A DNA stretch of 64,000 nt from Fidelibacterota bacterium. Lineage in GTDB: Bacteria; Fidelibacterota; UBA8477; JABMPR01. Every line of letters starts with the position of its first letter. Within the stretch, counting starts at the first letter, position 1. The stretch lies in assembly GCA_016845065.1 (NCBI GenBank), contig JAERTG010000130.1, positions 1 through 64,000 on the forward strand. Direction: 5' to 3'. Below the pieces are notes generated by a model, which ran no database searches, had not been told where the DNA came from, and saw only the letters and a program-made list of their open reading frames with translations. Positions 1-64,000 of the stretch are shown one piece after another. The translations under genes and the position numbers were made by a program.

Positions 1-110
1 CAAAACATTATCGCTGGACCAAGGGTTTCAAAAACAAAAAGCATTATGACTGGCCAAAACAGATTGGTCGTTGGAAAACTAAGAAGTGGGGAAAGAAACA
101 CGCTGCCTAA
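1..110 (+). CDS. 3' end of a protein (partial) with C-terminal tail KHYRWTKGFKNKKHYDWPKQIGRWKTKKWGKKHAA, paralogous to the tail of the next gene
   Basis: Frame starting at nt 3 is open to TAA at 108-110; strongly similar to the C-terminus of the 572-1561 ORF. Confidence 0.85.
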   Translation, partial: KHYRWTKGFKNKKHYDWPKQIGRWKTKKWGKKHAA

Positions 111-145
111 TCTTTACTGCTTAACAACCCCCATATAGCCCCCTT

Positions 146-177
146 AAAAAGCCCTCATTTCTGTGAGGGCTTTCTTT
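146..177 (+). terminator. Rho-independent terminator
   Basis: Hairpin GCCCTCA-tttctg-TGAGGGC followed by TTTCTTT, just downstream of the partial CDS. Confidence 0.75.
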
Positions 178-571
178 ATGATACACCTATAAGGAGATCT
201 ACAACACCTGTCCTGGCACTCCTCGCAATTTTGAGCACCCTGAGCGACCTCAGGCAGGCTGGAAGACATTGGGTGATACCAGCATATACTTAAAGCAATA
301 GAACACGCCCATCGATACCCCAGGAGTCTTCATCAGCGATCTATATAATTGTATATAATGAGATTAACTTAGTCATATATATCTTCATTAAATATGAGCA
401 TACAATAAATGTCCATTATATATTACACAATGGATGTATATATTTTTTAAATGTCGCAAAATAATTACTATATCTTATACTGTATGAAATATATGACTAT
501 TATAACATGTTGATAATAAACGATTAAGAGCGCTGCAATATTTTGGCACGCCATTTGAACATATAGTAGGC

Positions 572-1561
572 ATGTTAGTAGCCGTCCTCATGATATTCGT
601 AGTCTTTTCCTTTACCGGCGTAGCTGTGCTCAACGTAGCATATGTTTCCACCGCTTCTTCGGCTGAGACTGTAAACAATATTAAAATGCAATATGCACTT
701 GAATCTTCAGTTAATGAAACCTTATGGCGCATGAACAACGGACCAGACAGTCTGATTAATGTTGAAGCTGACGGCGTCATAACTTCCTTCGATCCAATCA
801 CAAATGTCCTAAGTGTTAACGTTGATAAATTCCAGATGGAAAGTGAAATCCTTTTAGACCTATCTGAAGATACTCACTTCGACCGAGCTTTAGCTTCTGA
901 CGAAACCATCAATACCAATGGTTATACTGTAGACGCAGATGAAGAAAACCGCTCACGTTTCTTCACCTTCCTCCCTGAGGTCGATATGGATTATTTTACT
1001 GATAATGCTGTAGCCATACACACTGAAAGTTTTCACAAATGGGATGGCGGTGGCAAGCACGAAGATGATGAAGACTTTGAAGAAGGTATTCATGTATTTA
1101 CTGGTTCTTTCCTAGAGTTTAAGAAAATGCATCTTGATAATGTAACTCTGGTTTTCACAGGACGATGGATTTGGTTCAATGAAGACAATCATATTAATGC
1201 ACCAGTACCCGTTGACAGTGCAGATGCCTTACCTGCTTTGGTTTTCACCGATGAGGATAATTATTTTGAAATAGAGGCTGAAGGTAAGAACTATGACAAG
1301 GAAGATAAGATCAATGGTGCTATCTTCACTGCTGGAACCATCGTAATGAAAAAGGGTGAACTAAGTGGACCCATCGTTGGTAAGACCATAACAATGGATG
1401 ATGGCGAAGAATATGATAACTACATAGACTTCAAAGATACCGAGCACCCAAAACATTATCGCTGGCACAAAGGTTTTAAGGGTAAGAAGCACTACGATTG
1501 GCCCAAGCAGATAGGTCGCTGGAAAACTAAGAAGTGGAAGAAAAAACACCATCACTCCTGA
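572..1561 (+). CDS. PilX-like type IV pilus-associated protein with K/W/H/Y-rich C-terminal tail
   Basis: N-terminal hydrophobic helix GMLVAVLMIFVVFSFTGVAVLNVAYV typical of PilX/prepilin-like proteins; sits immediately upstream of the pilM-N-O-Q cluster. Confidence 0.65.
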   Translation: MLVAVLMIFVVFSFTGVAVLNVAYVSTASSAETVNNIKMQYALESSVNETLWRMNNGPDSLINVEADGVITSFDPITNVLSVNVDKFQMESEILLDLSEDTHFDRALASDETINTNGYTVDADEENRSRFFTFLPEVDMDYFTDNAVAIHTESFHKWDGGGKHEDDEDFEEGIHVFTGSFLEFKKMHLDNVTLVFTGRWIWFNEDNHINAPVPVDSADALPALVFTDEDNYFEIEAEGKNYDKEDKINGAIFTAGTIVMKKGELSGPIVGKTITMDDGEEYDNYIDFKDTEHPKHYRWHKGFKGKKHYDWPKQIGRWKTKKWKKKHHHS

Positions 1562-1587
1562 TCCTACCCCCACCCGAACAATTACAC

Positions 1588-1618
1588 AAATCCCCCACAA
1601 TTCTGGGGGATTTTTTTA
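1588..1618 (+). terminator. Rho-independent terminator
   Basis: AATCCCCC-acaattct-GGGGGATTTTTTTA. Confidence 0.85.
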
Positions 1619-1747
1619 TTCTCACAATCCACCGCATCAAGCCTTTTTGAATAGAAACTAGACCAAGCATTTCTATATTCATTGGATCTATGTCATGCGA
1701 GATGGAATACAAATTACTTATAAAATAAAACCAAGCATTTAGGGATC

Positions 1748-2791
1748 GTGGCTAGAGGTAAAAAAATAAGAATCGGTGTCGATATTGGGACCAATGCCAT
1801 TAAGGTAGCTGCCTACTATACAAAAAAAGGTAGCCGCAAGCATGCTAAACTTCTGAAGTACGATTATCTCGAGGAAGATGTAGTCAAGGATGTTCGTGAG
1901 ATAAACGAGACTCATATCATGAATGGCATCAAAACGCTCCTAACTGAACTGCCCTATAAACGAGCAGATATAAACGTAGGTCTGAGTGCTAAATACCAAA
2001 ACCTGTTTTTTCTTCAACTACCACAAATTGCCACCCACGAATTGAAACAGGCCTTGTTCTGGGAGCTCGCCCCCCTTTTGGCCGATCCAGCAGATGATTA
2101 CGATTATGACTTTACCCTTCTACCTCAGTCTCAAAAGAAAAAATTAAATATCCTTCTCGCGGTTATTAAGACAAATCGAATTGAATGGCTAACAAAGGTT
2201 TTCAAATCTCTCTCTACTAATGCAAAGGTTTTGGAGACCAGCACCCTGCCAACAGTCCAACTGTTTCATCGCATGAATCCGAAAATCTCAGAAGCAGTTG
2301 GTATTCTGCAGCTAGGTGGAAGTAATTCTCACTACACCATTATTGATTCTGCTCAGCACCCTGAGTTCCTCTATCTTCCCTTTGGTGGCAATAACTTGAA
2401 TACGATCATTGCCAAGTCAGCTGATATACCATTTATCGAAGTAGAATATTTACGCAGGGGGGTTCTGGAAGTCAGCTCAAATGACGAACCAATTACCGCG
2501 CTTTACATGGAAAACAAGATTGTAGGGCAAAAACTCAAAGAATTGTCCATGACCATCCGAAAGCTGAATTTTCGACATTTCTATAATACGGGACAAAAAG
2601 TTGAGAAACTCTATGTCACAGGTGGCCTGCTGAATGATTCTTTCATCAAGTCTTTTTTCACCCTATCTGAGGAAATAATGGAAGTCCCAGCAGAGATCTG
2701 GGATCCCATTCTGGATTATTATCCAGATGTCGAGGTTTCTACGGGAAATCAGTATCAATTCTCCACAGCTATTGGACTTGCATTGAGATAG
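1748..2791 (+). CDS. pilM: Type IV pilus assembly protein PilM-like (actin-like ATPase fold)
   Basis: IGVDIGTNAIKVAAY phosphate-binding motif; followed by PilN/PilO-like genes and a secretin. Confidence 0.8.
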   Translation: MARGKKIRIGVDIGTNAIKVAAYYTKKGSRKHAKLLKYDYLEEDVVKDVREINETHIMNGIKTLLTELPYKRADINVGLSAKYQNLFFLQLPQIATHELKQALFWELAPLLADPADDYDYDFTLLPQSQKKKLNILLAVIKTNRIEWLTKVFKSLSTNAKVLETSTLPTVQLFHRMNPKISEAVGILQLGGSNSHYTIIDSAQHPEFLYLPFGGNNLNTIIAKSADIPFIEVEYLRRGVLEVSSNDEPITALYMENKIVGQKLKELSMTIRKLNFRHFYNTGQKVEKLYVTGGLLNDSFIKSFFTLSEEIMEVPAEIWDPILDYYPDVEVSTGNQYQFSTAIGLALR

Positions 2792-2792
2792 C

Positions 2793-3395
2793 ATGGAATA
2801 TCAACTAAATTTTCTTAGCTCCACAGCAGATGAACGCGTTAAGCGACATCTCAAGCGATTTAGCTTTCTACTTTACATCATCATTTTTGGGGCGACTATC
2901 TTTATTTTGGTGAGAACGCATGAAAGCCAGGCATATATGGCTCAGGTGTTTGAGGGGTTGAATTCTGATATTGAGGGAAAAATCTCCAGTGTAGAACCGC
3001 GCATGTTATTCCTCGAACGTAAAATTGGGGTCCGAAACCGGCTCAGAAAAGAATCTGATATCTTCCTTCAGCCCAGAACACGACCCGCTGTGTGGCGTAA
3101 GATCTTGATTGATATAACCAAAGCCCTCCCACCGGATCTTGTCATCACAAAAATTTTCTCGCGGGCTGAGACAAAATCCAACAAAAAGAATAGTGGACCA
3201 AATCTAACCATTGAAGGCTACACCTACATCGAGGGCGGAAACAGGGATATTCTTTCTGTAGACAATTTCCGTAGTAATCTCCTTTTCAGCCTACCGCTCT
3301 CAACACTGTATTCGGATATTAAGGTTGAGAATAATAGAATTTATAAAGAAGAAGATCGGTTAAAATTGGTATTCTCCCTGGGATTGTACGAATGA
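2793..3395 (+). CDS. pilN: PilN-like type IV pilus inner-membrane protein
   Basis: Single N-terminal TM segment after a short cytoplasmic MEYQLNFLSS; directly downstream of pilM. Confidence 0.65.
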   Translation: MEYQLNFLSSTADERVKRHLKRFSFLLYIIIFGATIFILVRTHESQAYMAQVFEGLNSDIEGKISSVEPRMLFLERKIGVRNRLRKESDIFLQPRTRPAVWRKILIDITKALPPDLVITKIFSRAETKSNKKNSGPNLTIEGYTYIEGGNRDILSVDNFRSNLLFSLPLSTLYSDIKVENNRIYKEEDRLKLVFSLGLYE

Positions 3396-3970
3396 AAAAG
3401 CAATTCCAATTCTGGCTTGAAGCAATTCAGATGAAATGGCTGGTCACTGCCATAGTCATCTATTTCGCCATTACAGGATCTTCATTGCAGGTACTTATTC
3501 TACCTGAATCTCAACGTTACGACGAGGCCGTGCTGAGGCAAAACCAGCTGGCTGAGACCTATATCGACCTGGTGAGTCTTGATATCGAAATGGCCATCGA
3601 GAACCTGAATACCCAGCTGGCTGTTCTCGACTCCCTTGAAGCGATCTTCACCTCACGATTGCTGGGGAGTACCCGCGTTAATGCTATTTTTCCAGTTTTG
3701 GATAGGTTCTGTACGGAGTCTTTGCTCAAGGTAGTGACATTAGAACCAATGAACAAATTCAACAATGTTGGCAAAAAGTATCAAGCACATCTGATTCGTC
3801 TCAGTATGATCGGTCGTTTTGGTGATTTCCTGAAATTTATGGAGATGATCGAGAGACACAAGGAATGGATTCTTATTGATGAAATGGGCGTGAAGCCCCT
3901 GGAGCGCAACGACTATGCCCGATATGATTTAACACTTTCAGTACTGGTTGCCAAGGATGGTAAGAAGTGA
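3392..3970 (+). CDS. pilO: PilO-like type IV pilus inner-membrane protein
   Basis: Overlaps the preceding gene by 4 bp; N-terminal TM segment and coiled-coil-like region; syntenic position. Confidence 0.55.
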   Translation: MKKQFQFWLEAIQMKWLVTAIVIYFAITGSSLQVLILPESQRYDEAVLRQNQLAETYIDLVSLDIEMAIENLNTQLAVLDSLEAIFTSRLLGSTRVNAIFPVLDRFCTESLLKVVTLEPMNKFNNVGKKYQAHLIRLSMIGRFGDFLKFMEMIERHKEWILIDEMGVKPLERNDYARYDLTLSVLVAKDGKK

Positions 3971-4527
3971 AAAATAAAAATACCACCCTCCTGATCGGAC
4001 TTCTAGTCGTTATTATTGTCGCCACTGGCGGTCTCTTCTTTACAGGAACATTCGATAAAATTTTCTCCGCAGAAGTTTCCGGGAAAGTTGGTAATACCCT
4101 TGCATTGGACCTGGAAACACTACAAAACACCATACGAACCGTGTCTTCACCTACCATCGACAACCTTGCGTTCGTAGAAGCCATAGACACGCTGAGTTTA
4201 AAAGCAGATCTGAAGAAGATGCGCAACCCCTTTGTTCGAGTATATGTGGCACCCCCACCAAAACCGAAGTCTGATAAGCCAGATTCTAAATCCTCTAAAA
4301 AGAAGACCACCAAGAAACCAGTTAAGCGTAAAAAACGAATTGTACGACCCAAAATTACGATCAATGGTATTATCTGGGATCGATCAGCTCCTTACGCTAT
4401 TTTAAACAATGATATTTATGGTGAAGGTGATCAGATACAGGGTTACACAGTGCAAACCATCCAGGACACAATGATCGTACTAGGAAATAGTGATGATATA
4501 TTTTCCATTGTTATCGAGAGAGAGTGA
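3967..4527 (+). CDS. PilP-like protein with Pro/Lys-rich linker
   Basis: 4-bp overlap with pilO; TM segment, PPPKPKSDKPDSKSSKKKTTKKPVKRKKR linker, then a small C-terminal domain (INGIIWDRSAPYAILNNDIYGEGDQIQGYTVQTI) resembling PilP/GspC-type domains. Confidence 0.5.
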   Translation: MKNKNTTLLIGLLVVIIVATGGLFFTGTFDKIFSAEVSGKVGNTLALDLETLQNTIRTVSSPTIDNLAFVEAIDTLSLKADLKKMRNPFVRVYVAPPPKPKSDKPDSKSSKKKTTKKPVKRKKRIVRPKITINGIIWDRSAPYAILNNDIYGEGDQIQGYTVQTIQDTMIVLGNSDDIFSIVIERE

Positions 4528-4528
4528 T

Positions 4529-5839
4529 ATGAGATCAAGCAATAACTTCAATCTATTAGTCCGCTCCATATTAATCTTTATGATCGTATTAATGCCTCTG
4601 TCGGCATTTGCCCAGGCTAGTGGTGATAAAATCTCCATCTCAGTGAAGGAAGTAAAACTAGAGAATGTTCTTCGTATCCTCAGTGAGAAAAGCGGCATGA
4701 TTTTTATCTCTGATCCTGAAATACGAACCAATAAAATCACATTGGACCTCAAGGATATAGCCCCGCTCGAAGCACTTTCAATCATGACTGAATTATATGA
4801 CTTAGGGTTTCAGCAACTGGGCACGTCAGGAAAATATCTTGTCACAAATAAAGCTGACATCGCCATCCCTACTCGAACAGAGTCATACTCCTGCCAGTTT
4901 TCTGAGTCCAAAGATCTGGCCACAGCGCTGGCTCCCTTTGTAACCCCGGAGATTGGTCAGGTATACGGTGATGTAAGAACAAATACTGTGATTATCCAGG
5001 ATACCCCAGGTCAGGTCGCTGAGCTGATCAAGCTCATGGAGTCTCTGGATACCCATACGGATCAGGTTCACATCAAAAGTGCCATCGTTGAGGTGTCTAT
5101 CACCAATGACCACAATAGAGGGGTCCAATGGTTTACCAATCAGGAAGCTGATAATGGGGACGTAAGAAGTGTCTTTGAGACGAACTTTGGATTTCGCGAT
5201 TTATTTACCGAGCCTCTAATAGAGCCTACCCCTGCCGCTATTTCTGGTGGTTTTGGATTAGGCATTATTGCCGCTGATATTGATGTTGTACTGGGTCTGC
5301 TCTCATCCTCGAATGATTTAAATCTTCTTTCTACTCCCCACCTTATGGTGCTTGATAATAAACAGGCTGAGATAGAAGTTGGAGACCAGATTCCTTATCC
5401 CAAGCTGAACGAATTTGGAATGACTTCATATGAATTCAAAAATGCAACGGTCAAGCTTTCCATTTTTGTCCATGTCAATAATGATTCAACAGTTACTATT
5501 AGACTTGCACCTCAAGCCAATTTCCAACAAGGTCTAACACCTGATGGAATTCCCATCATATCTACGAGACGCGCTGCTACAGAGGTCATTGTAAAAAATG
5601 GTCAGACTGTCGTCCTGGGAGGTCTCATGCAAGAATCTGATGTGGTCACCATATCAAAGGTTCCCATTCTTGGGTCAATACCTCTCATTGGAGAATTGTT
5701 TAAATCCACGCAAATAAATAAGAAAAAAACCGAACTATTGGTTATGATCACACCTCAGATTGTAGATGTTTATAAGAATGGGATCAAAAGAAGAGATCTT
5801 GAAAAAATTCCCAAGGAGTTTATTCGATCGATCAAATAA
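4529..5839 (+). CDS. Type IV pilus/type II secretion secretin (PilQ/GspD family), short form
   Basis: ATG at 4529 follows the upstream stop; STN-like domain (VLRILSEKSGMIFISDPEI), N1-like domain, and secretin signature (VPILGSIPLIGELFKSTQINKKKTELLVMITPQIV). Confidence 0.85.
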   Translation: MRSSNNFNLLVRSILIFMIVLMPLSAFAQASGDKISISVKEVKLENVLRILSEKSGMIFISDPEIRTNKITLDLKDIAPLEALSIMTELYDLGFQQLGTSGKYLVTNKADIAIPTRTESYSCQFSESKDLATALAPFVTPEIGQVYGDVRTNTVIIQDTPGQVAELIKLMESLDTHTDQVHIKSAIVEVSITNDHNRGVQWFTNQEADNGDVRSVFETNFGFRDLFTEPLIEPTPAAISGGFGLGIIAADIDVVLGLLSSSNDLNLLSTPHLMVLDNKQAEIEVGDQIPYPKLNEFGMTSYEFKNATVKLSIFVHVNNDSTVTIRLAPQANFQQGLTPDGIPIISTRRAATEVIVKNGQTVVLGGLMQESDVVTISKVPILGSIPLIGELFKSTQINKKKTELLVMITPQIVDVYKNGIKRRDLEKIPKEFIRSIK

Positions 5840-5921
5840 ATCAGGGTCGTCTAAATTTTGAAACCATTGTAGCTGACATTCTTCGATCAAAATTCCCCAA
5901 CATTTATTAGTCTAGGTAACC

Positions 5922-7166
5922 ATGACGGCACACCTGGCAGGCAAATTCCCACTCTTTATTAATCGTAACATATCATACTTATGGCTAGGACAGCTCGTTT
6001 CCCAGGCCGGCGATTCTATTACTCATATGGCTGTAATCTGGTTAATGCTTGATCTTACTGGATCACCATCCCTCACTGGGTTCATTGCCTTCGCTGCCAC
6101 TGCACCAGCACTCCTTTTCGGATTATTTTCAGGAGTTCTCGCTGATCACTACAGACGTCGAACACTTATGCTAATCAGTGATCTCGCTCGCTTTTTTCTC
6201 ATCCTGCTTATCCCTGTCCTCTACTCATTGGATATACTGAGCCCCATGCTCCTGGCTCTCACAGTTTTTGCTTCTGCTTCATTTGGAACCCTTTTCAACC
6301 CAGCCCGTGATGCCATTATTCCAGAACTGGTTCAAGAATCACAGCTACTTAAAATCAACGCCCTAATCCAATCAACCGGCTATCTTGCATACTTTGTGGG
6401 GTTATTTGGTGCAGGAATGCTACTCTCAGTTTTGGGATTGACTAATCTCTTTTTTCTGGATGCCGGGACGTTTCTGGTTTCGTTTTTTATGATCATGATG
6501 ATCTCTTATCAACGAGGTGAAAAACGAGCAGCGACCTATGAGAGCAGGCACCTGGCAGAACTAAAAAAAGGTTTACGGTATGTCATGTATGAGGACCGCC
6601 GACTGTTCTGGATCATTCTGATTACAGCATTGAATAACCTCTTTATTATGGGACCTGCTGTAGTAGGAACCCCATTACTTATCAAGGAAGTCTGGGATGG
6701 CAGCGGTAAGGATTTCGCTTTCATTGAATCCAGTTATGGGATTGGTATGCTCATTGCCACATTCTTTGTATACCGTTTTGCAAGCAAATACAAAAAAGGC
6801 ACCTGGCTCATGCTGGGTCTGATTTATGATGGGATTACATTTATCCCCCTTTACTGGGTAGGTAGTTTTGGTTTAGATCCCTTCTGGTTGACTCTATCCA
6901 TCATATTTATTCATTCTCTGGGCATCCCCTTCATACAGGTTACCAGAACCACACTGGTTCATTCCATCGTCCCTGGTAATATGCAGGGGCGCGTATTTTC
7001 CATGATTAACCTGGCTGTAATTGGTGTAATGTCTATTTCTGTCGCCCTGACAGGGGTTATCGCTGAATGGATATCGCCTCGAACTATCTTCCTGATTATT
7101 GGGATTGGAGCTGCCTTAAGTGGTCTCATGGGATTGTCAATGAAAACCATACGAGATGCCGACTAA
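5922..7166 (+). CDS. MFS transporter (EntS/MFS_3-like)
   Basis: About 12 TM segments; NRNISYLWLGQLVSQAGDSI and GVLADHYRRRTLM motifs. Confidence 0.85.
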   Translation: MTAHLAGKFPLFINRNISYLWLGQLVSQAGDSITHMAVIWLMLDLTGSPSLTGFIAFAATAPALLFGLFSGVLADHYRRRTLMLISDLARFFLILLIPVLYSLDILSPMLLALTVFASASFGTLFNPARDAIIPELVQESQLLKINALIQSTGYLAYFVGLFGAGMLLSVLGLTNLFFLDAGTFLVSFFMIMMISYQRGEKRAATYESRHLAELKKGLRYVMYEDRRLFWIILITALNNLFIMGPAVVGTPLLIKEVWDGSGKDFAFIESSYGIGMLIATFFVYRFASKYKKGTWLMLGLIYDGITFIPLYWVGSFGLDPFWLTLSIIFIHSLGIPFIQVTRTTLVHSIVPGNMQGRVFSMINLAVIGVMSISVALTGVIAEWISPRTIFLIIGIGAALSGLMGLSMKTIRDAD

Positions 7167-7774
7167 TGGATCACTTTATCCAGGACCTCAGGGCACTTCT
7201 CGAACAGCCACTCCCAGGATGGAAGGCTCAAAAACATCTTATGCCAGAAGGGCGAGAATTAGAAGCACTTGGAGATAACCTGCACCCTGCTGCAGTGTTA
7301 ATCTCCCTCTTCCCTCAGGATGGTGAATGGGTATTCCCCCTCATACGAAGGACACTGGATGGATTTGCCCATAGCGGACAAATAGCGCTGCCAGGTGGCC
7401 GTAGAGACGGTACTGAAAGCGATGTTGAGACTGCATTGAGGGAAGCTCATGAAGAAGTAAATATTGTACCAGAAAAGGTTGAAGTGATCGGGATGACAAG
7501 TGTCTTGCCAATCCCTGTGAGCAATCATATTGTTCAACCAGTTGTTGGATATACCCGTGACAAACCCACTCTCATCCCAGAAACAAAAGAAGTTGCTGAA
7601 ATTTTTACAGTATCAATAAAAACCCTATGCATGCGGGATATTCAATACGAAACGCGGCATTATAAAAATAGAGACTGGGAAATTCCCTTCTTTGAAATAG
7701 ATGGGCACAAAGTTTGGGGAGCAACTGCGATGATACTTAGCGAGTTTAGATCGCTGGTTTCTAAACTGGTCTGA
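7166..7774 (+). CDS. NUDIX hydrolase, CoA pyrophosphatase-like
   Basis: GGRRDGTESDVETALREAHEEV NUDIX box. The start inferred from the TAATG overlap gives MDHFIQDLRALLEQP. Confidence 0.85.
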   Translation: MDHFIQDLRALLEQPLPGWKAQKHLMPEGRELEALGDNLHPAAVLISLFPQDGEWVFPLIRRTLDGFAHSGQIALPGGRRDGTESDVETALREAHEEVNIVPEKVEVIGMTSVLPIPVSNHIVQPVVGYTRDKPTLIPETKEVAEIFTVSIKTLCMRDIQYETRHYKNRDWEIPFFEIDGHKVWGATAMILSEFRSLVSKLV

Positions 7775-8350
7775 TTATTCTGGATTAACCCCTGCCAGAC
7801 CTACGGACTCAGCCACACCGGTCAATGCATCAATCACAAATTGAAAGTGTTCATTCTCATCAAGCTCAAGTTCCAGCATACCCTGAATAATATCATCCCG
7901 GTTAACGCTGGCAGCGAAAGCCTTTTGCTTCAATTTTTTCCTAATGGATTTTGGTGCAACTTCTCTAACCGCTTTGCTTGGACGTACATAGGTCACCGCA
8001 AATACGAACCCCACCAACTCATCTACAGCAAAAAGCGACTTGGCCATTAAGGTTTGGCGTTCTACACCTGTGTATTCAGCATGTCCCATGATAGCATCGA
8101 GAATCTCCTGGGGATATCCTAATCCTCTAAGGATCTCTACACCCTTGTACGGATGTTCCTCTGCAGTAGGATACTTTTCATAATCGAAATCATGTAGCAA
8201 ACCAGTGATACCCCATACCTCGGGATCACCACCATATTTACCTGCCATGGCGCGCATGGCAGCTTCTACTCCCAGGGCATGTTTCCTCAATGATTCGCTA
8301 ACTGTGTATTCGCAGAGTAATTCCCAAGCTGCATGACGATCTAGCACCAT
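7775..8350 (-). CDS. HD-domain (HDIG) protein
   Basis: ITGLLHDFDYEKYP, HPYKG and IMGHAEYTG motifs. Confidence 0.8.
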   Translation of the reverse strand: MVLDRHAAWELLCEYTVSESLRKHALGVEAAMRAMAGKYGGDPEVWGITGLLHDFDYEKYPTAEEHPYKGVEILRGLGYPQEILDAIMGHAEYTGVERQTLMAKSLFAVDELVGFVFAVTYVRPSKAVREVAPKSIRKKLKQKAFAASVNRDDIIQGMLELELDENEHFQFVIDALTGVAESVGLAGVNPE

Positions 8351-8413
8351 TATAGCCCTCCCAAATAATTTTGTATCGAATGTATTATAAAACAGGATAG
8401 ACCAAGCTATCCA

Positions 8414-9421
8414 CTAGAATAAATCAAACTCGCCAATATTAAGACCAACGCCCACTCGATGTGATTGACCTGCGACTGATGTCAACTCTGAGAATCCGGT
8501 ACCATAGTGAAGATCTATGTATTTTGTCCGAATGCGCGCCCCAACTTGAAACTGATCTAAGGCATTGCGTCCCAACTGTATAAAAAGTTGGTTCTGAAAA
8601 CCTATTTCCAGACCTGTAGCTAAGCCCCAGGTGTTCTTATTCAGCTCGGCCTCTTCACCAGTTAGTGAAATTTCAGCTTGGATGATGGGGTGAATAATAA
8701 AAGGAATATTCTTGAACTTTATATAGTAGTCTGCACCTACAAACACTTGAGGAGTATAAACTTCAGTGAGTCCCGAGCTCCAGAAGAGGGTTGTGCTTAA
8801 CATGTCTGTAACTTCTAGACCAAGACGCATCTTTTCAATAGGCCGATAGAGTAATCCTCCATGAAACCCAACTCCAATACCACTTTCAGCATAGAGATCA
8901 TGATAAAGCAGACGGGCAGTACCATGTACAGCAAGCTTCGAATTCAGCTGATGAGAATACCCCAATTCTGCTAAAAATTGTTGTGTACTGAAATAGCTAA
9001 TGGAGTTAATGCTCAAGCGTTCGCCAGGATCTAGCTCGCCATTATTTTCCGATCCATCGGCATCATCTGTATTCGCAACCCCATCTGTACCATAATCCAA
9101 AAGCGCATCACGCGTATCGGGGATACCACTGACTCCCCCACGGAATAATACCAGGGACCAGTTGTCCCTGTTTCCGCTGAGTACATCTGTTTGGTAGACA
9201 CCGCCAAAACCCTCTGTATGTTGAAAACCTAGTTTCTGATCTCCACTGGTAAGAGAGGCGACGTTGCTACCTGGGCTTGGATTGGCCATCGGTAGTGCCT
9301 TAATGTTTCCCAGGGCATAGGCGTCTATAGACATACCCATGACAAAGGGGTCTTCTCCGTACGACACTGATTCGGCCAATAAGAGGACGGGAAGGAAAAT
9401 AAGGAGGGATAAATGTTTCAT
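8414..9421 (-). CDS. Outer-membrane beta-barrel protein (PorV/PorQ-like), function unknown
   Basis: Signal peptide MKHLSLLIFLPVLLLAESVSYG; amphipathic beta-strand pattern. Confidence 0.5.
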   Translation of the reverse strand: MKHLSLLIFLPVLLLAESVSYGEDPFVMGMSIDAYALGNIKALPMANPSPGSNVASLTSGDQKLGFQHTEGFGGVYQTDVLSGNRDNWSLVLFRGGVSGIPDTRDALLDYGTDGVANTDDADGSENNGELDPGERLSINSISYFSTQQFLAELGYSHQLNSKLAVHGTARLLYHDLYAESGIGVGFHGGLLYRPIEKMRLGLEVTDMLSTTLFWSSGLTEVYTPQVFVGADYYIKFKNIPFIIHPIIQAEISLTGEEAELNKNTWGLATGLEIGFQNQLFIQLGRNALDQFQVGARIRTKYIDLHYGTGFSELTSVAGQSHRVGVGLNIGEFDLF

Positions 9422-9458
9422 AGGAAGCTTACGCACAGGAGGCACTCATGGTTCCGGA

Positions 9459-12080
9459 CTAGTTGTCCTCGTCGATACTCTTAGCCATTTCATCCAGGAG
9501 AACCATGGCTTCGAGGGGTGTCATCTGGTCCAACTTCAGCCCCTTTAATTTGTCGCGTAGTACTCGCTCCTGCTTCTCGAAAAGAGACATCTGGTGCGTA
9601 TCAAATGTGGGGACGGGTTCACTTATTTCATCAGATCGCACGCTGATTTCTCCAGAATCCAGATCAGAAAGGATTTCATTCGCACGTTGGATCACGGGTA
9701 GTGGTACCCCAGCCATCTGGGCTACATGAATACCGTAGGATCGACTGGCACCACCAGGAACAATCTTCCTGAGGAAGATGATCTTCTCATCATATTCACG
9801 GACTGCTACATTATAATTTTTTAAGCGAGGTAAGATTCCCTCAAGCTTTGTCAATTCATGATAATGAGTGGCAAAAAGTGTCCGTGCGGCCTGCTCAGTT
9901 TGACCATGGAGATACTCGATCAGCGCCCATGCTATGGCCAGACCATCGTATGTGGAAGTTCCACGACCAATCTCATCGAGGAGTATCAAACTTCTCTGGG
10001 TTGCATTATTAAGGATGTTGGCAGTTTCATTCATTTCAACAAGAAAAGTGGATTCTCCTCCAGCCAGGTTATCTGATGCACCAACACGGGTGAAGATTCT
10101 ATCCACCATACCGATTTTGGCTTTGTCAGCGGGAATGTAACAACCAATTTGTGCTAACAGGACTAGGAGTCCGATCTGCCTCAAATAGGTAGATTTTCCC
10201 GCCATATTTGGACCAGTAATTAGCAATATCTGATCAGCAGAAGCATCAATAAGCAAATCATTGGGTATAAATGCCTCATCCACAGGCAAGAGCTGCTCGA
10301 TCACTGGATGACGTCCATTACTGATCTCAATCTGGAGACTTTGGTTCAATTCCGGGCGACAATAGTTTCTATCATATGAAATTTTGGCAAAGGTACTGAC
10401 AACATCCAATCTTGCGATAAAATCAGCTATCAGTTGAAGATCGACTGCATCAGCCATAACCTGAATTTTCAGCTCTTCAAATATTTCAAATTCCCGTGCT
10501 GTGTATCGTTCTTCAGCATGCAGTACCTTTTCTTCATATTCCTTAAGCTCTTCTGTAATGAAGCGTTCCGAATTTACCAGTGTCTGTTTACGGATATAAT
10601 CTTCAGGGACAAGATCTTTGTGGGTGTGTGTGATATCAATGTAATAGCCAAAAACTTTATTATACCCAATTTTTAAGGATGGTATCCCCAGACGCTGTCG
10701 TTCAGCCGCTTGAAAATCTACCAGCCAGGCCTTGGCGTTACGAGCAATACCTCGAATCTCATCCAGCTCTGAGTCAATGCCATCACGGATTAGACCACCA
10801 TTTTTTACTGAAACAGGAGGTTCGTCTACGATAAGTCGCTCAAGTTCAGACAGAAGTGCGCTAACGTCAGGCAATGCTTCAACCTTGAGCCCAATTTTGT
10901 GGATATGCTTATCATCGAGAAGCTTGGCCATTTCAGGTAATAGCTGGATTGAGCTCCGAAGACCGGCTAAATCTCTAGCTGAGCCGCGAGTGGAACTCAA
11001 TTTTGACAACAAACGTTCAAGATCAGCGAATTGCTTGAGGATATCACGCAAGTTTTGACGTAATTCCGAATGATCAAAAAAGACCTGAACCTGGTCCAGA
11101 CGATTCTCGATACGCGCTTTGTCCAAGAGGGGTTTGTGTAACCAATCACGGAGAAGACGGCCACCTCCAGAGGTAACAGATTCATCCAGGGCAGAAATCA
11201 GTGTTCCCTCATCACCACCTCGGAGAGATCGAAATAGTTCCAGGTTTCTAAGTGAATCATCATCTATGGTCATCCAGTCATCTGCACTAAGACTTTGAAT
11301 CCCAGTCACATGCTTAAGATCCCGACCCTGGTAACTTTGTAAGTAGTATAGAATTGCACCTGCAGCCGAAGTCCCAGCATTCATGCCGCTCATCCCAAAC
11401 CCTTTGAGACTTTGGGTATTAAACTGTTTGGTGAGTTCACTCAGGGCAAAATCTGAATTAAAGACCCAACTTTCGACTCTGGTTAACAGCCAATCTCCTC
11501 GACCCAAATAGGATTCCGATTCAGAATCATCTTCTGACAACAATATTTCACGGGGAGCCAGACCTGCGAGGAAAGCCCGCAATTGAACAGGTTGGAGTTC
11601 CAATACGCTGAACTTTCCGGTGGATACATCTAGAAAGGATAAACCGACACGTTTATTCCCTGAATAAACACAAACCAGATAATTGGATTCTTTTGCAGTG
11701 AGAAATTGTTCACTCATGGCTGATCCTGGGGTTGCCACCTCCACGACCTGCCTTTTTACAATACCCTTAGCCTGTTTAGGATCCTCTACCTGCTCACAAA
11801 TTGCCACCCGCAAGCCTGCCTGCATGTATTTATACAGATATGCATCCAGAGCATGGTAAGGAAATCCAGCCAGTGGAACCTTGGCAGCTTTCCCGTTAGA
11901 GCGACTTGTAAGTGTTATTCCCAGGACTTTTGAGGTCACCTTGGCGTCATCACCGAAGGTCTCGTAAAAGTCACCCATTCTGTAAAGCAAAACAACATCG
12001 GGATACTTGGATTTGATCTCCATGTATTGCCGCATCAGGGGTGTGCTGTTATCATCCTTCTTTGTAGATTTTGCTGACAT
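9459..12080 (-). CDS. mutS: DNA mismatch repair protein MutS
   Basis: TPLMRQYMEIKSKYPDVVLLYRMGDFYETFGDDA; Walker A GPNMAGKSTYLRQ; ATHYHELTKLE. Confidence 0.97.
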   Translation of the reverse strand: MSAKSTKKDDNSTPLMRQYMEIKSKYPDVVLLYRMGDFYETFGDDAKVTSKVLGITLTSRSNGKAAKVPLAGFPYHALDAYLYKYMQAGLRVAICEQVEDPKQAKGIVKRQVVEVATPGSAMSEQFLTAKESNYLVCVYSGNKRVGLSFLDVSTGKFSVLELQPVQLRAFLAGLAPREILLSEDDSESESYLGRGDWLLTRVESWVFNSDFALSELTKQFNTQSLKGFGMSGMNAGTSAAGAILYYLQSYQGRDLKHVTGIQSLSADDWMTIDDDSLRNLELFRSLRGGDEGTLISALDESVTSGGGRLLRDWLHKPLLDKARIENRLDQVQVFFDHSELRQNLRDILKQFADLERLLSKLSSTRGSARDLAGLRSSIQLLPEMAKLLDDKHIHKIGLKVEALPDVSALLSELERLIVDEPPVSVKNGGLIRDGIDSELDEIRGIARNAKAWLVDFQAAERQRLGIPSLKIGYNKVFGYYIDITHTHKDLVPEDYIRKQTLVNSERFITEELKEYEEKVLHAEERYTAREFEIFEELKIQVMADAVDLQLIADFIARLDVVSTFAKISYDRNYCRPELNQSLQIEISNGRHPVIEQLLPVDEAFIPNDLLIDASADQILLITGPNMAGKSTYLRQIGLLVLLAQIGCYIPADKAKIGMVDRIFTRVGASDNLAGGESTFLVEMNETANILNNATQRSLILLDEIGRGTSTYDGLAIAWALIEYLHGQTEQAARTLFATHYHELTKLEGILPRLKNYNVAVREYDEKIIFLRKIVPGGASRSYGIHVAQMAGVPLPVIQRANEILSDLDSGEISVRSDEISEPVPTFDTHQMSLFEKQERVLRDKLKGLKLDQMTPLEAMVLLDEMAKSIDEDN

Positions 12081-12127
12081 TCTATCAATATAGTCTATAA
12101 ATACTAATTCCGAATTAGGAATGTGGG

Positions 12128-13981
12128 CTACAGTTCTTCACCGACCCAGCGTCTTACATCTCCATCTCTAAGGAGAAGACCTTTACGCTCGGCATAGTTG
12201 AGCATGGGCAAAATATATTTTCGTGTAGTAGGGATAAACTCCCTTAATTGGGCCACAGTTAACTCAGGATTGCTTCTGAACCACTTTTTCAATGCTTCAA
12301 TGAAATAGTCGATCTGGCTGCTTAACAAGTGGAAATCCTTATCAACTCGGATGAGTTCCTTATGCTGAATCATCCATTGGAGGACTTTGTACTCCTGGGC
12401 ATTCAGCGATTCCTTCAACTCGTTTAGAGAAGGTGACGAAAAGTTTGAATCATAAAAGATCTTCTCGATGCTTTGTTTTGCCTGTTTATCTCCCTCATCC
12501 AGTGTCCCTAGATGACCAGATAATTGCCAGAGATCTCCTTGATTTTTAAGCGTGCCTGATTGTAAAGCTATGGCCAGAACGAATTCGCGATGGGCTTCTC
12601 CCAAATCTGTCAGATCTTCCCTGGGCAAGCCCTTGCCCAACGGTTCTTGCTCATGGTATCTCTCGAGGACCCGATTGATATGGTCCATACTACGAGCAAA
12701 GAGTGATTGTTTGATAAAATGATCCTGGTGGTTTAAATAATCCTCAGATTTCTGGAGCAGCGTATGAACCTTTGATTCGGCGACACTAAGATACCGTGCA
12801 ATTTCTCTCCTATTTAAAGGACGATTAAAAAATTCCATCACTACAGGGATTAATGCAGATAAATTCTCAGTTCTAAGAGAACGTAATAGAGGTAAATATT
12901 TATCCTGTTTTTTCAATCTATAGTCGATGGACCAGAATAACTCAGCCCCTCCAAGGGTTTCCTCAGGGGATAGATATCGGATGACCATTTTTTCCTTAAA
13001 TCCTGCTGAAATAGGTTCGTCAAAGAAAAATTGAGCCATCATGGTTTGACCCGGATCGCACTGATTAGCTTCAAGAAGATGGACACGGGCTTCACGCTTC
13101 CCTGTGCCAACATGAACATGGACTCGATCTGCTTCCTTAACAGGCTTCTTCCAGTGGGATAATACGCTCAGTTCAGCTACCCAGGCTGATCCAGTCTGAA
13201 ACATACCCGGACTTCCCAGGAATGCGCCCCGACCAAGCTCTTCGACGCTGGCACCACCCAGATTTATAGCTCCTCGATCACCAAATTTGATTTTGTCCAC
13301 ATCGAGATGGTGAGACTGGAGACCTCTCACAGGAAAAGTGCTTTCCTGTGGAAAGAGTTCCACACTCTGCCCCTTCCTCAGTTCGTGAGATAGAACAGTT
13401 CCTGTAACGACAGTACCAAATCCTTTTACCGAGAAAACGCGATCGATGGGAAGCCGAAAAACGCCCTGTCGATCCTGACTTTTTATTTCAGAAATTGTTT
13501 GATTCAGTGCTGCCCGCAGATCTTCAATTCCCTGCCCGGTTACTGCAGAAACCGGGATAATTTGTGTTTCTGGATAGCCCCTCTCGGCAAGATAAGTAGC
13601 AACCTCTTCTTTGACTAATCCAAGCCATTCCGGATCAACCAGATCAGATTTATTCAAGGCGACCAGAATTTTTCCAATGCCGAGGATATGTAAGATGTCC
13701 AAATGCTCACGGGTCTGGGGCATGACCCCATCATCAGCTGCAATCACCAGCATAGCTGCATCGACAGTGCTGACACCGGTCACCATATTCTTAATGAATT
13801 TTTCGTGACCTGGCACATCAATGAATGTGACATCCTCACTATAAAAAGCGATGCCAATATCAATGGTGACACCACGGCGCTTTTCTTCCTCTAGACGATC
13901 GGTATCAACACCCGTAAGTGCTTTGACAAGCGCAGTTTTTCCGTGATCTATGTGTCCAGCCAATCCGATTACTTTTTGCAT
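12128..13981 (-). CDS. selB: Selenocysteine-specific elongation factor SelB
   Basis: IGLAGHIDHGKTALVKALTGVDTDRLEEEKRRGVTIDIGIAFY; C-terminal winged-helix region; same locus as selA. Confidence 0.93.
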   Translation of the reverse strand: MQKVIGLAGHIDHGKTALVKALTGVDTDRLEEEKRRGVTIDIGIAFYSEDVTFIDVPGHEKFIKNMVTGVSTVDAAMLVIAADDGVMPQTREHLDILHILGIGKILVALNKSDLVDPEWLGLVKEEVATYLAERGYPETQIIPVSAVTGQGIEDLRAALNQTISEIKSQDRQGVFRLPIDRVFSVKGFGTVVTGTVLSHELRKGQSVELFPQESTFPVRGLQSHHLDVDKIKFGDRGAINLGGASVEELGRGAFLGSPGMFQTGSAWVAELSVLSHWKKPVKEADRVHVHVGTGKREARVHLLEANQCDPGQTMMAQFFFDEPISAGFKEKMVIRYLSPEETLGGAELFWSIDYRLKKQDKYLPLLRSLRTENLSALIPVVMEFFNRPLNRREIARYLSVAESKVHTLLQKSEDYLNHQDHFIKQSLFARSMDHINRVLERYHEQEPLGKGLPREDLTDLGEAHREFVLAIALQSGTLKNQGDLWQLSGHLGTLDEGDKQAKQSIEKIFYDSNFSSPSLNELKESLNAQEYKVLQWMIQHKELIRVDKDFHLLSSQIDYFIEALKKWFRSNPELTVAQLREFIPTTRKYILPMLNYAERKGLLLRDGDVRRWVGEEL

Positions 13982-14048
13982 AATTTCTTTTATCTATTCA
14001 CCGTGAACGCAGAAGCATTTTTTAGTTTTATGGGGTTGTATTCAATTC

Positions 14049-15314
14049 TTAATTCAATATAAAACGCCAGATCAGGAAGAATACCGCGAAACCTGCCAGG
14101 AAGACCATACTGATCCAGTTGAATATCAGTAATCTTGGTCCTGGTCTCCCCTCATCCGGCATCCAGGGGCCAGTTACTGCCCGATAATTAATATATGCGA
14201 GTATAGGTGCTGTTAGAAAAGCCAGGGTTGTTGCCAGGTCTACCAGCAGAGTCATCCCACTCATAAAAAGACCTATAATTACCAGGCTTCCACCCAGTAC
14301 AATGATCATCCAGATCCAGTAGAGTGACTTCTCATCCTTATCCGCATATTTATTGGGAAAAACCAATTCTGTTGAACGTTTTAACACTCTGGGAAATGCA
14401 TCTGTCACAGTAAGGGTTGTGCTAAACATGGTCGTGAGTGCTGCAATGGCGACGACTGGGTAGCTCCAATTACCAAGTGTTGAAGTATACAGAGTTACAA
14501 ATTGACCGGCGAACTTGCTTCCTGAGGGTGAAAATGATTCACCCGTACCATACATTACTAAAGCGCCCAGGCTCAAAAATCCCAGGGCCAATATACCGGT
14601 GCCAAAATATCCCAACTTGAAGTCGAAGAGAGAGTCTGCCAGACTTGGGGCTGACCCAGTTTCATTTCGCCGTTCAATTGTCCATAAAGAGTGCCATACT
14701 GAAATGTCAATTGCAGAAGGCATCCATCCGATAAGGGCGACCATAAAGGATACTCCTGCTACATCCCACAGATGTGGTGGAACAAAATCAACCTTTACTG
14801 AAGAGCCATGACCAAAGGCAGTCACCACTGCCACAATGGTTGATATGCTCAAAATGACAATGATAATCTTGATCAATTTGTCAAGCACCCGATACTTTCC
14901 TATGGTAAGCACACCTGCACAAACAGCCAGGATCACTGCACTCCAGGTGAGTGGGCTCATTGCCGTACCAAATATTTTGGAGGCCAGACCTGCGGTTACG
15001 ATGGTTACAGCTGCTTGAAGAACGAACATGGTCCCGAATGTCGGAATAAGGAAGGCCACTAGCGCCCATTTGCCAACCCTTTGATAACCATCCAGCAAAC
15101 TTTCGCCCATGGCGGCAGCATAGCGTGGTCCAAACTCAAAGGCAGTGTATTTGAACAAATTGGCGACAATAACAACCCAGATCAGGGCAAATCCATAATT
15201 CGCACCAGCTCGAGTACTTTGAACCAGGTGAGAAACACCAACGGCAGCGCCAGCCCACAGTAGACCTGGTCCCAGCGCTTTTAGTCGAGATTGCCATTTA
15301 ATCGAGTTCTTCAT
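14049..15314 (-). CDS. Nramp-family divalent metal transporter
   Basis: LGPGLLWAGAAVGVSHLVQSTRAGANYGFALIWVVIVANLFKY N-terminus and ~11 TM segments. Confidence 0.85.
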   Translation of the reverse strand: MKNSIKWQSRLKALGPGLLWAGAAVGVSHLVQSTRAGANYGFALIWVVIVANLFKYTAFEFGPRYAAAMGESLLDGYQRVGKWALVAFLIPTFGTMFVLQAAVTIVTAGLASKIFGTAMSPLTWSAVILAVCAGVLTIGKYRVLDKLIKIIIVILSISTIVAVVTAFGHGSSVKVDFVPPHLWDVAGVSFMVALIGWMPSAIDISVWHSLWTIERRNETGSAPSLADSLFDFKLGYFGTGILALGFLSLGALVMYGTGESFSPSGSKFAGQFVTLYTSTLGNWSYPVVAIAALTTMFSTTLTVTDAFPRVLKRSTELVFPNKYADKDEKSLYWIWMIIVLGGSLVIIGLFMSGMTLLVDLATTLAFLTAPILAYINYRAVTGPWMPDEGRPGPRLLIFNWISMVFLAGFAVFFLIWRFILN

Positions 15315-15332
15315 AATCGCATTTTCCTTATA

Positions 15333-15697
15333 TAGTCTTCGCGATTCCGTCAGGTCGCGGCGATCTCATTGTGTTCCTTTACCGGGAAGTAGGAGATGAC
15401 CACTTCATAGAGCTACTCATGTATCTGGTTCCTCTAATAGTCTTCGCGAGTCCGTCAGGACGCGGCGATCTCATTCTGTCCCTTTACCGGGATTTAGGAG
15501 ATGACCACTTCATAGAGCTACTCATGTATCTGGTTCCTCTAATAGTCTTCGCGAGTCCGTCAGGACGCGGCGATCTCATTCTGTCCCTTTAACGGGATTT
15601 AGGAGATGACCACTTCATAGACCTACTCATGTATCTGGTTCCTCTAATAGTCTTCGCGAGTCCGTCAGGACGCGGCGATCTCATTCTGTCCCTTTAT
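15333..15697. repeat. Tandem repeat array, period 105 bp, three full copies plus a partial fourth
   Basis: TAGTCTTCGCG recurs at 15333, 15438, 15543 and 15648. Copies 2 and 3 are nearly identical; copy 1 is more diverged. Confidence 0.95.
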
Positions 15698-15707
15698 CAA
15701 AAGGTTC

Positions 15708-15743
15708 GAGATTGCCACGCTCATTTCATTCGCTCGCAATGAC
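15708..15743. repeat. REP-like palindromic element
   Basis: GAGATTGCCACGCTCATTTCATTCGCTCGCAATGAC with ATTGC/GCAAT inverted termini. Confidence 0.65.
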
Positions 15744-15777
15744 TTAAAACGAATACCTCATCATTCCATATAATGAA

Positions 15778-17142
15778 TTACAATATTCCTAAAGCTTCAG
15801 CTATTGTAGAATCTTCTGACTCACGAACAGCTTTAAAATCGATGATAAATGTATCATCAACGATGCGTCCCATGATGGCAGGCTCATGAGACCGCAAACA
15901 ACTTGCTATCCGAGCTGCCTTCATACCACTATGCTTAATGCCAATCCCAATGGAGGGCATTTTTTCTGAAGGTGAAGCCCCAGAACCAACCTGGGCTTCC
16001 GTGTTTAACACAGATATGCTCAATTTGGAATTATCAGTTCCATCCATCAGTGCCTCAGCCCTTTTTTTGAGATTTTCAACTGGCGTGAGCAGGTCACGAT
16101 ACACTGGAATGTCTCTCAGATTATTCTTCCCTCCAGAGAAGGCTTTCAAGGCCTGTAAGGTGAGTAGAATCTGTGTCTTATCCGGCCGTAATGCCCTCAA
16201 GAGGTTATTCTTTTCAATCTTCTTGATGAGAACCTGTCTACCTGCAATAATTCCGCCTTGTGGGCCTCCTAGCAATTTATCCACTGAAAATGTTACGATA
16301 TCCACACCAGTTCCAATTACTTCGGAAACCAGCGGTTCACGCTGGAGACCGAATTCATCTATTGGCACCAGAGCTCCGCTACCCAGATCAGCCATCACTG
16401 GGATGGAATGCTTTTTCCCCAGTGCTACCAGATCCTGGAGGGAGACTTCCTTCGTGAATCCTGATATTTTATAATTTGATGTGTGCACCCAGAGCAAAAG
16501 CTTGGTGCGAGGAGATATTGCCTCTTCATAATCCTTAACATGTGTCCGGTTGGTCGTTCCAACTTCCACCAATTTAGAGCCAGCCTTGCGTAAAATCTCA
16601 GGGATTCTGAAGGAGCCTCCAATTTCCACGAGTTGTCCTCTACTGATGATGACTTCTTTGCGATCTGCGAGGGTGTTTAGTGCCAATAGGACGGCTGCAG
16701 CATTATTATTGACCAGAATACCATTTTCTGCAGCACTGATGGACTGAATCCAGGGGCGCAGGTGATGGTGACGATTACCACGTCTCCCATCATCAAGATC
16801 AAGCTCAAGATTGACATAGCCATCTTTGAGTTCATCCATGGTCTCAAGCATGTGGGTACTCAGCGGAGACCGTCCCAGATTGGTATGAATGACAACACCA
16901 GTACCATTGATCACTTTCCGAAGCGAGTGTGCTATTTTGAGCAATTTTTTCCGATACCTGGATTCAAGATTCACCTGCGGTAGAGCCTTCCCTTTTGAGG
17001 CCTGTTCTCGCAACTGTTCTAAAAGATAGCGAGCTTCATTTTTTTTGAGGTTATGGGGCAACTCCAGATCTGTAACTGATTGGAGCAGAGCGTCAACGCT
17101 AGGTAATTCTGACAGGTTCATTGAATTGGTTGAAGATTTCAT
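15778..17142 (-). CDS. selA: L-seryl-tRNA(Sec) selenium transferase
   Basis: VINGTGVVIHTNLGRSPLS; DLGSGALV; VTFSVDKLLGGPQGGIIAGR PLP-lysine motif. Confidence 0.96.
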   Translation of the reverse strand: MKSSTNSMNLSELPSVDALLQSVTDLELPHNLKKNEARYLLEQLREQASKGKALPQVNLESRYRKKLLKIAHSLRKVINGTGVVIHTNLGRSPLSTHMLETMDELKDGYVNLELDLDDGRRGNRHHHLRPWIQSISAAENGILVNNNAAAVLLALNTLADRKEVIISRGQLVEIGGSFRIPEILRKAGSKLVEVGTTNRTHVKDYEEAISPRTKLLLWVHTSNYKISGFTKEVSLQDLVALGKKHSIPVMADLGSGALVPIDEFGLQREPLVSEVIGTGVDIVTFSVDKLLGGPQGGIIAGRQVLIKKIEKNNLLRALRPDKTQILLTLQALKAFSGGKNNLRDIPVYRDLLTPVENLKKRAEALMDGTDNSKLSISVLNTEAQVGSGASPSEKMPSIGIGIKHSGMKAARIASCLRSHEPAIMGRIVDDTFIIDFKAVRESEDSTIAEALGIL

Positions 17143-17210
17143 GGAGGTTATCTCTATGTCATTGTACTTTTAGATTTTGAGTGCTCTGCGTTCACGAAAA
17201 AATGAAGCAG

Positions 17211-17975
17211 CTACATGTCAATCAATAGTTTAATTGCAAAACCGATGACAGCAACGGTAACTACCTGCTTTATAAATTTATGACCTTTTTTGATGGCTAC
17301 ATGCGTACCCAGCCAGGCGCCTATGATATTTCCTGCGCCTAACATAGCTCCCATTGCCCAATTGACCTGCCCATTCCAGGCAAAAATGATCAGAGCGATG
17401 GTAGTAAAGAAGAAGATGATGGTCAGTTTAACTGCATTTCCATGAACCAGGTTGATATTCTGCCACAAAAGAACTGATAGTATCAGAAATCCCACACCAG
17501 CCTGGATGTATCCACCATAAATACCCACAAAAAAGTAGGCCATCCCCGGTCCTAACCATGTGCCCACATGGGACTCCGGGTTCAGTAGATCTCCATCCTG
17601 TCGATTGGACGAAAACAGGGTAAACAGAGACATCCCGATCATGAACATAGCCAGACTCACCTTAAATTGAGCATTGCTCACCAGCGTGGCCAGCCAGGCA
17701 CCGAGGATTCCTCCAGGCAAAGCAAACAAGGAAGCTTTCAATGCAAAAATACCGGGGTTCACCTTTTGTTTCATGAAGTGCCCGACTGCAAAGGTATTTT
17801 GCATGAGGATGGCGAGTCGATTCGTCCCGTTGGCGATATTAGGAGGCAAACCTAGAAAAATGAGCAGTGGCAGGGTTAGAAATGAGCCCCCACCTGCCAG
17901 TACATTGATAAAGCCAGCGCTGGCACCTATGAGGAGTACAGCTAACAAATTAAGAGCGGTTAAATTCTCAAGCAT
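17211..17975 (-). CDS. TauE/SafE-family permease
   Basis: GASAGFINVLAGGGSFLTLPLLIFLGLPPNIANGTNR; start moved to MLENLTALNLL. Confidence 0.85.
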   Translation of the reverse strand: MLENLTALNLLAVLLIGASAGFINVLAGGGSFLTLPLLIFLGLPPNIANGTNRLAILMQNTFAVGHFMKQKVNPGIFALKASLFALPGGILGAWLATLVSNAQFKVSLAMFMIGMSLFTLFSSNRQDGDLLNPESHVGTWLGPGMAYFFVGIYGGYIQAGVGFLILSVLLWQNINLVHGNAVKLTIIFFFTTIALIIFAWNGQVNWAMGAMLGAGNIIGAWLGTHVAIKKGHKFIKQVVTVAVIGFAIKLLIDM

Positions 17976-18037
17976 GCGACACCTTAATTCATACATCGCT
18001 TAAAAACCATCAGAAATTACCTTTCCAAATCAATGGT

Positions 18038-18071
18038 AAAAAAAAAGGCTGCCCAGTGGACAGCCCTTTAA
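18038..18071 (-). terminator. Rho-independent terminator
   Basis: Minus strand GGGCTGTCCACTGGGCAGCC followed by a T run; homologous to the hairpins at 21760 and 25453. Confidence 0.85.
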
Positions 18072-18109
18072 ATGTTTGGAGAAGCTTGTTAAATGGGGGA
18101 TACTCCTCT

Positions 18110-20074
18110 TTACCTAATAAAAACAGCTTTCTTGACTGCCCTGAATTCGGGTGTTGTCAATTCAATTAAGTATACTCCACTATCGCTCTGATCACCTGTG
18201 GATTTAGCTCCACTCCAAACAATTGAGTAATACCCTGCTGGTTCGTTTGAGTTTACTTGACTCCAAATCACTCTACCAGATATATCATAAATGTTGATAT
18301 TGACTTTGGTGGTCTTTGGAAGTTGATACTTTATAGTTGTACTCGGGTTGAATGGATTAGGATATGCATCTGATAAGGCATAGGTGGTTGGTATATTGTT
18401 GCTTCCGGAATCAGCAATTTCTTTGCTCGAGCTTCCAAGTCTTGTACTCACAAAATTTGAATAACCTGATTCCTGTTCAGTATAATCCTCGGCTGTGATT
18501 TTGTAATATACGAAGGGATCAAATTTGTCTCCAATTTCGACGCTTCCATCGGTCCAGGTTTCCGTAGTACAATTAACTGATGCAGTATGGAACCAATTAC
18601 TTATGCCTTCTTTCTTATATATTTCATAGGATTCTAGATCAGGTTCAATATTGGCATTCCAAGTGAGTATAGGATTCTGCCCCTGAGTTCCCGATAATCT
18701 TAGGTTTACAGGTGCAGATGGCGGTGCAAGAGTATAAAATGCATTTATACGACCGTGCCCAAGCTCATGGTCGAATCCATTGTTGTTAACATCTTCCGAG
18801 GCTTTTTCTAATAGCGTACGAATCTCTGTGGCAGTAAGATTGGGAAATCTCTCCCACGCAAGAGCGGCAAGACCTGAAACATGGGGAGCAGCCATTGAAG
18901 TTCCAGACATGTAACCATACTCATCTTCTGGGAGTGTCGAGAAAACCTTATGTGCGATCGAATCTGATCCACCACCTGGAGCTGCAAGGGAGATCCTCTT
19001 CAGAGTTGTATCATAGTTTGAGTATGATGGTCTCTCGTCATTGTGATCTGTTGCTCCAACGGATAAAACAGATCCGTATCCAGGCCACATTTTAGAAGGT
19101 GGAAACTCTGATTGGAAATTTTTATGCGCATAAAGGGCAGGTAAAGCTACTGTATCAATTTTGTCATTACCTGCACAGTAGACTTGAAGTGCTCCACTGT
19201 CATGGGCTCCAATAACAGCTGTTTCAAGATTTTGTGCCCAGGTATAGGCATGAAAACTACCATTTATTATGAGCTCATGGCTTGAAGTGTCAGCATAATC
19301 AACAGCATAATTGATGGCATTGGTAGCAGCTCCAGATGATATGTATCCCCAACCATCAATTGCCTTTATAATAAGTACTTGACCACTCCAAATAATACCT
19401 GCAATCCCAGTTGAATTGTTCGTTTCAGCGGCAATTATTCCAGCCACGTGGGTACCATGACCTCTGTAATCGTCTATATATGACTCACCGTCCGCATATA
19501 CAGGACCTATAAGAATTTTTTCTGAGTCATCCAGATCTTCATGTGTTAGAGTAGAATTATCAGGTTCACAGGGTATCCCTGAATCAATAATCGCGACCAG
19601 CACACCGTCTGCATCTGTCTCATAATCCCATGCTTCAGGGAGATCTATATCCGCGTCGTTCGTCCCATTTGAAGGTGCTTGTCCAGTATTTCTTAAAGGC
19701 CATTGGTACAAACTATCTGCATAAAATTCATCATTTGGGTTTGTAGAAGCAACTTCATAAACGAAATTTGGTTCTGCAAATTTAACGGCCTAATGATTCT
19801 CTACTGTATCGATATAATCGAATGTGTTAAGTTTTGAGGATATTTCGATCACGCCAAGACCCATACTCAGGAATTCAATGATAATGTCCGCCTCAAGGCT
19901 GTCTAAATATCCTTCAATATCATCTACGGTTTTCCCATCCTCTAGACCGATACAGATCTGGTTATCATAATAGCTAACCGTTTCCCCATTCCAAGTACCA
20001 GTTTCAATAGTGCCTGCTACAAGAGATTATGCTAATAGCCAAAAGACTGTTAAAATGATATGCTTTTTCCACAT
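18110..20074 (-). pseudogene. Subtilisin-like secreted protease with T9SS-type C-terminal domain; two in-frame stops near the 5' end
   Basis: MWKKHIILTVFWLLA*SLVAGTIETGTWNGETVSYY...DTVENH*AVKFAEPNFVYEV...MYQWPLRNTGQ is one continuous frame with TAA at 20027-20029 and TAG at 19790-19792. Triad motifs IDSG, GHGTHVAG and GTSMAAPHVSG intact. C-terminus YPNPFNPSTTIKYQLP...VYLIELTTPEFRAVKKAVFIR. Confidence 0.85.
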
Positions 20075-20149
20075 GTGAGACCCCCTCTATGAATTTGATT
20101 TGTTATTCTATTATGGCTTGCTGTTTTCCCAACATTTCCTCCTTTCGCG

Positions 20150-21493
20150 TTACCTAACAAGCATGTATTTGCTCACCAAAGTGGATTCCTGATTCCCTGC
20201 TTTGATGAAATAGATTCCTGATGGAAGTTCAAAAATATTATAATAAATATCTACTAAAGGAAAAACATTCTGTCCAACCTGTACCTCAATCGTTCGATCG
20301 CTAAGTTTTCTACCCAATATGTCATAAAACTCAATTGTCAACAAATCTCGCCCAAGGCTATAATAAGAGAGTGAACCTGATGGATTCGTAGGATTTGGAA
20401 ATACCATCAATTGCAGTTTGATATTTCCATATGATGGATTATATGCTTCCACAGAAACAGTATTTAGATCTAACGAAAAGAGCCCTGACCAGTATGCTCC
20501 TGCAAACAATCTGTTGTTTACAGAATCATACGTTAGACGATCAAGCCCATAAGATATTTCACCAATATTAAATGTATAATCGGACCAAGATTCGCCAAAG
20601 TCATTACTGAAAAAGATGCTGTCATTGGTTGCCAAGTAAAGGTGATTTGAATTGCTGGAGTCTAAAATGATTTCTCTTGCCATGACAGAGGGAAGGTGGT
20701 CATTCCATGATTCCCAAGAATCGCCATAGTCGTTAGAAAGGTAGGCGCCTGTACCTATTGAAGATATTAATATCCGACCCGGATTGTCAGGAAACAGTAT
20801 TATCGAGGAGATGGATTCGTCTTCGCCACAACATCCAGTAGTTTCTGACCAGGTTTCTCCCCAATCATAGCTTCTATATATTCTGGGGAGCCACCCGGCC
20901 GTATAATATATTGCATTTGTGTTAACGGGGTGCTGTCGAACAAATATCACATCACCAATGTATCCAGGATGGGCATCACTCCATGTAAGCCCACCATTGA
21001 TTGTTCTCCAAATATGGCCAGCACCGAACGCAATTGTTCCAGCAAACATGGTATCTGGAGAAACAGAATCGATTTCTATGTTAAATACCGACCTATCATC
21101 CCAAAGTCTAATTCCTTCATCAATCCATGTGGTATCGTGTTCGGTTCCATTCCTTACTACTTTCAACACTCCAGCCCGTGTAGAATTTTGGGACCCACAG
21201 GTTAAGAGGAGAGTGTCTGGGCTTGAAGGGTGAAATTCAATTTCACCTATAGACAAATCCTGAAACAGGGTATCAAGAGTATTACCATAGTCATAGCTGA
21301 CCATGAGAGCACCACGGCGCTGGTGGCCAAAATTAGAAGTTGTACCTATGTATAAAATTTGGCTTGAATCAGGATGAAATGCTATGTCCCCGTACTCAAC
21401 AACGTCCCACTGAATCCATTCCTGGCCTATTACAGTCAGTGGATAAATCGCACAGAGAAACAAGTTCAGCCCGAATATATATCGCAATTTCAT
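20150..21493 (-). CDS. BNR/sortilin-like beta-propeller secreted protein with T9SS-type C-terminus
   Basis: Signal peptide; repeated SYDWGETWSETT, SNDYGDSWESW, SNDFGESWSDY (Asp-box-like) motifs; FPNPTNPSGSLSYYSLG...GIYFIKA...YMLVR C-terminus. Confidence 0.75.
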   Translation of the reverse strand: MKLRYIFGLNLFLCAIYPLTVIGQEWIQWDVVEYGDIAFHPDSSQILYIGTTSNFGHQRRGALMVSYDYGNTLDTLFQDLSIGEIEFHPSSPDTLLLTCGSQNSTRAGVLKVVRNGTEHDTTWIDEGIRLWDDRSVFNIEIDSVSPDTMFAGTIAFGAGHIWRTINGGLTWSDAHPGYIGDVIFVRQHPVNTNAIYYTAGWLPRIYRSYDWGETWSETTGCCGEDESISSIILFPDNPGRILISSIGTGAYLSNDYGDSWESWNDHLPSVMAREIILDSSNSNHLYLATNDSIFFSNDFGESWSDYTFNIGEISYGLDRLTYDSVNNRLFAGAYWSGLFSLDLNTVSVEAYNPSYGNIKLQLMVFPNPTNPSGSLSYYSLGRDLLTIEFYDILGRKLSDRTIEVQVGQNVFPLVDIYYNIFELPSGIYFIKAGNQESTLVSKYMLVR

Positions 21494-21759
21494 AATTGTT
21501 TACCCCCATGGTAAAACAATGATATAATATTGAGCGGTTGTTTATTATTGTCAACTAAATAAATTCCCCGAACTGCACTAATTAGAGAAAAAGCTAAATA
21601 TCAAATATGAAACGAGATTTCATTTTTTTGCGTATTGTTCAGGATTTGTCTGCGGGTGCCGTGTGCATTTTCAAGTTTATCAGGCAATTAGTGCAGTTCT
21701 CGTCTCCCAATTAGTGCGTCTTCTCTCACCGACAATTCAAAATGGTTTTTCTCATGTAA

Positions 21760-21790
21760 CAAAAAAAGACTGCCCAGTGGACAGTCTTTT
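21760..21790 (-). terminator. Rho-independent terminator
   Basis: AAAAAAAGACTGCCCAGTGGACAGTCTTTT. Confidence 0.85.
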
Positions 21791-21830
21791 AAATCTTCGG
21801 ATAAGGTAGGTAAATGGGAGAAATTCCTTC

Positions 21831-23848
21831 TTACCGAATATATACAGCCTTCTTTACTGACCTGAATTTAGGGGTTGTAAATTCGATCAAATAAACTCCA
21901 CTTTGAGTTTGAGCACCTGTGGATGTCTCTCCACTCCATACTATTGAATAGTATCCTGCTGGTTCAAGAGAGTTATCGCGGCTCCATATTACTCTACCTG
22001 ATATGTCGTAGATATTAATATTGACTATAGTACTCTTGGGAAGCTGATATCTGATAGTAGTACTCGGATTGAAAGGATTTGGGTATACTTCAGATAAATC
22101 GTATGTAGTCGGCAAATTGTTGCTCTCAGGATCAGATTCAGCAATTTCTTTACTTGTGCTCCCAAGTCTTGTACTTACCGTCCACGAATACGGTGATTTC
22201 TGTTCAGTATAATCAGAGGCATTAATTTTGTAATATACAAAAGGATCAAATTTGTCTCCGATTTCGACACTTCCATCCGTCCAAGTTGTTGTGGTACTAT
22301 TAACATACCCAGTAAGAAACCAATTACCCGCTCCTTCTTTTTTATAAATATTATAGCGGTCTAAGTCTGGTTCATCATTTGCATCCCAATCCAGCTGCGG
22401 ATGCTGACCTTGACTACCAGTTAGACTGAGATTTGCTGGAGCAGCTGGTGGAGCCAACGCTGTATGTGCATTGATTCTTCCATAGCCAGATTTTGGATCA
22501 ACACCTGCGCTCTCAATATCATCAGCTGATTTCTCGAGCACCACTGCTACCTCTTGTGCCGTTAATGATGGGAATCGTGATCTGATCAAACCTGCAAGTC
22601 CAGCAACGTGAGGGGAAGCCATTGATGTTCCAGAACAAAATCCGTAATAAGTATTTGTTTGAGGGATAAATTGACCTGGATATAATGTTGAATAAATATC
22701 ACTCGTATCTCTAGTTGAATAATCTCCGTCCATATTCTGCCCCCCGGGCGCTGAAACACGTATATGGTTTTCCCCAGCATCATAAGAGGAAAAGGAGGCG
22801 ATAGCATCATTCTTAGTTGTTGCTCCGACCGAAACAACGTTGCTGAACCCAGTTTGAGACGAATCAGGATTATTTGCATAATAAAATTTCGCTGGATATG
22901 TAACACCCCCTTGGTTCCCCGCAGCGCAAACCACTAGTACATCATTATCATAAGCGTAATCTATTGCAACCTCTAATGTTGAGTTCCATGCACTTCCCGC
23001 ACCGCTACAAATTGTTATTACATCTGCAGAACTATCGACGGCGGCTATAATCCCCCGAGCCATGTCATCCGATTGTGGATACGTATGATACGTTTTTATT
23101 ACTAATATTTTACAGCCCCAAGCTACTCCAGCTATTCCATAACTATTATTAGTCTCCGCTCCAAGTATGCCAGCGATATGTGTACCGTGTCCGAGGACAT
23201 CATGCATTGTAGTAACAGGATCCATTCGATCATCTATAGCAAAAACGGGTCCTATGATAAATTTATTAGCATCATTCAAATCATTGTGTAAAAGTGTCTG
23301 AGTAACATCGTTATAGGGGATGCCAGTATCTAGGATCGCGACCAGAACATCTGAATCCCCCGTTTCATAATCCCATGCCTCAGGTGCATCAATATCCGCA
23401 TCAGTAGTTCCACTTGGGGGTGATTGACCAGTATTGTGGAGTGCCCATTGATATGCAAATGTCGCAGGAGAGGTACCTGCATAATATGGATCGTTTGGGT
23501 GGGTTGTGAAGAGTGTACAGGCAAAGCTCGGTTCTGCATATCTGAACTCTGAATAAGAATTCAGTGAATCCAGCACTTCAAGCAAATCCGATTCTGAATC
23601 CTTTTTAAATTTACCAAAATTTAATTCGTTAAAAGTATATATAGTGTCCAGATTGTGCGCATTAAGGCGTGCTGTAACACTATCTTCATTCGCGGCTTCT
23701 TCAACCCCTAGAACAATGAAATCATTGTAGATATTAACTGAGTCACCACTCCATAATTCTTTAGTTATGGGATTTGATCCTCTAAGTCCGTGAGGGAGTG
23801 TTACAACACTCCTAAATATATCACCGACAATAAGAAATGTCTTCTCAT
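21831..23848 (-). pseudogene. Subtilisin-like secreted protease with T9SS-type C-terminal domain; frameshift at the signal peptide junction
   Basis: ATG at 23848 gives signal-like MRRHFLLSVIYLGVL then TAA; an adjacent frame continues IFRSVVTLPHGLRGSNPITKELWSGDSVNIYNDFIVLGVEEAANEDSVTARLNAHNLDTIYTF... into the protease ORF. Triad motifs LDTG, GHGTHIAG, GTSMASPHVAG intact; span is 2018 bp (not a multiple of 3). Confidence 0.8.
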
Positions 23849-23870
23849 TTTGATCCCCCTTCTTTTGTGG

Positions 23871-25193
23871 TTAACGCAATAAAATTGCTTTGCGAGTTTT
23901 GACTTCCTTTTCGGAGTGTATCCGAACGAAAATAATTTGACTCATAAACTCCTTATCTCTAAAAAGTATATCTCGAAGTTGTATATGCTGCTCATGTAGT
24001 GTTTCCGAAAACCCGTTTATCTCGCCTATTCTTCTACCTTTCACATCATAAACTTCAACTTTATATCGGCCCAGAAGCCCATTAAGTTTTATGGTGAGAG
24101 ATTCGTTAAATGGATTTGGGTAAAGCAGAATGAGTTCAAGGTCAGAGGACTGGTAACCATTATTCATTATATCTACCGCGTTTAAATCGTAGGAATATAG
24201 ACCTTGCTCAGTATGGCAGTACAATTGGGTGCCTGATTGATTATAGACTATAAACCTTACACTAGGAACCAATTGTTCACTATTTATCGGCTGCCAAGTA
24301 CTACCATTATTATTACTCAAGAAAATTCCATTTATAGTAAATACTATTACTTCACCAGGTCTCTCAATATGGGTAACAATACCTTTAACATATTCACCAA
24401 GGAGCTCTCCGCCCACCTCCTGCCATGTTTCACCAGCATCCATGGATTTTAATAGTCCATGGGATAGCTGGGCGGCGAAAACGATATTTGTATCATGAGG
24501 GTTAACTTCAACATCAGCACCACCACCACCCCATTCTGAGTTATAGGATAAAGCCCAAGATGCACCACCATTTACAGACTTGTGTACTCTCCCATCAGTT
24601 GGGGCTGATACAAACAAGGTATTAGTATTGTACATATTCAAAGATATAGATCTTATACTCACACCTTGTAGATAAATATATTCATCCTCTACAATATTTG
24701 TCCATGACTCCCCCCAATTCGTTGATTTCCACATAGTACTCCCGTACACACCAGCTCCCCCTGCGTACATCGTGCCTGGATGCATTGGGTCAATTGCGAT
24801 TACTTCAACCCAAGTTTCCCAATCGAGAAATATCCCTGAATCGCAATAAGTCCATTCTCGTCCTCCATCCATACTTTTAATTATGCCTGGTATAGTTCCA
24901 TTAATAGCAGAAAGTGCCACGTAAATAGTATTTACATCTAGTGGATCAACTGCGATTGAGGTTACACTTATACCCGTAAGGAGGGTATCTATCTCATCGG
25001 TTTCGACATTCCAATGGTACAAAGATCCATATATATTTGGGAAGCTAGCGGTCGTTCCGAAGTAGAGTGATTCATCTTGATGAGCGAATTTAACATCTCT
25101 TATATTTTCTTCGAATGGTAATACTAATTCCCACTCTTGGCAAAAGAGATTAGGCTGTATAAATAGGATTAAAAATATTAGGCTTCTTTTCAT
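23871..25193 (-). CDS. BNR/sortilin-like beta-propeller secreted protein with T9SS-type C-terminus
   Basis: Signal peptide MKRSLIFLILFIQPNLFC; MDGGREW, STNWGESW, VNGGASW, MDAGETW, NNNGSTW repeats; LYPNPFNESLTIKLNG C-terminal region. Confidence 0.75.
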   Translation of the reverse strand: MKRSLIFLILFIQPNLFCQEWELVLPFEENIRDVKFAHQDESLYFGTTASFPNIYGSLYHWNVETDEIDTLLTGISVTSIAVDPLDVNTIYVALSAINGTIPGIIKSMDGGREWTYCDSGIFLDWETWVEVIAIDPMHPGTMYAGGAGVYGSTMWKSTNWGESWTNIVEDEYIYLQGVSIRSISLNMYNTNTLFVSAPTDGRVHKSVNGGASWALSYNSEWGGGGADVEVNPHDTNIVFAAQLSHGLLKSMDAGETWQEVGGELLGEYVKGIVTHIERPGEVIVFTINGIFLSNNNGSTWQPINSEQLVPSVRFIVYNQSGTQLYCHTEQGLYSYDLNAVDIMNNGYQSSDLELILLYPNPFNESLTIKLNGLLGRYKVEVYDVKGRRIGEINGFSETLHEQHIQLRDILFRDKEFMSQIIFVRIHSEKEVKTRKAILLR

Positions 25194-25452
25194 AATCCCC
25201 ACCATCGTTAATCTGATTATAATATATACTTTGAACAAGTTCTTTTATGGTATTGACCATATCAAGCTGCACTAATTAGAGAAACGGCTAAAAATCAAAA
25301 ATGAAACGAGATTCCATTTTTTTGCATTTTGTTCAGGATTTGTTCGCCAGCGTCAGGCGCGGATTCAAGTTAATCAGGCCTTTAGGCCGGTTCTCCGCCG
25401 CCGATTAGGGTATCTTCTTTCGACAGACCATCAAAATGGTTACCTCAGATAA

Positions 25453-25483
25453 CAAAAAAGGGCTGCCCAATGGACAGCCCTTT
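25453..25483 (-). terminator. Rho-independent terminator downstream of rplS
   Basis: AAAAAAGGGCTGCCCAATGGACAGCCCTTT. Confidence 0.85.
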
Positions 25484-25505
25484 GAATGTTTGAAAAGAAA
25501 GAATC

Positions 25506-25853
25506 CTAGAAATCGCGTGCTTCTTTGATTCTAGCTTTTTTCCCACGCAATTTGCGAAGATAGTATAGTTTGGCGCGACGCACTTTACCGCGACGCAATA
25601 CTTTCACACCTGCAACAGTGGGCGCATGAAGAGGAAAAATTCTCTCAACACCAACACCATTTGAAATTTTTCTAACTGTAAATGTAGCAGTGATGCCTTT
25701 CCCAGTCCGGGCGATAACATTACCCTCGTAGACCTGAATTCTTTCTTTCTGGCCTTCGATAACTTTTACATCTACTGATACAGTATCACCTGGTTTGAAA
25801 TCAGGCAAATCTGTTTTTAGCTGCCCGGCAACCAGGTTATCTACTTTGTTCAT
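25506..25853 (-). CDS. rplS: 50S ribosomal protein L19
   Basis: [56 protein letters not shown]. Confidence 0.97.
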
Positions 25854-26556
25854 TACTTTCCTCCAGTCCTCTCATATATCTATCGAACAAGTCTGGGCGT
25901 TTAACTTTTGTCCGCTCTAGACGTTGCTGTTCTCTCCAATTTTCAATCTGTGCGTGATGCCCAGAGAGCAGCACGTCGGGTACTTTATTTCCCCGGTACT
26001 CAGCGGGGCGGGTATAATACGGTGCGTCCAATAATCCAACAGGAAAAGTGTCCGATTTTGTAGATTCATCATCACTGACTGCACCTGGAAGCAATCGAAC
26101 CATGGCATCTATGACAGCAAAGGCTGCAATTTCACCACCTGAGAGCACAAAATCTCCCAGACTGATTTCTTCATCGATAAGCTCATCTCTCACTCTCTGA
26201 TCGATACCCTTGTATCTACCACAGAGCAATACAATGTGGGGTGTCTCAACCAATCTTTCAGCATCATCCTGCTGAAATGGTTTTCCCTGAGGTGTGAGGA
26301 AGATGCGATGGCCAGTATTTTTGCGATACTCAGCCACAGCTTCAAATGCTCTGAACAGGGGGTCAGGTTTAATAATCATCCCGGCTCCCCCCCCATAGGG
26401 CACATCATCAATGTGCTTATAGGTATCATCAGCAAAATCTCGGATATCCCAGCATTTCATTTCAGCCAGACCGCTATCGAAGGCTCTCCCTACAATACCC
26501 ATCTCGCGAAAAGCTCCAAGCGTCTCAGGAAAAGTAGTAATGACATCAATAATCAT
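25837..26556 (-). CDS. trmD: tRNA (guanine-N1)-methyltransferase
   Basis: [12 protein letters not shown]...[18 protein letters not shown]...[12 protein letters not shown]...DFVLSGGE. Confidence 0.97.
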
Positions 26557-27068
26557 TCTACGTCCTCAGCAGAGTTCACCTGGATTTTGCGGCTCTCTAT
26601 ATCAATTTCAACCACCCATTCTTCAACAAGTGGTACAAGTGTCTCAGAATCACTATCCTGGATCAATAAAACATCATGAGCACCAGGACTCAATACTTCT
26701 ACGACTTTACCCAGGTTATTATTATTCTCGTCAACTACATCACAATCGATGAGATCATCGATGTAATATTCATCATCACCTAAATCCGGCATATCGTCAC
26801 GCAGCGTAAATATTTCTCTGTCGCGATAACTTTCCGCTTCAGTTCGATCCGGAATTTCATTGAAACTGAGAATGGCATAATCATCATAACCCTGGCAATT
26901 GCTCAGTGTGAGTTGTTTCCATTCATTACCCGAATTAACAAAAAGCTGCTCTAGGTTTTGGAGCATGTCAAGGTCGATACTATACAGGGTCACCTTGAGT
27001 CCCCCTTTTATACCATGAGGTTTGCGAACCATGCCTATGGCGGTTCTATTCACCTCAGCTGAAATCAT
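26553..27068 (-). CDS. rimM: 16S rRNA processing protein RimM
   Basis: GMVRKPHGIKGGLKV; DLIDCDVVDENNNNLGKV; LVPLVEEWVVEIDIESRKIQV. Confidence 0.93.
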   Translation of the reverse strand: MISAEVNRTAIGMVRKPHGIKGGLKVTLYSIDLDMLQNLEQLFVNSGNEWKQLTLSNCQGYDDYAILSFNEIPDRTEAESYRDREIFTLRDDMPDLGDDEYYIDDLIDCDVVDENNNNLGKVVEVLSPGAHDVLLIQDSDSETLVPLVEEWVVEIDIESRKIQVNSAEDVE

Positions 27069-27072
27069 TACC

Positions 27073-27306
27073 TTATTCGATGATCTCAAGCATGGCGCGG
27101 TTGGTACCGGCCTTTGCTGAAATCGCAGCTAATAGCGTTCGGAAAGCTTTGGCTGTGCGGCCTTGACGACCAATCACTTTACCAATATCCTCCTTAGCTA
27201 CCCTTAGTTCGAAGATGGTCACCCGTTCGCTATCGACTTGATTAACTTCAACTTCATCAGGAGAGTCAACCAGACTTTTTGCTACAAACTCTACGAACTC
27301 TTTCAT
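27073..27306 (-). CDS. khpA: KH-domain RNA-binding protein KhpA
   Basis: MKEFVEFVAKSLVDSPDEVEV...VAKEDIGKVIGRQGRTAKAFRTLL; start set by GGAGG spacing. Confidence 0.92.
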   Translation of the reverse strand: MKEFVEFVAKSLVDSPDEVEVNQVDSERVTIFELRVAKEDIGKVIGRQGRTAKAFRTLLAAISAKAGTNRAMLEIIE

Positions 27307-27367
27307 GCTCATACCTCCGTCGGTTGTCAAATCCACCTGATCATCGGTAAGGAATTTCTTCAGCTTT

Positions 27368-27940
27368 TTAAGAATCTTGCTTCTCCGTACCTTCAGCAGG
27401 TTCTTCGACAGGTTCTTCTTCTGCGGCTACTTCTTCAACTACTTCAGCAGTTTCCTCGGTCTCTTCGACCACTTCAGCGGCTGCTTCTGCTTCTTCAGCC
27501 TTATTGGCAGCAGCTTCTGCTTCTTCGGCTTTTTTAGCAGCGTCTTCTTCATCTTGCTTTGCGGCTTCAGCGGCGGCCAGCTTGGCTGACTCTGCTGCAG
27601 CTACTTTTTTACCACGCTCATCTCGGGCAAGTTCCCATTTATGCATTTCTTTGCTAATGGTCGCTTCATCTGCTTTGCGGCTCACCAATTCATATTTGAG
27701 GGTCAGTCCGCGTCCACGCAATAAGCTAAATACAGTGTCGCTTGGTCTTGCACCCTGGTCCATCCAGTGAAACAGACGTTCTTCATTGATCACGAGTTCT
27801 GCTGGATCTGGAATCGGGTTATAATGTCCAATTTTTTCGATTGATCTTCCGTCGCGAGGGGCACGTGAATCTGCAACCACTATTCTGTAGAAGGGTTGTT
27901 TCTTTTTTCCCATCCGCTTCAGTCTGATTTTTACAGCCAA
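27368..27940 (-). CDS. rpsP: 30S ribosomal protein S16 with long Ala/Glu-rich C-terminal extension
   Basis: [42 protein letters not shown]; ~100-residue low-complexity tail. Confidence 0.96.
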
Positions 27941-27952
27941 AAGGTGTTCTCC

Positions 27953-29275
27953 TTAAAATCCCATAGGCAGATTTTTCATCAACTGCCTTTTATTCATTTT
28001 TCCAAATTTCTTCATCATTTTGCGCATTGACTGGAACTGTTTAATCAATTGATTCACATCTTGAACCTTGGTTCCAGACCCTTTTGCTATTCTTTTTCTC
28101 CGGCTACCATCAAGTATTTGAGGGCGGTGCCTTTCCACAAGGGTCATAGAGTTAATGATTGCTTCAATCCTAGTCAACCTTTTTTCATCAATATCAACAT
28201 CTTTTATTCCTTTTACACCAGGTATCATGGACATTAAATCGCCTATGGGACCCATGGATTTCAGCTGTTTTAACTGTTGCTTAAAGTCCTCAAGATCGAA
28301 GGTATTTTTAAGCATTTTTTCTTCAAGTTTTGCAGCTTCTTCGACATCAATATCCTGCTGGGCTTTTTCCACAAGAGAGACGATATCTCCCATTCCCAGA
28401 ATACGACCAGCCATACGGTCTGGGTGGAAAGTTTCCAGCTTATCCAGATGCTCCCCTACACCAATATACTTAATCGGTTTCCCTGTGACTTCGCGTACAG
28501 ACAATGCTGCACCACCACGGGTATCTCCATCAAGTTTGGTAAGAATAACACCTGTCAGATCCACTGTTTCTGCAAAGGTACCGGCTGCATTCACTGCATC
28601 CTGCCCGGTCATGGCATCTGCCACAAACAGGGTCTCTGCGGGCTTCAGGGCCTGTTGGAGTCGTGTGACTTCATCCATCATGTCGGCATCTACATGCAAT
28701 CGACCAGCAGTATCAACAATGACCACATTGGCAGGGTAACGCACAGATTCTCTTATTGCAGCCTGGGCGATCTGAACAACGTCCTGATTACCTTCATCTG
28801 CAAAAACGGGAATATCCAGTTGTTTTCCTAGTACCTGAAGCTGGGTTATGGCTGCAGGACGGTAAACATCGCAAGCCACCAGGAGTGGCTGACGACCGCT
28901 TTTCCGTAAATTTCTTGCCAGTTTTGCTGTTGTGGTTGTTTTTCCAGAACCTTGAAGACCCACCAAGAGGATGATGGCTGGATTTCCTGAAAGTTCAAGA
29001 GCTGCTGTTTTTTCTCCGAGAAGGACGATCAATTCTTCATGGATGATCTTCACGATTTGTTGGCCAGGCGTGATAGAACGCAAGACTTCTGAACCGAGAG
29101 CTTTTTCCTTTACGGAGTTGATGAAAGTTCGAACGACTTTGTAATTGACATCAGCTTCAAGTAAAGCCCGTCGAACTTCCCGCATTGCATCTGAAATATT
29201 GTCCTCAGATAACTTCCCTTGACCGCGAAGTTTCTTGAAAACGCCTTCCAGATTTTGTGACAGTTGTTCTAACAT
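27953..29275 (-). CDS. ffh: Signal recognition particle protein Ffh
   Basis: GLQGSGKTTTTAKLA; VDTAGRLHVDADMMDE; C-terminal M domain. Confidence 0.97.
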   Translation of the reverse strand: MLEQLSQNLEGVFKKLRGQGKLSEDNISDAMREVRRALLEADVNYKVVRTFINSVKEKALGSEVLRSITPGQQIVKIIHEELIVLLGEKTAALELSGNPAIILLVGLQGSGKTTTTAKLARNLRKSGRQPLLVACDVYRPAAITQLQVLGKQLDIPVFADEGNQDVVQIAQAAIRESVRYPANVVIVDTAGRLHVDADMMDEVTRLQQALKPAETLFVADAMTGQDAVNAAGTFAETVDLTGVILTKLDGDTRGGAALSVREVTGKPIKYIGVGEHLDKLETFHPDRMAGRILGMGDIVSLVEKAQQDIDVEEAAKLEEKMLKNTFDLEDFKQQLKQLKSMGPIGDLMSMIPGVKGIKDVDIDEKRLTRIEAIINSMTLVERHRPQILDGSRRKRIAKGSGTKVQDVNQLIKQFQSMRKMMKKFGKMNKRQLMKNLPMGF

Positions 29276-29489
29276 GACTCCAGTTTCCTAATCTTGCCAA
29301 CTACATGCCTTATTGGATCCCTTATATATATAATACATTATATATACAATTAATGGGATTGACATAAAGCCGCGGAAGATAGACGACCGACCATGCGTGG
29401 GCAATGAGTTTCATGTATTTTCAGGTGGAGTGAAAAATTGGAGGGTTGAACGAATTACTGGATCAATTCGGCCAGCCATTCAGGGGTGA

Positions 29490-30284
29490 TTATTCAGGTG
29501 GCATGGACAATTTAAAAACTGAGCCCAAAATGAAAATCTCCCTCAGCAGAGGTATGTTTGCCAGCCTGGATTCTCTTAATTTCCACCCATATCGTAATTC
29601 ATGTGAAGGTCGAACTAGATAATATTTTTCCTGATCAATGGGGTAATTCAGCTGTCTTACCATCTTTTTAAACCTTCTCAGAGTCATCTGACATTCACGT
29701 ATCTCTTTTACATCAGCCCGAGCTTTGTCTGATTCACTAAGAATTTTAAGAAGGACATCCAGAATTGGTCCAGGAATCCAACTCAGATATGGGATTTTTT
29801 TAAGAAAAGATTTTAAAAAAGTCTGCTGATGAAGACCAAAGGGAGAATAAAAAGGTGGGAAGGTCATCAAAATGATCCCACCGGAACTGGTAAACTTACG
29901 CAGGGAAGCCATAAACTGATTTTTGCTACTTCGGGATATGTGTTCGATTACATCTCGAAGAATAATTATATCATAGTCCTCTCCGAGGATCGACTGGGCA
30001 TCGGCAGCGAGAATATCCTGTTGGATGAACCGCAAATTTGCGTGGCTAGTCTCCCACTTGAAATCCCGAACCTCCACCCCGGTACACGAAGCTCCCGCTT
30101 CGGCGAAAGCAGCCGAAAATCCACCATCTCCACAACCTACATCCAAGACTTTTTTACCTGCAATTGAAACTCCCCATCTCTCGAATAGAGGGATATAATG
30201 CAGTTCAGCCAATTTGTTCTGATAAGTCCAGTAATATTCTTTCCAGCTGGAGTAGGATTCTGGTTTGAGATGTGTGATTGCCAT
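29490..30284 (-). CDS. SAM-dependent methyltransferase
   Basis: KKVLDVGCGDGGFSAAFAEAGASCTGVEV motif I; DIIILRDVIEHI. Confidence 0.85.
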   Translation of the reverse strand: MAITHLKPESYSSWKEYYWTYQNKLAELHYIPLFERWGVSIAGKKVLDVGCGDGGFSAAFAEAGASCTGVEVRDFKWETSHANLRFIQQDILAADAQSILGEDYDIIILRDVIEHISRSSKNQFMASLRKFTSSGGIILMTFPPFYSPFGLHQQTFLKSFLKKIPYLSWIPGPILDVLLKILSESDKARADVKEIRECQMTLRRFKKMVRQLNYPIDQEKYYLVRPSHELRYGWKLRESRLANIPLLREIFILGSVFKLSMPPE

Positions 30285-30577
30285 TGTTCAATATAGTCAC
30301 CTCAAAAACAGAAGAAATGAGTAATTCTGCCAACATATTTCATCATCTCGCAAGGTAATATTCTTCGGCATAATTGTCATTTGGCAGTCATTCCGAAATA
30401 TATTGAATTCTTATGGCATATATTTTGTTAATATGTATACGCTTAAATGAACACCTTGACAAGTGCTCTATGAAAATGTACATAAAACCGTTCGAAACTG
30501 GATTCATTTCAGTGGCCTCAGATCGAGATTACAGGCTACCGTTAAAGTGAATAAAACCAATACGGAGACACATTCTA

Positions 30578-31924
30578 ATGGGAGTGTTTAAACTAAAAAA
30601 GGGCTATGATATACCTCTGCAAGGCAAGGCTGAGCGACGTGTAGAAAAAGCCCCCAAAACCACAGCGGTTGCTGTCCAACCCATCGATTTTCGTGGCTTA
30701 CGACCGGCGATGAAGGTTGAAGCTGGAGATAAAATCAACCGCGGATCGATTCTCTTTGTTGACAAACAGAATCCGGAGATTCTTTTCAGGTCACCGGCAG
30801 CTGGAACAGTCCGCGAAGTGGTTCGTGGAGAGCGAAGGGCTATACAGCGTGTTATCATCGATGTTGCTGGGGATTCTGCAGAAAAATTTGATAGTTATAC
30901 GCTTGACCAGGTCAATGCTTTTTCCAGCAGCCAGGCCAAAGAAGTCCTCCTGAATAGTGGATTGTGGCCCATCATTCGACAGCGTCCTTTTAGTAGGATT
31001 GCCGACATGGATGCCACACCCAAGGCAATATTTATTTCGGCTGTTGATTCAGCCCCCCTCCAGGCGGAGTCAGATATGTTGCTGGACGGTCAGGAAAAGA
31101 ACTTTCAGTTGGGTATCCAGTTGCTTTCCAAATTAACAGAAGGCAAAATTCACCTCTCGGTCTCAACGAAAACCAAAACTTTTTTCTCAAACTTATCAGG
31201 TGTTGAGCTGCATGAATTTTCAGGTCCTCACCCCGCCGGTAATGTGGGAATTCAAATTCACCACATCGATCGTATCCAGGCTGGAGAAAAGGTTTGGTAT
31301 CTTTCTCCCCGCCACGTATCCAAACTGGGTGGTTTTTTAAGCACAGGCGAGTATTCTGGTACAAAAACATATGCTCTCACAGGATCAGAACTGGACAAAA
31401 GGTATTATGTCACCGGGTCTGAAGGAGCACTCGTAAGTGATCTTCTCAGTGAAACCCTTCAGAATAACACCCAGCGTGTTATCTCAGGAAATGTTCTCAC
31501 CGGTGCTAGGAGCTCAACACTAGGGTTCGTAGGCTTCTATGATGATATGATCACAGTCGTACCTGAACTCGAAGGTAGGCGATTTTTTGGGTGGTTAAGC
31601 CTGGGTCTTAACGCCAATAGCTTCTGGCCCATGTTTCTGTCAAAATTGACTCCTAAAAAGAAACTTGCTCCAACGACTGATATGAACGGTGAAGAACGAG
31701 CATTCGTCTCAACAGGTGAATACGAGAAAGTCCTCCCCATGGATGTACTTCCAGTTCACCTCTGTAAAGCTATTCTTGTCGAAGATATCGAGCTCATGGA
31801 ACAATTGGGCATCTATGAAGTTGCCGCGGAGGATCTTGCTTTGTGTAGTTATATCTGTCCCTCGAAAATCGAGTTCGGTGATACCATCGAAAAGGGCGTT
31901 GAAATCATGGAAAAGGAGGGTTAA
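30578..31924 (+). CDS. nqrA: Na+-translocating NADH:quinone reductase subunit A
   Basis: LKKGYDIPLQGKAE; VDFxGLRPAMKVEAGDKI-like N-terminus; first gene of nqrABCDEF. Confidence 0.95.
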   Translation: MGVFKLKKGYDIPLQGKAERRVEKAPKTTAVAVQPIDFRGLRPAMKVEAGDKINRGSILFVDKQNPEILFRSPAAGTVREVVRGERRAIQRVIIDVAGDSAEKFDSYTLDQVNAFSSSQAKEVLLNSGLWPIIRQRPFSRIADMDATPKAIFISAVDSAPLQAESDMLLDGQEKNFQLGIQLLSKLTEGKIHLSVSTKTKTFFSNLSGVELHEFSGPHPAGNVGIQIHHIDRIQAGEKVWYLSPRHVSKLGGFLSTGEYSGTKTYALTGSELDKRYYVTGSEGALVSDLLSETLQNNTQRVISGNVLTGARSSTLGFVGFYDDMITVVPELEGRRFFGWLSLGLNANSFWPMFLSKLTPKKKLAPTTDMNGEERAFVSTGEYEKVLPMDVLPVHLCKAILVEDIELMEQLGIYEVAAEDLALCSYICPSKIEFGDTIEKGVEIMEKEG

Positions 31925-31929
31925 TCGTT

Positions 31930-33069
31930 ATGGAAACTCTCCAAAAATTGCTCGCTACTCTGGATGTGAAGATCAAGGAAGGTCCCTTTAAGGTCGTCCA
32001 TCCAATGTTTGGTGCGATCAACACAATGTTATTCACCCCCGGTCATGGAACTACCACTGGTCCTCATATCCGGGATTCCATTGACATGAAACGTTTTATG
32101 GGGATCGTCATTTTTGCCCTGGTACCCAGCATTCTAGTAGGTTCCTATAACGTAGGTGCCCAGGCTGGTGTTGAGGGTCTATTTGCAGCATTTATGTTTG
32201 GATTCCTCAAACTTCTACCCATTATCGTGGTGACTTATGCTGTCGGTCTGGGTTGGGAAATGATCTTTGGCCATATAAATGGTCATGACATTCATGAAGG
32301 TTTTCTGGTCACAGGGATACTGTTACCTCTTACCCTTCCCCCTACCATTCCGTTGTGGCAGGTTGCTGTAGCCGTTTCTTTTGGAACGGTCATTGGTAAG
32401 GAAGTTTTTGGTGGAACAGGTATGAACCTGCTCAACCCTGCTTTGACAGCACGTGCTTTCCTGTTTTTCACCTATCCCGGTGACATATCAGGTGACAATG
32501 TGTGGGTTGCTGTGGATGGTTTTTCAGGTGCTACTCCCCTGGCAGCAGCTGCAGCATCTACAGGTCCTGCAGTAGAAGCCTTAAACAATGCAGGGTTCAC
32601 ACTGAACAGTATGTTTTTTGGTTCGGTTGCAGGGAGTATCGGTGAGACATCCACCATAGCCATTCTCATAGGAGCCGCCATTCTCCTTATAACTGGTGTA
32701 GGAAGTTGGCGAATCATGCTGGCTACCATATTGGGTGCTTATGGCATGGCCCTTATCGTCCAATTCTTCGGAGCTGATGCTGCTGGTGGAATGCGGACGC
32801 TACCCGCCCATTACCACCTCGTCATGGGTGGATTTATGTTCGGAATGGTTTTTATGGCTACTGACCCTGTTTCGGCAGCAGGGACCAATGCTGGAAAATG
32901 GATCTACGGCATCTTGATCGGTGTAATGGTTATCCTCATCCGTGCATTCAATCCTGCCTACCCCGAGGGTATGATGCTTGCCATTCTTTTTGGCAATGTC
33001 TTCGCACCGCTCATTGACCACTTTGTGGTTCAGGCAAATATTAAAAGGAGGCTGAATTATGGCAAGTAA
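31930..33069 (+). CDS. nqrB: Na+-NQR subunit B
   Basis: Multi-TM; HIRDSIDMKRFMGIVIFALVP; flavinylation motif DGFSGATPLA. Confidence 0.96.
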   Translation: METLQKLLATLDVKIKEGPFKVVHPMFGAINTMLFTPGHGTTTGPHIRDSIDMKRFMGIVIFALVPSILVGSYNVGAQAGVEGLFAAFMFGFLKLLPIIVVTYAVGLGWEMIFGHINGHDIHEGFLVTGILLPLTLPPTIPLWQVAVAVSFGTVIGKEVFGGTGMNLLNPALTARAFLFFTYPGDISGDNVWVAVDGFSGATPLAAAAASTGPAVEALNNAGFTLNSMFFGSVAGSIGETSTIAILIGAAILLITGVGSWRIMLATILGAYGMALIVQFFGADAAGGMRTLPAHYHLVMGGFMFGMVFMATDPVSAAGTNAGKWIYGILIGVMVILIRAFNPAYPEGMMLAILFGNVFAPLIDHFVVQANIKRRLNYGK

Positions 33070-33781
33070 GCCTCGTATAACCAAAGCGTATACACTGGGT
33101 TTTGCAGCTGCAGTAACCATGGTGTGTAGTGTCCTGTTGGCTTCGGCCGCTACCTTGCTAAAAGAGCGTCAGGATCGGAATGTGCAGCTGGATATCAAAT
33201 GGAATATTCTCAGCGTTCTCGACCTGGTGGAATCCAGGGATGTTGAAGCGGAAGAGGTATTCAGACTATTTGATTCAAATGTACGCACCTATGTTGTTGA
33301 TCCCGCCGGCAACAAAGTTGATGGAAAAAATGCTGAGGAGGTGGATCCCAAGTCTGAACCTGACCTCCTTCCCGTGTTTGCACGTGTGGATGGCGATGTA
33401 ACAGCCGCTTATTGCATCCCCACACAAGGAAAGGCCCTCTGGTCTACTGTGAAGGGCTATATCGCCCTTGAAAACGATCTCAACACTGTTAAGGGTATCA
33501 CCTTTTACAGTCATGGTGAAACACCTGGACTTGGTGGAGAGATAGATAAGGAGTGGTTCACTGAAGGCTTCAAAGGTAAGACCATTCTAGATGAGAATGG
33601 GGCTGTTGTCTCTATTCACATCGTGAAAGGGAAACTCCGTGGTGGTGAAGCCGATCTCGAACACAAGGTAGATGGTATCAGCGGTGCAACGTTGACAACT
33701 AAAGGTCTCAATGAATTTATTAAATACACACTGGATCGATATGAACCATTCTTCAAAACAGTGCGAGGAGTTGCCTCATGA
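33059..33781 (+). CDS. nqrC: Na+-NQR subunit C
   Basis: [24 protein letters not shown] flavinylation motif. Confidence 0.95.
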
Positions 33782-34401
33782 GCCTATTAAGTAAGAAAGA
33801 CCAGGGGTTTCTCAAAGACCCCCTCATGGACAACAATCCCATAGCAACACAGGTTCTGGGTATTTGTTCTGCACTTGCTGTGACAGTACAACTTCAGACG
33901 GCTGTTGTTATGTCCATTGCTGTGATCAGCGTGATCTCATTTTCAAATGTGTTGATATCGTTGGTCAGAAACAAGGTGCCCTCAAATATCAGGATCATTG
34001 TCGAGCTTGCTATTATCGCCACATTGGTGATTCTGGTAGACCAGATTCTTAAAGCCTTCCTATATGATATCAGCAAACAGCTCAGCGTCTTTGTTGGTCT
34101 GATCATTACAAACTGTATTGTGCTTGGAAGAGCTGAGGCATTCGCACTGCAAAATAAACCATGGCCCAGCTTCCTTGATGGAGTGGGCAATGGTCTGGGC
34201 TATAGTATGATCCTTATTGCTGTTGCATTTGGACGTGAGCTTCTAGGTTCTGGAACGCTCTTTGGTTTCCAGGTCATCCCAGATGCAGCCTATGCAGCTG
34301 GCTATCAGAATATGGGGCTTATGGTGCTGGCACCTGGGGCATTCATATTGTTGGGTCTGATCATTTGGGTCCAGCGTGCCATAACCGGCGTAGCGGAATA
34401 G
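33778..34401 (+). CDS. nqrD: Na+-NQR subunit D
   Basis: [29 protein letters not shown]. Confidence 0.95.
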
Positions 34402-34410
34402 GAGGTGAAT

Positions 34411-35019
34411 ATGGAGAATCTAATTAGTTTATTCGTCGAAACCGTATTCGTTAACAATATCCTCCTGGCATACTTCCTTGGAATGTGTTCATTCCTGGCA
34501 GTATCCAAACGTGTTGATACAGCTATTGGTCTTGGTCTTGCCGTGATCTTCGTGGAGGTTATCACAGTCCCCACGAACTGGGCAATTTATAATTATCTCC
34601 TGGCTCCTGGAGCACTGAGCTGGGCTGGTTTACCTGATGTTGATCTGAGCTTCCTAGGATTTATTTCATACATCGCTGTAATCGCAGCTATGGTGCAGTT
34701 GGTAGAGATGATCATTGACCGATACAGTCCAGCGCTCTACAGCTCGCTGGGTATCTTCCTACCTCTTATCGCCGTGAATTGCGCCATTCTGGGTGCTTCC
34801 CTCTTTATGGTTGAGAGAGAATACACGCTAGCAGAATCAGCAGTATTTGGGCTCGGCTCAGGAGTTGGCTTTGCTATGGCTATCGTTGCTATGGCAGCTA
34901 TCCGCGAAAAGCTGCGCTATTCACACATCCCTGAAGGACTTCGCGGTTTGGGGATCACCATGCTTATCACTGGACTCATGGCTATGGCTTTCATGAGTTT
35001 CTCTGGTATCAGTCTTTAG
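34411..35019 (+). CDS. nqrE: Na+-NQR subunit E
   Basis: [38 protein letters not shown]. Confidence 0.95.
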
Positions 35020-35028
35020 GAGGTCGAG

Positions 35029-36255
35029 ATGAGTATTCTAGGTCTGATACTGCTAAGCACCCTCGTATTCACGGGAACGATCCTCATACTGGTAGTGATT
35101 CTAAACTACGCAACATCCAAACTTGTAAGTTCAGGTGATGTGAAAATATTGATCAACAATGATGAGGAGAAATCTCTAAACACACCTGCTGGAGCTACCC
35201 TCCTACAAACGCTCGCTGCCGAGAAGGTTTTCCTTCCTTCTGCCTGTGGTGGAGGTGGTACCTGCGGTATGTGTACCTGTATCGTCGAAGATGGTGGTGG
35301 TGAGGTATTGCCCACGGAAAAACCACATTTGACACGTTCAGAGATCAAGGAAAATGTTCGACTGACCTGTCAGGTCAAGGTGAAGTCTGATATGAAGATC
35401 AAGATCCCAGATGAGATCTTCAACATCCAGAAATGGGAGTGTGAGGTTGTTTCCAACGAAAATGTTGCAACCTTTATCAAGGAGTTTGTTGTCAGGTTAC
35501 CTGAAGGTGAGAATCTGGACTTTAAAGCAGGTGGCTATATTCAAATCGACATACCGCCCCATAAGCTCGACTATTCCGAATTTGATATAGAAGAGGAGTA
35601 TCGTGAGGATTGGGATAAATTCAACATGTGGCGTTATCACTCAGAATTGGATGAAACCATCTTTAGAGCGTACTCCATGGCCAACCATCCAGCTGAGGGT
35701 AACATTGTCATGCTCAACGTGCGTATCGCCAGTCCTCCCCCTGGTATGGATGTTCCTCCAGGTCTAGCCTCTTCTTACATTTTTAACCTGAAACCAGGTG
35801 ATAAGGTGATGGTAAGTGGTCCTTATGGAGAGTTTTTCGCGAAAGATACAAACCGCGAGATGTTATATGTCGGTGGTGGTGCTGGAATGGCTCCCATGCG
35901 TAGCCATATCTTTGACCTTCTCAAGTCGAAGAATACCAAGCGGAGAATTTCATTCTGGTATGGAGCACGATCCAAGCGTGAGATGTTCTATGATGATGAA
36001 TTCAAGGCACTGGCTGAGGAATATCCAAATTTCAGCTATCATGTCGCCCTCTCTGATCCACTTGAAGAGGATAACTGGGATGGTCCTGTCGGTTTTATTC
36101 ATCAGGTTGTAGCTGATAACTATCTCAACAATCATGAGGCGCCTGAAGATATTGAGTATTATATGTGCGGACCACCCATGATGGTGGATGCTGTAGACAA
36201 CATGTTATACAATATGGGTGTTGAAAAAGAGATGATCGACTACGATAGTTTCTAG
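35029..36255 (+). CDS. nqrF: Na+-NQR subunit F
   Basis: 2Fe-2[19 protein letters not shown] domain [28 protein letters not shown]. Confidence 0.97.
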
Positions 36256-36283
36256 ATCATCACTGTTAAAATATTAACACAAT

Positions 36284-36312
36284 AAAAGGTTCGGGTTATC
36301 CGAACCTTTTTT
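36284..36312 (+). terminator. Rho-independent terminator after nqrF
   Basis: AAAAGGTTCGGgttatCCGAACCTTTTTT. Confidence 0.85.
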
Positions 36313-36344
36313 GTTAGATTTGGAGTCAAATAGGAGGCTTAGAC

Positions 36345-37406
36345 ATGAATAAAGAAAACAGTCTAATTGTAAGAGTTATTTTTGTCGCCGTTATAGCATG
36401 TCTCCCCCTCTCTCTGGAAAATTGTAGTACTGAAAGCATTGAGTTTGAACAATTCGCGTTTAATGGCTCAACCATGGGTACAACCTACCATATTATTATA
36501 GCAGGTCGTCCCATTGATGCCCAAGAACGCAGTGCTATTGCGACAAGTGTTGATAGTGTTTTACTGGATTTCAACCGAATTCTCTCTACCTATGAGGATC
36601 AGAGTGAAATATCTCTTTTTAATCGAAATAAGAGTATTCACCCCATTCCCGTATCACAAAAACTATTGCGTGTGGTTCGGGCAGGACAAGATTTTTGTGA
36701 AGCATCGAATGGCGCATTCGATATCACTGTTATGCCCATTGTTAATTTTTTTGGATTTGGATTTGAGCCAGGTGAAAATCGTTTTCCCACGGTAGATGAG
36801 ATTGACTCATGGCTGCAATTGACGGGATGCGATAAATTAGAAATTGGGGATTCGGTATTAACTAAATCTGATCCTCGAATTACTATTGACCTGAGCGCAA
36901 TTGCCAAGGGTGATGGATCTGATTATATCGCTGATTTCCTTTTAGAAATGGGGCATAAAAATATTTTTGTAGAGATCGGTGGAGAGGTTGTTACTCATGG
37001 TCATAATAAAGAAGGGGAACTCTGGAAGATAGGTATTGATAGACCCACCATTGGTGGAGCCCCAGGTGCCGATTTGCAGCACGTTATCCAATTAACAGAC
37101 AAAGCTATCGCCTCCAGTGGAGATTACCGTAATTATCGTGAAGTTGAAGGCAAACGGATTTCTCATTCAATAGATCCCAGGACAGGCTCTCCAATTGCTC
37201 ATAATCTGGCTTCTGTGTCAGTAATCGCGAACACTTGTCTCCTCGCTGATGGTCTTTCCACCTCTGTGATGGTTATGGGGTTAGAAGAAGGTTTGGAATG
37301 GTTGGAAGATAGGGATGACGTGGAAGGATTGCTCATTACGCGAGAAGCCGATGGTTCTTTCAAGGAGTACATGACCAGCGGATTTAAAACTTATATCTAT
37401 GATTAA
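36345..37406 (+). CDS. apbE: FAD:protein FMN transferase ApbE, lipoprotein
   Basis: Lipobox LENC; GSTMGTTYHI; ITIDLSAIAKGDGSDYIADFL; HSIDPRTGSPI. Confidence 0.93.
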   Translation: MNKENSLIVRVIFVAVIACLPLSLENCSTESIEFEQFAFNGSTMGTTYHIIIAGRPIDAQERSAIATSVDSVLLDFNRILSTYEDQSEISLFNRNKSIHPIPVSQKLLRVVRAGQDFCEASNGAFDITVMPIVNFFGFGFEPGENRFPTVDEIDSWLQLTGCDKLEIGDSVLTKSDPRITIDLSAIAKGDGSDYIADFLLEMGHKNIFVEIGGEVVTHGHNKEGELWKIGIDRPTIGGAPGADLQHVIQLTDKAIASSGDYRNYREVEGKRISHSIDPRTGSPIAHNLASVSVIANTCLLADGLSTSVMVMGLEEGLEWLEDRDDVEGLLITREADGSFKEYMTSGFKTYIYD

Positions 37407-37407
37407 T

Positions 37408-38391
37408 TTATAGCTGGTGTTGCTGAATCCAGTTGAGCACAAATCTTTGTATGTCCTCCCTGCTATTCATGGGGATATCATGCTGGTCCAGATAGGGACC
37501 CAGGGCTCTCTTCATGAGATACAGCTCCATATCAACCGGGTCAAATTCAGAGCTACTTGTGCTAAACCTCTTTGAATCTATAGCCTCAATCACACCCACG
37601 AGATATTGACTGATCCTGGACATTTTCTCATAATTTAAATTCTCAGGGATATCACTCTCCTGGTGATAGTGCTCCCATCTTCCACAGGTAAAAAAAAGAT
37701 AAGCTTCACCATTTTTACGTAGAACATGATGATCACTTAGATCCCCAACGTACCTATTTAATGTGGCAATATTCTTCAGTCCAACTGGTAGCTTTGTCTC
37801 CGTTAAGACATCCGATAAATCTGGATGACTCTCAGCCCCAAAAATGAATAGCAGGTCCTCAAATCCTTCCAAAGGGATATCATGACCCACAAGATCAAGA
37901 ACCAATCCGGCCTGGATAGCGTCTTGAAGCTGTCTTTCATAGAAATTGGTGGAGCCCATATGTTCTGATAAAAAACGCGGTGGCTCTTCTGCATCTGGAA
38001 AAAGGAAGATTAAGTTTCGTCTCATTTTGATAGTTTTTAGGTGCTCAAGCACATCAAACCAAATGGCAATAGCAGCAGCATTGTCATCTGCGCCAGGTTG
38101 ATCACCGCAAGTATCATAGTGAGCTACCAGTAGGATTGGTTTCAGGGTCTGATCTAATCCAGGCCAGACACCAGCAAGGTTGGAGTAAGATGTTGTCTCA
38201 ACCTTGTACGTATACTCATAGGAATTATTGAAATAGGGTTTCAGGCCGGAAGCTTCCATGCGTGTCTTGAGATATTCAACTGCCGCATCGTGACCAGGAC
38301 TGCCTACTTTTCGAGAGCCTGGTGCGGCCAGTTTTTCAACATCAGCTTGTAATTGTGATAACATTCTGTTTCCCGCTAATCGTACTGACAC
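37408..38391 (-). CDS. M28-family zinc peptidase
   Basis: LLVAHYDTCGDQPGADDNAAAIAIWFDVLEHL; FLFPDAEEP. Confidence 0.85.
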   Translation of the reverse strand: MSVRLAGNRMLSQLQADVEKLAAPGSRKVGSPGHDAAVEYLKTRMEASGLKPYFNNSYEYTYKVETTSYSNLAGVWPGLDQTLKPILLVAHYDTCGDQPGADDNAAAIAIWFDVLEHLKTIKMRRNLIFLFPDAEEPPRFLSEHMGSTNFYERQLQDAIQAGLVLDLVGHDIPLEGFEDLLFIFGAESHPDLSDVLTETKLPVGLKNIATLNRYVGDLSDHHVLRKNGEAYLFFTCGRWEHYHQESDIPENLNYEKMSRISQYLVGVIEAIDSKRFSTSSSEFDPVDMELYLMKRALGPYLDQHDIPMNSREDIQRFVLNWIQQHQL

Positions 38392-38432
38392 TTCAGCTTA
38401 ATTTTTGATATCATAATGGCAATGTGTGATTG

Positions 38433-39293
38433 TTACAAATGAAGTAACAGTTTTTCTATAGTTACAGGAGCTGAGCCTTCATAATGATTGTTCACGTTTA
38501 GATAGACATCCATACCAGATTGATCAACCATTTTCCTAACAAGCCGGACTATACCTGGTATCTCCTCATCCTTTGCTGCAACGACCTGGTTCCATTTTTT
38601 TCCCGTTGTCTTCTCAATGCCTTGACGATCAGGTCCCAGAAGGCGAATAATTGAGGTCCCAGATAAAAGGTGAGCATAGTTGGCATAAACTTCCTGGATA
38701 TCAGGCATGTAGTATCCCTGACAAAAAGTGTGACCTACTTTGTGGTCTGCTAAAATTTTAAAATAATTGTCAGTGAGGAAGTTGGGGTTCCGGATTTCCA
38801 TACAAAGTGGTATGGATGTGTCTATTGATTTGACAAAGTTTACAAATTTCTCCAGGAATAACTGAGCGGATGGCATTTTAATTTTATTAAGATACTCAAA
38901 CTGGAGGTTTATTCCTCCAATTTGCGGGTGCATCTGCACTAGAGAATCTAGAAAAGTCTGATACAAATCTGGATCAAGGAAATAGGGATTCTCGATGAGT
39001 TTACCCGATGTGTGACTTTTGTATAAGTGAGTGAGACTCAGGCTATTAGGAGCCTTTATGACGAAGCGAAAGTCAGTGGGTACTGAAGCAACATATTCTT
39101 CAACTACTTCAGCTTTTGGTAAAACAACTTTTTCAATTCCAAACAGCGACCAGAACCATTGATCGATTTCGACTGATTTATACTTTCTGGCATATTCCTG
39201 GAGAAAATTTTCCGGTTTACTGGAATTATAAACCAGACCCTCCCAGGAAGGATATTTCCAACTGCAGGTACCAATATGTATGTGTCCAGCCAT
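38433..39293 (-). CDS. DUF72 family protein
   Basis: IHIGTCSWKYPSWEGLVY; FRFVIKAPNSLSLTH; CMEIRNPNFL. Confidence 0.85.
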   Translation of the reverse strand: MAGHIHIGTCSWKYPSWEGLVYNSSKPENFLQEYARKYKSVEIDQWFWSLFGIEKVVLPKAEVVEEYVASVPTDFRFVIKAPNSLSLTHLYKSHTSGKLIENPYFLDPDLYQTFLDSLVQMHPQIGGINLQFEYLNKIKMPSAQLFLEKFVNFVKSIDTSIPLCMEIRNPNFLTDNYFKILADHKVGHTFCQGYYMPDIQEVYANYAHLLSGTSIIRLLGPDRQGIEKTTGKKWNQVVAAKDEEIPGIVRLVRKMVDQSGMDVYLNVNNHYEGSAPVTIEKLLLHL

Positions 39294-39410
39294 GAGAGAA
39301 GATAGCTGAATTTCTGCTAATTCGAATAAAAGATCAGCTTGAATCTCAACTTAGAAGCTATCCCTTTACCCACATTTTTTTCTGCCTGCAGCTTTATGAA
39401 ACTCAGGATA

Positions 39411-42400
39411 TTAACGCCAGTTAAAAATATCCTCAGAGAATTTGGCGTGGAGCGCAAAATACAGGTTGTGGTACTGGTAATCCAGAAAGCCAAAATCAGC
39501 ATCTGAATAATTTTTCAAGATGTACCCCACACCGAGTTGAATGTTTTGATAAACAAGATAATCGACTTCCGCAGCAAGACCGAAGGCACCCTCGCTGGTT
39601 GGCGACATATATATATAGCGAGCATCAAGGATACCGCTTATTTCGTTGGTATATGCGTATTCTGCTCGTGATTGGAAGAAATAGGTTTGAGTACTGACAC
39701 CTTCATCAAAAGTGGCATCATCATCGCGGACAAAGCGGGTAGCAAAGCGTGATGCCAAGCCAATATGCTTTTCAATCTGCCAATATGAATGAACTGAGAA
39801 AATGTAGCGATCCTGTCGTATTGGAGTGGCTATTTGACTATTGCGATCTGAAACGTAGGCCATTTTTGCCAATGCATTGATCTCATCAGAGTCCTGTGGT
39901 CTGTAGGCCACACCTGCCTGATAGTTTTCACGAGTCTGAGAACCCATGTTTCCAATCTTATATCTATTTTCCCAGTGGTCTAATTTTACAATTGCACCAA
40001 ACCCGGCAAAAATGCGCATATCACCGCCAAGCGTAATTACACGCTGAAGACTATTCGCATCATCCCTCACTTCATATTTTCCGATGCCTTTCCAAGGCAT
40101 ATCCGGGAGATATTCAAATGAGAGCGCCATGGCCTGATGGCTGGGAGTTGGGATCTCAAATGAATCCACGGTAGCTGTATTTTCAAGGGAAACATTGACA
40201 ACCAGATCCTCACGCAGATACCATTTGTTCTTCAAACCGAGTGTAGCACGGTTGCGTTGGTCTCCGGTAATACCACCTATCTCATATTTACCCTCGACAT
40301 CGGTGTTTTCACCCAGACTGGATCTGAAACCCAGGACACTCTGACGATTCACCCCTGTACCCTGGATAAAGCGGTACTTCCAATAAACCTCAAGCTGCTC
40401 AGTAATTGGATATACCAGTCCAACACTTGTATTGGTAGGCTTGGTCCTGTTGTTAAAGCTTAAATTCTGTTCATGCTCAAAAACTGCTTTAACATGTTCC
40501 AGCAGCAAGACGTCATATTGTGCTTTGAGAAGATTGGAATAATCTTTACTCAGAAGGCTATCTGAAGCGTCAAATTTTTCCCTAAGCGAATTCTCATACC
40601 CCAGTTTCAGGGTTGTATTTTCTTTAACCGGACGTTCAACATGCATATTAAACACACGACTTTCATGAGAATTATTCGTCCCTACCGACCCGCTCTGATC
40701 ATAATACTCGGAGGTGATTCTACCATATTTCTTGGAGTCATATTTGGCATTTAATCCGTATTTGAATGAACCACGTTCTGTAGAGGCACCTACTTGTGAA
40801 GCGTTGACGAAATCATCACCCACTGAGCGTATGTAGCCCTTTAAATTTAATCCTGGATATAGACGGTCTACCTGAACTTCGGTCTTGATTGCGGTTCCAA
40901 CTGTGACGCTGTCAATAAATTCATCAGGATTGCGGGATTGACCAATTTCTGCTGAGACGGTAATCTTGTCATTTATAGGAACATTTGCATCAACACCATA
41001 GAGCATATAGCTGGCTGTGGCACGTTGTTCTGCTAGGAATGTGGTACCCACTCTTATTTTTGCACCAGGACCTAGTTTGCTTTGATGACGGAATCCACCA
41101 ATCCAAGATCGGGAATTCGAGCCTTGATATTCGTATGAAACCACAATGAAAATTGGATTACCTGCACCATCCAGTGAGGCAACGGGTTGTTTGAACATAA
41201 GGGTTCCATCAACATAGTTGATTTCATAGTCAAAAAATCGGGTGAGGGTCTTGGTTTCCAGTACGATCTCAGGATGATATCTGTCCTTGGTAACGATTCG
41301 TATTTTTTCGGAGAAACGAGTTACGCTACCATTGTTCAGATAGTAGAAACCACTAATTCCCTCACCCCTAATTTCTTCCTGCTCCATGGATCTGTCGGTA
41401 GCAGTAGTAAAAGCTTGAATTTCATGGTTCTCATATAGATATGAACCAAGTAATCCATTAAAGGTACGGTTATAGGCCGTGAATTCATTGTCTGTCATCT
41501 GGGTATTAAAATCTCCCAGCAAGACAAAGGATTCTTTTTGTTCAAGTTTAGCAAATAATTTTGATCTGGATTGTGCATCAAAGGTGATGGTGCTTGCGTC
41601 ACCAAACAAAGGATATTGTTCCTGGGGATCAACATCAACAAAAAGTTGATCCAGATAGCCTCTATCTGTATCCAGTGAAGCAGTGAGACGTAAACCAGGT
41701 TTGATGCTGCCCTTGGCATAAAAGGCAGTACGTCCACCCAGTAGAACATGATCTCCCAGTTGGGCATTATTTCTATTTATTATACCAAAATGAGGTAAGT
41801 CATTCGGATCCTGATTTTTTCCAAGTGTGGATAAACTACCAGAAGCTGCACCTACCAGGATTAGAGGTTCTTCTGGAATGGTATAGCTGACATTGAATTG
41901 TTGGCTATATCCAGCAGCTTGAATATCCAGAGTAGAACGTTCTGTAGGTTCAGTCCCGGCTTGAATGCTTAATGATATTGCTCCTTCGATTGCTTCTGCC
42001 TGCTGTCCAGTACTGTTCTCATCATAATCTTTGTCAATCAAAGTACCTGAGGATAATCTCAGTGTTACCACCTTAACATCGTGTAATCGATAGCCCCATT
42101 CATCGAACAGCTCAAATTTATATTTACCGATGCTTCTCCCATCAGCGGGTAGAACGATATCACCTGAAGCACTTTTAATTTGCCCGACTGGACCCAGGAC
42201 ATGAATTTTCTTTTCGGCAGTAAAAGTTCGATCTGCTGCACCCAAGGCCTCCACCCTCAATGTAACTGGACCTGCAGGAACCCGAACACTTAGAAAATCC
42301 AGCAGTCCATCAATTCTTATGACCTCACTGGCAACTTCAACATCATTGACAAACAATTTTGCCGGTGACCCGGCTTTTCCAGCTACGGTGACTGATATAT

Positions 42401-42524
42401 TATTCAGTTTACTGACAGCATTATCCTTTGGCTCAATCATAATTATCTGAGCAAAAATTGTCGTAGATAGGAGTAGACCAACTAGTATTAAAAACAGTCT
42501 ATTCATTGCCAGATTCCGATTCAT
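39411..42524 (-). CDS. Large outer-membrane barrel-like protein with N-terminal Ig/invasin-like region
   Basis: Signal peptide MNRLFLILVGLLLSTTIFA (alternative start at 42506); N-terminal Ig-like region; long alternating beta pattern in the C-terminal ~800 residues; overlaps the upstream gene. Confidence 0.65.
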   Translation of the reverse strand: MNRNLAMNRLFLILVGLLLSTTIFAQIIMIEPKDNAVSKLNNISVTVAGKAGSPAKLFVNDVEVASEVIRIDGLLDFLSVRVPAGPVTLRVEALGAADRTFTAEKKIHVLGPVGQIKSASGDIVLPADGRSIGKYKFELFDEWGYRLHDVKVVTLRLSSGTLIDKDYDENSTGQQAEAIEGAISLSIQAGTEPTERSTLDIQAAGYSQQFNVSYTIPEEPLILVGAASGSLSTLGKNQDPNDLPHFGIINRNNAQLGDHVLLGGRTAFYAKGSIKPGLRLTASLDTDRGYLDQLFVDVDPQEQYPLFGDASTITFDAQSRSKLFAKLEQKESFVLLGDFNTQMTDNEFTAYNRTFNGLLGSYLYENHEIQAFTTATDRSMEQEEIRGEGISGFYYLNNGSVTRFSEKIRIVTKDRYHPEIVLETKTLTRFFDYEINYVDGTLMFKQPVASLDGAGNPIFIVVSYEYQGSNSRSWIGGFRHQSKLGPGAKIRVGTTFLAEQRATASYMLYGVDANVPINDKITVSAEIGQSRNPDEFIDSVTVGTAIKTEVQVDRLYPGLNLKGYIRSVGDDFVNASQVGASTERGSFKYGLNAKYDSKKYGRITSEYYDQSGSVGTNNSHESRVFNMHVERPVKENTTLKLGYENSLREKFDASDSLLSKDYSNLLKAQYDVLLLEHVKAVFEHEQNLSFNNRTKPTNTSVGLVYPITEQLEVYWKYRFIQGTGVNRQSVLGFRSSLGENTDVEGKYEIGGITGDQRNRATLGLKNKWYLREDLVVNVSLENTATVDSFEIPTPSHQAMALSFEYLPDMPWKGIGKYEVRDDANSLQRVITLGGDMRIFAGFGAIVKLDHWENRYKIGNMGSQTRENYQAGVAYRPQDSDEINALAKMAYVSDRNSQIATPIRQDRYIFSVHSYWQIEKHIGLASRFATRFVRDDDATFDEGVSTQTYFFQSRAEYAYTNEISGILDARYIYMSPTSEGAFGLAAEVDYLVYQNIQLGVGYILKNYSDADFGFLDYQYHNLYFALHAKFSEDIFNWR

Positions 42525-45500
42525 GTAAATTTACTCTCAGCACTTTCTCAATATTGCCGGATAGTGGTAGTCCCTCATTAAACAATTGAACATTCATAAA
42601 GAGTTCGCGTACTCCAACAACACCTTCGGGGGCATTAATTTGTACTGGTGAGACGACTTCCAGGCCACCTGCTTCAAGTGTTTGACCCCAAGTTTTGAAG
42701 GTACCTGCGACATCAACATACTCTAAATCAGTTGGAAGCGCTAGTGTAATAGAAATTGAGTCAGCACTCGCATAAGCTGGGTAGCTCATATTCAGCATCA
42801 ATGTTGATGATTGGTTGGCTGGAATTCTCAGGGCAGAATCCGGTGACATACTTTCGAATGCATTCACTGGAATAACAATTTTCTGTTGCAGTGATTCTTT
42901 AATAACATCCAGCTCCAGAAGTGCTGCTTCTCCAACTTCAGCATTCACCAATACCTCAACACGACGGTTGGAGGCTCGACCAATCCAGGTTTCGTTATCG
43001 CCTACTGGATAGTGAGCACCTAATCCGTGAGTATGGATATTATCGGGATTCAAATTATAATTCTCAATGAGGAAGTTCTTCACACTGATTGCTCTCCAGT
43101 CAGATAGCAACATATTGAATTCCATGCTACCCCGGTTATCAGTAAAACCTTCAATAACTATTTCAATATCTGGTTGCCATGAGAGGAAATCACCCAGTTT
43201 GCGCAGACTTGGCTCTGCAGATGGTTTGAGGTCAGCTGAACCAACATCGAACTGGGTTCCTTCAAGAATCATATTGAAGGACAGAGTTTCAACGAGGGTT
43301 GAGATACGTGTTTCAAGCGTATCGGTAATAATATGATTACCATCTTCATCCAAGAGTTCCAGGTGAGCGGAAACAACACCAGTGTTCTGGACTAATTCAT
43401 AGTCATCTGGCTTCATAGCTACGTCAAATTCTGTATGCTTTTTGGCATCCCAATCACCGAAGGTCCATACGTCTCGTTCTACACCACTTACGACAGGTTC
43501 CAGATATGTGGAATCAATCTTAGCAGTACCAGGTTTATAGATAAATCCTGGAGGTAATTCCTGATGGAAACGTACACTGCGTACAGGTATTTCACCTGTG
43601 TAATTAATGTCATACATGAACTCGAGTTGGTTGAATTCAGAATCTTCTTCCTCAGCATTAAAGAAGATCATTTCGACACGACGGTTCAGCGAACGTCCTT
43701 CTGGAGTACTTCCATCCTCGAGAGGTTCTGTAGCGCCCATACCTACAGCGGTAATCCGTGATTCATCTATCCCCATGGTTTGAACGAGATAGGTACGGAT
43801 GGCCTGTGCTCTGGCTTCTGAGAGAGCCATGTTATCAGCGAAGGTACCACCGGGAGCTACTGGGAGATGATCGGTATGACCCTTGATATCCAGATTGATC
43901 TGGGTCTGCCATTTCATCAAATCACCAATATTCCGCAATTCATTAAAAATTTCACTCTGCAGGGTTGCTGAGCCCGAAACAAAACCGATTCTTACCAAAA
44001 GGCTCCATGGTTTATATACAAGGAGTCTAAATTCTTCAGTAAGCATTTCTGTTTTCATTTCCAGAGTTGATTCTTTACTAAGAACACTGAATAATTCCAT
44101 TTTTTCTAATGGTATGTTGATGTTGATACTATCACCTGAGTAAAGCGTTGCATTCCACATGTTGGAAGCAAGACCAAGAGAATCGACCGTTGAATCAGTT
44201 GCGAAGAGTCTGCCATAGGAAGGCAGGCTACTATCGTCAACGCGTATGGTCAAGTCACCCAGGACTGTTTTCTTAAAGCTGAATCGACCAAGACTATCAG
44301 TCATAGTGGCTCGCGTATCATTCAAGAGCATAACGAGGTCAGCTTGGACTTCTTCATCAGGATCAAAGATGCCATTACGATTCATATCGTAGAAGGCTGT
44401 ACCTGTAATTGTTCCTGGTACGGAGATTTCTCGTAAGGCGAAATTTGATTTGGCGATACTTGCAGCAGCGACACGTACCATCTTACTCTGAGTGTCGCCT
44501 AGATAATCAGGTGAATCGAGAATAATCTCGCTCAGGGCAGGGAGTGTACGTTCGTTGACACGGATAACATGCATACCAGCTTCAACATCTGGAACACTGT
44601 ATTTTCCGTATTCGTCAGTGATGATTCTGGCACCGTTTTCCATAATGAGTTCGACATTCTTAACCGTCTCTTCATTCTCATCATGAATTCCGTTGGTGTT
44701 GGTGTCATAGTAGACCTTACCAATAATAAGACCACGATCACTGAACAGACCAGGTTTGACAACAACATCAGCAGTTGCAAGATTGGAAATTACGGGGAAG
44801 CCCAGAAGGGTGTGTGCCCTTGCCATAACTTCATTCGTGTTTGTTCCTTCGCGACTATTCATACCAGCAATGATGCGGTATTTCATCGTAAAGGTATCAC
44901 CAGGTTGCAAGGTATCCTCAATTGTCCAGGCCATGGCGAGTCGTTTGCCAACAGCCTCCTGGATATTAGGATCACCAATTTTTGAACCGTTGAGGTAACT
45001 GGTGTTCTTGCGGAATTTAAAACCATATGGCAGCACATCTTCGACGACAAAATCATGGATAATATCATCTGCGCTGGTATTGGTCATATTTACTGTATAA
45101 GTAACTACATCGCCAATTTCGATTACACGACGGTTACTCTGTTTGGTTACTTTCAGGAATGGGAAGATGATTTTCGTCTTCGCTCTGGAATTAATATTCC
45201 TATCACTCCAGGTACTGTCGATCGTACTTGCAACCAGAGCCTTGTTCTCAATCCATCCGAGACCAGCATCTATTGTGATCTTAGCATCGAAATCAATGTG
45301 GAGTGAGTCCCCAAGTTGGATGTCGCTTCTGGAGAAGTTCATCTCATTGGTAATGGGGTTCAGACCTTCGTATTTCGTGTTCGCATCAGTCACGACTGTG
45401 TTCGCGATTAACTCAAGTCCGTTGGGTAGGTAATCAGTAACAAATACAGAATCGTTGAAAGTGACATCCTGTGTACCAAAGTCTAGTCTATAGTGCAGGG

Positions 45501-48500
45501 TATCGCCAACAGCTGCTTCAACTTTATCCACCGTTTTCAGCATATAGAAAGGTGAACTTCTCAAAGTAACATTGGCATTTACAACATAAAGACCAGGCAT
45601 ATTGAGATTCACATCCAAACCACCATCGCTATAGGAACTGATTCCATTGTAAACAACTTCAAGACTGTAGTCACCTGGTAACAGGTTAGTAAAGAAGTAT
45701 TTACCTGTAGAATCAGTATATGTCGAGTCTGTCATGTGATGATCAGATGTTTTCGGTAGTGTGGTTGTGGAATCTGGAATATCACCGTTCACAATGACGA
45801 GGATACTATCTTCAGCGATGATCTCACCGGTTATCTCGTCATAGAGGAATCCAGATACGGAGTTGAGATTGGTTACCAGGTTACCTTCACTTGGTGTATT
45901 AATCTCAATTTCCTGTACTGTTTCATAGGCTACACCGTTATCCCCAACCAAGGTATAGATAATCTGATATAGATCATCCTGATAGATAGGAATAAGGTAG
46001 TATCCATTTGCATCGGTACTGTCATGTCCAGCATATTCACCAGTATTGACAGCACGTAGTTCGACTCTAATATCTTCCTGCGGCAGACCTTCATAGTTAT
46101 AGATAATTCCATCGAAGGCACCGATAATAAAGGTGACCTGAGTCGTGTCATCAGCCCATTGGGTAGGTGCAAAAACGGCTCTTGCATATGGAGTAGCAGT
46201 AATAGCCTCAAAGGTAACTGTATCAGAAACCAGTGTACTATATGCCACACCGTCGATGGTGGAGGTGATCTTGGCTGAGTCAGGAATAGTTCCTAAGTCA
46301 GTATAGAAATTCACGTCTACGCCATCTGGTACAGGATTGCCCAGAAAGGAAAATACCTGAGCTGCCAGAGTTGATGTTGCAACACCATTTCCAAGGATTG
46401 TTCTAGGATGTGCATCAACAACAATACTGAGAGGAAGAATATTGGTGGTGAGTGCTTCAGCAGGGATAGCGTCGGATTCATTTGAGACCATCCAGGCGCG
46501 ATTACCAACTTGTTCACCATGACCCAACATATCATCTACAGTTGTTGTGATCTGGAAACTTTCAGCTTGTTCAACATTCAGCGGTCCGATAAACCATGAG
46601 AGTGAGTGAGAGCCTGCATCGTAGATATAGTCTCCCGTTGCACTAAGGAATGTCACTCGAGAATCGAGAGTATCAAGGATGCTTACTCCGCTGGCATGAT
46701 CGGTACCCCAGTTAGAAACATCAATTTGATAATTGATGGTATCGCCAGGAAAGACCTCTAAATCTGCAGTTTTAGTAAATACAAATTCAGGAGCTGCCTC
46801 TACGATTGCTAACCAGGTTGCTGTAGCTTGTAGTTCTCCACCTGCATAGATATATGCAGTATTAGGTAATTCCATTCCATTGGGTAATGGATAAATAACC
46901 CTTACATCAATGGTAAACTCATTTGTAGGTTCACTTCTCCTGGTGAGTGGGTTTGCTTCATTCGAGGACTTGCCGCGGTTCTTATTCGCAGCAGTTCCAG
47001 GCTCAACTGGATCAAGATCACCAACATACCAGGTCACGGAGTGACTGGTAGAATCATAGACACCACCGTTGGTGGCGTTGAGGAAATCAACTTCTGCAGG
47101 GAGTGAGTCAACAACGACCACATTCACTGCTGTTGTGTCTCCATGATTTTCAAATGAGAGATCATAGGTGATAAATTCACCTGCTTCGATAAAAGCAGTA
47201 TCACCTACGAGTACGATATCCATGATTGGAGCACGTACAATTACCGTATGTATATCAACACTTTGCGCACCCTGATCACAACTAATGAGATTGCTAACGG
47301 GAATAACAGCAGTTCCAATAAAATCATCTGGGACCTTAGCTGTTATGTCTATAACACCATTATCACCAGGATTCAGATCTTCTAGATTCCAGGTAATAAT
47401 TCCAGTTTCAGAATCATAAGTATGTTCACGGGAAGCATTGAGATATTCCAAATCAGTTCCCAGTGTATCTGTGAGGATTACACCAGTTGCTATTTCGGTT
47501 CCCAAATTGCTATAGTCTAGTCGAAGCTGAAGAGTATCACCGGCTACAACAGTTCTAGTTCCACTCATATCCAGAACAAGTCCTGGAGCAGACAGAATCT
47601 CAGTAATTGATGTAGATTGGTCTTCACTTCCTTCAACACAAGACAGGTGTGCAGTGTTTTCCAGCATTGTACCATCGACAACTGGGTAGTCAACATAGGT
47701 GACCATAACAAGTGAATCGGTGGCACTTGAGGCAATCTCATTCACATTCCAGAGAATGCTGTGAGAAGCTTCATCATACGTGAAATCACCAGAGGTGGAA
47801 CCAAAAGAAACATGTGCGGGTAGGGTATCAATCAAGACTGCATCATGAGCCATTGAGTTTCCAGTATTACTCATTACAAATGTGTAAACCAGTGAGTCCC
47901 CTGCCAGGACTGTTGCAGATGATCGTTTCTCTAATACCAATTCCGGGAAAGCTGCCAGCGAGACAACATGATCGCCCCAACTGGTTCCGGCATTGGCTGT
48001 AGAGATCCAAGCTCTGTTTGTGATTTCGGGTCGGGCCTCTAATAGCGATCCGACCGTTGTAACGACGTCAAGGGTAATAACATTTCCTGCAATCAGAGTT
48101 CCAAGGTTCCAGACAACAGCACCACTATCGAAAACGCCACCATTTGATGCAGATACGAATTCCAGTGGTTCTGGAAGGGTATCCTGCACTGAGATGGCGT
48201 GCACAGGATCCGGTGAAGTATTATCGATGGTAATCGTAAACTCTACCGTGTCACCAAATGCATACTCCTGATCAGCGGCCCATTTACTAATGGTCTGAAT
48301 CCAGGGATTTGCAAATGAATGAACTGAAGCTTCTTTAGAAACTCCCTCTGCATTCTCAACTGATGCAAGGTTGATTAAGGTTGAATTGGCTGGCATGGTT
48401 GCATCAACAATAACATCGAGGGAGACATTAACTGAGTCTCCCGGTATCATTTCACCAATATTCCAGGACACGGTACTATCTACAAGAACACCCATATCGG

Positions 48501-49185
48501 ATGCGCTCAGAAATGTTACATGTTCTGGTAAAACATCATTGATGATTGTTTCAGTTGAAGGGATATTGCCAGTATTGTATACATTAATAGTGTAACTGAC
48601 AGTATCTCCGATTGCAGAGATATCATCAACAACTACTTTTGTAATCAATAAGTCTGAGTGTGCACCAATGTTTACATCTACCGATTCACTGGCAAGTAGA
48701 AAACCATCATTAACGGCCAACCAGGCTGTATTAGTAATTACCTCATCGGCTAACAGGTTTTCATCTACCAGAACATCAAGTTCAAATACCAGCGTTTGGC
48801 CTCCAGCAATGCTGTCGACATTCCATACTGCTACTTGATTTAAGAGACTGGCTTCAGGAGTGCTCGATGTGATATCAAGACCAGAGCTCAGTGTATCTGT
48901 GATGGTAAACGGTGCAGGGGAAATGTTTCCCGTATTTGTAACTGTGATTGTATAGGTCAAACTCTCGCCTGGTGCAACAACAGTTGCACTTGCGGTCTTG
49001 GAGATTGCCAGTTGATACCCTTCAGATACGGTCGTTATGACCTCATTTGAAGAACCCACAAATGTTGTTCCACTACCATCCTGATGGGATGATTGGGCAA
49101 CATTTATAATCTCGGTACCAACTGGAACCTGACCAAAAACCACGGCTCCCATGAGGGAGATTAAGGCGAGAAATCGTCTCATCAT
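42499..49185 (-). CDS. 2228-aa surface protein: ~9 DUF11-like repeats, SdrD B-like/carboxypeptidase-regulatory-like modules, two OmpA-like domains
   Basis: Signal peptide MMRRFLALISLMGAVVFG; repeated LxxxKxxxxxxxxxGDxxxYTIxVxNTGN; ITGTAFYDMNRNGIFDPDEE; OmpA-like IKGHTDHLP...LSEARAQAIRTYL...RSLNRRVEMIF and IEGFTDNRGSMEFNMLLSDWRAISVKNFL...RASNRRVEV. Confidence 0.85.
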   Translation of the reverse strand: MMRRFLALISLMGAVVFGQVPVGTEIINVAQSSHQDGSGTTFVGSSNEVITTVSEGYQLAISKTASATVVAPGESLTYTITVTNTGNISPAPFTITDTLSSGLDITSSTPEASLLNQVAVWNVDSIAGGQTLVFELDVLVDENLLADEVITNTAWLAVNDGFLLASESVDVNIGAHSDLLITKVVVDDISAIGDTVSYTINVYNTGNIPSTETIINDVLPEHVTFLSASDMGVLVDSTVSWNIGEMIPGDSVNVSLDVIVDATMPANSTLINLASVENAEGVSKEASVHSFANPWIQTISKWAADQEYAFGDTVEFTITIDNTSPDPVHAISVQDTLPEPLEFVSASNGGVFDSGAVVWNLGTLIAGNVITLDVVTTVGSLLEARPEITNRAWISTANAGTSWGDHVVSLAAFPELVLEKRSSATVLAGDSLVYTFVMSNTGNSMAHDAVLIDTLPAHVSFGSTSGDFTYDEASHSILWNVNEIASSATDSLVMVTYVDYPVVDGTMLENTAHLSCVEGSEDQSTSITEILSAPGLVLDMSGTRTVVAGDTLQLRLDYSNLGTEIATGVILTDTLGTDLEYLNASREHTYDSETGIITWNLEDLNPGDNGVIDITAKVPDDFIGTAVIPVSNLISCDQGAQSVDIHTVIVRAPIMDIVLVGDTAFIEAGEFITYDLSFENHGDTTAVNVVVVDSLPAEVDFLNATNGGVYDSTSHSVTWYVGDLDPVEPGTAANKNRGKSSNEANPLTRRSEPTNEFTIDVRVIYPLPNGMELPNTAYIYAGGELQATATWLAIVEAAPEFVFTKTADLEVFPGDTINYQIDVSNWGTDHASGVSILDTLDSRVTFLSATGDYIYDAGSHSLSWFIGPLNVEQAESFQITTTVDDMLGHGEQVGNRAWMVSNESDAIPAEALTTNILPLSIVVDAHPRTILGNGVATSTLAAQVFSFLGNPVPDGVDVNFYTDLGTIPDSAKITSTIDGVAYSTLVSDTVTFEAITATPYARAVFAPTQWADDTTQVTFIIGAFDGIIYNYEGLPQEDIRVELRAVNTGEYAGHDSTDANGYYLIPIYQDDLYQIIYTLVGDNGVAYETVQEIEINTPSEGNLVTNLNSVSGFLYDEITGEIIAEDSILVIVNGDIPDSTTTLPKTSDHHMTDSTYTDSTGKYFFTNLLPGDYSLEVVYNGISSYSDGGLDVNLNMPGLYVVNANVTLRSSPFYMLKTVDKVEAAVGDTLHYRLDFGTQDVTFNDSVFVTDYLPNGLELIANTVVTDANTKYEGLNPITNEMNFSRSDIQLGDSLHIDFDAKITIDAGLGWIENKALVASTIDSTWSDRNINSRAKTKIIFPFLKVTKQSNRRVIEIGDVVTYTVNMTNTSADDIIHDFVVEDVLPYGFKFRKNTSYLNGSKIGDPNIQEAVGKRLAMAWTIEDTLQPGDTFTMKYRIIAGMNSREGTNTNEVMARAHTLLGFPVISNLATADVVVKPGLFSDRGLIIGKVYYDTNTNGIHDENEETVKNVELIMENGARIITDEYGKYSVPDVEAGMHVIRVNERTLPALSEIILDSPDYLGDTQSKMVRVAAASIAKSNFALREISVPGTITGTAFYDMNRNGIFDPDEEVQADLVMLLNDTRATMTDSLGRFSFKKTVLGDLTIRVDDSSLPSYGRLFATDSTVDSLGLASNMWNATLYSGDSININIPLEKMELFSVLSKESTLEMKTEMLTEEFRLLVYKPWSLLVRIGFVSGSATLQSEIFNELRNIGDLMKWQTQINLDIKGHTDHLPVAPGGTFADNMALSEARAQAIRTYLVQTMGIDESRITAVGMGATEPLEDGSTPEGRSLNRRVEMIFFNAEEEDSEFNQLEFMYDINYTGEIPVRSVRFHQELPPGFIYKPGTAKIDSTYLEPVVSGVERDVWTFGDWDAKKHTEFDVAMKPDDYELVQNTGVVSAHLELLDEDGNHIITDTLETRISTLVETLSFNMILEGTQFDVGSADLKPSAEPSLRKLGDFLSWQPDIEIVIEGFTDNRGSMEFNMLLSDWRAISVKNFLIENYNLNPDNIHTHGLGAHYPVGDNETWIGRASNRRVEVLVNAEVGEAALLELDVIKESLQQKIVIPVNAFESMSPDSALRIPANQSSTLMLNMSYPAYASADSISITLALPTDLEYVDVAGTFKTWGQTLEAGGLEVVSPVQINAPEGVVGVRELFMNVQLFNEGLPLSGNIEKVLRVNLHESESGNE

Positions 49186-49247
49186 CCGCTCACGGGAATC
49201 GTGTGGAGGGTTTTGAACCTAATAATCACTACTAACCTTGGATAACC

Positions 49248-51011
49248 CTATTTAATGGTTACCTGGAAAGTGAGAGTGTGTTCATCTGCAGCACCGCCGT
49301 CAGCGTCCATGCTACTGAAGGTCCACACAACTGAACTACCGGTAAAAGCGGCTCCATCAGCGTCATCATCATCATCGACCGTTGGATCGCCTGTACCATC
49401 GATAGTCATGGTATCAAGTACATATGCGGTGTTTACTAAATCGAGAGCATCAGAAACAACCACATTTGTTGCAATACCGGTACCACTGTTGGTAACAACG
49501 ATGGTGTAGGTCAGAGTATCTCCTGGTGCAGCAGAATTCGCATCACCACTGAAATATTCTGTCCCATCATGTGTCACTGATTTAAGTAGTGACAGAACTG
49601 GGGCAGTACATGTTGTTGAGTTTGTAGCACTATCAGAAACACTAGCAAGTCCCTGTGAAGTAGCTACAATGATACTTGCGTCAGCTGCAGTATCAGCAGT
49701 TGGAACAGGAATGGTACCAATTGCTATATAGTCTTCTGACTGACCAGCAGTGAGGGTTGCAGTAAATGTGATTGCACCCACAGCTTTTTCAGACGGGCTA
49801 AGTGAACCATCACCATTACCATCAACATAATAGACCCATGTTACATAATCAGTGGTATCACTGAAATTGAAAGCATCGTTTCCATTACCATCATTGGTAA
49901 CTGTAAAGTCATATACCAGTGTATCTCCAGGATCGCCAGTATATGCAGGTCCGTTTACACCACCCGCGACGAGCGAAACAGCATAGGTCTGCTCAACTTC
50001 AATGTTTCCATCGAAATCACCAGTTGGATCAGGATTCTCTACAGGATATTCAGTTCCACCTTCATTCTCATATGTGAAAGAAGGATTGTTAGCAGGGAAT
50101 GACACAACATCAACCGGAGTAAGGCCACCGTCTAGAACAGCGTCAAACTGCACACAGATCGTTGCAGCACTCACCAGATCTCCCAAGAACAATTCTAGAG
50201 TGTCACCACGGAAATGGTAGTCTCCGTAAGGTGCAGATGTAGCAATTGTCAGGAAGTTGTTTCCACCATCGATACTCACGGAATTTACATCCAGAGTTGT
50301 GTTGGTAGGCATGACAGTCCTAAAGATAGGATTGTAAGCAGTTGCTGATCCATCGTTGGTAAAACAGGACTCAAAGGTTACCGATTCCCCTGCTTCAGGA
50401 GTTGGGTTACCAATGATGTCAGTGGTACCATTAACTGCTGCAGCCTGGATAGTTGTAACCAACAGAATTGTGTCTTTGGATGCGATGTTGAAATCTGAGG
50501 TAGCTATCAGAGTAACGGTATGCTCGTCACCGCCAGCACCACCATCCACATCTGTCACCTTAATCAAGAGATTATAGGTTTCAGTGTAAGTCAGTGAGCT
50601 GGTTTGAGATACAATAGCATCACCATCTCCAGGTACGATTGTTCCTGTACCGTTGACATCATGGTAGATTTCTACGTTGTATGTACCGCCACTTGGAACG
50701 ACTGCTCCAGTAGCAACCAGGGTGAAGAAATCATCACCGTTACCACTATTGTCAACTGTGACAGGGTACAAGTAGGAAGCCATTGACTGGATGGACTGTG
50801 CTTGATCAGCACCAAGACCAACACCAGCAATTTGACTCACTGTGGTTTGGACAACAAGTGACTGGACCTGTGCCATTGGATTACCATTGGCGTCCTCGTA
50901 GTTACCTATTGCCTGGTTCGAGATAATAGTGCCTTCTTCTGTGATGGCACTGGCTGTAGCTACAAGTCCCATCAGGACAAGAGCGACGATTAAGAAGCGT
51001 GTAGGTTTCAT
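49248..51011 (-). CDS. DUF11-repeat secreted surface protein
   Basis: Start at 51011 supported by the AAAGGAGGG ribosome site and signal peptide MKPTRFLIVALVLMGLVATASA; SLLKSVTHDGTEYFSGDANSAAPGDTLTYTIVVTNSGTGIATNVVVSDAL. Confidence 0.8.
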   Translation of the reverse strand: MKPTRFLIVALVLMGLVATASAITEEGTIISNQAIGNYEDANGNPMAQVQSLVVQTTVSQIAGVGLGADQAQSIQSMASYLYPVTVDNSGNGDDFFTLVATGAVVPSGGTYNVEIYHDVNGTGTIVPGDGDAIVSQTSSLTYTETYNLLIKVTDVDGGAGGDEHTVTLIATSDFNIASKDTILLVTTIQAAAVNGTTDIIGNPTPEAGESVTFESCFTNDGSATAYNPIFRTVMPTNTTLDVNSVSIDGGNNFLTIATSAPYGDYHFRGDTLELFLGDLVSAATICVQFDAVLDGGLTPVDVVSFPANNPSFTYENEGGTEYPVENPDPTGDFDGNIEVEQTYAVSLVAGGVNGPAYTGDPGDTLVYDFTVTNDGNGNDAFNFSDTTDYVTWVYYVDGNGDGSLSPSEKAVGAITFTATLTAGQSEDYIAIGTIPVPTADTAADASIIVATSQGLASVSDSATNSTTCTAPVLSLLKSVTHDGTEYFSGDANSAAPGDTLTYTIVVTNSGTGIATNVVVSDALDLVNTAYVLDTMTIDGTGDPTVDDDDDADGAAFTGSSVVWTFSSMDADGGAADEHTLTFQVTIK

Positions 51012-51097
51012 TTCAAACCCTCCTTTTGTTAGCTTCTGTTTGTGATTGATACTTTTGGATTCCATGTTGGAATCACTTTTCAAATTTTTTGTTAAAC

Positions 51098-51592
51098 TCA
51101 TTTGTTCACCTCAACGAGAAATTCCATAGTTGCAATCTCACCGGGGGCGAGATTTTTTGAGATGTTCCACTTGATATGACTGATCATATCTGGTGTTGCT
51201 TCGCGCTTGACCAGAATTCCTTTTGAATTCCTCACGGTGTAGTGTGGAGGCCATGCCATATATGTGTTGCCCTGATTCATGGAAAAGGTGATCTCAGTAT
51301 TTTCACCCTGTGCGCTGTTGGGCACATAAGTCACTCCAGCTGGGATCGGATCGATGATCTCAGGATTATGCATCTGCCCATCTCCAACATTCGATGCCGT
51401 GAGGACGTAGCGTAGTGTGTCTCCGGGAACGTAACTGAGCAGAGATGCATCTTTCTTTTCTGCTGCAGTCAAGTTGACTTTTTGATCATCAATATGGATA
51501 TCCAGTTTTGGAGTACCCTGACCCATAACTACAGAAAGACACACAATAGCACATATTGCGTATTTTGTAATATTGCCTAACACATCTTTCAT
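51098..51592 (-). CDS. Small DUF11-domain secreted protein
   Basis: Signal peptide MKDVLGNITKYAICAIVCLSVVMGQG; YVPGDTLRYVLTASNVGDGQMHNPEIIDPIPAGVTYV. Start chosen at 51592, since 51949 would place the signal peptide internally. Confidence 0.7.
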   Translation of the reverse strand: MKDVLGNITKYAICAIVCLSVVMGQGTPKLDIHIDDQKVNLTAAEKKDASLLSYVPGDTLRYVLTASNVGDGQMHNPEIIDPIPAGVTYVPNSAQGENTEITFSMNQGNTYMAWPPHYTVRNSKGILVKREATPDMISHIKWNISKNLAPGEIATMEFLVEVNK

Positions 51593-53474
51593 TTCTCTCT
51601 CCTTCAACTCGATTTGCTTAACCACCAGATTGCTCGTCATATCGTTTCTCGATGATGAGTTTTGAGCGGATCTGCCACCCACTTTTGATGTGAGAATTGT
51701 CACAGGAAATGTGGATCGATTCATCTGAGCCATGTGATTGTAAATCGAATTTTTTCTAATTTTCCAAGCCCCTACTGAACTGCCGCCCCCAGCAATTTTT
51801 ACAGCGATTGAGATCTCGGATGATTTCAACCAATGCGATTTTTGTGAGACAAATTTTCTCTCTCTCGATGATTGGCTACTGTATGTTTCGTTTCTCATTC
51901 TCATAGTCTCTTCCTTATATAAGTCAAATGACATGCCACCATAAAACACACCACTTATCTTATTGTTTTTTAATCATTTATGGCGTTTTTTCTATCCATA
52001 TTTTTAGAGCAGTGGGAAAGAGTGTCACAATTTTTTGACAAAAGATGTCACATTTTGCATATTTTTGTTACAACATCTAAAATTGTGGTAATAAGTTGCA
52101 CTTCTGATTTGAGTGACTTTCGGACCTTGCTAAGCAACGATTACCTTAAATTATTCCACAGATCATGCTTCACATTTAGCACAGACTTCCATTACACTTA
52201 ACAATTTTACGAGAGGAGAAATTTGCCCATAATTCCATTTTTCGAGTTGATAAAATGAGCAGATATGGCACACCCATTTTCACTGATGTGATATATTATA
52301 TACCTGCGGGTTATCCAGAATTTTTGATATTTATCGAAATTGGATTGGGGAAAAAACGTGTTTACTGGTTTGCAATCGTATTCATTTTATAGCACATCAT
52401 CACATGCTTTTCATATTAGTTGCCACTAACATCTTTGTCTTTATCAACATCTCCCCACCGATACAGATCAAAATTGATGAGTTTTATTATCATTTATACC
52501 CGATTCTACAGAAAATCCGGAACACATTGTGGTTGATTGCTTCCAACCCGCTGCAAAAAAAGTTATATCCCTGTCAAAAAGGTAACAAATGGTGTACAGA
52601 ACCATTTTCCAGTGAAACTCATCACACGTTGCATTTATTTTCACCATCATGATTAGGTGCAATCCATTTCATTTTGCCGCGTCAAATAAATTCCGAACTT
52701 GATCAACTAAGCAATCAACACTTACAATATTCTTTATATTGCAGTATATTTATTGTACACATTTTTCGGATATTGTATCAATATTTTAAGTGCTATAAGA
52801 AACATGTGCTATTGTGCAATTATGGTCAGTAATTCTCATGCACTAACCACTCCCTTTTCATCCTCATCCACAATTTCTACTTCAATCTGAGGTTCGCTAT
52901 CTCGTTATGAGAAAATCTAGCAATTCAGTTAGAATGTGATACTATAAGTCATCTATTATTGTGCTTTCTTAATAGAAATCAAGACTCACCACCCATTCCG
53001 CTTCAGAATCAGGTCCCGTAATCCATCTATCATTAAATCATATCTCTCTTCTATTTCCTATTGTCCTGATCGAAGCAGTTCCAGTCTTTTCAGTCAGGAT
53101 CCCATTTCTCAAATATGCTGAAGGATTGCTTTATTTAGATATATCAATATGATATTACATTATATCTAAACGTGATTTTTACCAACTCATATTTTTGACC
53201 ATTAAGACTTCTAACATCATATAATACACTATGTAAGCTGCTGTTATTCCAGCTTGGCATATCTATTGAGTGTAACAAGGGACTAGATGGCGCTACAAAA
53301 GCAATGAGGGAATAGATGATTATTGTGGTGATAGGAAGGAGTAAACCGGTGATGAGTTTCAGAGCACACTCACCATATCCTCCCTTTCAATTTCATTCCT
53401 CCCAAACCGCTTTTGAAATGGCTTCCTGAAAACTTAGTCAGATTTTATCGCATCGGATAATCTCCACTGACTTG

Positions 53475-53514
53475 CCCCCTTGTTGATTCCCTGTCTTCAA
53501 GGGGGTTTTCTTTT
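53475..53514 (+). terminator. Orphan Rho-independent terminator upstream of pgi
   Basis: CCCCCTT-gttgattccctgtctt-caAGGGGG followed by TTTTCTTTT; no CDS upstream on this strand for >1 kb. Confidence 0.65.
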
Positions 53515-53599
53515 GTATAACCAAGTTTATTGTTCAACTCTCAAACACTCCATATATATTGAGAAGTAATTTATTTTTTATTTACAGAGGATACATCTC

Positions 53600-55180
53600 A
53601 TGGCCAAATTACCCGCATTGCAAAACTATTCTGATCAACTATATACCAATACCGCCCTTAATCTCTTCCTTGATCTGAACGAAGCCCATCTCGCAGAGGA
53701 TTCACTGACCAACCTCGAACCTGACATGTTGCTCGCTTTTGAGGAAATGGAAAAGCTTGAAAACGGTGCTATTGCTAATCCCGATGAAAACCGAACCGTG
53801 GGTCACTATTGGTTACGAAACCCCTCAGTATCTCCACATGCTGACATTCGCCAGCAAATTGAAGAGACACTTACTAGCATCAAATCTTTTGCAGCCGCAG
53901 TGCATCAGGGTCAATTACTCACACCGCAAGGAACACCATTTACCAATATCCTATTAATAGGTATAGGTGGGTCTGCCCTGGGACCCCAATTCATTGCTGA
54001 TGCCCTGGATCCAAAGACCAGTATGAAGATACAATTTTTAGACAACACTGACCCTGATGGCATTGATCGTGTCCTTTCCGGTTTGACCGATGTCCTATCC
54101 GAAACTCTTGTTATTGTCATCTCAAAATCTGGAGGTACAGCAGAAACCCGGAATGGGATGCTGGAAACCCAGCATCTTTTCATAGATCGTGGGTTGGAAT
54201 TTGGAAGACAGGCAGTTGCTATAACAGGACAGGATAGTCAGCTATATAAGCTTGCTTCCGAGGACAACTGGTTATCCATTTTTCCCATGTGGGATTGGGT
54301 TGGTGGTCGGACCTCAGTGATGTCTGCTGTTGGCCTCCTCCCTGCTGCCCTGCTGGATATCGAGATTGAACATCTCCTGGATGGGGCAGCCACCATGGAT
54401 GAAGCGACGCGGTCCCGAGACATTTCAAATAATCCTGCTGCCCTCCTGGCTCAAGCCTGGTTCATCCTTGGTGAAGGCATGGGAAGTAAGGATATGGTTG
54501 TCTTACCATATAAGGACAGGCTACTTCTCTTTAGCAGGTACCTTCAACAACTCATCATGGAATCTCTGGGGAAACGCCTGGATACTCGGGGCAATGTTGT
54601 ACACCAGGGAATTGCTGTTTATGGCAACAAGGGGTCAACAGATCAGCATGCCTATGTTCAACAATTACGTGATGGGCTGAACAATTTTTTCGTGACCTTT
54701 ATTGAAGTTCTTGCTGATCGTACAGGCCCCTCGATCCTGGTAGACGGACAAAACAGCAGCGGTGACTATCTATTTGGTTTTTATAAAGGTACTCAAACAG
54801 CTCTCAGCAGTAGTGACCGTCAATCCATCACCATCACCATCCCCGATGTATCTCCTCGAAGCATAGGTGCTCTCATTGCCCTCTATGAACGGGCAGTGGG
54901 TCTATATGCTACACTGATAAACATAAATGCGTATCACCAACCAGGTGTGGAGGCTGGGAAAAAAGCCGCTGGTAACGTTCTTGAAATTAAAAACTCCCTC
55001 CTGGAATTGCTAAATGGCAGCGATGAATACCTATCCATTGAGGATATCTGTGAAAAACTGTCCCTGGTCGGTCAGGAAGTGCTCATCTACCATATCATCC
55101 GTCATCACGCTGCTAACCACAAGCTTGAGTTCGAAGGCTCAATGAGTGAACCAAGAAGCTTGAGAGTGAAACTCAGTTGA
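53600..55180 (+). CDS. pgi: Glucose-6-phosphate isomerase
   Basis: LLIGIGGSALGPQF; VISKSGGTAETRN; WDWVGGRTSVMSAVGLLPAAL. Confidence 0.93.
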   Translation: MAKLPALQNYSDQLYTNTALNLFLDLNEAHLAEDSLTNLEPDMLLAFEEMEKLENGAIANPDENRTVGHYWLRNPSVSPHADIRQQIEETLTSIKSFAAAVHQGQLLTPQGTPFTNILLIGIGGSALGPQFIADALDPKTSMKIQFLDNTDPDGIDRVLSGLTDVLSETLVIVISKSGGTAETRNGMLETQHLFIDRGLEFGRQAVAITGQDSQLYKLASEDNWLSIFPMWDWVGGRTSVMSAVGLLPAALLDIEIEHLLDGAATMDEATRSRDISNNPAALLAQAWFILGEGMGSKDMVVLPYKDRLLLFSRYLQQLIMESLGKRLDTRGNVVHQGIAVYGNKGSTDQHAYVQQLRDGLNNFFVTFIEVLADRTGPSILVDGQNSSGDYLFGFYKGTQTALSSSDRQSITITIPDVSPRSIGALIALYERAVGLYATLININAYHQPGVEAGKKAAGNVLEIKNSLLELLNGSDEYLSIEDICEKLSLVGQEVLIYHIIRHHAANHKLEFEGSMSEPRSLRVKLS

Positions 55181-55239
55181 TCTCAGGTTCAATCCTGCCA
55201 ACTTTGTCACCATCCAACAGCCCGAGCTTCGCTTAAATC

Positions 55240-55683
55240 ATGGCAGGCTGGCTAATTGTATCATCAAAGCAGAACCTGGAAATTACATCCAGACTCCATT
55301 TCACACAGCAAGGTCTGAAAAAACGCCATCGCAAAAAAGCGCATGAAGTTGAACCAGGAGATATCTTCTTCTATTATATCACTGGAGATCAGAAGTTAGC
55401 AGCAGCGGTGAAACTAGTGTCCTTCGTGAATGAAGCCTCTGATAAAATCTGGGTTAATCTTGGTAAAGACCCTGATGAGTGTTATCCATGGAGATTTCAA
55501 ATTGCTCCACTTCTCATCCTCCCGGAAGCGAAGTGGCTAAACATGTCTGAATTCTCAGAAAAACTTTTACACTTTAGAAAATGGCCAGCAAAAAACTGGC
55601 GATTGGGATTGCAGGGTCAGATTCATGCTCTCCGTGATGAAGATACTCAACTTTTACTCCAGGCTTTGCAGACTGAACAATAA
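55240..55683 (+). CDS. EVE/PUA-like domain protein
   Basis: MAGWLIVSSKQNLEIT...HEVEPGDIFFYYITGDQKLAAAVKLVS...YPWRFQIAPLLIL. Confidence 0.6.
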   Translation: MAGWLIVSSKQNLEITSRLHFTQQGLKKRHRKKAHEVEPGDIFFYYITGDQKLAAAVKLVSFVNEASDKIWVNLGKDPDECYPWRFQIAPLLILPEAKWLNMSEFSEKLLHFRKWPAKNWRLGLQGQIHALRDEDTQLLLQALQTEQ

Positions 55684-55844
55684 TTTTTTTGGATCGGCCA
55701 GCATAACTGAGTTCGGTTCAATATTTGCATCGAGTCAGACAAATTAATCAAACAATTCTCCACTCATTTTTTTGGGGTGGACTTTCATTTGATAAATGAC
55801 AAGAGTCTGGCTAGATTAGTTCTAATCAACCAAAGGAATCTATC

Positions 55845-56330
55845 ATGACTTTCAACCTAGAAGCAAAAAAACATACATTGCGTCTGTTCCACCATAATGT
55901 CGCCATCATTTCCTCAGGAAAGGGTGAAAATGCAGTAGGAGCAACAGTTACCTGGTTTACCCAGAGCAGTTTTGAACCACCCCTGGTAACCATGGCAGTC
56001 AAAGCAGACAGTCGGTTATATGAAGCTATCAGTAGCAACAAAAATCTTGTCATTAGTCTGGTGACTAAGGATGATAAAGATCTGGCTGGTGCGTTTTTCA
56101 AACCAGGTGCATGGGACAATGACACATTCGGAGGATTTCCGGCAAAACCCCACGAATTAGGTGGCGCCATATTAGAATCAAGTCCAGCCTGGGTTGCTTG
56201 TGAGGTTAAAACTATTGTTGAAGAGGGAGATCATCATGTCATTGTCTCCCAGGTAGTGGACTCAGGTATTCATAGAGAAGAAGATCAAGCCATGTGTCTC
56301 TCAGAGACAGGCTGGCATTACGGAGGATAA
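55845..56330 (+). CDS. Flavin reductase-like FMN-binding protein
   Basis: GENAVGATVTWFTQSSFEPPLVTMAVKADSRLYEAI; HVIVSQVVDSG. Confidence 0.85.
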   Translation: MTFNLEAKKHTLRLFHHNVAIISSGKGENAVGATVTWFTQSSFEPPLVTMAVKADSRLYEAISSNKNLVISLVTKDDKDLAGAFFKPGAWDNDTFGGFPAKPHELGGAILESSPAWVACEVKTIVEEGDHHVIVSQVVDSGIHREEDQAMCLSETGWHYGG

Positions 56331-56335
56331 TTTTC

Positions 56336-58348
56336 ATGCTAACAGGTTGGGAAAAAGCGGTATTTATACTTGTCTTACTAGGATCACTTGGGGCTACCCG
56401 CACCACTTTCGGTAACATGTTCAAAATTATTGGGAGAGGGGCCAAACCTATCGATTGGCCTGCGATATTCAAACGCATTCCCGCAGGTATATTCGCCTTT
56501 CTTGGCAAACCACTTTTTAAAACCCGACCCATCGCAACTATTGTCCATACCGGCGTCTCCTGGGGATTTATCCTCTACATGCTGGTAAATCTGATTGATA
56601 TTATGTATGGGATGATCAGCGGCTTTCATTTCCTCCCCGACTCCTTTGTTGGGAACATCTATCGTCTTTTTGTCGATATTTTCAGCGTAATCGTACTTCT
56701 GGGTATTGTTTATTTTCTATTCAGACGTTTTATCCAGAATGACCCTGCTCTGCACATCAATCAAACAGTTATGCTCCATGAAAAAGCAAGAAAGGGAGTT
56801 TTCAATGACTCTGCGCTGGTAGCATTTTTCATCTTTTTCCATGTTGGCTTTCGGCTGGTCGGTGCATCATTTGAAATTGCCCAGGCTGGTGGTGATGTTT
56901 ATCAACCAGCGGCGTCAGCCCTGGCATCCCTCTGGGCTGGATTCAATCCTGGGACCCTGGTATTCAGCGAACATGTAGCCTGGTGGTTAGCTATAGGCCT
57001 CATCCTTGCCTTCATTCCCTACTTCCCAACGACCAAGCATGCTCACCTCTTCATGGGCCCGCTTAACCATATGATCACGGACAATGAGCACACCTCAGCA
57101 TCCTTTGAAACGATAGATTTTGAGGACGAATCCCTTGAGCAATATGGAGCCGCCCTTCTCGAGCATTTGCCACAGAAAAATATCCTCGATGCTTACGCCT
57201 GCATCATGTGTAATCGGTGTCAGGATGCTTGCCCGGCTTATATCACAGGGAAACCACTTTCCCCATCAGCCATTGAAGTTAATAAACGCTATTACATTAG
57301 GGATCATGTCACCGACCTGGCTACGGGTGTGGAAACAAATGATCGTCTCGCTGACTGGATGCTTTCTGAGGACGCAATCTGGGCATGTACCAGCTGTGGT
57401 TATTGTGTAGAGGTTTGTCCAGTGGCCAATGAACCCATGGTCGACATTTTACGAGCTCGCCAGGACCTGGTGATGATGGAGAGTAAATTTCCCAAGGAGG
57501 CAGTCACAACATTTAAAAACCTTGAAGTAAACGGCAATCCCTGGGGTCAGTCTGCCCAGGACCGTGAAAAATGGATGGATGATATCAAGGTTCCCAAAAT
57601 GCGGGATAAGGGTAAGGCAGAATATCTCTACTGGGTTGGATGTGCAGGTGCCTACGATGCACGAGGTCAGGAAGTTTCCCAATCGATGGTAAAGTTGTTG
57701 AATCATGCCAATGTAGATTATGCTGTGCTGGGAACAGAAGAAACCTGTACCGGTGATTCAGCACGACGCCTGGGAAATGAATATTTGTTTCAGATGATGG
57801 CCCAGGAAAATCTTGACACCTTCGAAAAATATGATGTTACTAAAATCATCACTCAATGCCCACATTGCTTAAATACCCTTAAAAATGATTACAAAGCTCT
57901 AGGTAAGCGTTACGAAGTAATTCATCATGCAGAGTTTCTCGCCGAACTTGTGGACCAGGGAAAACTAAGTCCTTCGAAAGCCAGTAGTGCTAACATCGCC
58001 TTTCATGACTCCTGTTATCTTGGTAGGCATAATGATATCTATGATGCACCTCGGGATGTGATCAAGGCAATCCCTGGTGTGAAATTGGATGAGTTTCCAC
58101 GGTCGAAGAATGAAGGACTATGTTGTGGTGCTGGTGGTGGCCGCATGTGGTTGGAAGAGACACTGGGAGACAAAACCATCAATGTTGAACGCATGGAGGA
58201 TGTGAAAGCCATCAATCCAGACGAAGTGGCTACAGCCTGTCCATTCTGTGCAACCATGATTAATGATGGTATCAAGGCCGAAGCCTTGGATACAAAAACT
58301 TCTAGTAAGGATATTGCACAATATCTACTTGAGTCTATCGCAGAATAG
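56336..58348 (+). CDS. Membrane Fe-S oxidoreductase, HdrD/GlpC-like with two CCG domains
   Basis: 4Fe-4S motifs CIMCNRCQDACP and CTSCGYCVEVCP; CPHCLNTLKNDY; CCGAGGGRMW; N-terminal TM region. Confidence 0.88.
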   Translation: MLTGWEKAVFILVLLGSLGATRTTFGNMFKIIGRGAKPIDWPAIFKRIPAGIFAFLGKPLFKTRPIATIVHTGVSWGFILYMLVNLIDIMYGMISGFHFLPDSFVGNIYRLFVDIFSVIVLLGIVYFLFRRFIQNDPALHINQTVMLHEKARKGVFNDSALVAFFIFFHVGFRLVGASFEIAQAGGDVYQPAASALASLWAGFNPGTLVFSEHVAWWLAIGLILAFIPYFPTTKHAHLFMGPLNHMITDNEHTSASFETIDFEDESLEQYGAALLEHLPQKNILDAYACIMCNRCQDACPAYITGKPLSPSAIEVNKRYYIRDHVTDLATGVETNDRLADWMLSEDAIWACTSCGYCVEVCPVANEPMVDILRARQDLVMMESKFPKEAVTTFKNLEVNGNPWGQSAQDREKWMDDIKVPKMRDKGKAEYLYWVGCAGAYDARGQEVSQSMVKLLNHANVDYAVLGTEETCTGDSARRLGNEYLFQMMAQENLDTFEKYDVTKIITQCPHCLNTLKNDYKALGKRYEVIHHAEFLAELVDQGKLSPSKASSANIAFHDSCYLGRHNDIYDAPRDVIKAIPGVKLDEFPRSKNEGLCCGAGGGRMWLEETLGDKTINVERMEDVKAINPDEVATACPFCATMINDGIKAEALDTKTSSKDIAQYLLESIAE

Positions 58349-58359
58349 CCACGACCATT

Positions 58360-59505
58360 ATGAGCAGTTCAGGTGCTTTGATTTATATCGGAGCACCTTT
58401 TTTTATCCAGAAAAAGCATTTCCATTCAATCCTAACCGGTTTAGACTCATTCATGATTCATCATGCAAATAATCCCCGTTGGATGGACTGGACATGGCAA
58501 CATGCCCACAGTTGCAAAGATGTGGCAACTCTCAGAGAATGGTTAGCAAGTACGGGGACCGAATTTCATATTCCTGGCCACCAGTTTAATGAAATCACGT
58601 CTAGTTACCGAATGGGAATTACACCCTACTATTTTGGTTTGATTAAGCAGTATGATAATACTGATCCAATTTATCGGCAAATAGTTCCCTCGCCTGATGA
58701 ACTAAAAATTTTACCTGAGGAGCTCGAAGATCCTATCGGGGATGAGAATCCCGCTCGCGGATCGCGGCCGTTGAAAGCCCTCATCCATCGTTATACCAAT
58801 CGAGTTTTACTTATACCAACGGCCCAGTGCGCTGTGTACTGCAGATTCTGTTTTAGAAAGCGACTGGTTGGAGATACGGCGCACAACGCCCGTGAGGAGG
58901 ATCTCCAAAAAGCCTATGAATACATCCTATCCCATCCAGAAATTGAGGAAGTCATCCTCACGGGCGGCGATCCGCTCACTCTGGGAGATCAAGCACTACG
59001 AAACATCCTGAAAGCCCTTGATAATATTCCACATTTACGCATAATCAGAATACATACGAGACTCCCTGTGGTCAATCCGTTCAGGCTCACACCTGGATTG
59101 GGGAATATCATCACCTCTATACAGAAACCGGTTTGGATTTCAGCCCATTTTAATCATGTGGCGGAAATTACTGAGACCGCTCACCAACACATCTTGGGCT
59201 GGGTTTCCATGGGTATTCCGTTTTTAAATCAAAGCGTCCTTCTGAAGGGTGTAAATGATTCTGTTGAAGCGCTGAAGGAGTTGTTCATTTCTCTGATAGA
59301 GATGAAAGTAAAACCGTATTACCTACACCAGGCTGACATGGTTCAGGGTACCAGCCACCTACGCGTGCCACAGCAGCATGGACTGGAGCTACTCCGAAAA
59401 CTTCAGGGTGAACTTCCAGGATATGCCCTTCCCCACTATGTTTTGGACAATTCTGATGGCTCTGGAAAAATCCCGCTTCAGAACCAGTGGGTCACTACCA
59501 TATAA
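58360..59505 (+). CDS. KamA/EpmB-family radical SAM aminomutase
   Basis: CAVYCRFCFRKR radical SAM motif; EVILTGGDPLTL; ITPYYFGLIKQYDNTDPIYRQIVPSPDEL. Alternative start at 58453. Confidence 0.88.
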   Translation: MSSSGALIYIGAPFFIQKKHFHSILTGLDSFMIHHANNPRWMDWTWQHAHSCKDVATLREWLASTGTEFHIPGHQFNEITSSYRMGITPYYFGLIKQYDNTDPIYRQIVPSPDELKILPEELEDPIGDENPARGSRPLKALIHRYTNRVLLIPTAQCAVYCRFCFRKRLVGDTAHNAREEDLQKAYEYILSHPEIEEVILTGGDPLTLGDQALRNILKALDNIPHLRIIRIHTRLPVVNPFRLTPGLGNIITSIQKPVWISAHFNHVAEITETAHQHILGWVSMGIPFLNQSVLLKGVNDSVEALKELFISLIEMKVKPYYLHQADMVQGTSHLRVPQQHGLELLRKLQGELPGYALPHYVLDNSDGSGKIPLQNQWVTTI

Positions 59506-59619
59506 AAGTTACAAATAACAACTATTACAATATTGATATCGTAAAGCCCACAACGGAGAATGGGCTTGATTCCCAGTGAATAATATTAAATTATCAGACA
59601 TTAACAATAGGAGGAAAAT

Positions 59620-60612
59620 ATGATAAAACGTTACCTGTCTATACTTTTAGCCCTCAGTCTGGCACTTTTCATGTGGTCATGCAGCGATCCTGAGGACGAT
59701 GACATCGATGCACCAACAACACCAGCAAATTTCACTTCCTCTGACGCGCTATCTGGCGATGGCGGAGTTTACCTGATGTGGGATGAAAATACTGAAGATG
59801 ATCTTGCAGGATACACCCTATATCGAAGCTACGGCAGTATCGATTTCACATCAATAGCTACCCTCCAGACAAATTATTATATGGACGCAGGTCTCGACTA
59901 TGACACGGAGTATTCATATAAACTTACAGCATTTGATTCTGAAGGAAATGAAAGTGGCTTTACGAATGTCGTTTCCGTTACCCCCATCAATTTGAATCCG
60001 CCACAAACCCCGACTAATCTCCAAATTATGGCTCATAATAAACCAACTGAATTTCAAGTGAATGTGGAGTTAACGTGGAATCATAACACCGAATCTGATT
60101 TTTCACATTATAAACTTTTTAGATCAGATGTAAGTGGTCTCTTCGCCACCAATTCAGAATCCTTTCTTGACTCTACAACTGAGAATTTTTACATCGATGA
60201 AGCGGTCACACCTGGTACCATGTACCATTACAAGCTAATTGCTTACGATTTTGGAGGTGTTCTGGAAGCACCTGCTGCGGGGCCAGTTTCTGATACACCA
60301 CTTGAGGTACCAACACTGGTCTCTCCCATTGATGGCAATACAATCAATACCCTGACCCCTACTTTCCATTGGGTAAATGTTGATGACGCCGTGAAGTACA
60401 AGATCATTGTCAGGACCTCTTCTCAAACAGGTGATATCTGGGAATCAACAGTTGATGCAACATCAGAATCTGAAATGACAGTTACCTATCCATCCAATGC
60501 TACTACTCCACTTAGTGGCAACACCTTGTATTATTGGTTCATTTCGGGTTACTCAAAGGATACGGAAGACATCAACGTCTTTACTCCGGTTACAGGATTC
60601 CGTACTCCATAG
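59620..60612 (+). CDS. Fibronectin type III lipoprotein
   Basis: Lipobox LFMWSC; two FN3-like repeats (YTLYRSYG..., YKLFRSDVS...). Confidence 0.75.
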   Translation: MIKRYLSILLALSLALFMWSCSDPEDDDIDAPTTPANFTSSDALSGDGGVYLMWDENTEDDLAGYTLYRSYGSIDFTSIATLQTNYYMDAGLDYDTEYSYKLTAFDSEGNESGFTNVVSVTPINLNPPQTPTNLQIMAHNKPTEFQVNVELTWNHNTESDFSHYKLFRSDVSGLFATNSESFLDSTTENFYIDEAVTPGTMYHYKLIAYDFGGVLEAPAAGPVSDTPLEVPTLVSPIDGNTINTLTPTFHWVNVDDAVKYKIIVRTSSQTGDIWESTVDATSESEMTVTYPSNATTPLSGNTLYYWFISGYSKDTEDINVFTPVTGFRTP

Positions 60613-60640
60613 ATTTTTCTAATAATAGAATTGTGAATAA

Positions 60641-60667
60641 AAAAAGCCCCACGTCTGGGGCTTTTTT
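60641..60667. terminator. Bidirectional Rho-independent terminator
   Basis: AAAAAGCCCC-acgtct-GGGGCTTTTTT between convergent genes. Confidence 0.9.
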
Positions 60668-60688
60668 GTTGTCAATACTCCATAAGGC

Positions 60689-61624
60689 TTAGATACTAAT
60701 CTCAGCACCTGCAGATTTGGCCAGCATTACCATCACTGCTTTCTGGGCATGCATACGATTTTCTGCTTCATCAAAGATAACTGAGTTCGGCCCATCCAGA
60801 ACCGCTTCAGTGATCTCCTCACCATAGTGAGCTGGAAGACAATGCATTACGAGAGCATCGGAATTGGCATGACTCAGGAGCTCATCATTTATCTGAAAAC
60901 CATCAAAATCATCCAGACGTTTTTGGCGTTCTGCTTCCTGGCCCATAGAAGTCCACACATCCGTATATAAAACATCTGTATCCTTTGCCGCCTCGATAGG
61001 ATCTCTCACCACTTCAATTTTGCTAAGACCAGCAGCCTGTGCTTTGGCCAAAGTCTCGGGATCGGGATCATATCCCTCTGGAGCTGCCAGAACAAAATGA
61101 TAAGGAATCACGCTGGCGAAATTGAGGAATGAATTGCAGACATTATTCCCATCACCAATAAATACGACCTTCTGTCCTTCGACCTTACCGTGATGCTCAT
61201 AAATAGTCAGCATGTCTGCCATAATCTGACAGGGATGATTATAATCGGTTAGTCCGTTGATTACCGGTACAGTGGCATATTTCGCCATCTCGATCATATG
61301 TTCATGTTTGAAGAGACGCGCCATAATCCAGTTGTTATAACGAGAAATGACCCGGGAGATATCTTTAACAGATTCACGTTTCCCAATGCTGATATCATTT
61401 GGTCCCAGATAAAGCGCATGACCACCAAATTGAACCATACCAGTTTCAAAACTCACACGGGTTCGTAATGATGGCTTAGCAAATACCATGGACATGGTCT
61501 CATTGGCGAAAAAATGATGTTCTTTTCCTGCCTTTACATCTGCTTTTAACTGTTTTGCAATACGGAAGGTTTCATAGATCTCTTCCTGACTGAAATCTGT
61601 TACGGCTAAAAAATCTCTCTTCAT
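60689..61624 (-). CDS. argF: Ornithine carbamoyltransferase
   Basis: SMVFAKPSLRTRVSFE; NGLTDYNHPCQIMADMLT; VMHCLPAHYGEEITE. Confidence 0.95.
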   Translation of the reverse strand: MKRDFLAVTDFSQEEIYETFRIAKQLKADVKAGKEHHFFANETMSMVFAKPSLRTRVSFETGMVQFGGHALYLGPNDISIGKRESVKDISRVISRYNNWIMARLFKHEHMIEMAKYATVPVINGLTDYNHPCQIMADMLTIYEHHGKVEGQKVVFIGDGNNVCNSFLNFASVIPYHFVLAAPEGYDPDPETLAKAQAAGLSKIEVVRDPIEAAKDTDVLYTDVWTSMGQEAERQKRLDDFDGFQINDELLSHANSDALVMHCLPAHYGEEITEAVLDGPNSVIFDEAENRMHAQKAVMVMLAKSAGAEISI

Positions 61625-61649
61625 TAGGCCTCCTTAACCTCAGTTGATA

Positions 61650-61676
61650 AAAAAACTCCGCCTATAGACGGAGTCA
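61650..61676 (-). terminator. Rho-independent terminator downstream of hslU
   Basis: Minus strand ACTCCGTCTATAGGCGGAGTTTTTTT. Confidence 0.8.
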
Positions 61677-61723
61677 TTAATGGGTGTATGTTTATTTGAT
61701 ATTGTGTCTTCAATTAACTTTCT

Positions 61724-63070
61724 CTAGAGTATGTATTTACTCAAGTCCTGATCTGCCATAGTATCTTTGAATGTTTTTGTGACCATGGTTTTGGTTACTT
61801 TCAAGGTCTTTGTCTTACCATCTGGCAAGTCAAACAAAGTCGTTTCAAGCAGCTTACTCATGATAGTATGCAAACGTCGCGCACCAATATTCTCGACGCT
61901 CTCGTTGACTTCAAAAGCTACGCGGGCTATTTCAGCGATGGCATCTTTGTTAAAAGTAATTTTAACATCTTCTGCACCCACCAGCGCAGTATACTGTTTT
62001 AACAAAGCGGATTTTGGCTGCGTCAAAATTTGAATAAAATCGTCTTCAGTCAAATTTTCTAGCTCTACACGAATGGGAAATCGCCCCTGCAACTCTGGGA
62101 TGAGATCAGAGGGTTTCGACATATGAAATGCCCCAGCCGCAATGAAGAGGATATGATCAGTGGCCAGTGTACCATATTTAGTTTTAACAGTGCTGCCTTC
62201 AATAATAGGCAGGATATCTCGCTGAACACCCTCTCGAGACACATCTGGTCCACCACCACCGCGCTCAACGGCAATTTTATCTATCTCATCGACAAACACG
62301 ATACCATCCTGTTCAGCTCGACGAATGGCCTCACTCTGCACCTTTTCTTCATCAATGAGTTTATCAGATTCTTCAGCAGTAATTAGTATCCTGGCCTCGG
62401 TTACACTCAAGCGACGCATCTTCTTCTTTTTAGGCATGGCATTGCCCAGCATATCCTGAATATTCATTCCCAGATCATCCATCCCCATAGGACTGAATAT
62501 TTGCATCATGGCATTGCTGCCACCGTCTTCTTGAACCTTGAACTCTACCTGGCGCTCTTCAAAATCTCCAGCCATGAGTTTGGCGTACATTTTCTCACGA
62601 GTAGTTAGATATCTAGTATAATCATCAGATTCTTTATCTGGATTGGCCGGTGGAGGTAATAGCAAGTCCATGATCCGCTCATTTGTCATCTCAAGGGCTT
62701 TTTCGCGAACCGTAATCTCATGTTCTGCCTTTACGATACTATAGCTATTGTCAACCAGGTCACGAATCATTGAGTCTACATCTCTACCCACATATCCGAC
62801 TTCAGTAAATTTGGAAGCCTCTACCTTTACGAAGGGAGCCTGAACCAGATTGGACAATCGACGGGCAATTTCAGTTTTTCCAACGCCTGTGGAACCAATC
62901 ATAATGATGTTATTCGGAAGGATTTCATCGCGGATATCTGAAGTTACCTGTTGACGTCTCCAACGATTTCTCAGCGCAATGGCCACGGATTTTTTAGCAC
63001 TATCCTGACCAATAATATATTTATCCAATTCCTGGACGATTTGTTTGGGTGTAAGTGAAAATTTACTCAT
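61724..63070 (-). CDS. hslU: ATP-dependent protease ATPase subunit HslU
   Basis: LTPKQIVQELDKYIIGQDSAKKSVAIALRNRWRR; GSTGVGKTEIARRL. Confidence 0.97.
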   Translation of the reverse strand: MSKFSLTPKQIVQELDKYIIGQDSAKKSVAIALRNRWRRQQVTSDIRDEILPNNIIMIGSTGVGKTEIARRLSNLVQAPFVKVEASKFTEVGYVGRDVDSMIRDLVDNSYSIVKAEHEITVREKALEMTNERIMDLLLPPPANPDKESDDYTRYLTTREKMYAKLMAGDFEERQVEFKVQEDGGSNAMMQIFSPMGMDDLGMNIQDMLGNAMPKKKKMRRLSVTEARILITAEESDKLIDEEKVQSEAIRRAEQDGIVFVDEIDKIAVERGGGGPDVSREGVQRDILPIIEGSTVKTKYGTLATDHILFIAAGAFHMSKPSDLIPELQGRFPIRVELENLTEDDFIQILTQPKSALLKQYTALVGAEDVKITFNKDAIAEIARVAFEVNESVENIGARRLHTIMSKLLETTLFDLPDGKTKTLKVTKTMVTKTFKDTMADQDLSKYIL

Positions 63071-63085
63071 GTAAAGGTCGTTCTC

Positions 63086-63631
63086 TTATTTCAATTCTAA
63101 TACATTTATATTGTTGTTGGTATAGATGCAAATATCAGCAGTTATTTCCAGAGACATACGTACAATCTCCTTCGGTGATTTCTTTCCAGATGCAATAAAA
63201 GCACGTGCAGCAGCCGTGGCATAGGGGCTGCCAGATCCAATAGACATAACACCATCATCAGACTCGACTACATCGCCATTACCGGAGATAATCAACCCGT
63301 GACTTATATCCATTACAACCAACATGGCCTCAAGGTTTCGAAGCATTTTATCCATGCGCCAATCTTTCGCCAACTCAACAGCAGCTCGGACGAGATCACC
63401 ACTGAATTCATCGAGCTTGGCTTCAAATTTCTCAAACAATGCGAAAGCATCAGCAGCCGATCCAGCAAATCCTGCCAGGACATCACCATCATAAATGGAG
63501 CGAATTTTTACTGCTCCATGTTTCATCACAGTATCTCCAAAGGTGACCTGGCCATCACCACCCAGAGCAACTTTACCGTTGTGTCTGACGCCTAAAATTG
63601 TAGTGGAATGAAGATCAGGAAACGTGTTCAT
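63086..63631 (-). CDS. hslV: ATP-dependent protease subunit HslV
   Basis: [36 protein letters not shown]. Confidence 0.97.
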
Positions 63632-63742
63632 ATCGGTGCCTCTTATTGCAGTTCATTGCTTTAATATTTTAAAGCCGCTGAATATATATTAGCTCGTTGG
63701 TGCCGCAATCCTTTTTGGGTGGAGTATTGGTGAATAAACAAA

Positions 63743-63771
63743 GGGGTGGTTGCCTTCCCGACAGCCACCCC
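63743..63771 (-). terminator. Probable Rho-independent terminator downstream of hflC-like gene
   Basis: GGGGTGG-ttgccttcccgacag-CCACCCC hairpin; T-rich on the minus strand after the stem. Confidence 0.55.
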
Positions 63772-63810
63772 AGAGTTATATGCACTCATTATTTTCAGGA
63801 TATTAGATTT

Positions 63811-64000
63811 TTAATCCATGTCCTTTAAATAATTGAGAAAATCGGATTCTGGTGTCAATACAAGCTTGGTTTTATCATCAAATACCTTCTTGTATGCATC
63901 CATGGTTCGAATGAACTCATAAAAATCCGGATCCTGCTTATAGGCATCAGCATAAATCTTAATCGCTTGAGCCTCACCGTTTCCACGAACTTCCTGGGCT
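63811..64000 (-). CDS. hflC: C-terminal end of HflC-like SPFH protein (partial)
   Basis: AQEVRGNGEAQAIKIYADAYKQDPDFYEFIRTMDAYKKVFDDKTKLVLTPESDFLNYLKDMD, stop at 63811-63813. Confidence 0.85.
   Translation of the reverse strand, partial: AQEVRGNGEAQAIKIYADAYKQDPDFYEFIRTMDAYKKVFDDKTKLVLTPESDFLNYLKDMD

Follow-up and report, generated by a model that had tools for sequence, protein, structure and literature searches.

The window (the whole 64,000-nucleotide stretch of Fidelibacterota DNA that was analysed) carries a two-unit, lineage-specific island of ∼7.4 kb (18000–25480) between rplS (25506–25853) and a TSUP gene (17211–17996). The gene order ffh…trmD–rplS–TSUP–selA–Nramp–selB–mutS is common to the window and to five relatives of the same genus (G009, G007, G012, G010 and G016), in which the rplS–TSUP interval is only ∼110–280 bp. 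selB (12128–13981) and a gene that we take from its sequence to be selA (15778–17142) adjoin the island, with an Nramp-like transporter gene between them, and this order is kept in the genus. Each unit of the island pairs a β-propeller gene with a subtilase gene, all on the minus strand. The propellers are Sortilin–Vps10-like and both genes are intact: that of unit 1 (23871–25238) carries a type IX secretion (T9SS) tail and has a signal peptide, MKRSLIFLILFIQPNLFC, that begins 15 codons in, and that of unit 2 lies at 20150–21493.

The two proteases (copy 1 in unit 1 and copy 2 in unit 2) match the subtilase family PF00082 (peptidase S8), with E values of 2e-46 and 7e-50 for the two copies. Alignment puts the Asp, His and Ser triad in place in both (VAILDTGIP, GHGTHIAG and GTSMASP, and the equivalents in copy 2), and both score above the cut-off for PF18962 (Por_Secre_tail) and FlgD_ig. 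The same genome encodes a SprA-like protein of the T9SS (SprA_N match) and gives >100 matches to the T9SS tail. The S8 triad, the propeptide and the T9SS tail are shared with the secreted subtilases (PF00082) with a Por_Secre_tail (PF18962) of T9SS-bearing bacteria; here, however, the frames of both paralogues are interrupted, and the genes are propeller-paired and sit on a lineage-specific island.

The ends of the island units are marked by a hairpin found three times and a spacer found twice. The rplS terminator and its spacer (25267–25490, minus strand) give a 226-column match, 78% identical, to a second copy between the two units (21561–21800, minus strand), and a third copy of the hairpin follows protease copy 2 (18036–18079, minus strand). 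The hairpin therefore stands after rplS, protease 1 and protease 2; it is single in those relatives that have one, and no further copy was found in the 421 kb of the genome that was scanned. Rfam at the gathering threshold gave no match in 15000–31000. At the protein level the propellers of the two units share 26% identity, the catalytic domains 44% and the linker/tail 75%, and the spacer is 78% identical, values that leave a simple recent tandem duplication unsupported. The units thus have conserved ends in common and differ in their heads; the ends may have recombined or undergone gene conversion, and cassette exchange at the protease 3′ end is also possible.

Interrupted frames of the two proteases

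Protease copy 1 starts at the ATG at 23848–23846 (minus strand), after AGAAGGGGGATCAAA and downstream of a strong purine-rich, Shine–Dalgarno-like AGAAGGGGG. This start opens a 15-codon reading frame, MRRHFLLSVIYLGVL (23801–23848, minus strand), which covers the first part of the signal peptide and ends in TAA (23803–23801). The rest of the protein lies in the −1 frame (21831–23807, minus strand): the end of the signal peptide, the propeptide, the S8 catalytic domain with its Asp/His/Ser triad, the linker and the T9SS tail. That frame is open from stop to stop (23870–21831) and has no ATG, GTG or TTG ahead of the TTG at 23585. The preliminary description had reported this arrangement of an early TAA and a startless open remainder, and both coordinates and sequence agree with it. 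Its further statement that the break falls exactly at the junction of signal peptide and propeptide is wrong. In the alignment to intact homologues the residues after the break (VTLPHGLRGSNP…) are still part of the signal peptide, and the propeptide proper begins near …TKELWSGDS; a hydropathy scan of possible points of change from one frame to the other yields the best core with a change inside roughly the final four codons ahead of the TAA. Because of these two results, we place the break within the signal-peptide h-region, near 23801–23815, which is given as a range and not as one exact base. Inspection of the sequence at the break site showed no homopolymer and no short tandem repeat.

A perfect inverted repeat, GGAGTGTT-AC-AACACTCC, spans 23795–23812 and overlaps the first stop codon of copy 1. 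The 8 bp arms (23795–23802 and 23805–23812) and the 2 nt centre are exactly as first described, and the 8+2+8 sequence is unique in the window. Inverted repeats with arms of ≥8 and a loop of up to 10 are not rare here: there are 27 in the window, ∼1.6 to 4 times as many as expected when judged by ten random sequences of matched dinucleotide composition. As they cover 0.85% of the bases in the window, the chance of an overlap with the break is ∼1 in 100 for one site, which is mildly unusual and not by itself proof of cause. The small inverted repeat overlapping a frame change is like the quasi-palindrome-associated template-switch mutation described in Escherichia coli (PMC7202029), and such a switch is a possible origin of the copy 1 lesion. 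The diagnostic step of that mechanism is that imperfect arms are made more alike; copy 2 and the G010 homologue are too divergent at this site to serve as the near-identical intact allele for that comparison.

Copy 2 is interrupted by two in-frame nonsense codons. Its N-terminal part (19790–20074, minus strand) starts at the ATG at 20074 and meets a TAA in the signal peptide (20029–20027), after which the propeptide is open to a TAG (19792–19790); the remainder (18110–19789, minus strand), with the end of the propeptide, the catalytic domain, the linker and the T9SS tail, is open in the same frame. The claim that both paralogues are broken by different lesions in or near the signal peptide thus holds for the contrast between a frame change and in-frame stops, but copy 2 has two lesions and the second is in the propeptide. 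The catalytic and sorting domains do stay open, over ∼560–650 codons in both copies and with the catalytic triad intact. Both copies have a start codon and a ribosome-binding site, and neither has the in-frame N-terminal signal peptide of a T9SS cargo protein, which the homologues do have.

Routes to a full-length protease

A palindrome at the break had suggested that expression of the protease might be phase variable or otherwise switchable. The exact repeat at the break, the open frame downstream and the fact that both paralogues are off at the N-terminus are in keeping with this, and the locus is like phase-variable surface and secreted protein genes in that a gene for an exported protein has its frame broken close to the start. 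Copy 1, however, has neither the tandem repeat or homopolymer nor the productive inversion of such genes. Slipped-strand variation is not expected, since there is no slippage tract at the site. Inverting the 2 nt centre of the repeat removes the first TAA, yet another stop follows about a dozen codons on and the propeptide frame is never joined, so loop inversion can be ruled out as a means of restoring the frame. Similar repeats are common in the window, and copy 2 has in-frame stops, no switchable tract and no counterpart of the repeat. With a slippery heptamer also absent, the proposal of a switch finds no support and we regard it as very improbable.

Programmed frameshifting or readthrough of the stops might also yield the full protein. 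In this organism selenocysteine is very probably inserted at TGA codons of other T9SS cargo, and the region around the copy 1 stop folds somewhat better than its shuffles (z = −2.3); the hairpin, however, overlaps the stop rather than lying after it. A programmed −1 frameshift is ruled out by the absence of a slippery site at copy 1. The stops are TAA, TAA and TAG, none of them TGA, which rules out selenocysteine at these positions despite its very probable use by the organism. The homologues do without recoding, and a recoded full-length product is hardly to be expected.

Besides the selB and the selA-like gene of the window, the genome has a tRNA-Sec (G000:C73), and in each of three T9SS-tailed, thioredoxin-fold-like genes an in-frame TGA stands where a CxxC-like motif would have its first Cys (W*PVC, W*GSC and G*PGC). 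For the first candidate (L184; G000:C32:12826–13425, minus strand), each of the four close copies from the genus has the TGA; the second lies near G000:C32:131142–132700 (minus strand) and the third near G000:C80:33294–36329 (plus strand). The TGA-containing genes are likely to encode exported selenoproteins. A literature search on selenoproteins and type IX secretion found nothing relevant.

Both proteases could instead be made from internal starts, as cytoplasmic or retargeted enzymes without the signal peptide and most of the propeptide. The long open frames hold complete catalytic domains and offer a TTG at 23585 and at 19711, but no convincing ribosome-binding site accompanies these internal TTGs and a T9SS tail would serve no purpose on a protein that is not exported. 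Enzymes of this subtilase type as a rule depend on the propeptide for folding, which counts against such products, as does the use of an N-terminal start by the homologues. Internal initiation is therefore most unlikely.

Homologues, neighbouring genes and the assembly

Among the genomes compared, the closest relative of the protease is in G010 and matches contig JABIFX010000025.1 of Candidatus Neomarinimicrobiota bacterium SI053_bin30, which puts the window in that phylum. It is an intact open frame of 691 residues with a continuous signal peptide, in which the PF22148 propeptide domain was also found. Intact homologues with a signal peptide occur outside the phylum in Melioribacteraceae (JALWGH), on a SulCav contig (DYTA) and in Cloacimonetes 4572_55 (NBMB). 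The comparison with intact homologues that had been proposed thus turned up uninterrupted genes, which use the N-terminal start. Other members of the family are themselves damaged: the homologue in G002 has an intact signal peptide and an in-frame TAG in the catalytic domain, and one from another family of the phylum (L190, G230:C3:27000–34500) appears to be shifted in frame where the catalytic domain passes into the linker/tail. Across the genus, one of 111 S8 matches has a stop inside the domain, and it is this G002 gene of the same protease clade; the search detects only stops inside the catalytic domain and lesions outside it go unseen, which makes it a weak comparison with other S8 genes. 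That the lone broken domain belongs to this clade suggests a dispensable protease family. At E ≤ 1e-50 the family is present in only five of the 245 genomes of the phylum. A β-propeller-type gene lies directly upstream of the subtilase in both units of the window, in G010, G002, G022 and G063 and on three contigs from other phyla, and these partners are mostly T9SS-tailed.

An artefact of assembly or consensus would leave the genes of the population intact, with the bin consensus adding a base error to copy 1 or merging strains. The assembly comprises 182 contigs and is 93% complete, and copy 1 is only one frame change from being open; against this, the site is not a homopolymer, and the two proteases hold three distinct lesions within ∼4 kb, of which two are in-frame stops, as against none in ∼11 kb of the core genes that flank them. 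MutS, SelB, Nramp, SelA, TSUP, rplS, trmD and ffh each align to relatives as a single unbroken match, and a general assembly error is unlikely because these flanking genes are unbroken. We used the T9SS cargo genes of the same assembly as a control set in place of a genome-wide pseudogene count: ∼95 of the 108 that could be assessed have a clear in-frame signal peptide, as called by a simple hydropathy rule and not by a trained predictor. Several of the others are selenoprotein candidates or fragments at contig ends, and a few genes are truly broken at another place. A local error in copy 1 is conceivable, but an artefact is on the whole improbable, although it deserves more weight than switching, recoding or internal starts. 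Other broken T9SS cargo lies at G000:C31:2184–3900, G000:C142:1901–4200 and G000:C175:10451 and 18392; the lesions there are an in-frame TAA, a mid-gene frame change, a transposase gene abutting a tail remnant and a short remnant.

Probable decay of both proteases

The explanation that we consider probable is that the island holds two lineage-specific pairs of a propeller and a T9SS subtilase, and that both subtilases have become pseudogenes through independent ordinary mutations. Both have disabling lesions when set against intact homologues. Copy 1 would have been lost when its frame changed in the signal-peptide core, and copy 2 through two in-frame stops, one in the signal peptide and one in the propeptide. 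Translation would start normally in both copies and stop after 15 codons, so that no exported protease is predicted from either. As one lesion is a frame change and the others are in-frame stops, the two losses would be independent, and the suggestion of a parallel loss of export, made in the preliminary description beside that of a switch, is supported, as a loss of both paralogues, by this difference in kind and by the intact homologues. The unrelated lesions elsewhere in the same family (the TAG in G002 and the frame change in G230) also support decay, as do breaks at other places in a few more of the genome's T9SS cargo genes (by an in-frame TAA, a frame change and an IS insertion). Since rplS–TSUP is empty in five genomes of the same genus and the family is so sparsely distributed in the phylum, the proteases are accessory, and selection on these dispensable secreted enzymes may have been relaxed.

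The open catalytic domains and tails, the intact triads and the intact propeller partners count against decay. A pseudogene that had long been neutral would be expected to hold more lesions, which leaves either a recent decay or some selection on the remaining part of the gene; the open catalytic frames point to a recent loss. The three lesions are confined to the first ∼95 codons of ∼650, for which the chance is ∼0.003 (calculated post hoc), and this clustering allows for some selection on the position of the breaks. On another reading, which we think rather unlikely, propeller and subtilase form a functional secreted unit of two components that several phyla have kept; this lineage would keep the propeller by selection and repeatedly inactivate the protease, here at the export signal, and units might swap heads via a conserved 3′ cassette of linker, T9SS tail, terminator and spacer.

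The propeller–subtilase pair, which is conserved, apparently uncharacterized and traceable in other genomes, and the conserved T9SS-tailed selenoprotein candidate are more interesting leads than the lesion itself, and rplS–TSUP offers a marked insertion site to look for in other genomes. For this uncultured marine lineage, decay of accessory secreted enzymes in parallel is a better reading than the switch that the palindrome first suggested. If other members of the community keep their secreted proteases, the loss here would be in line with a loss of functions that are leaky and shared.
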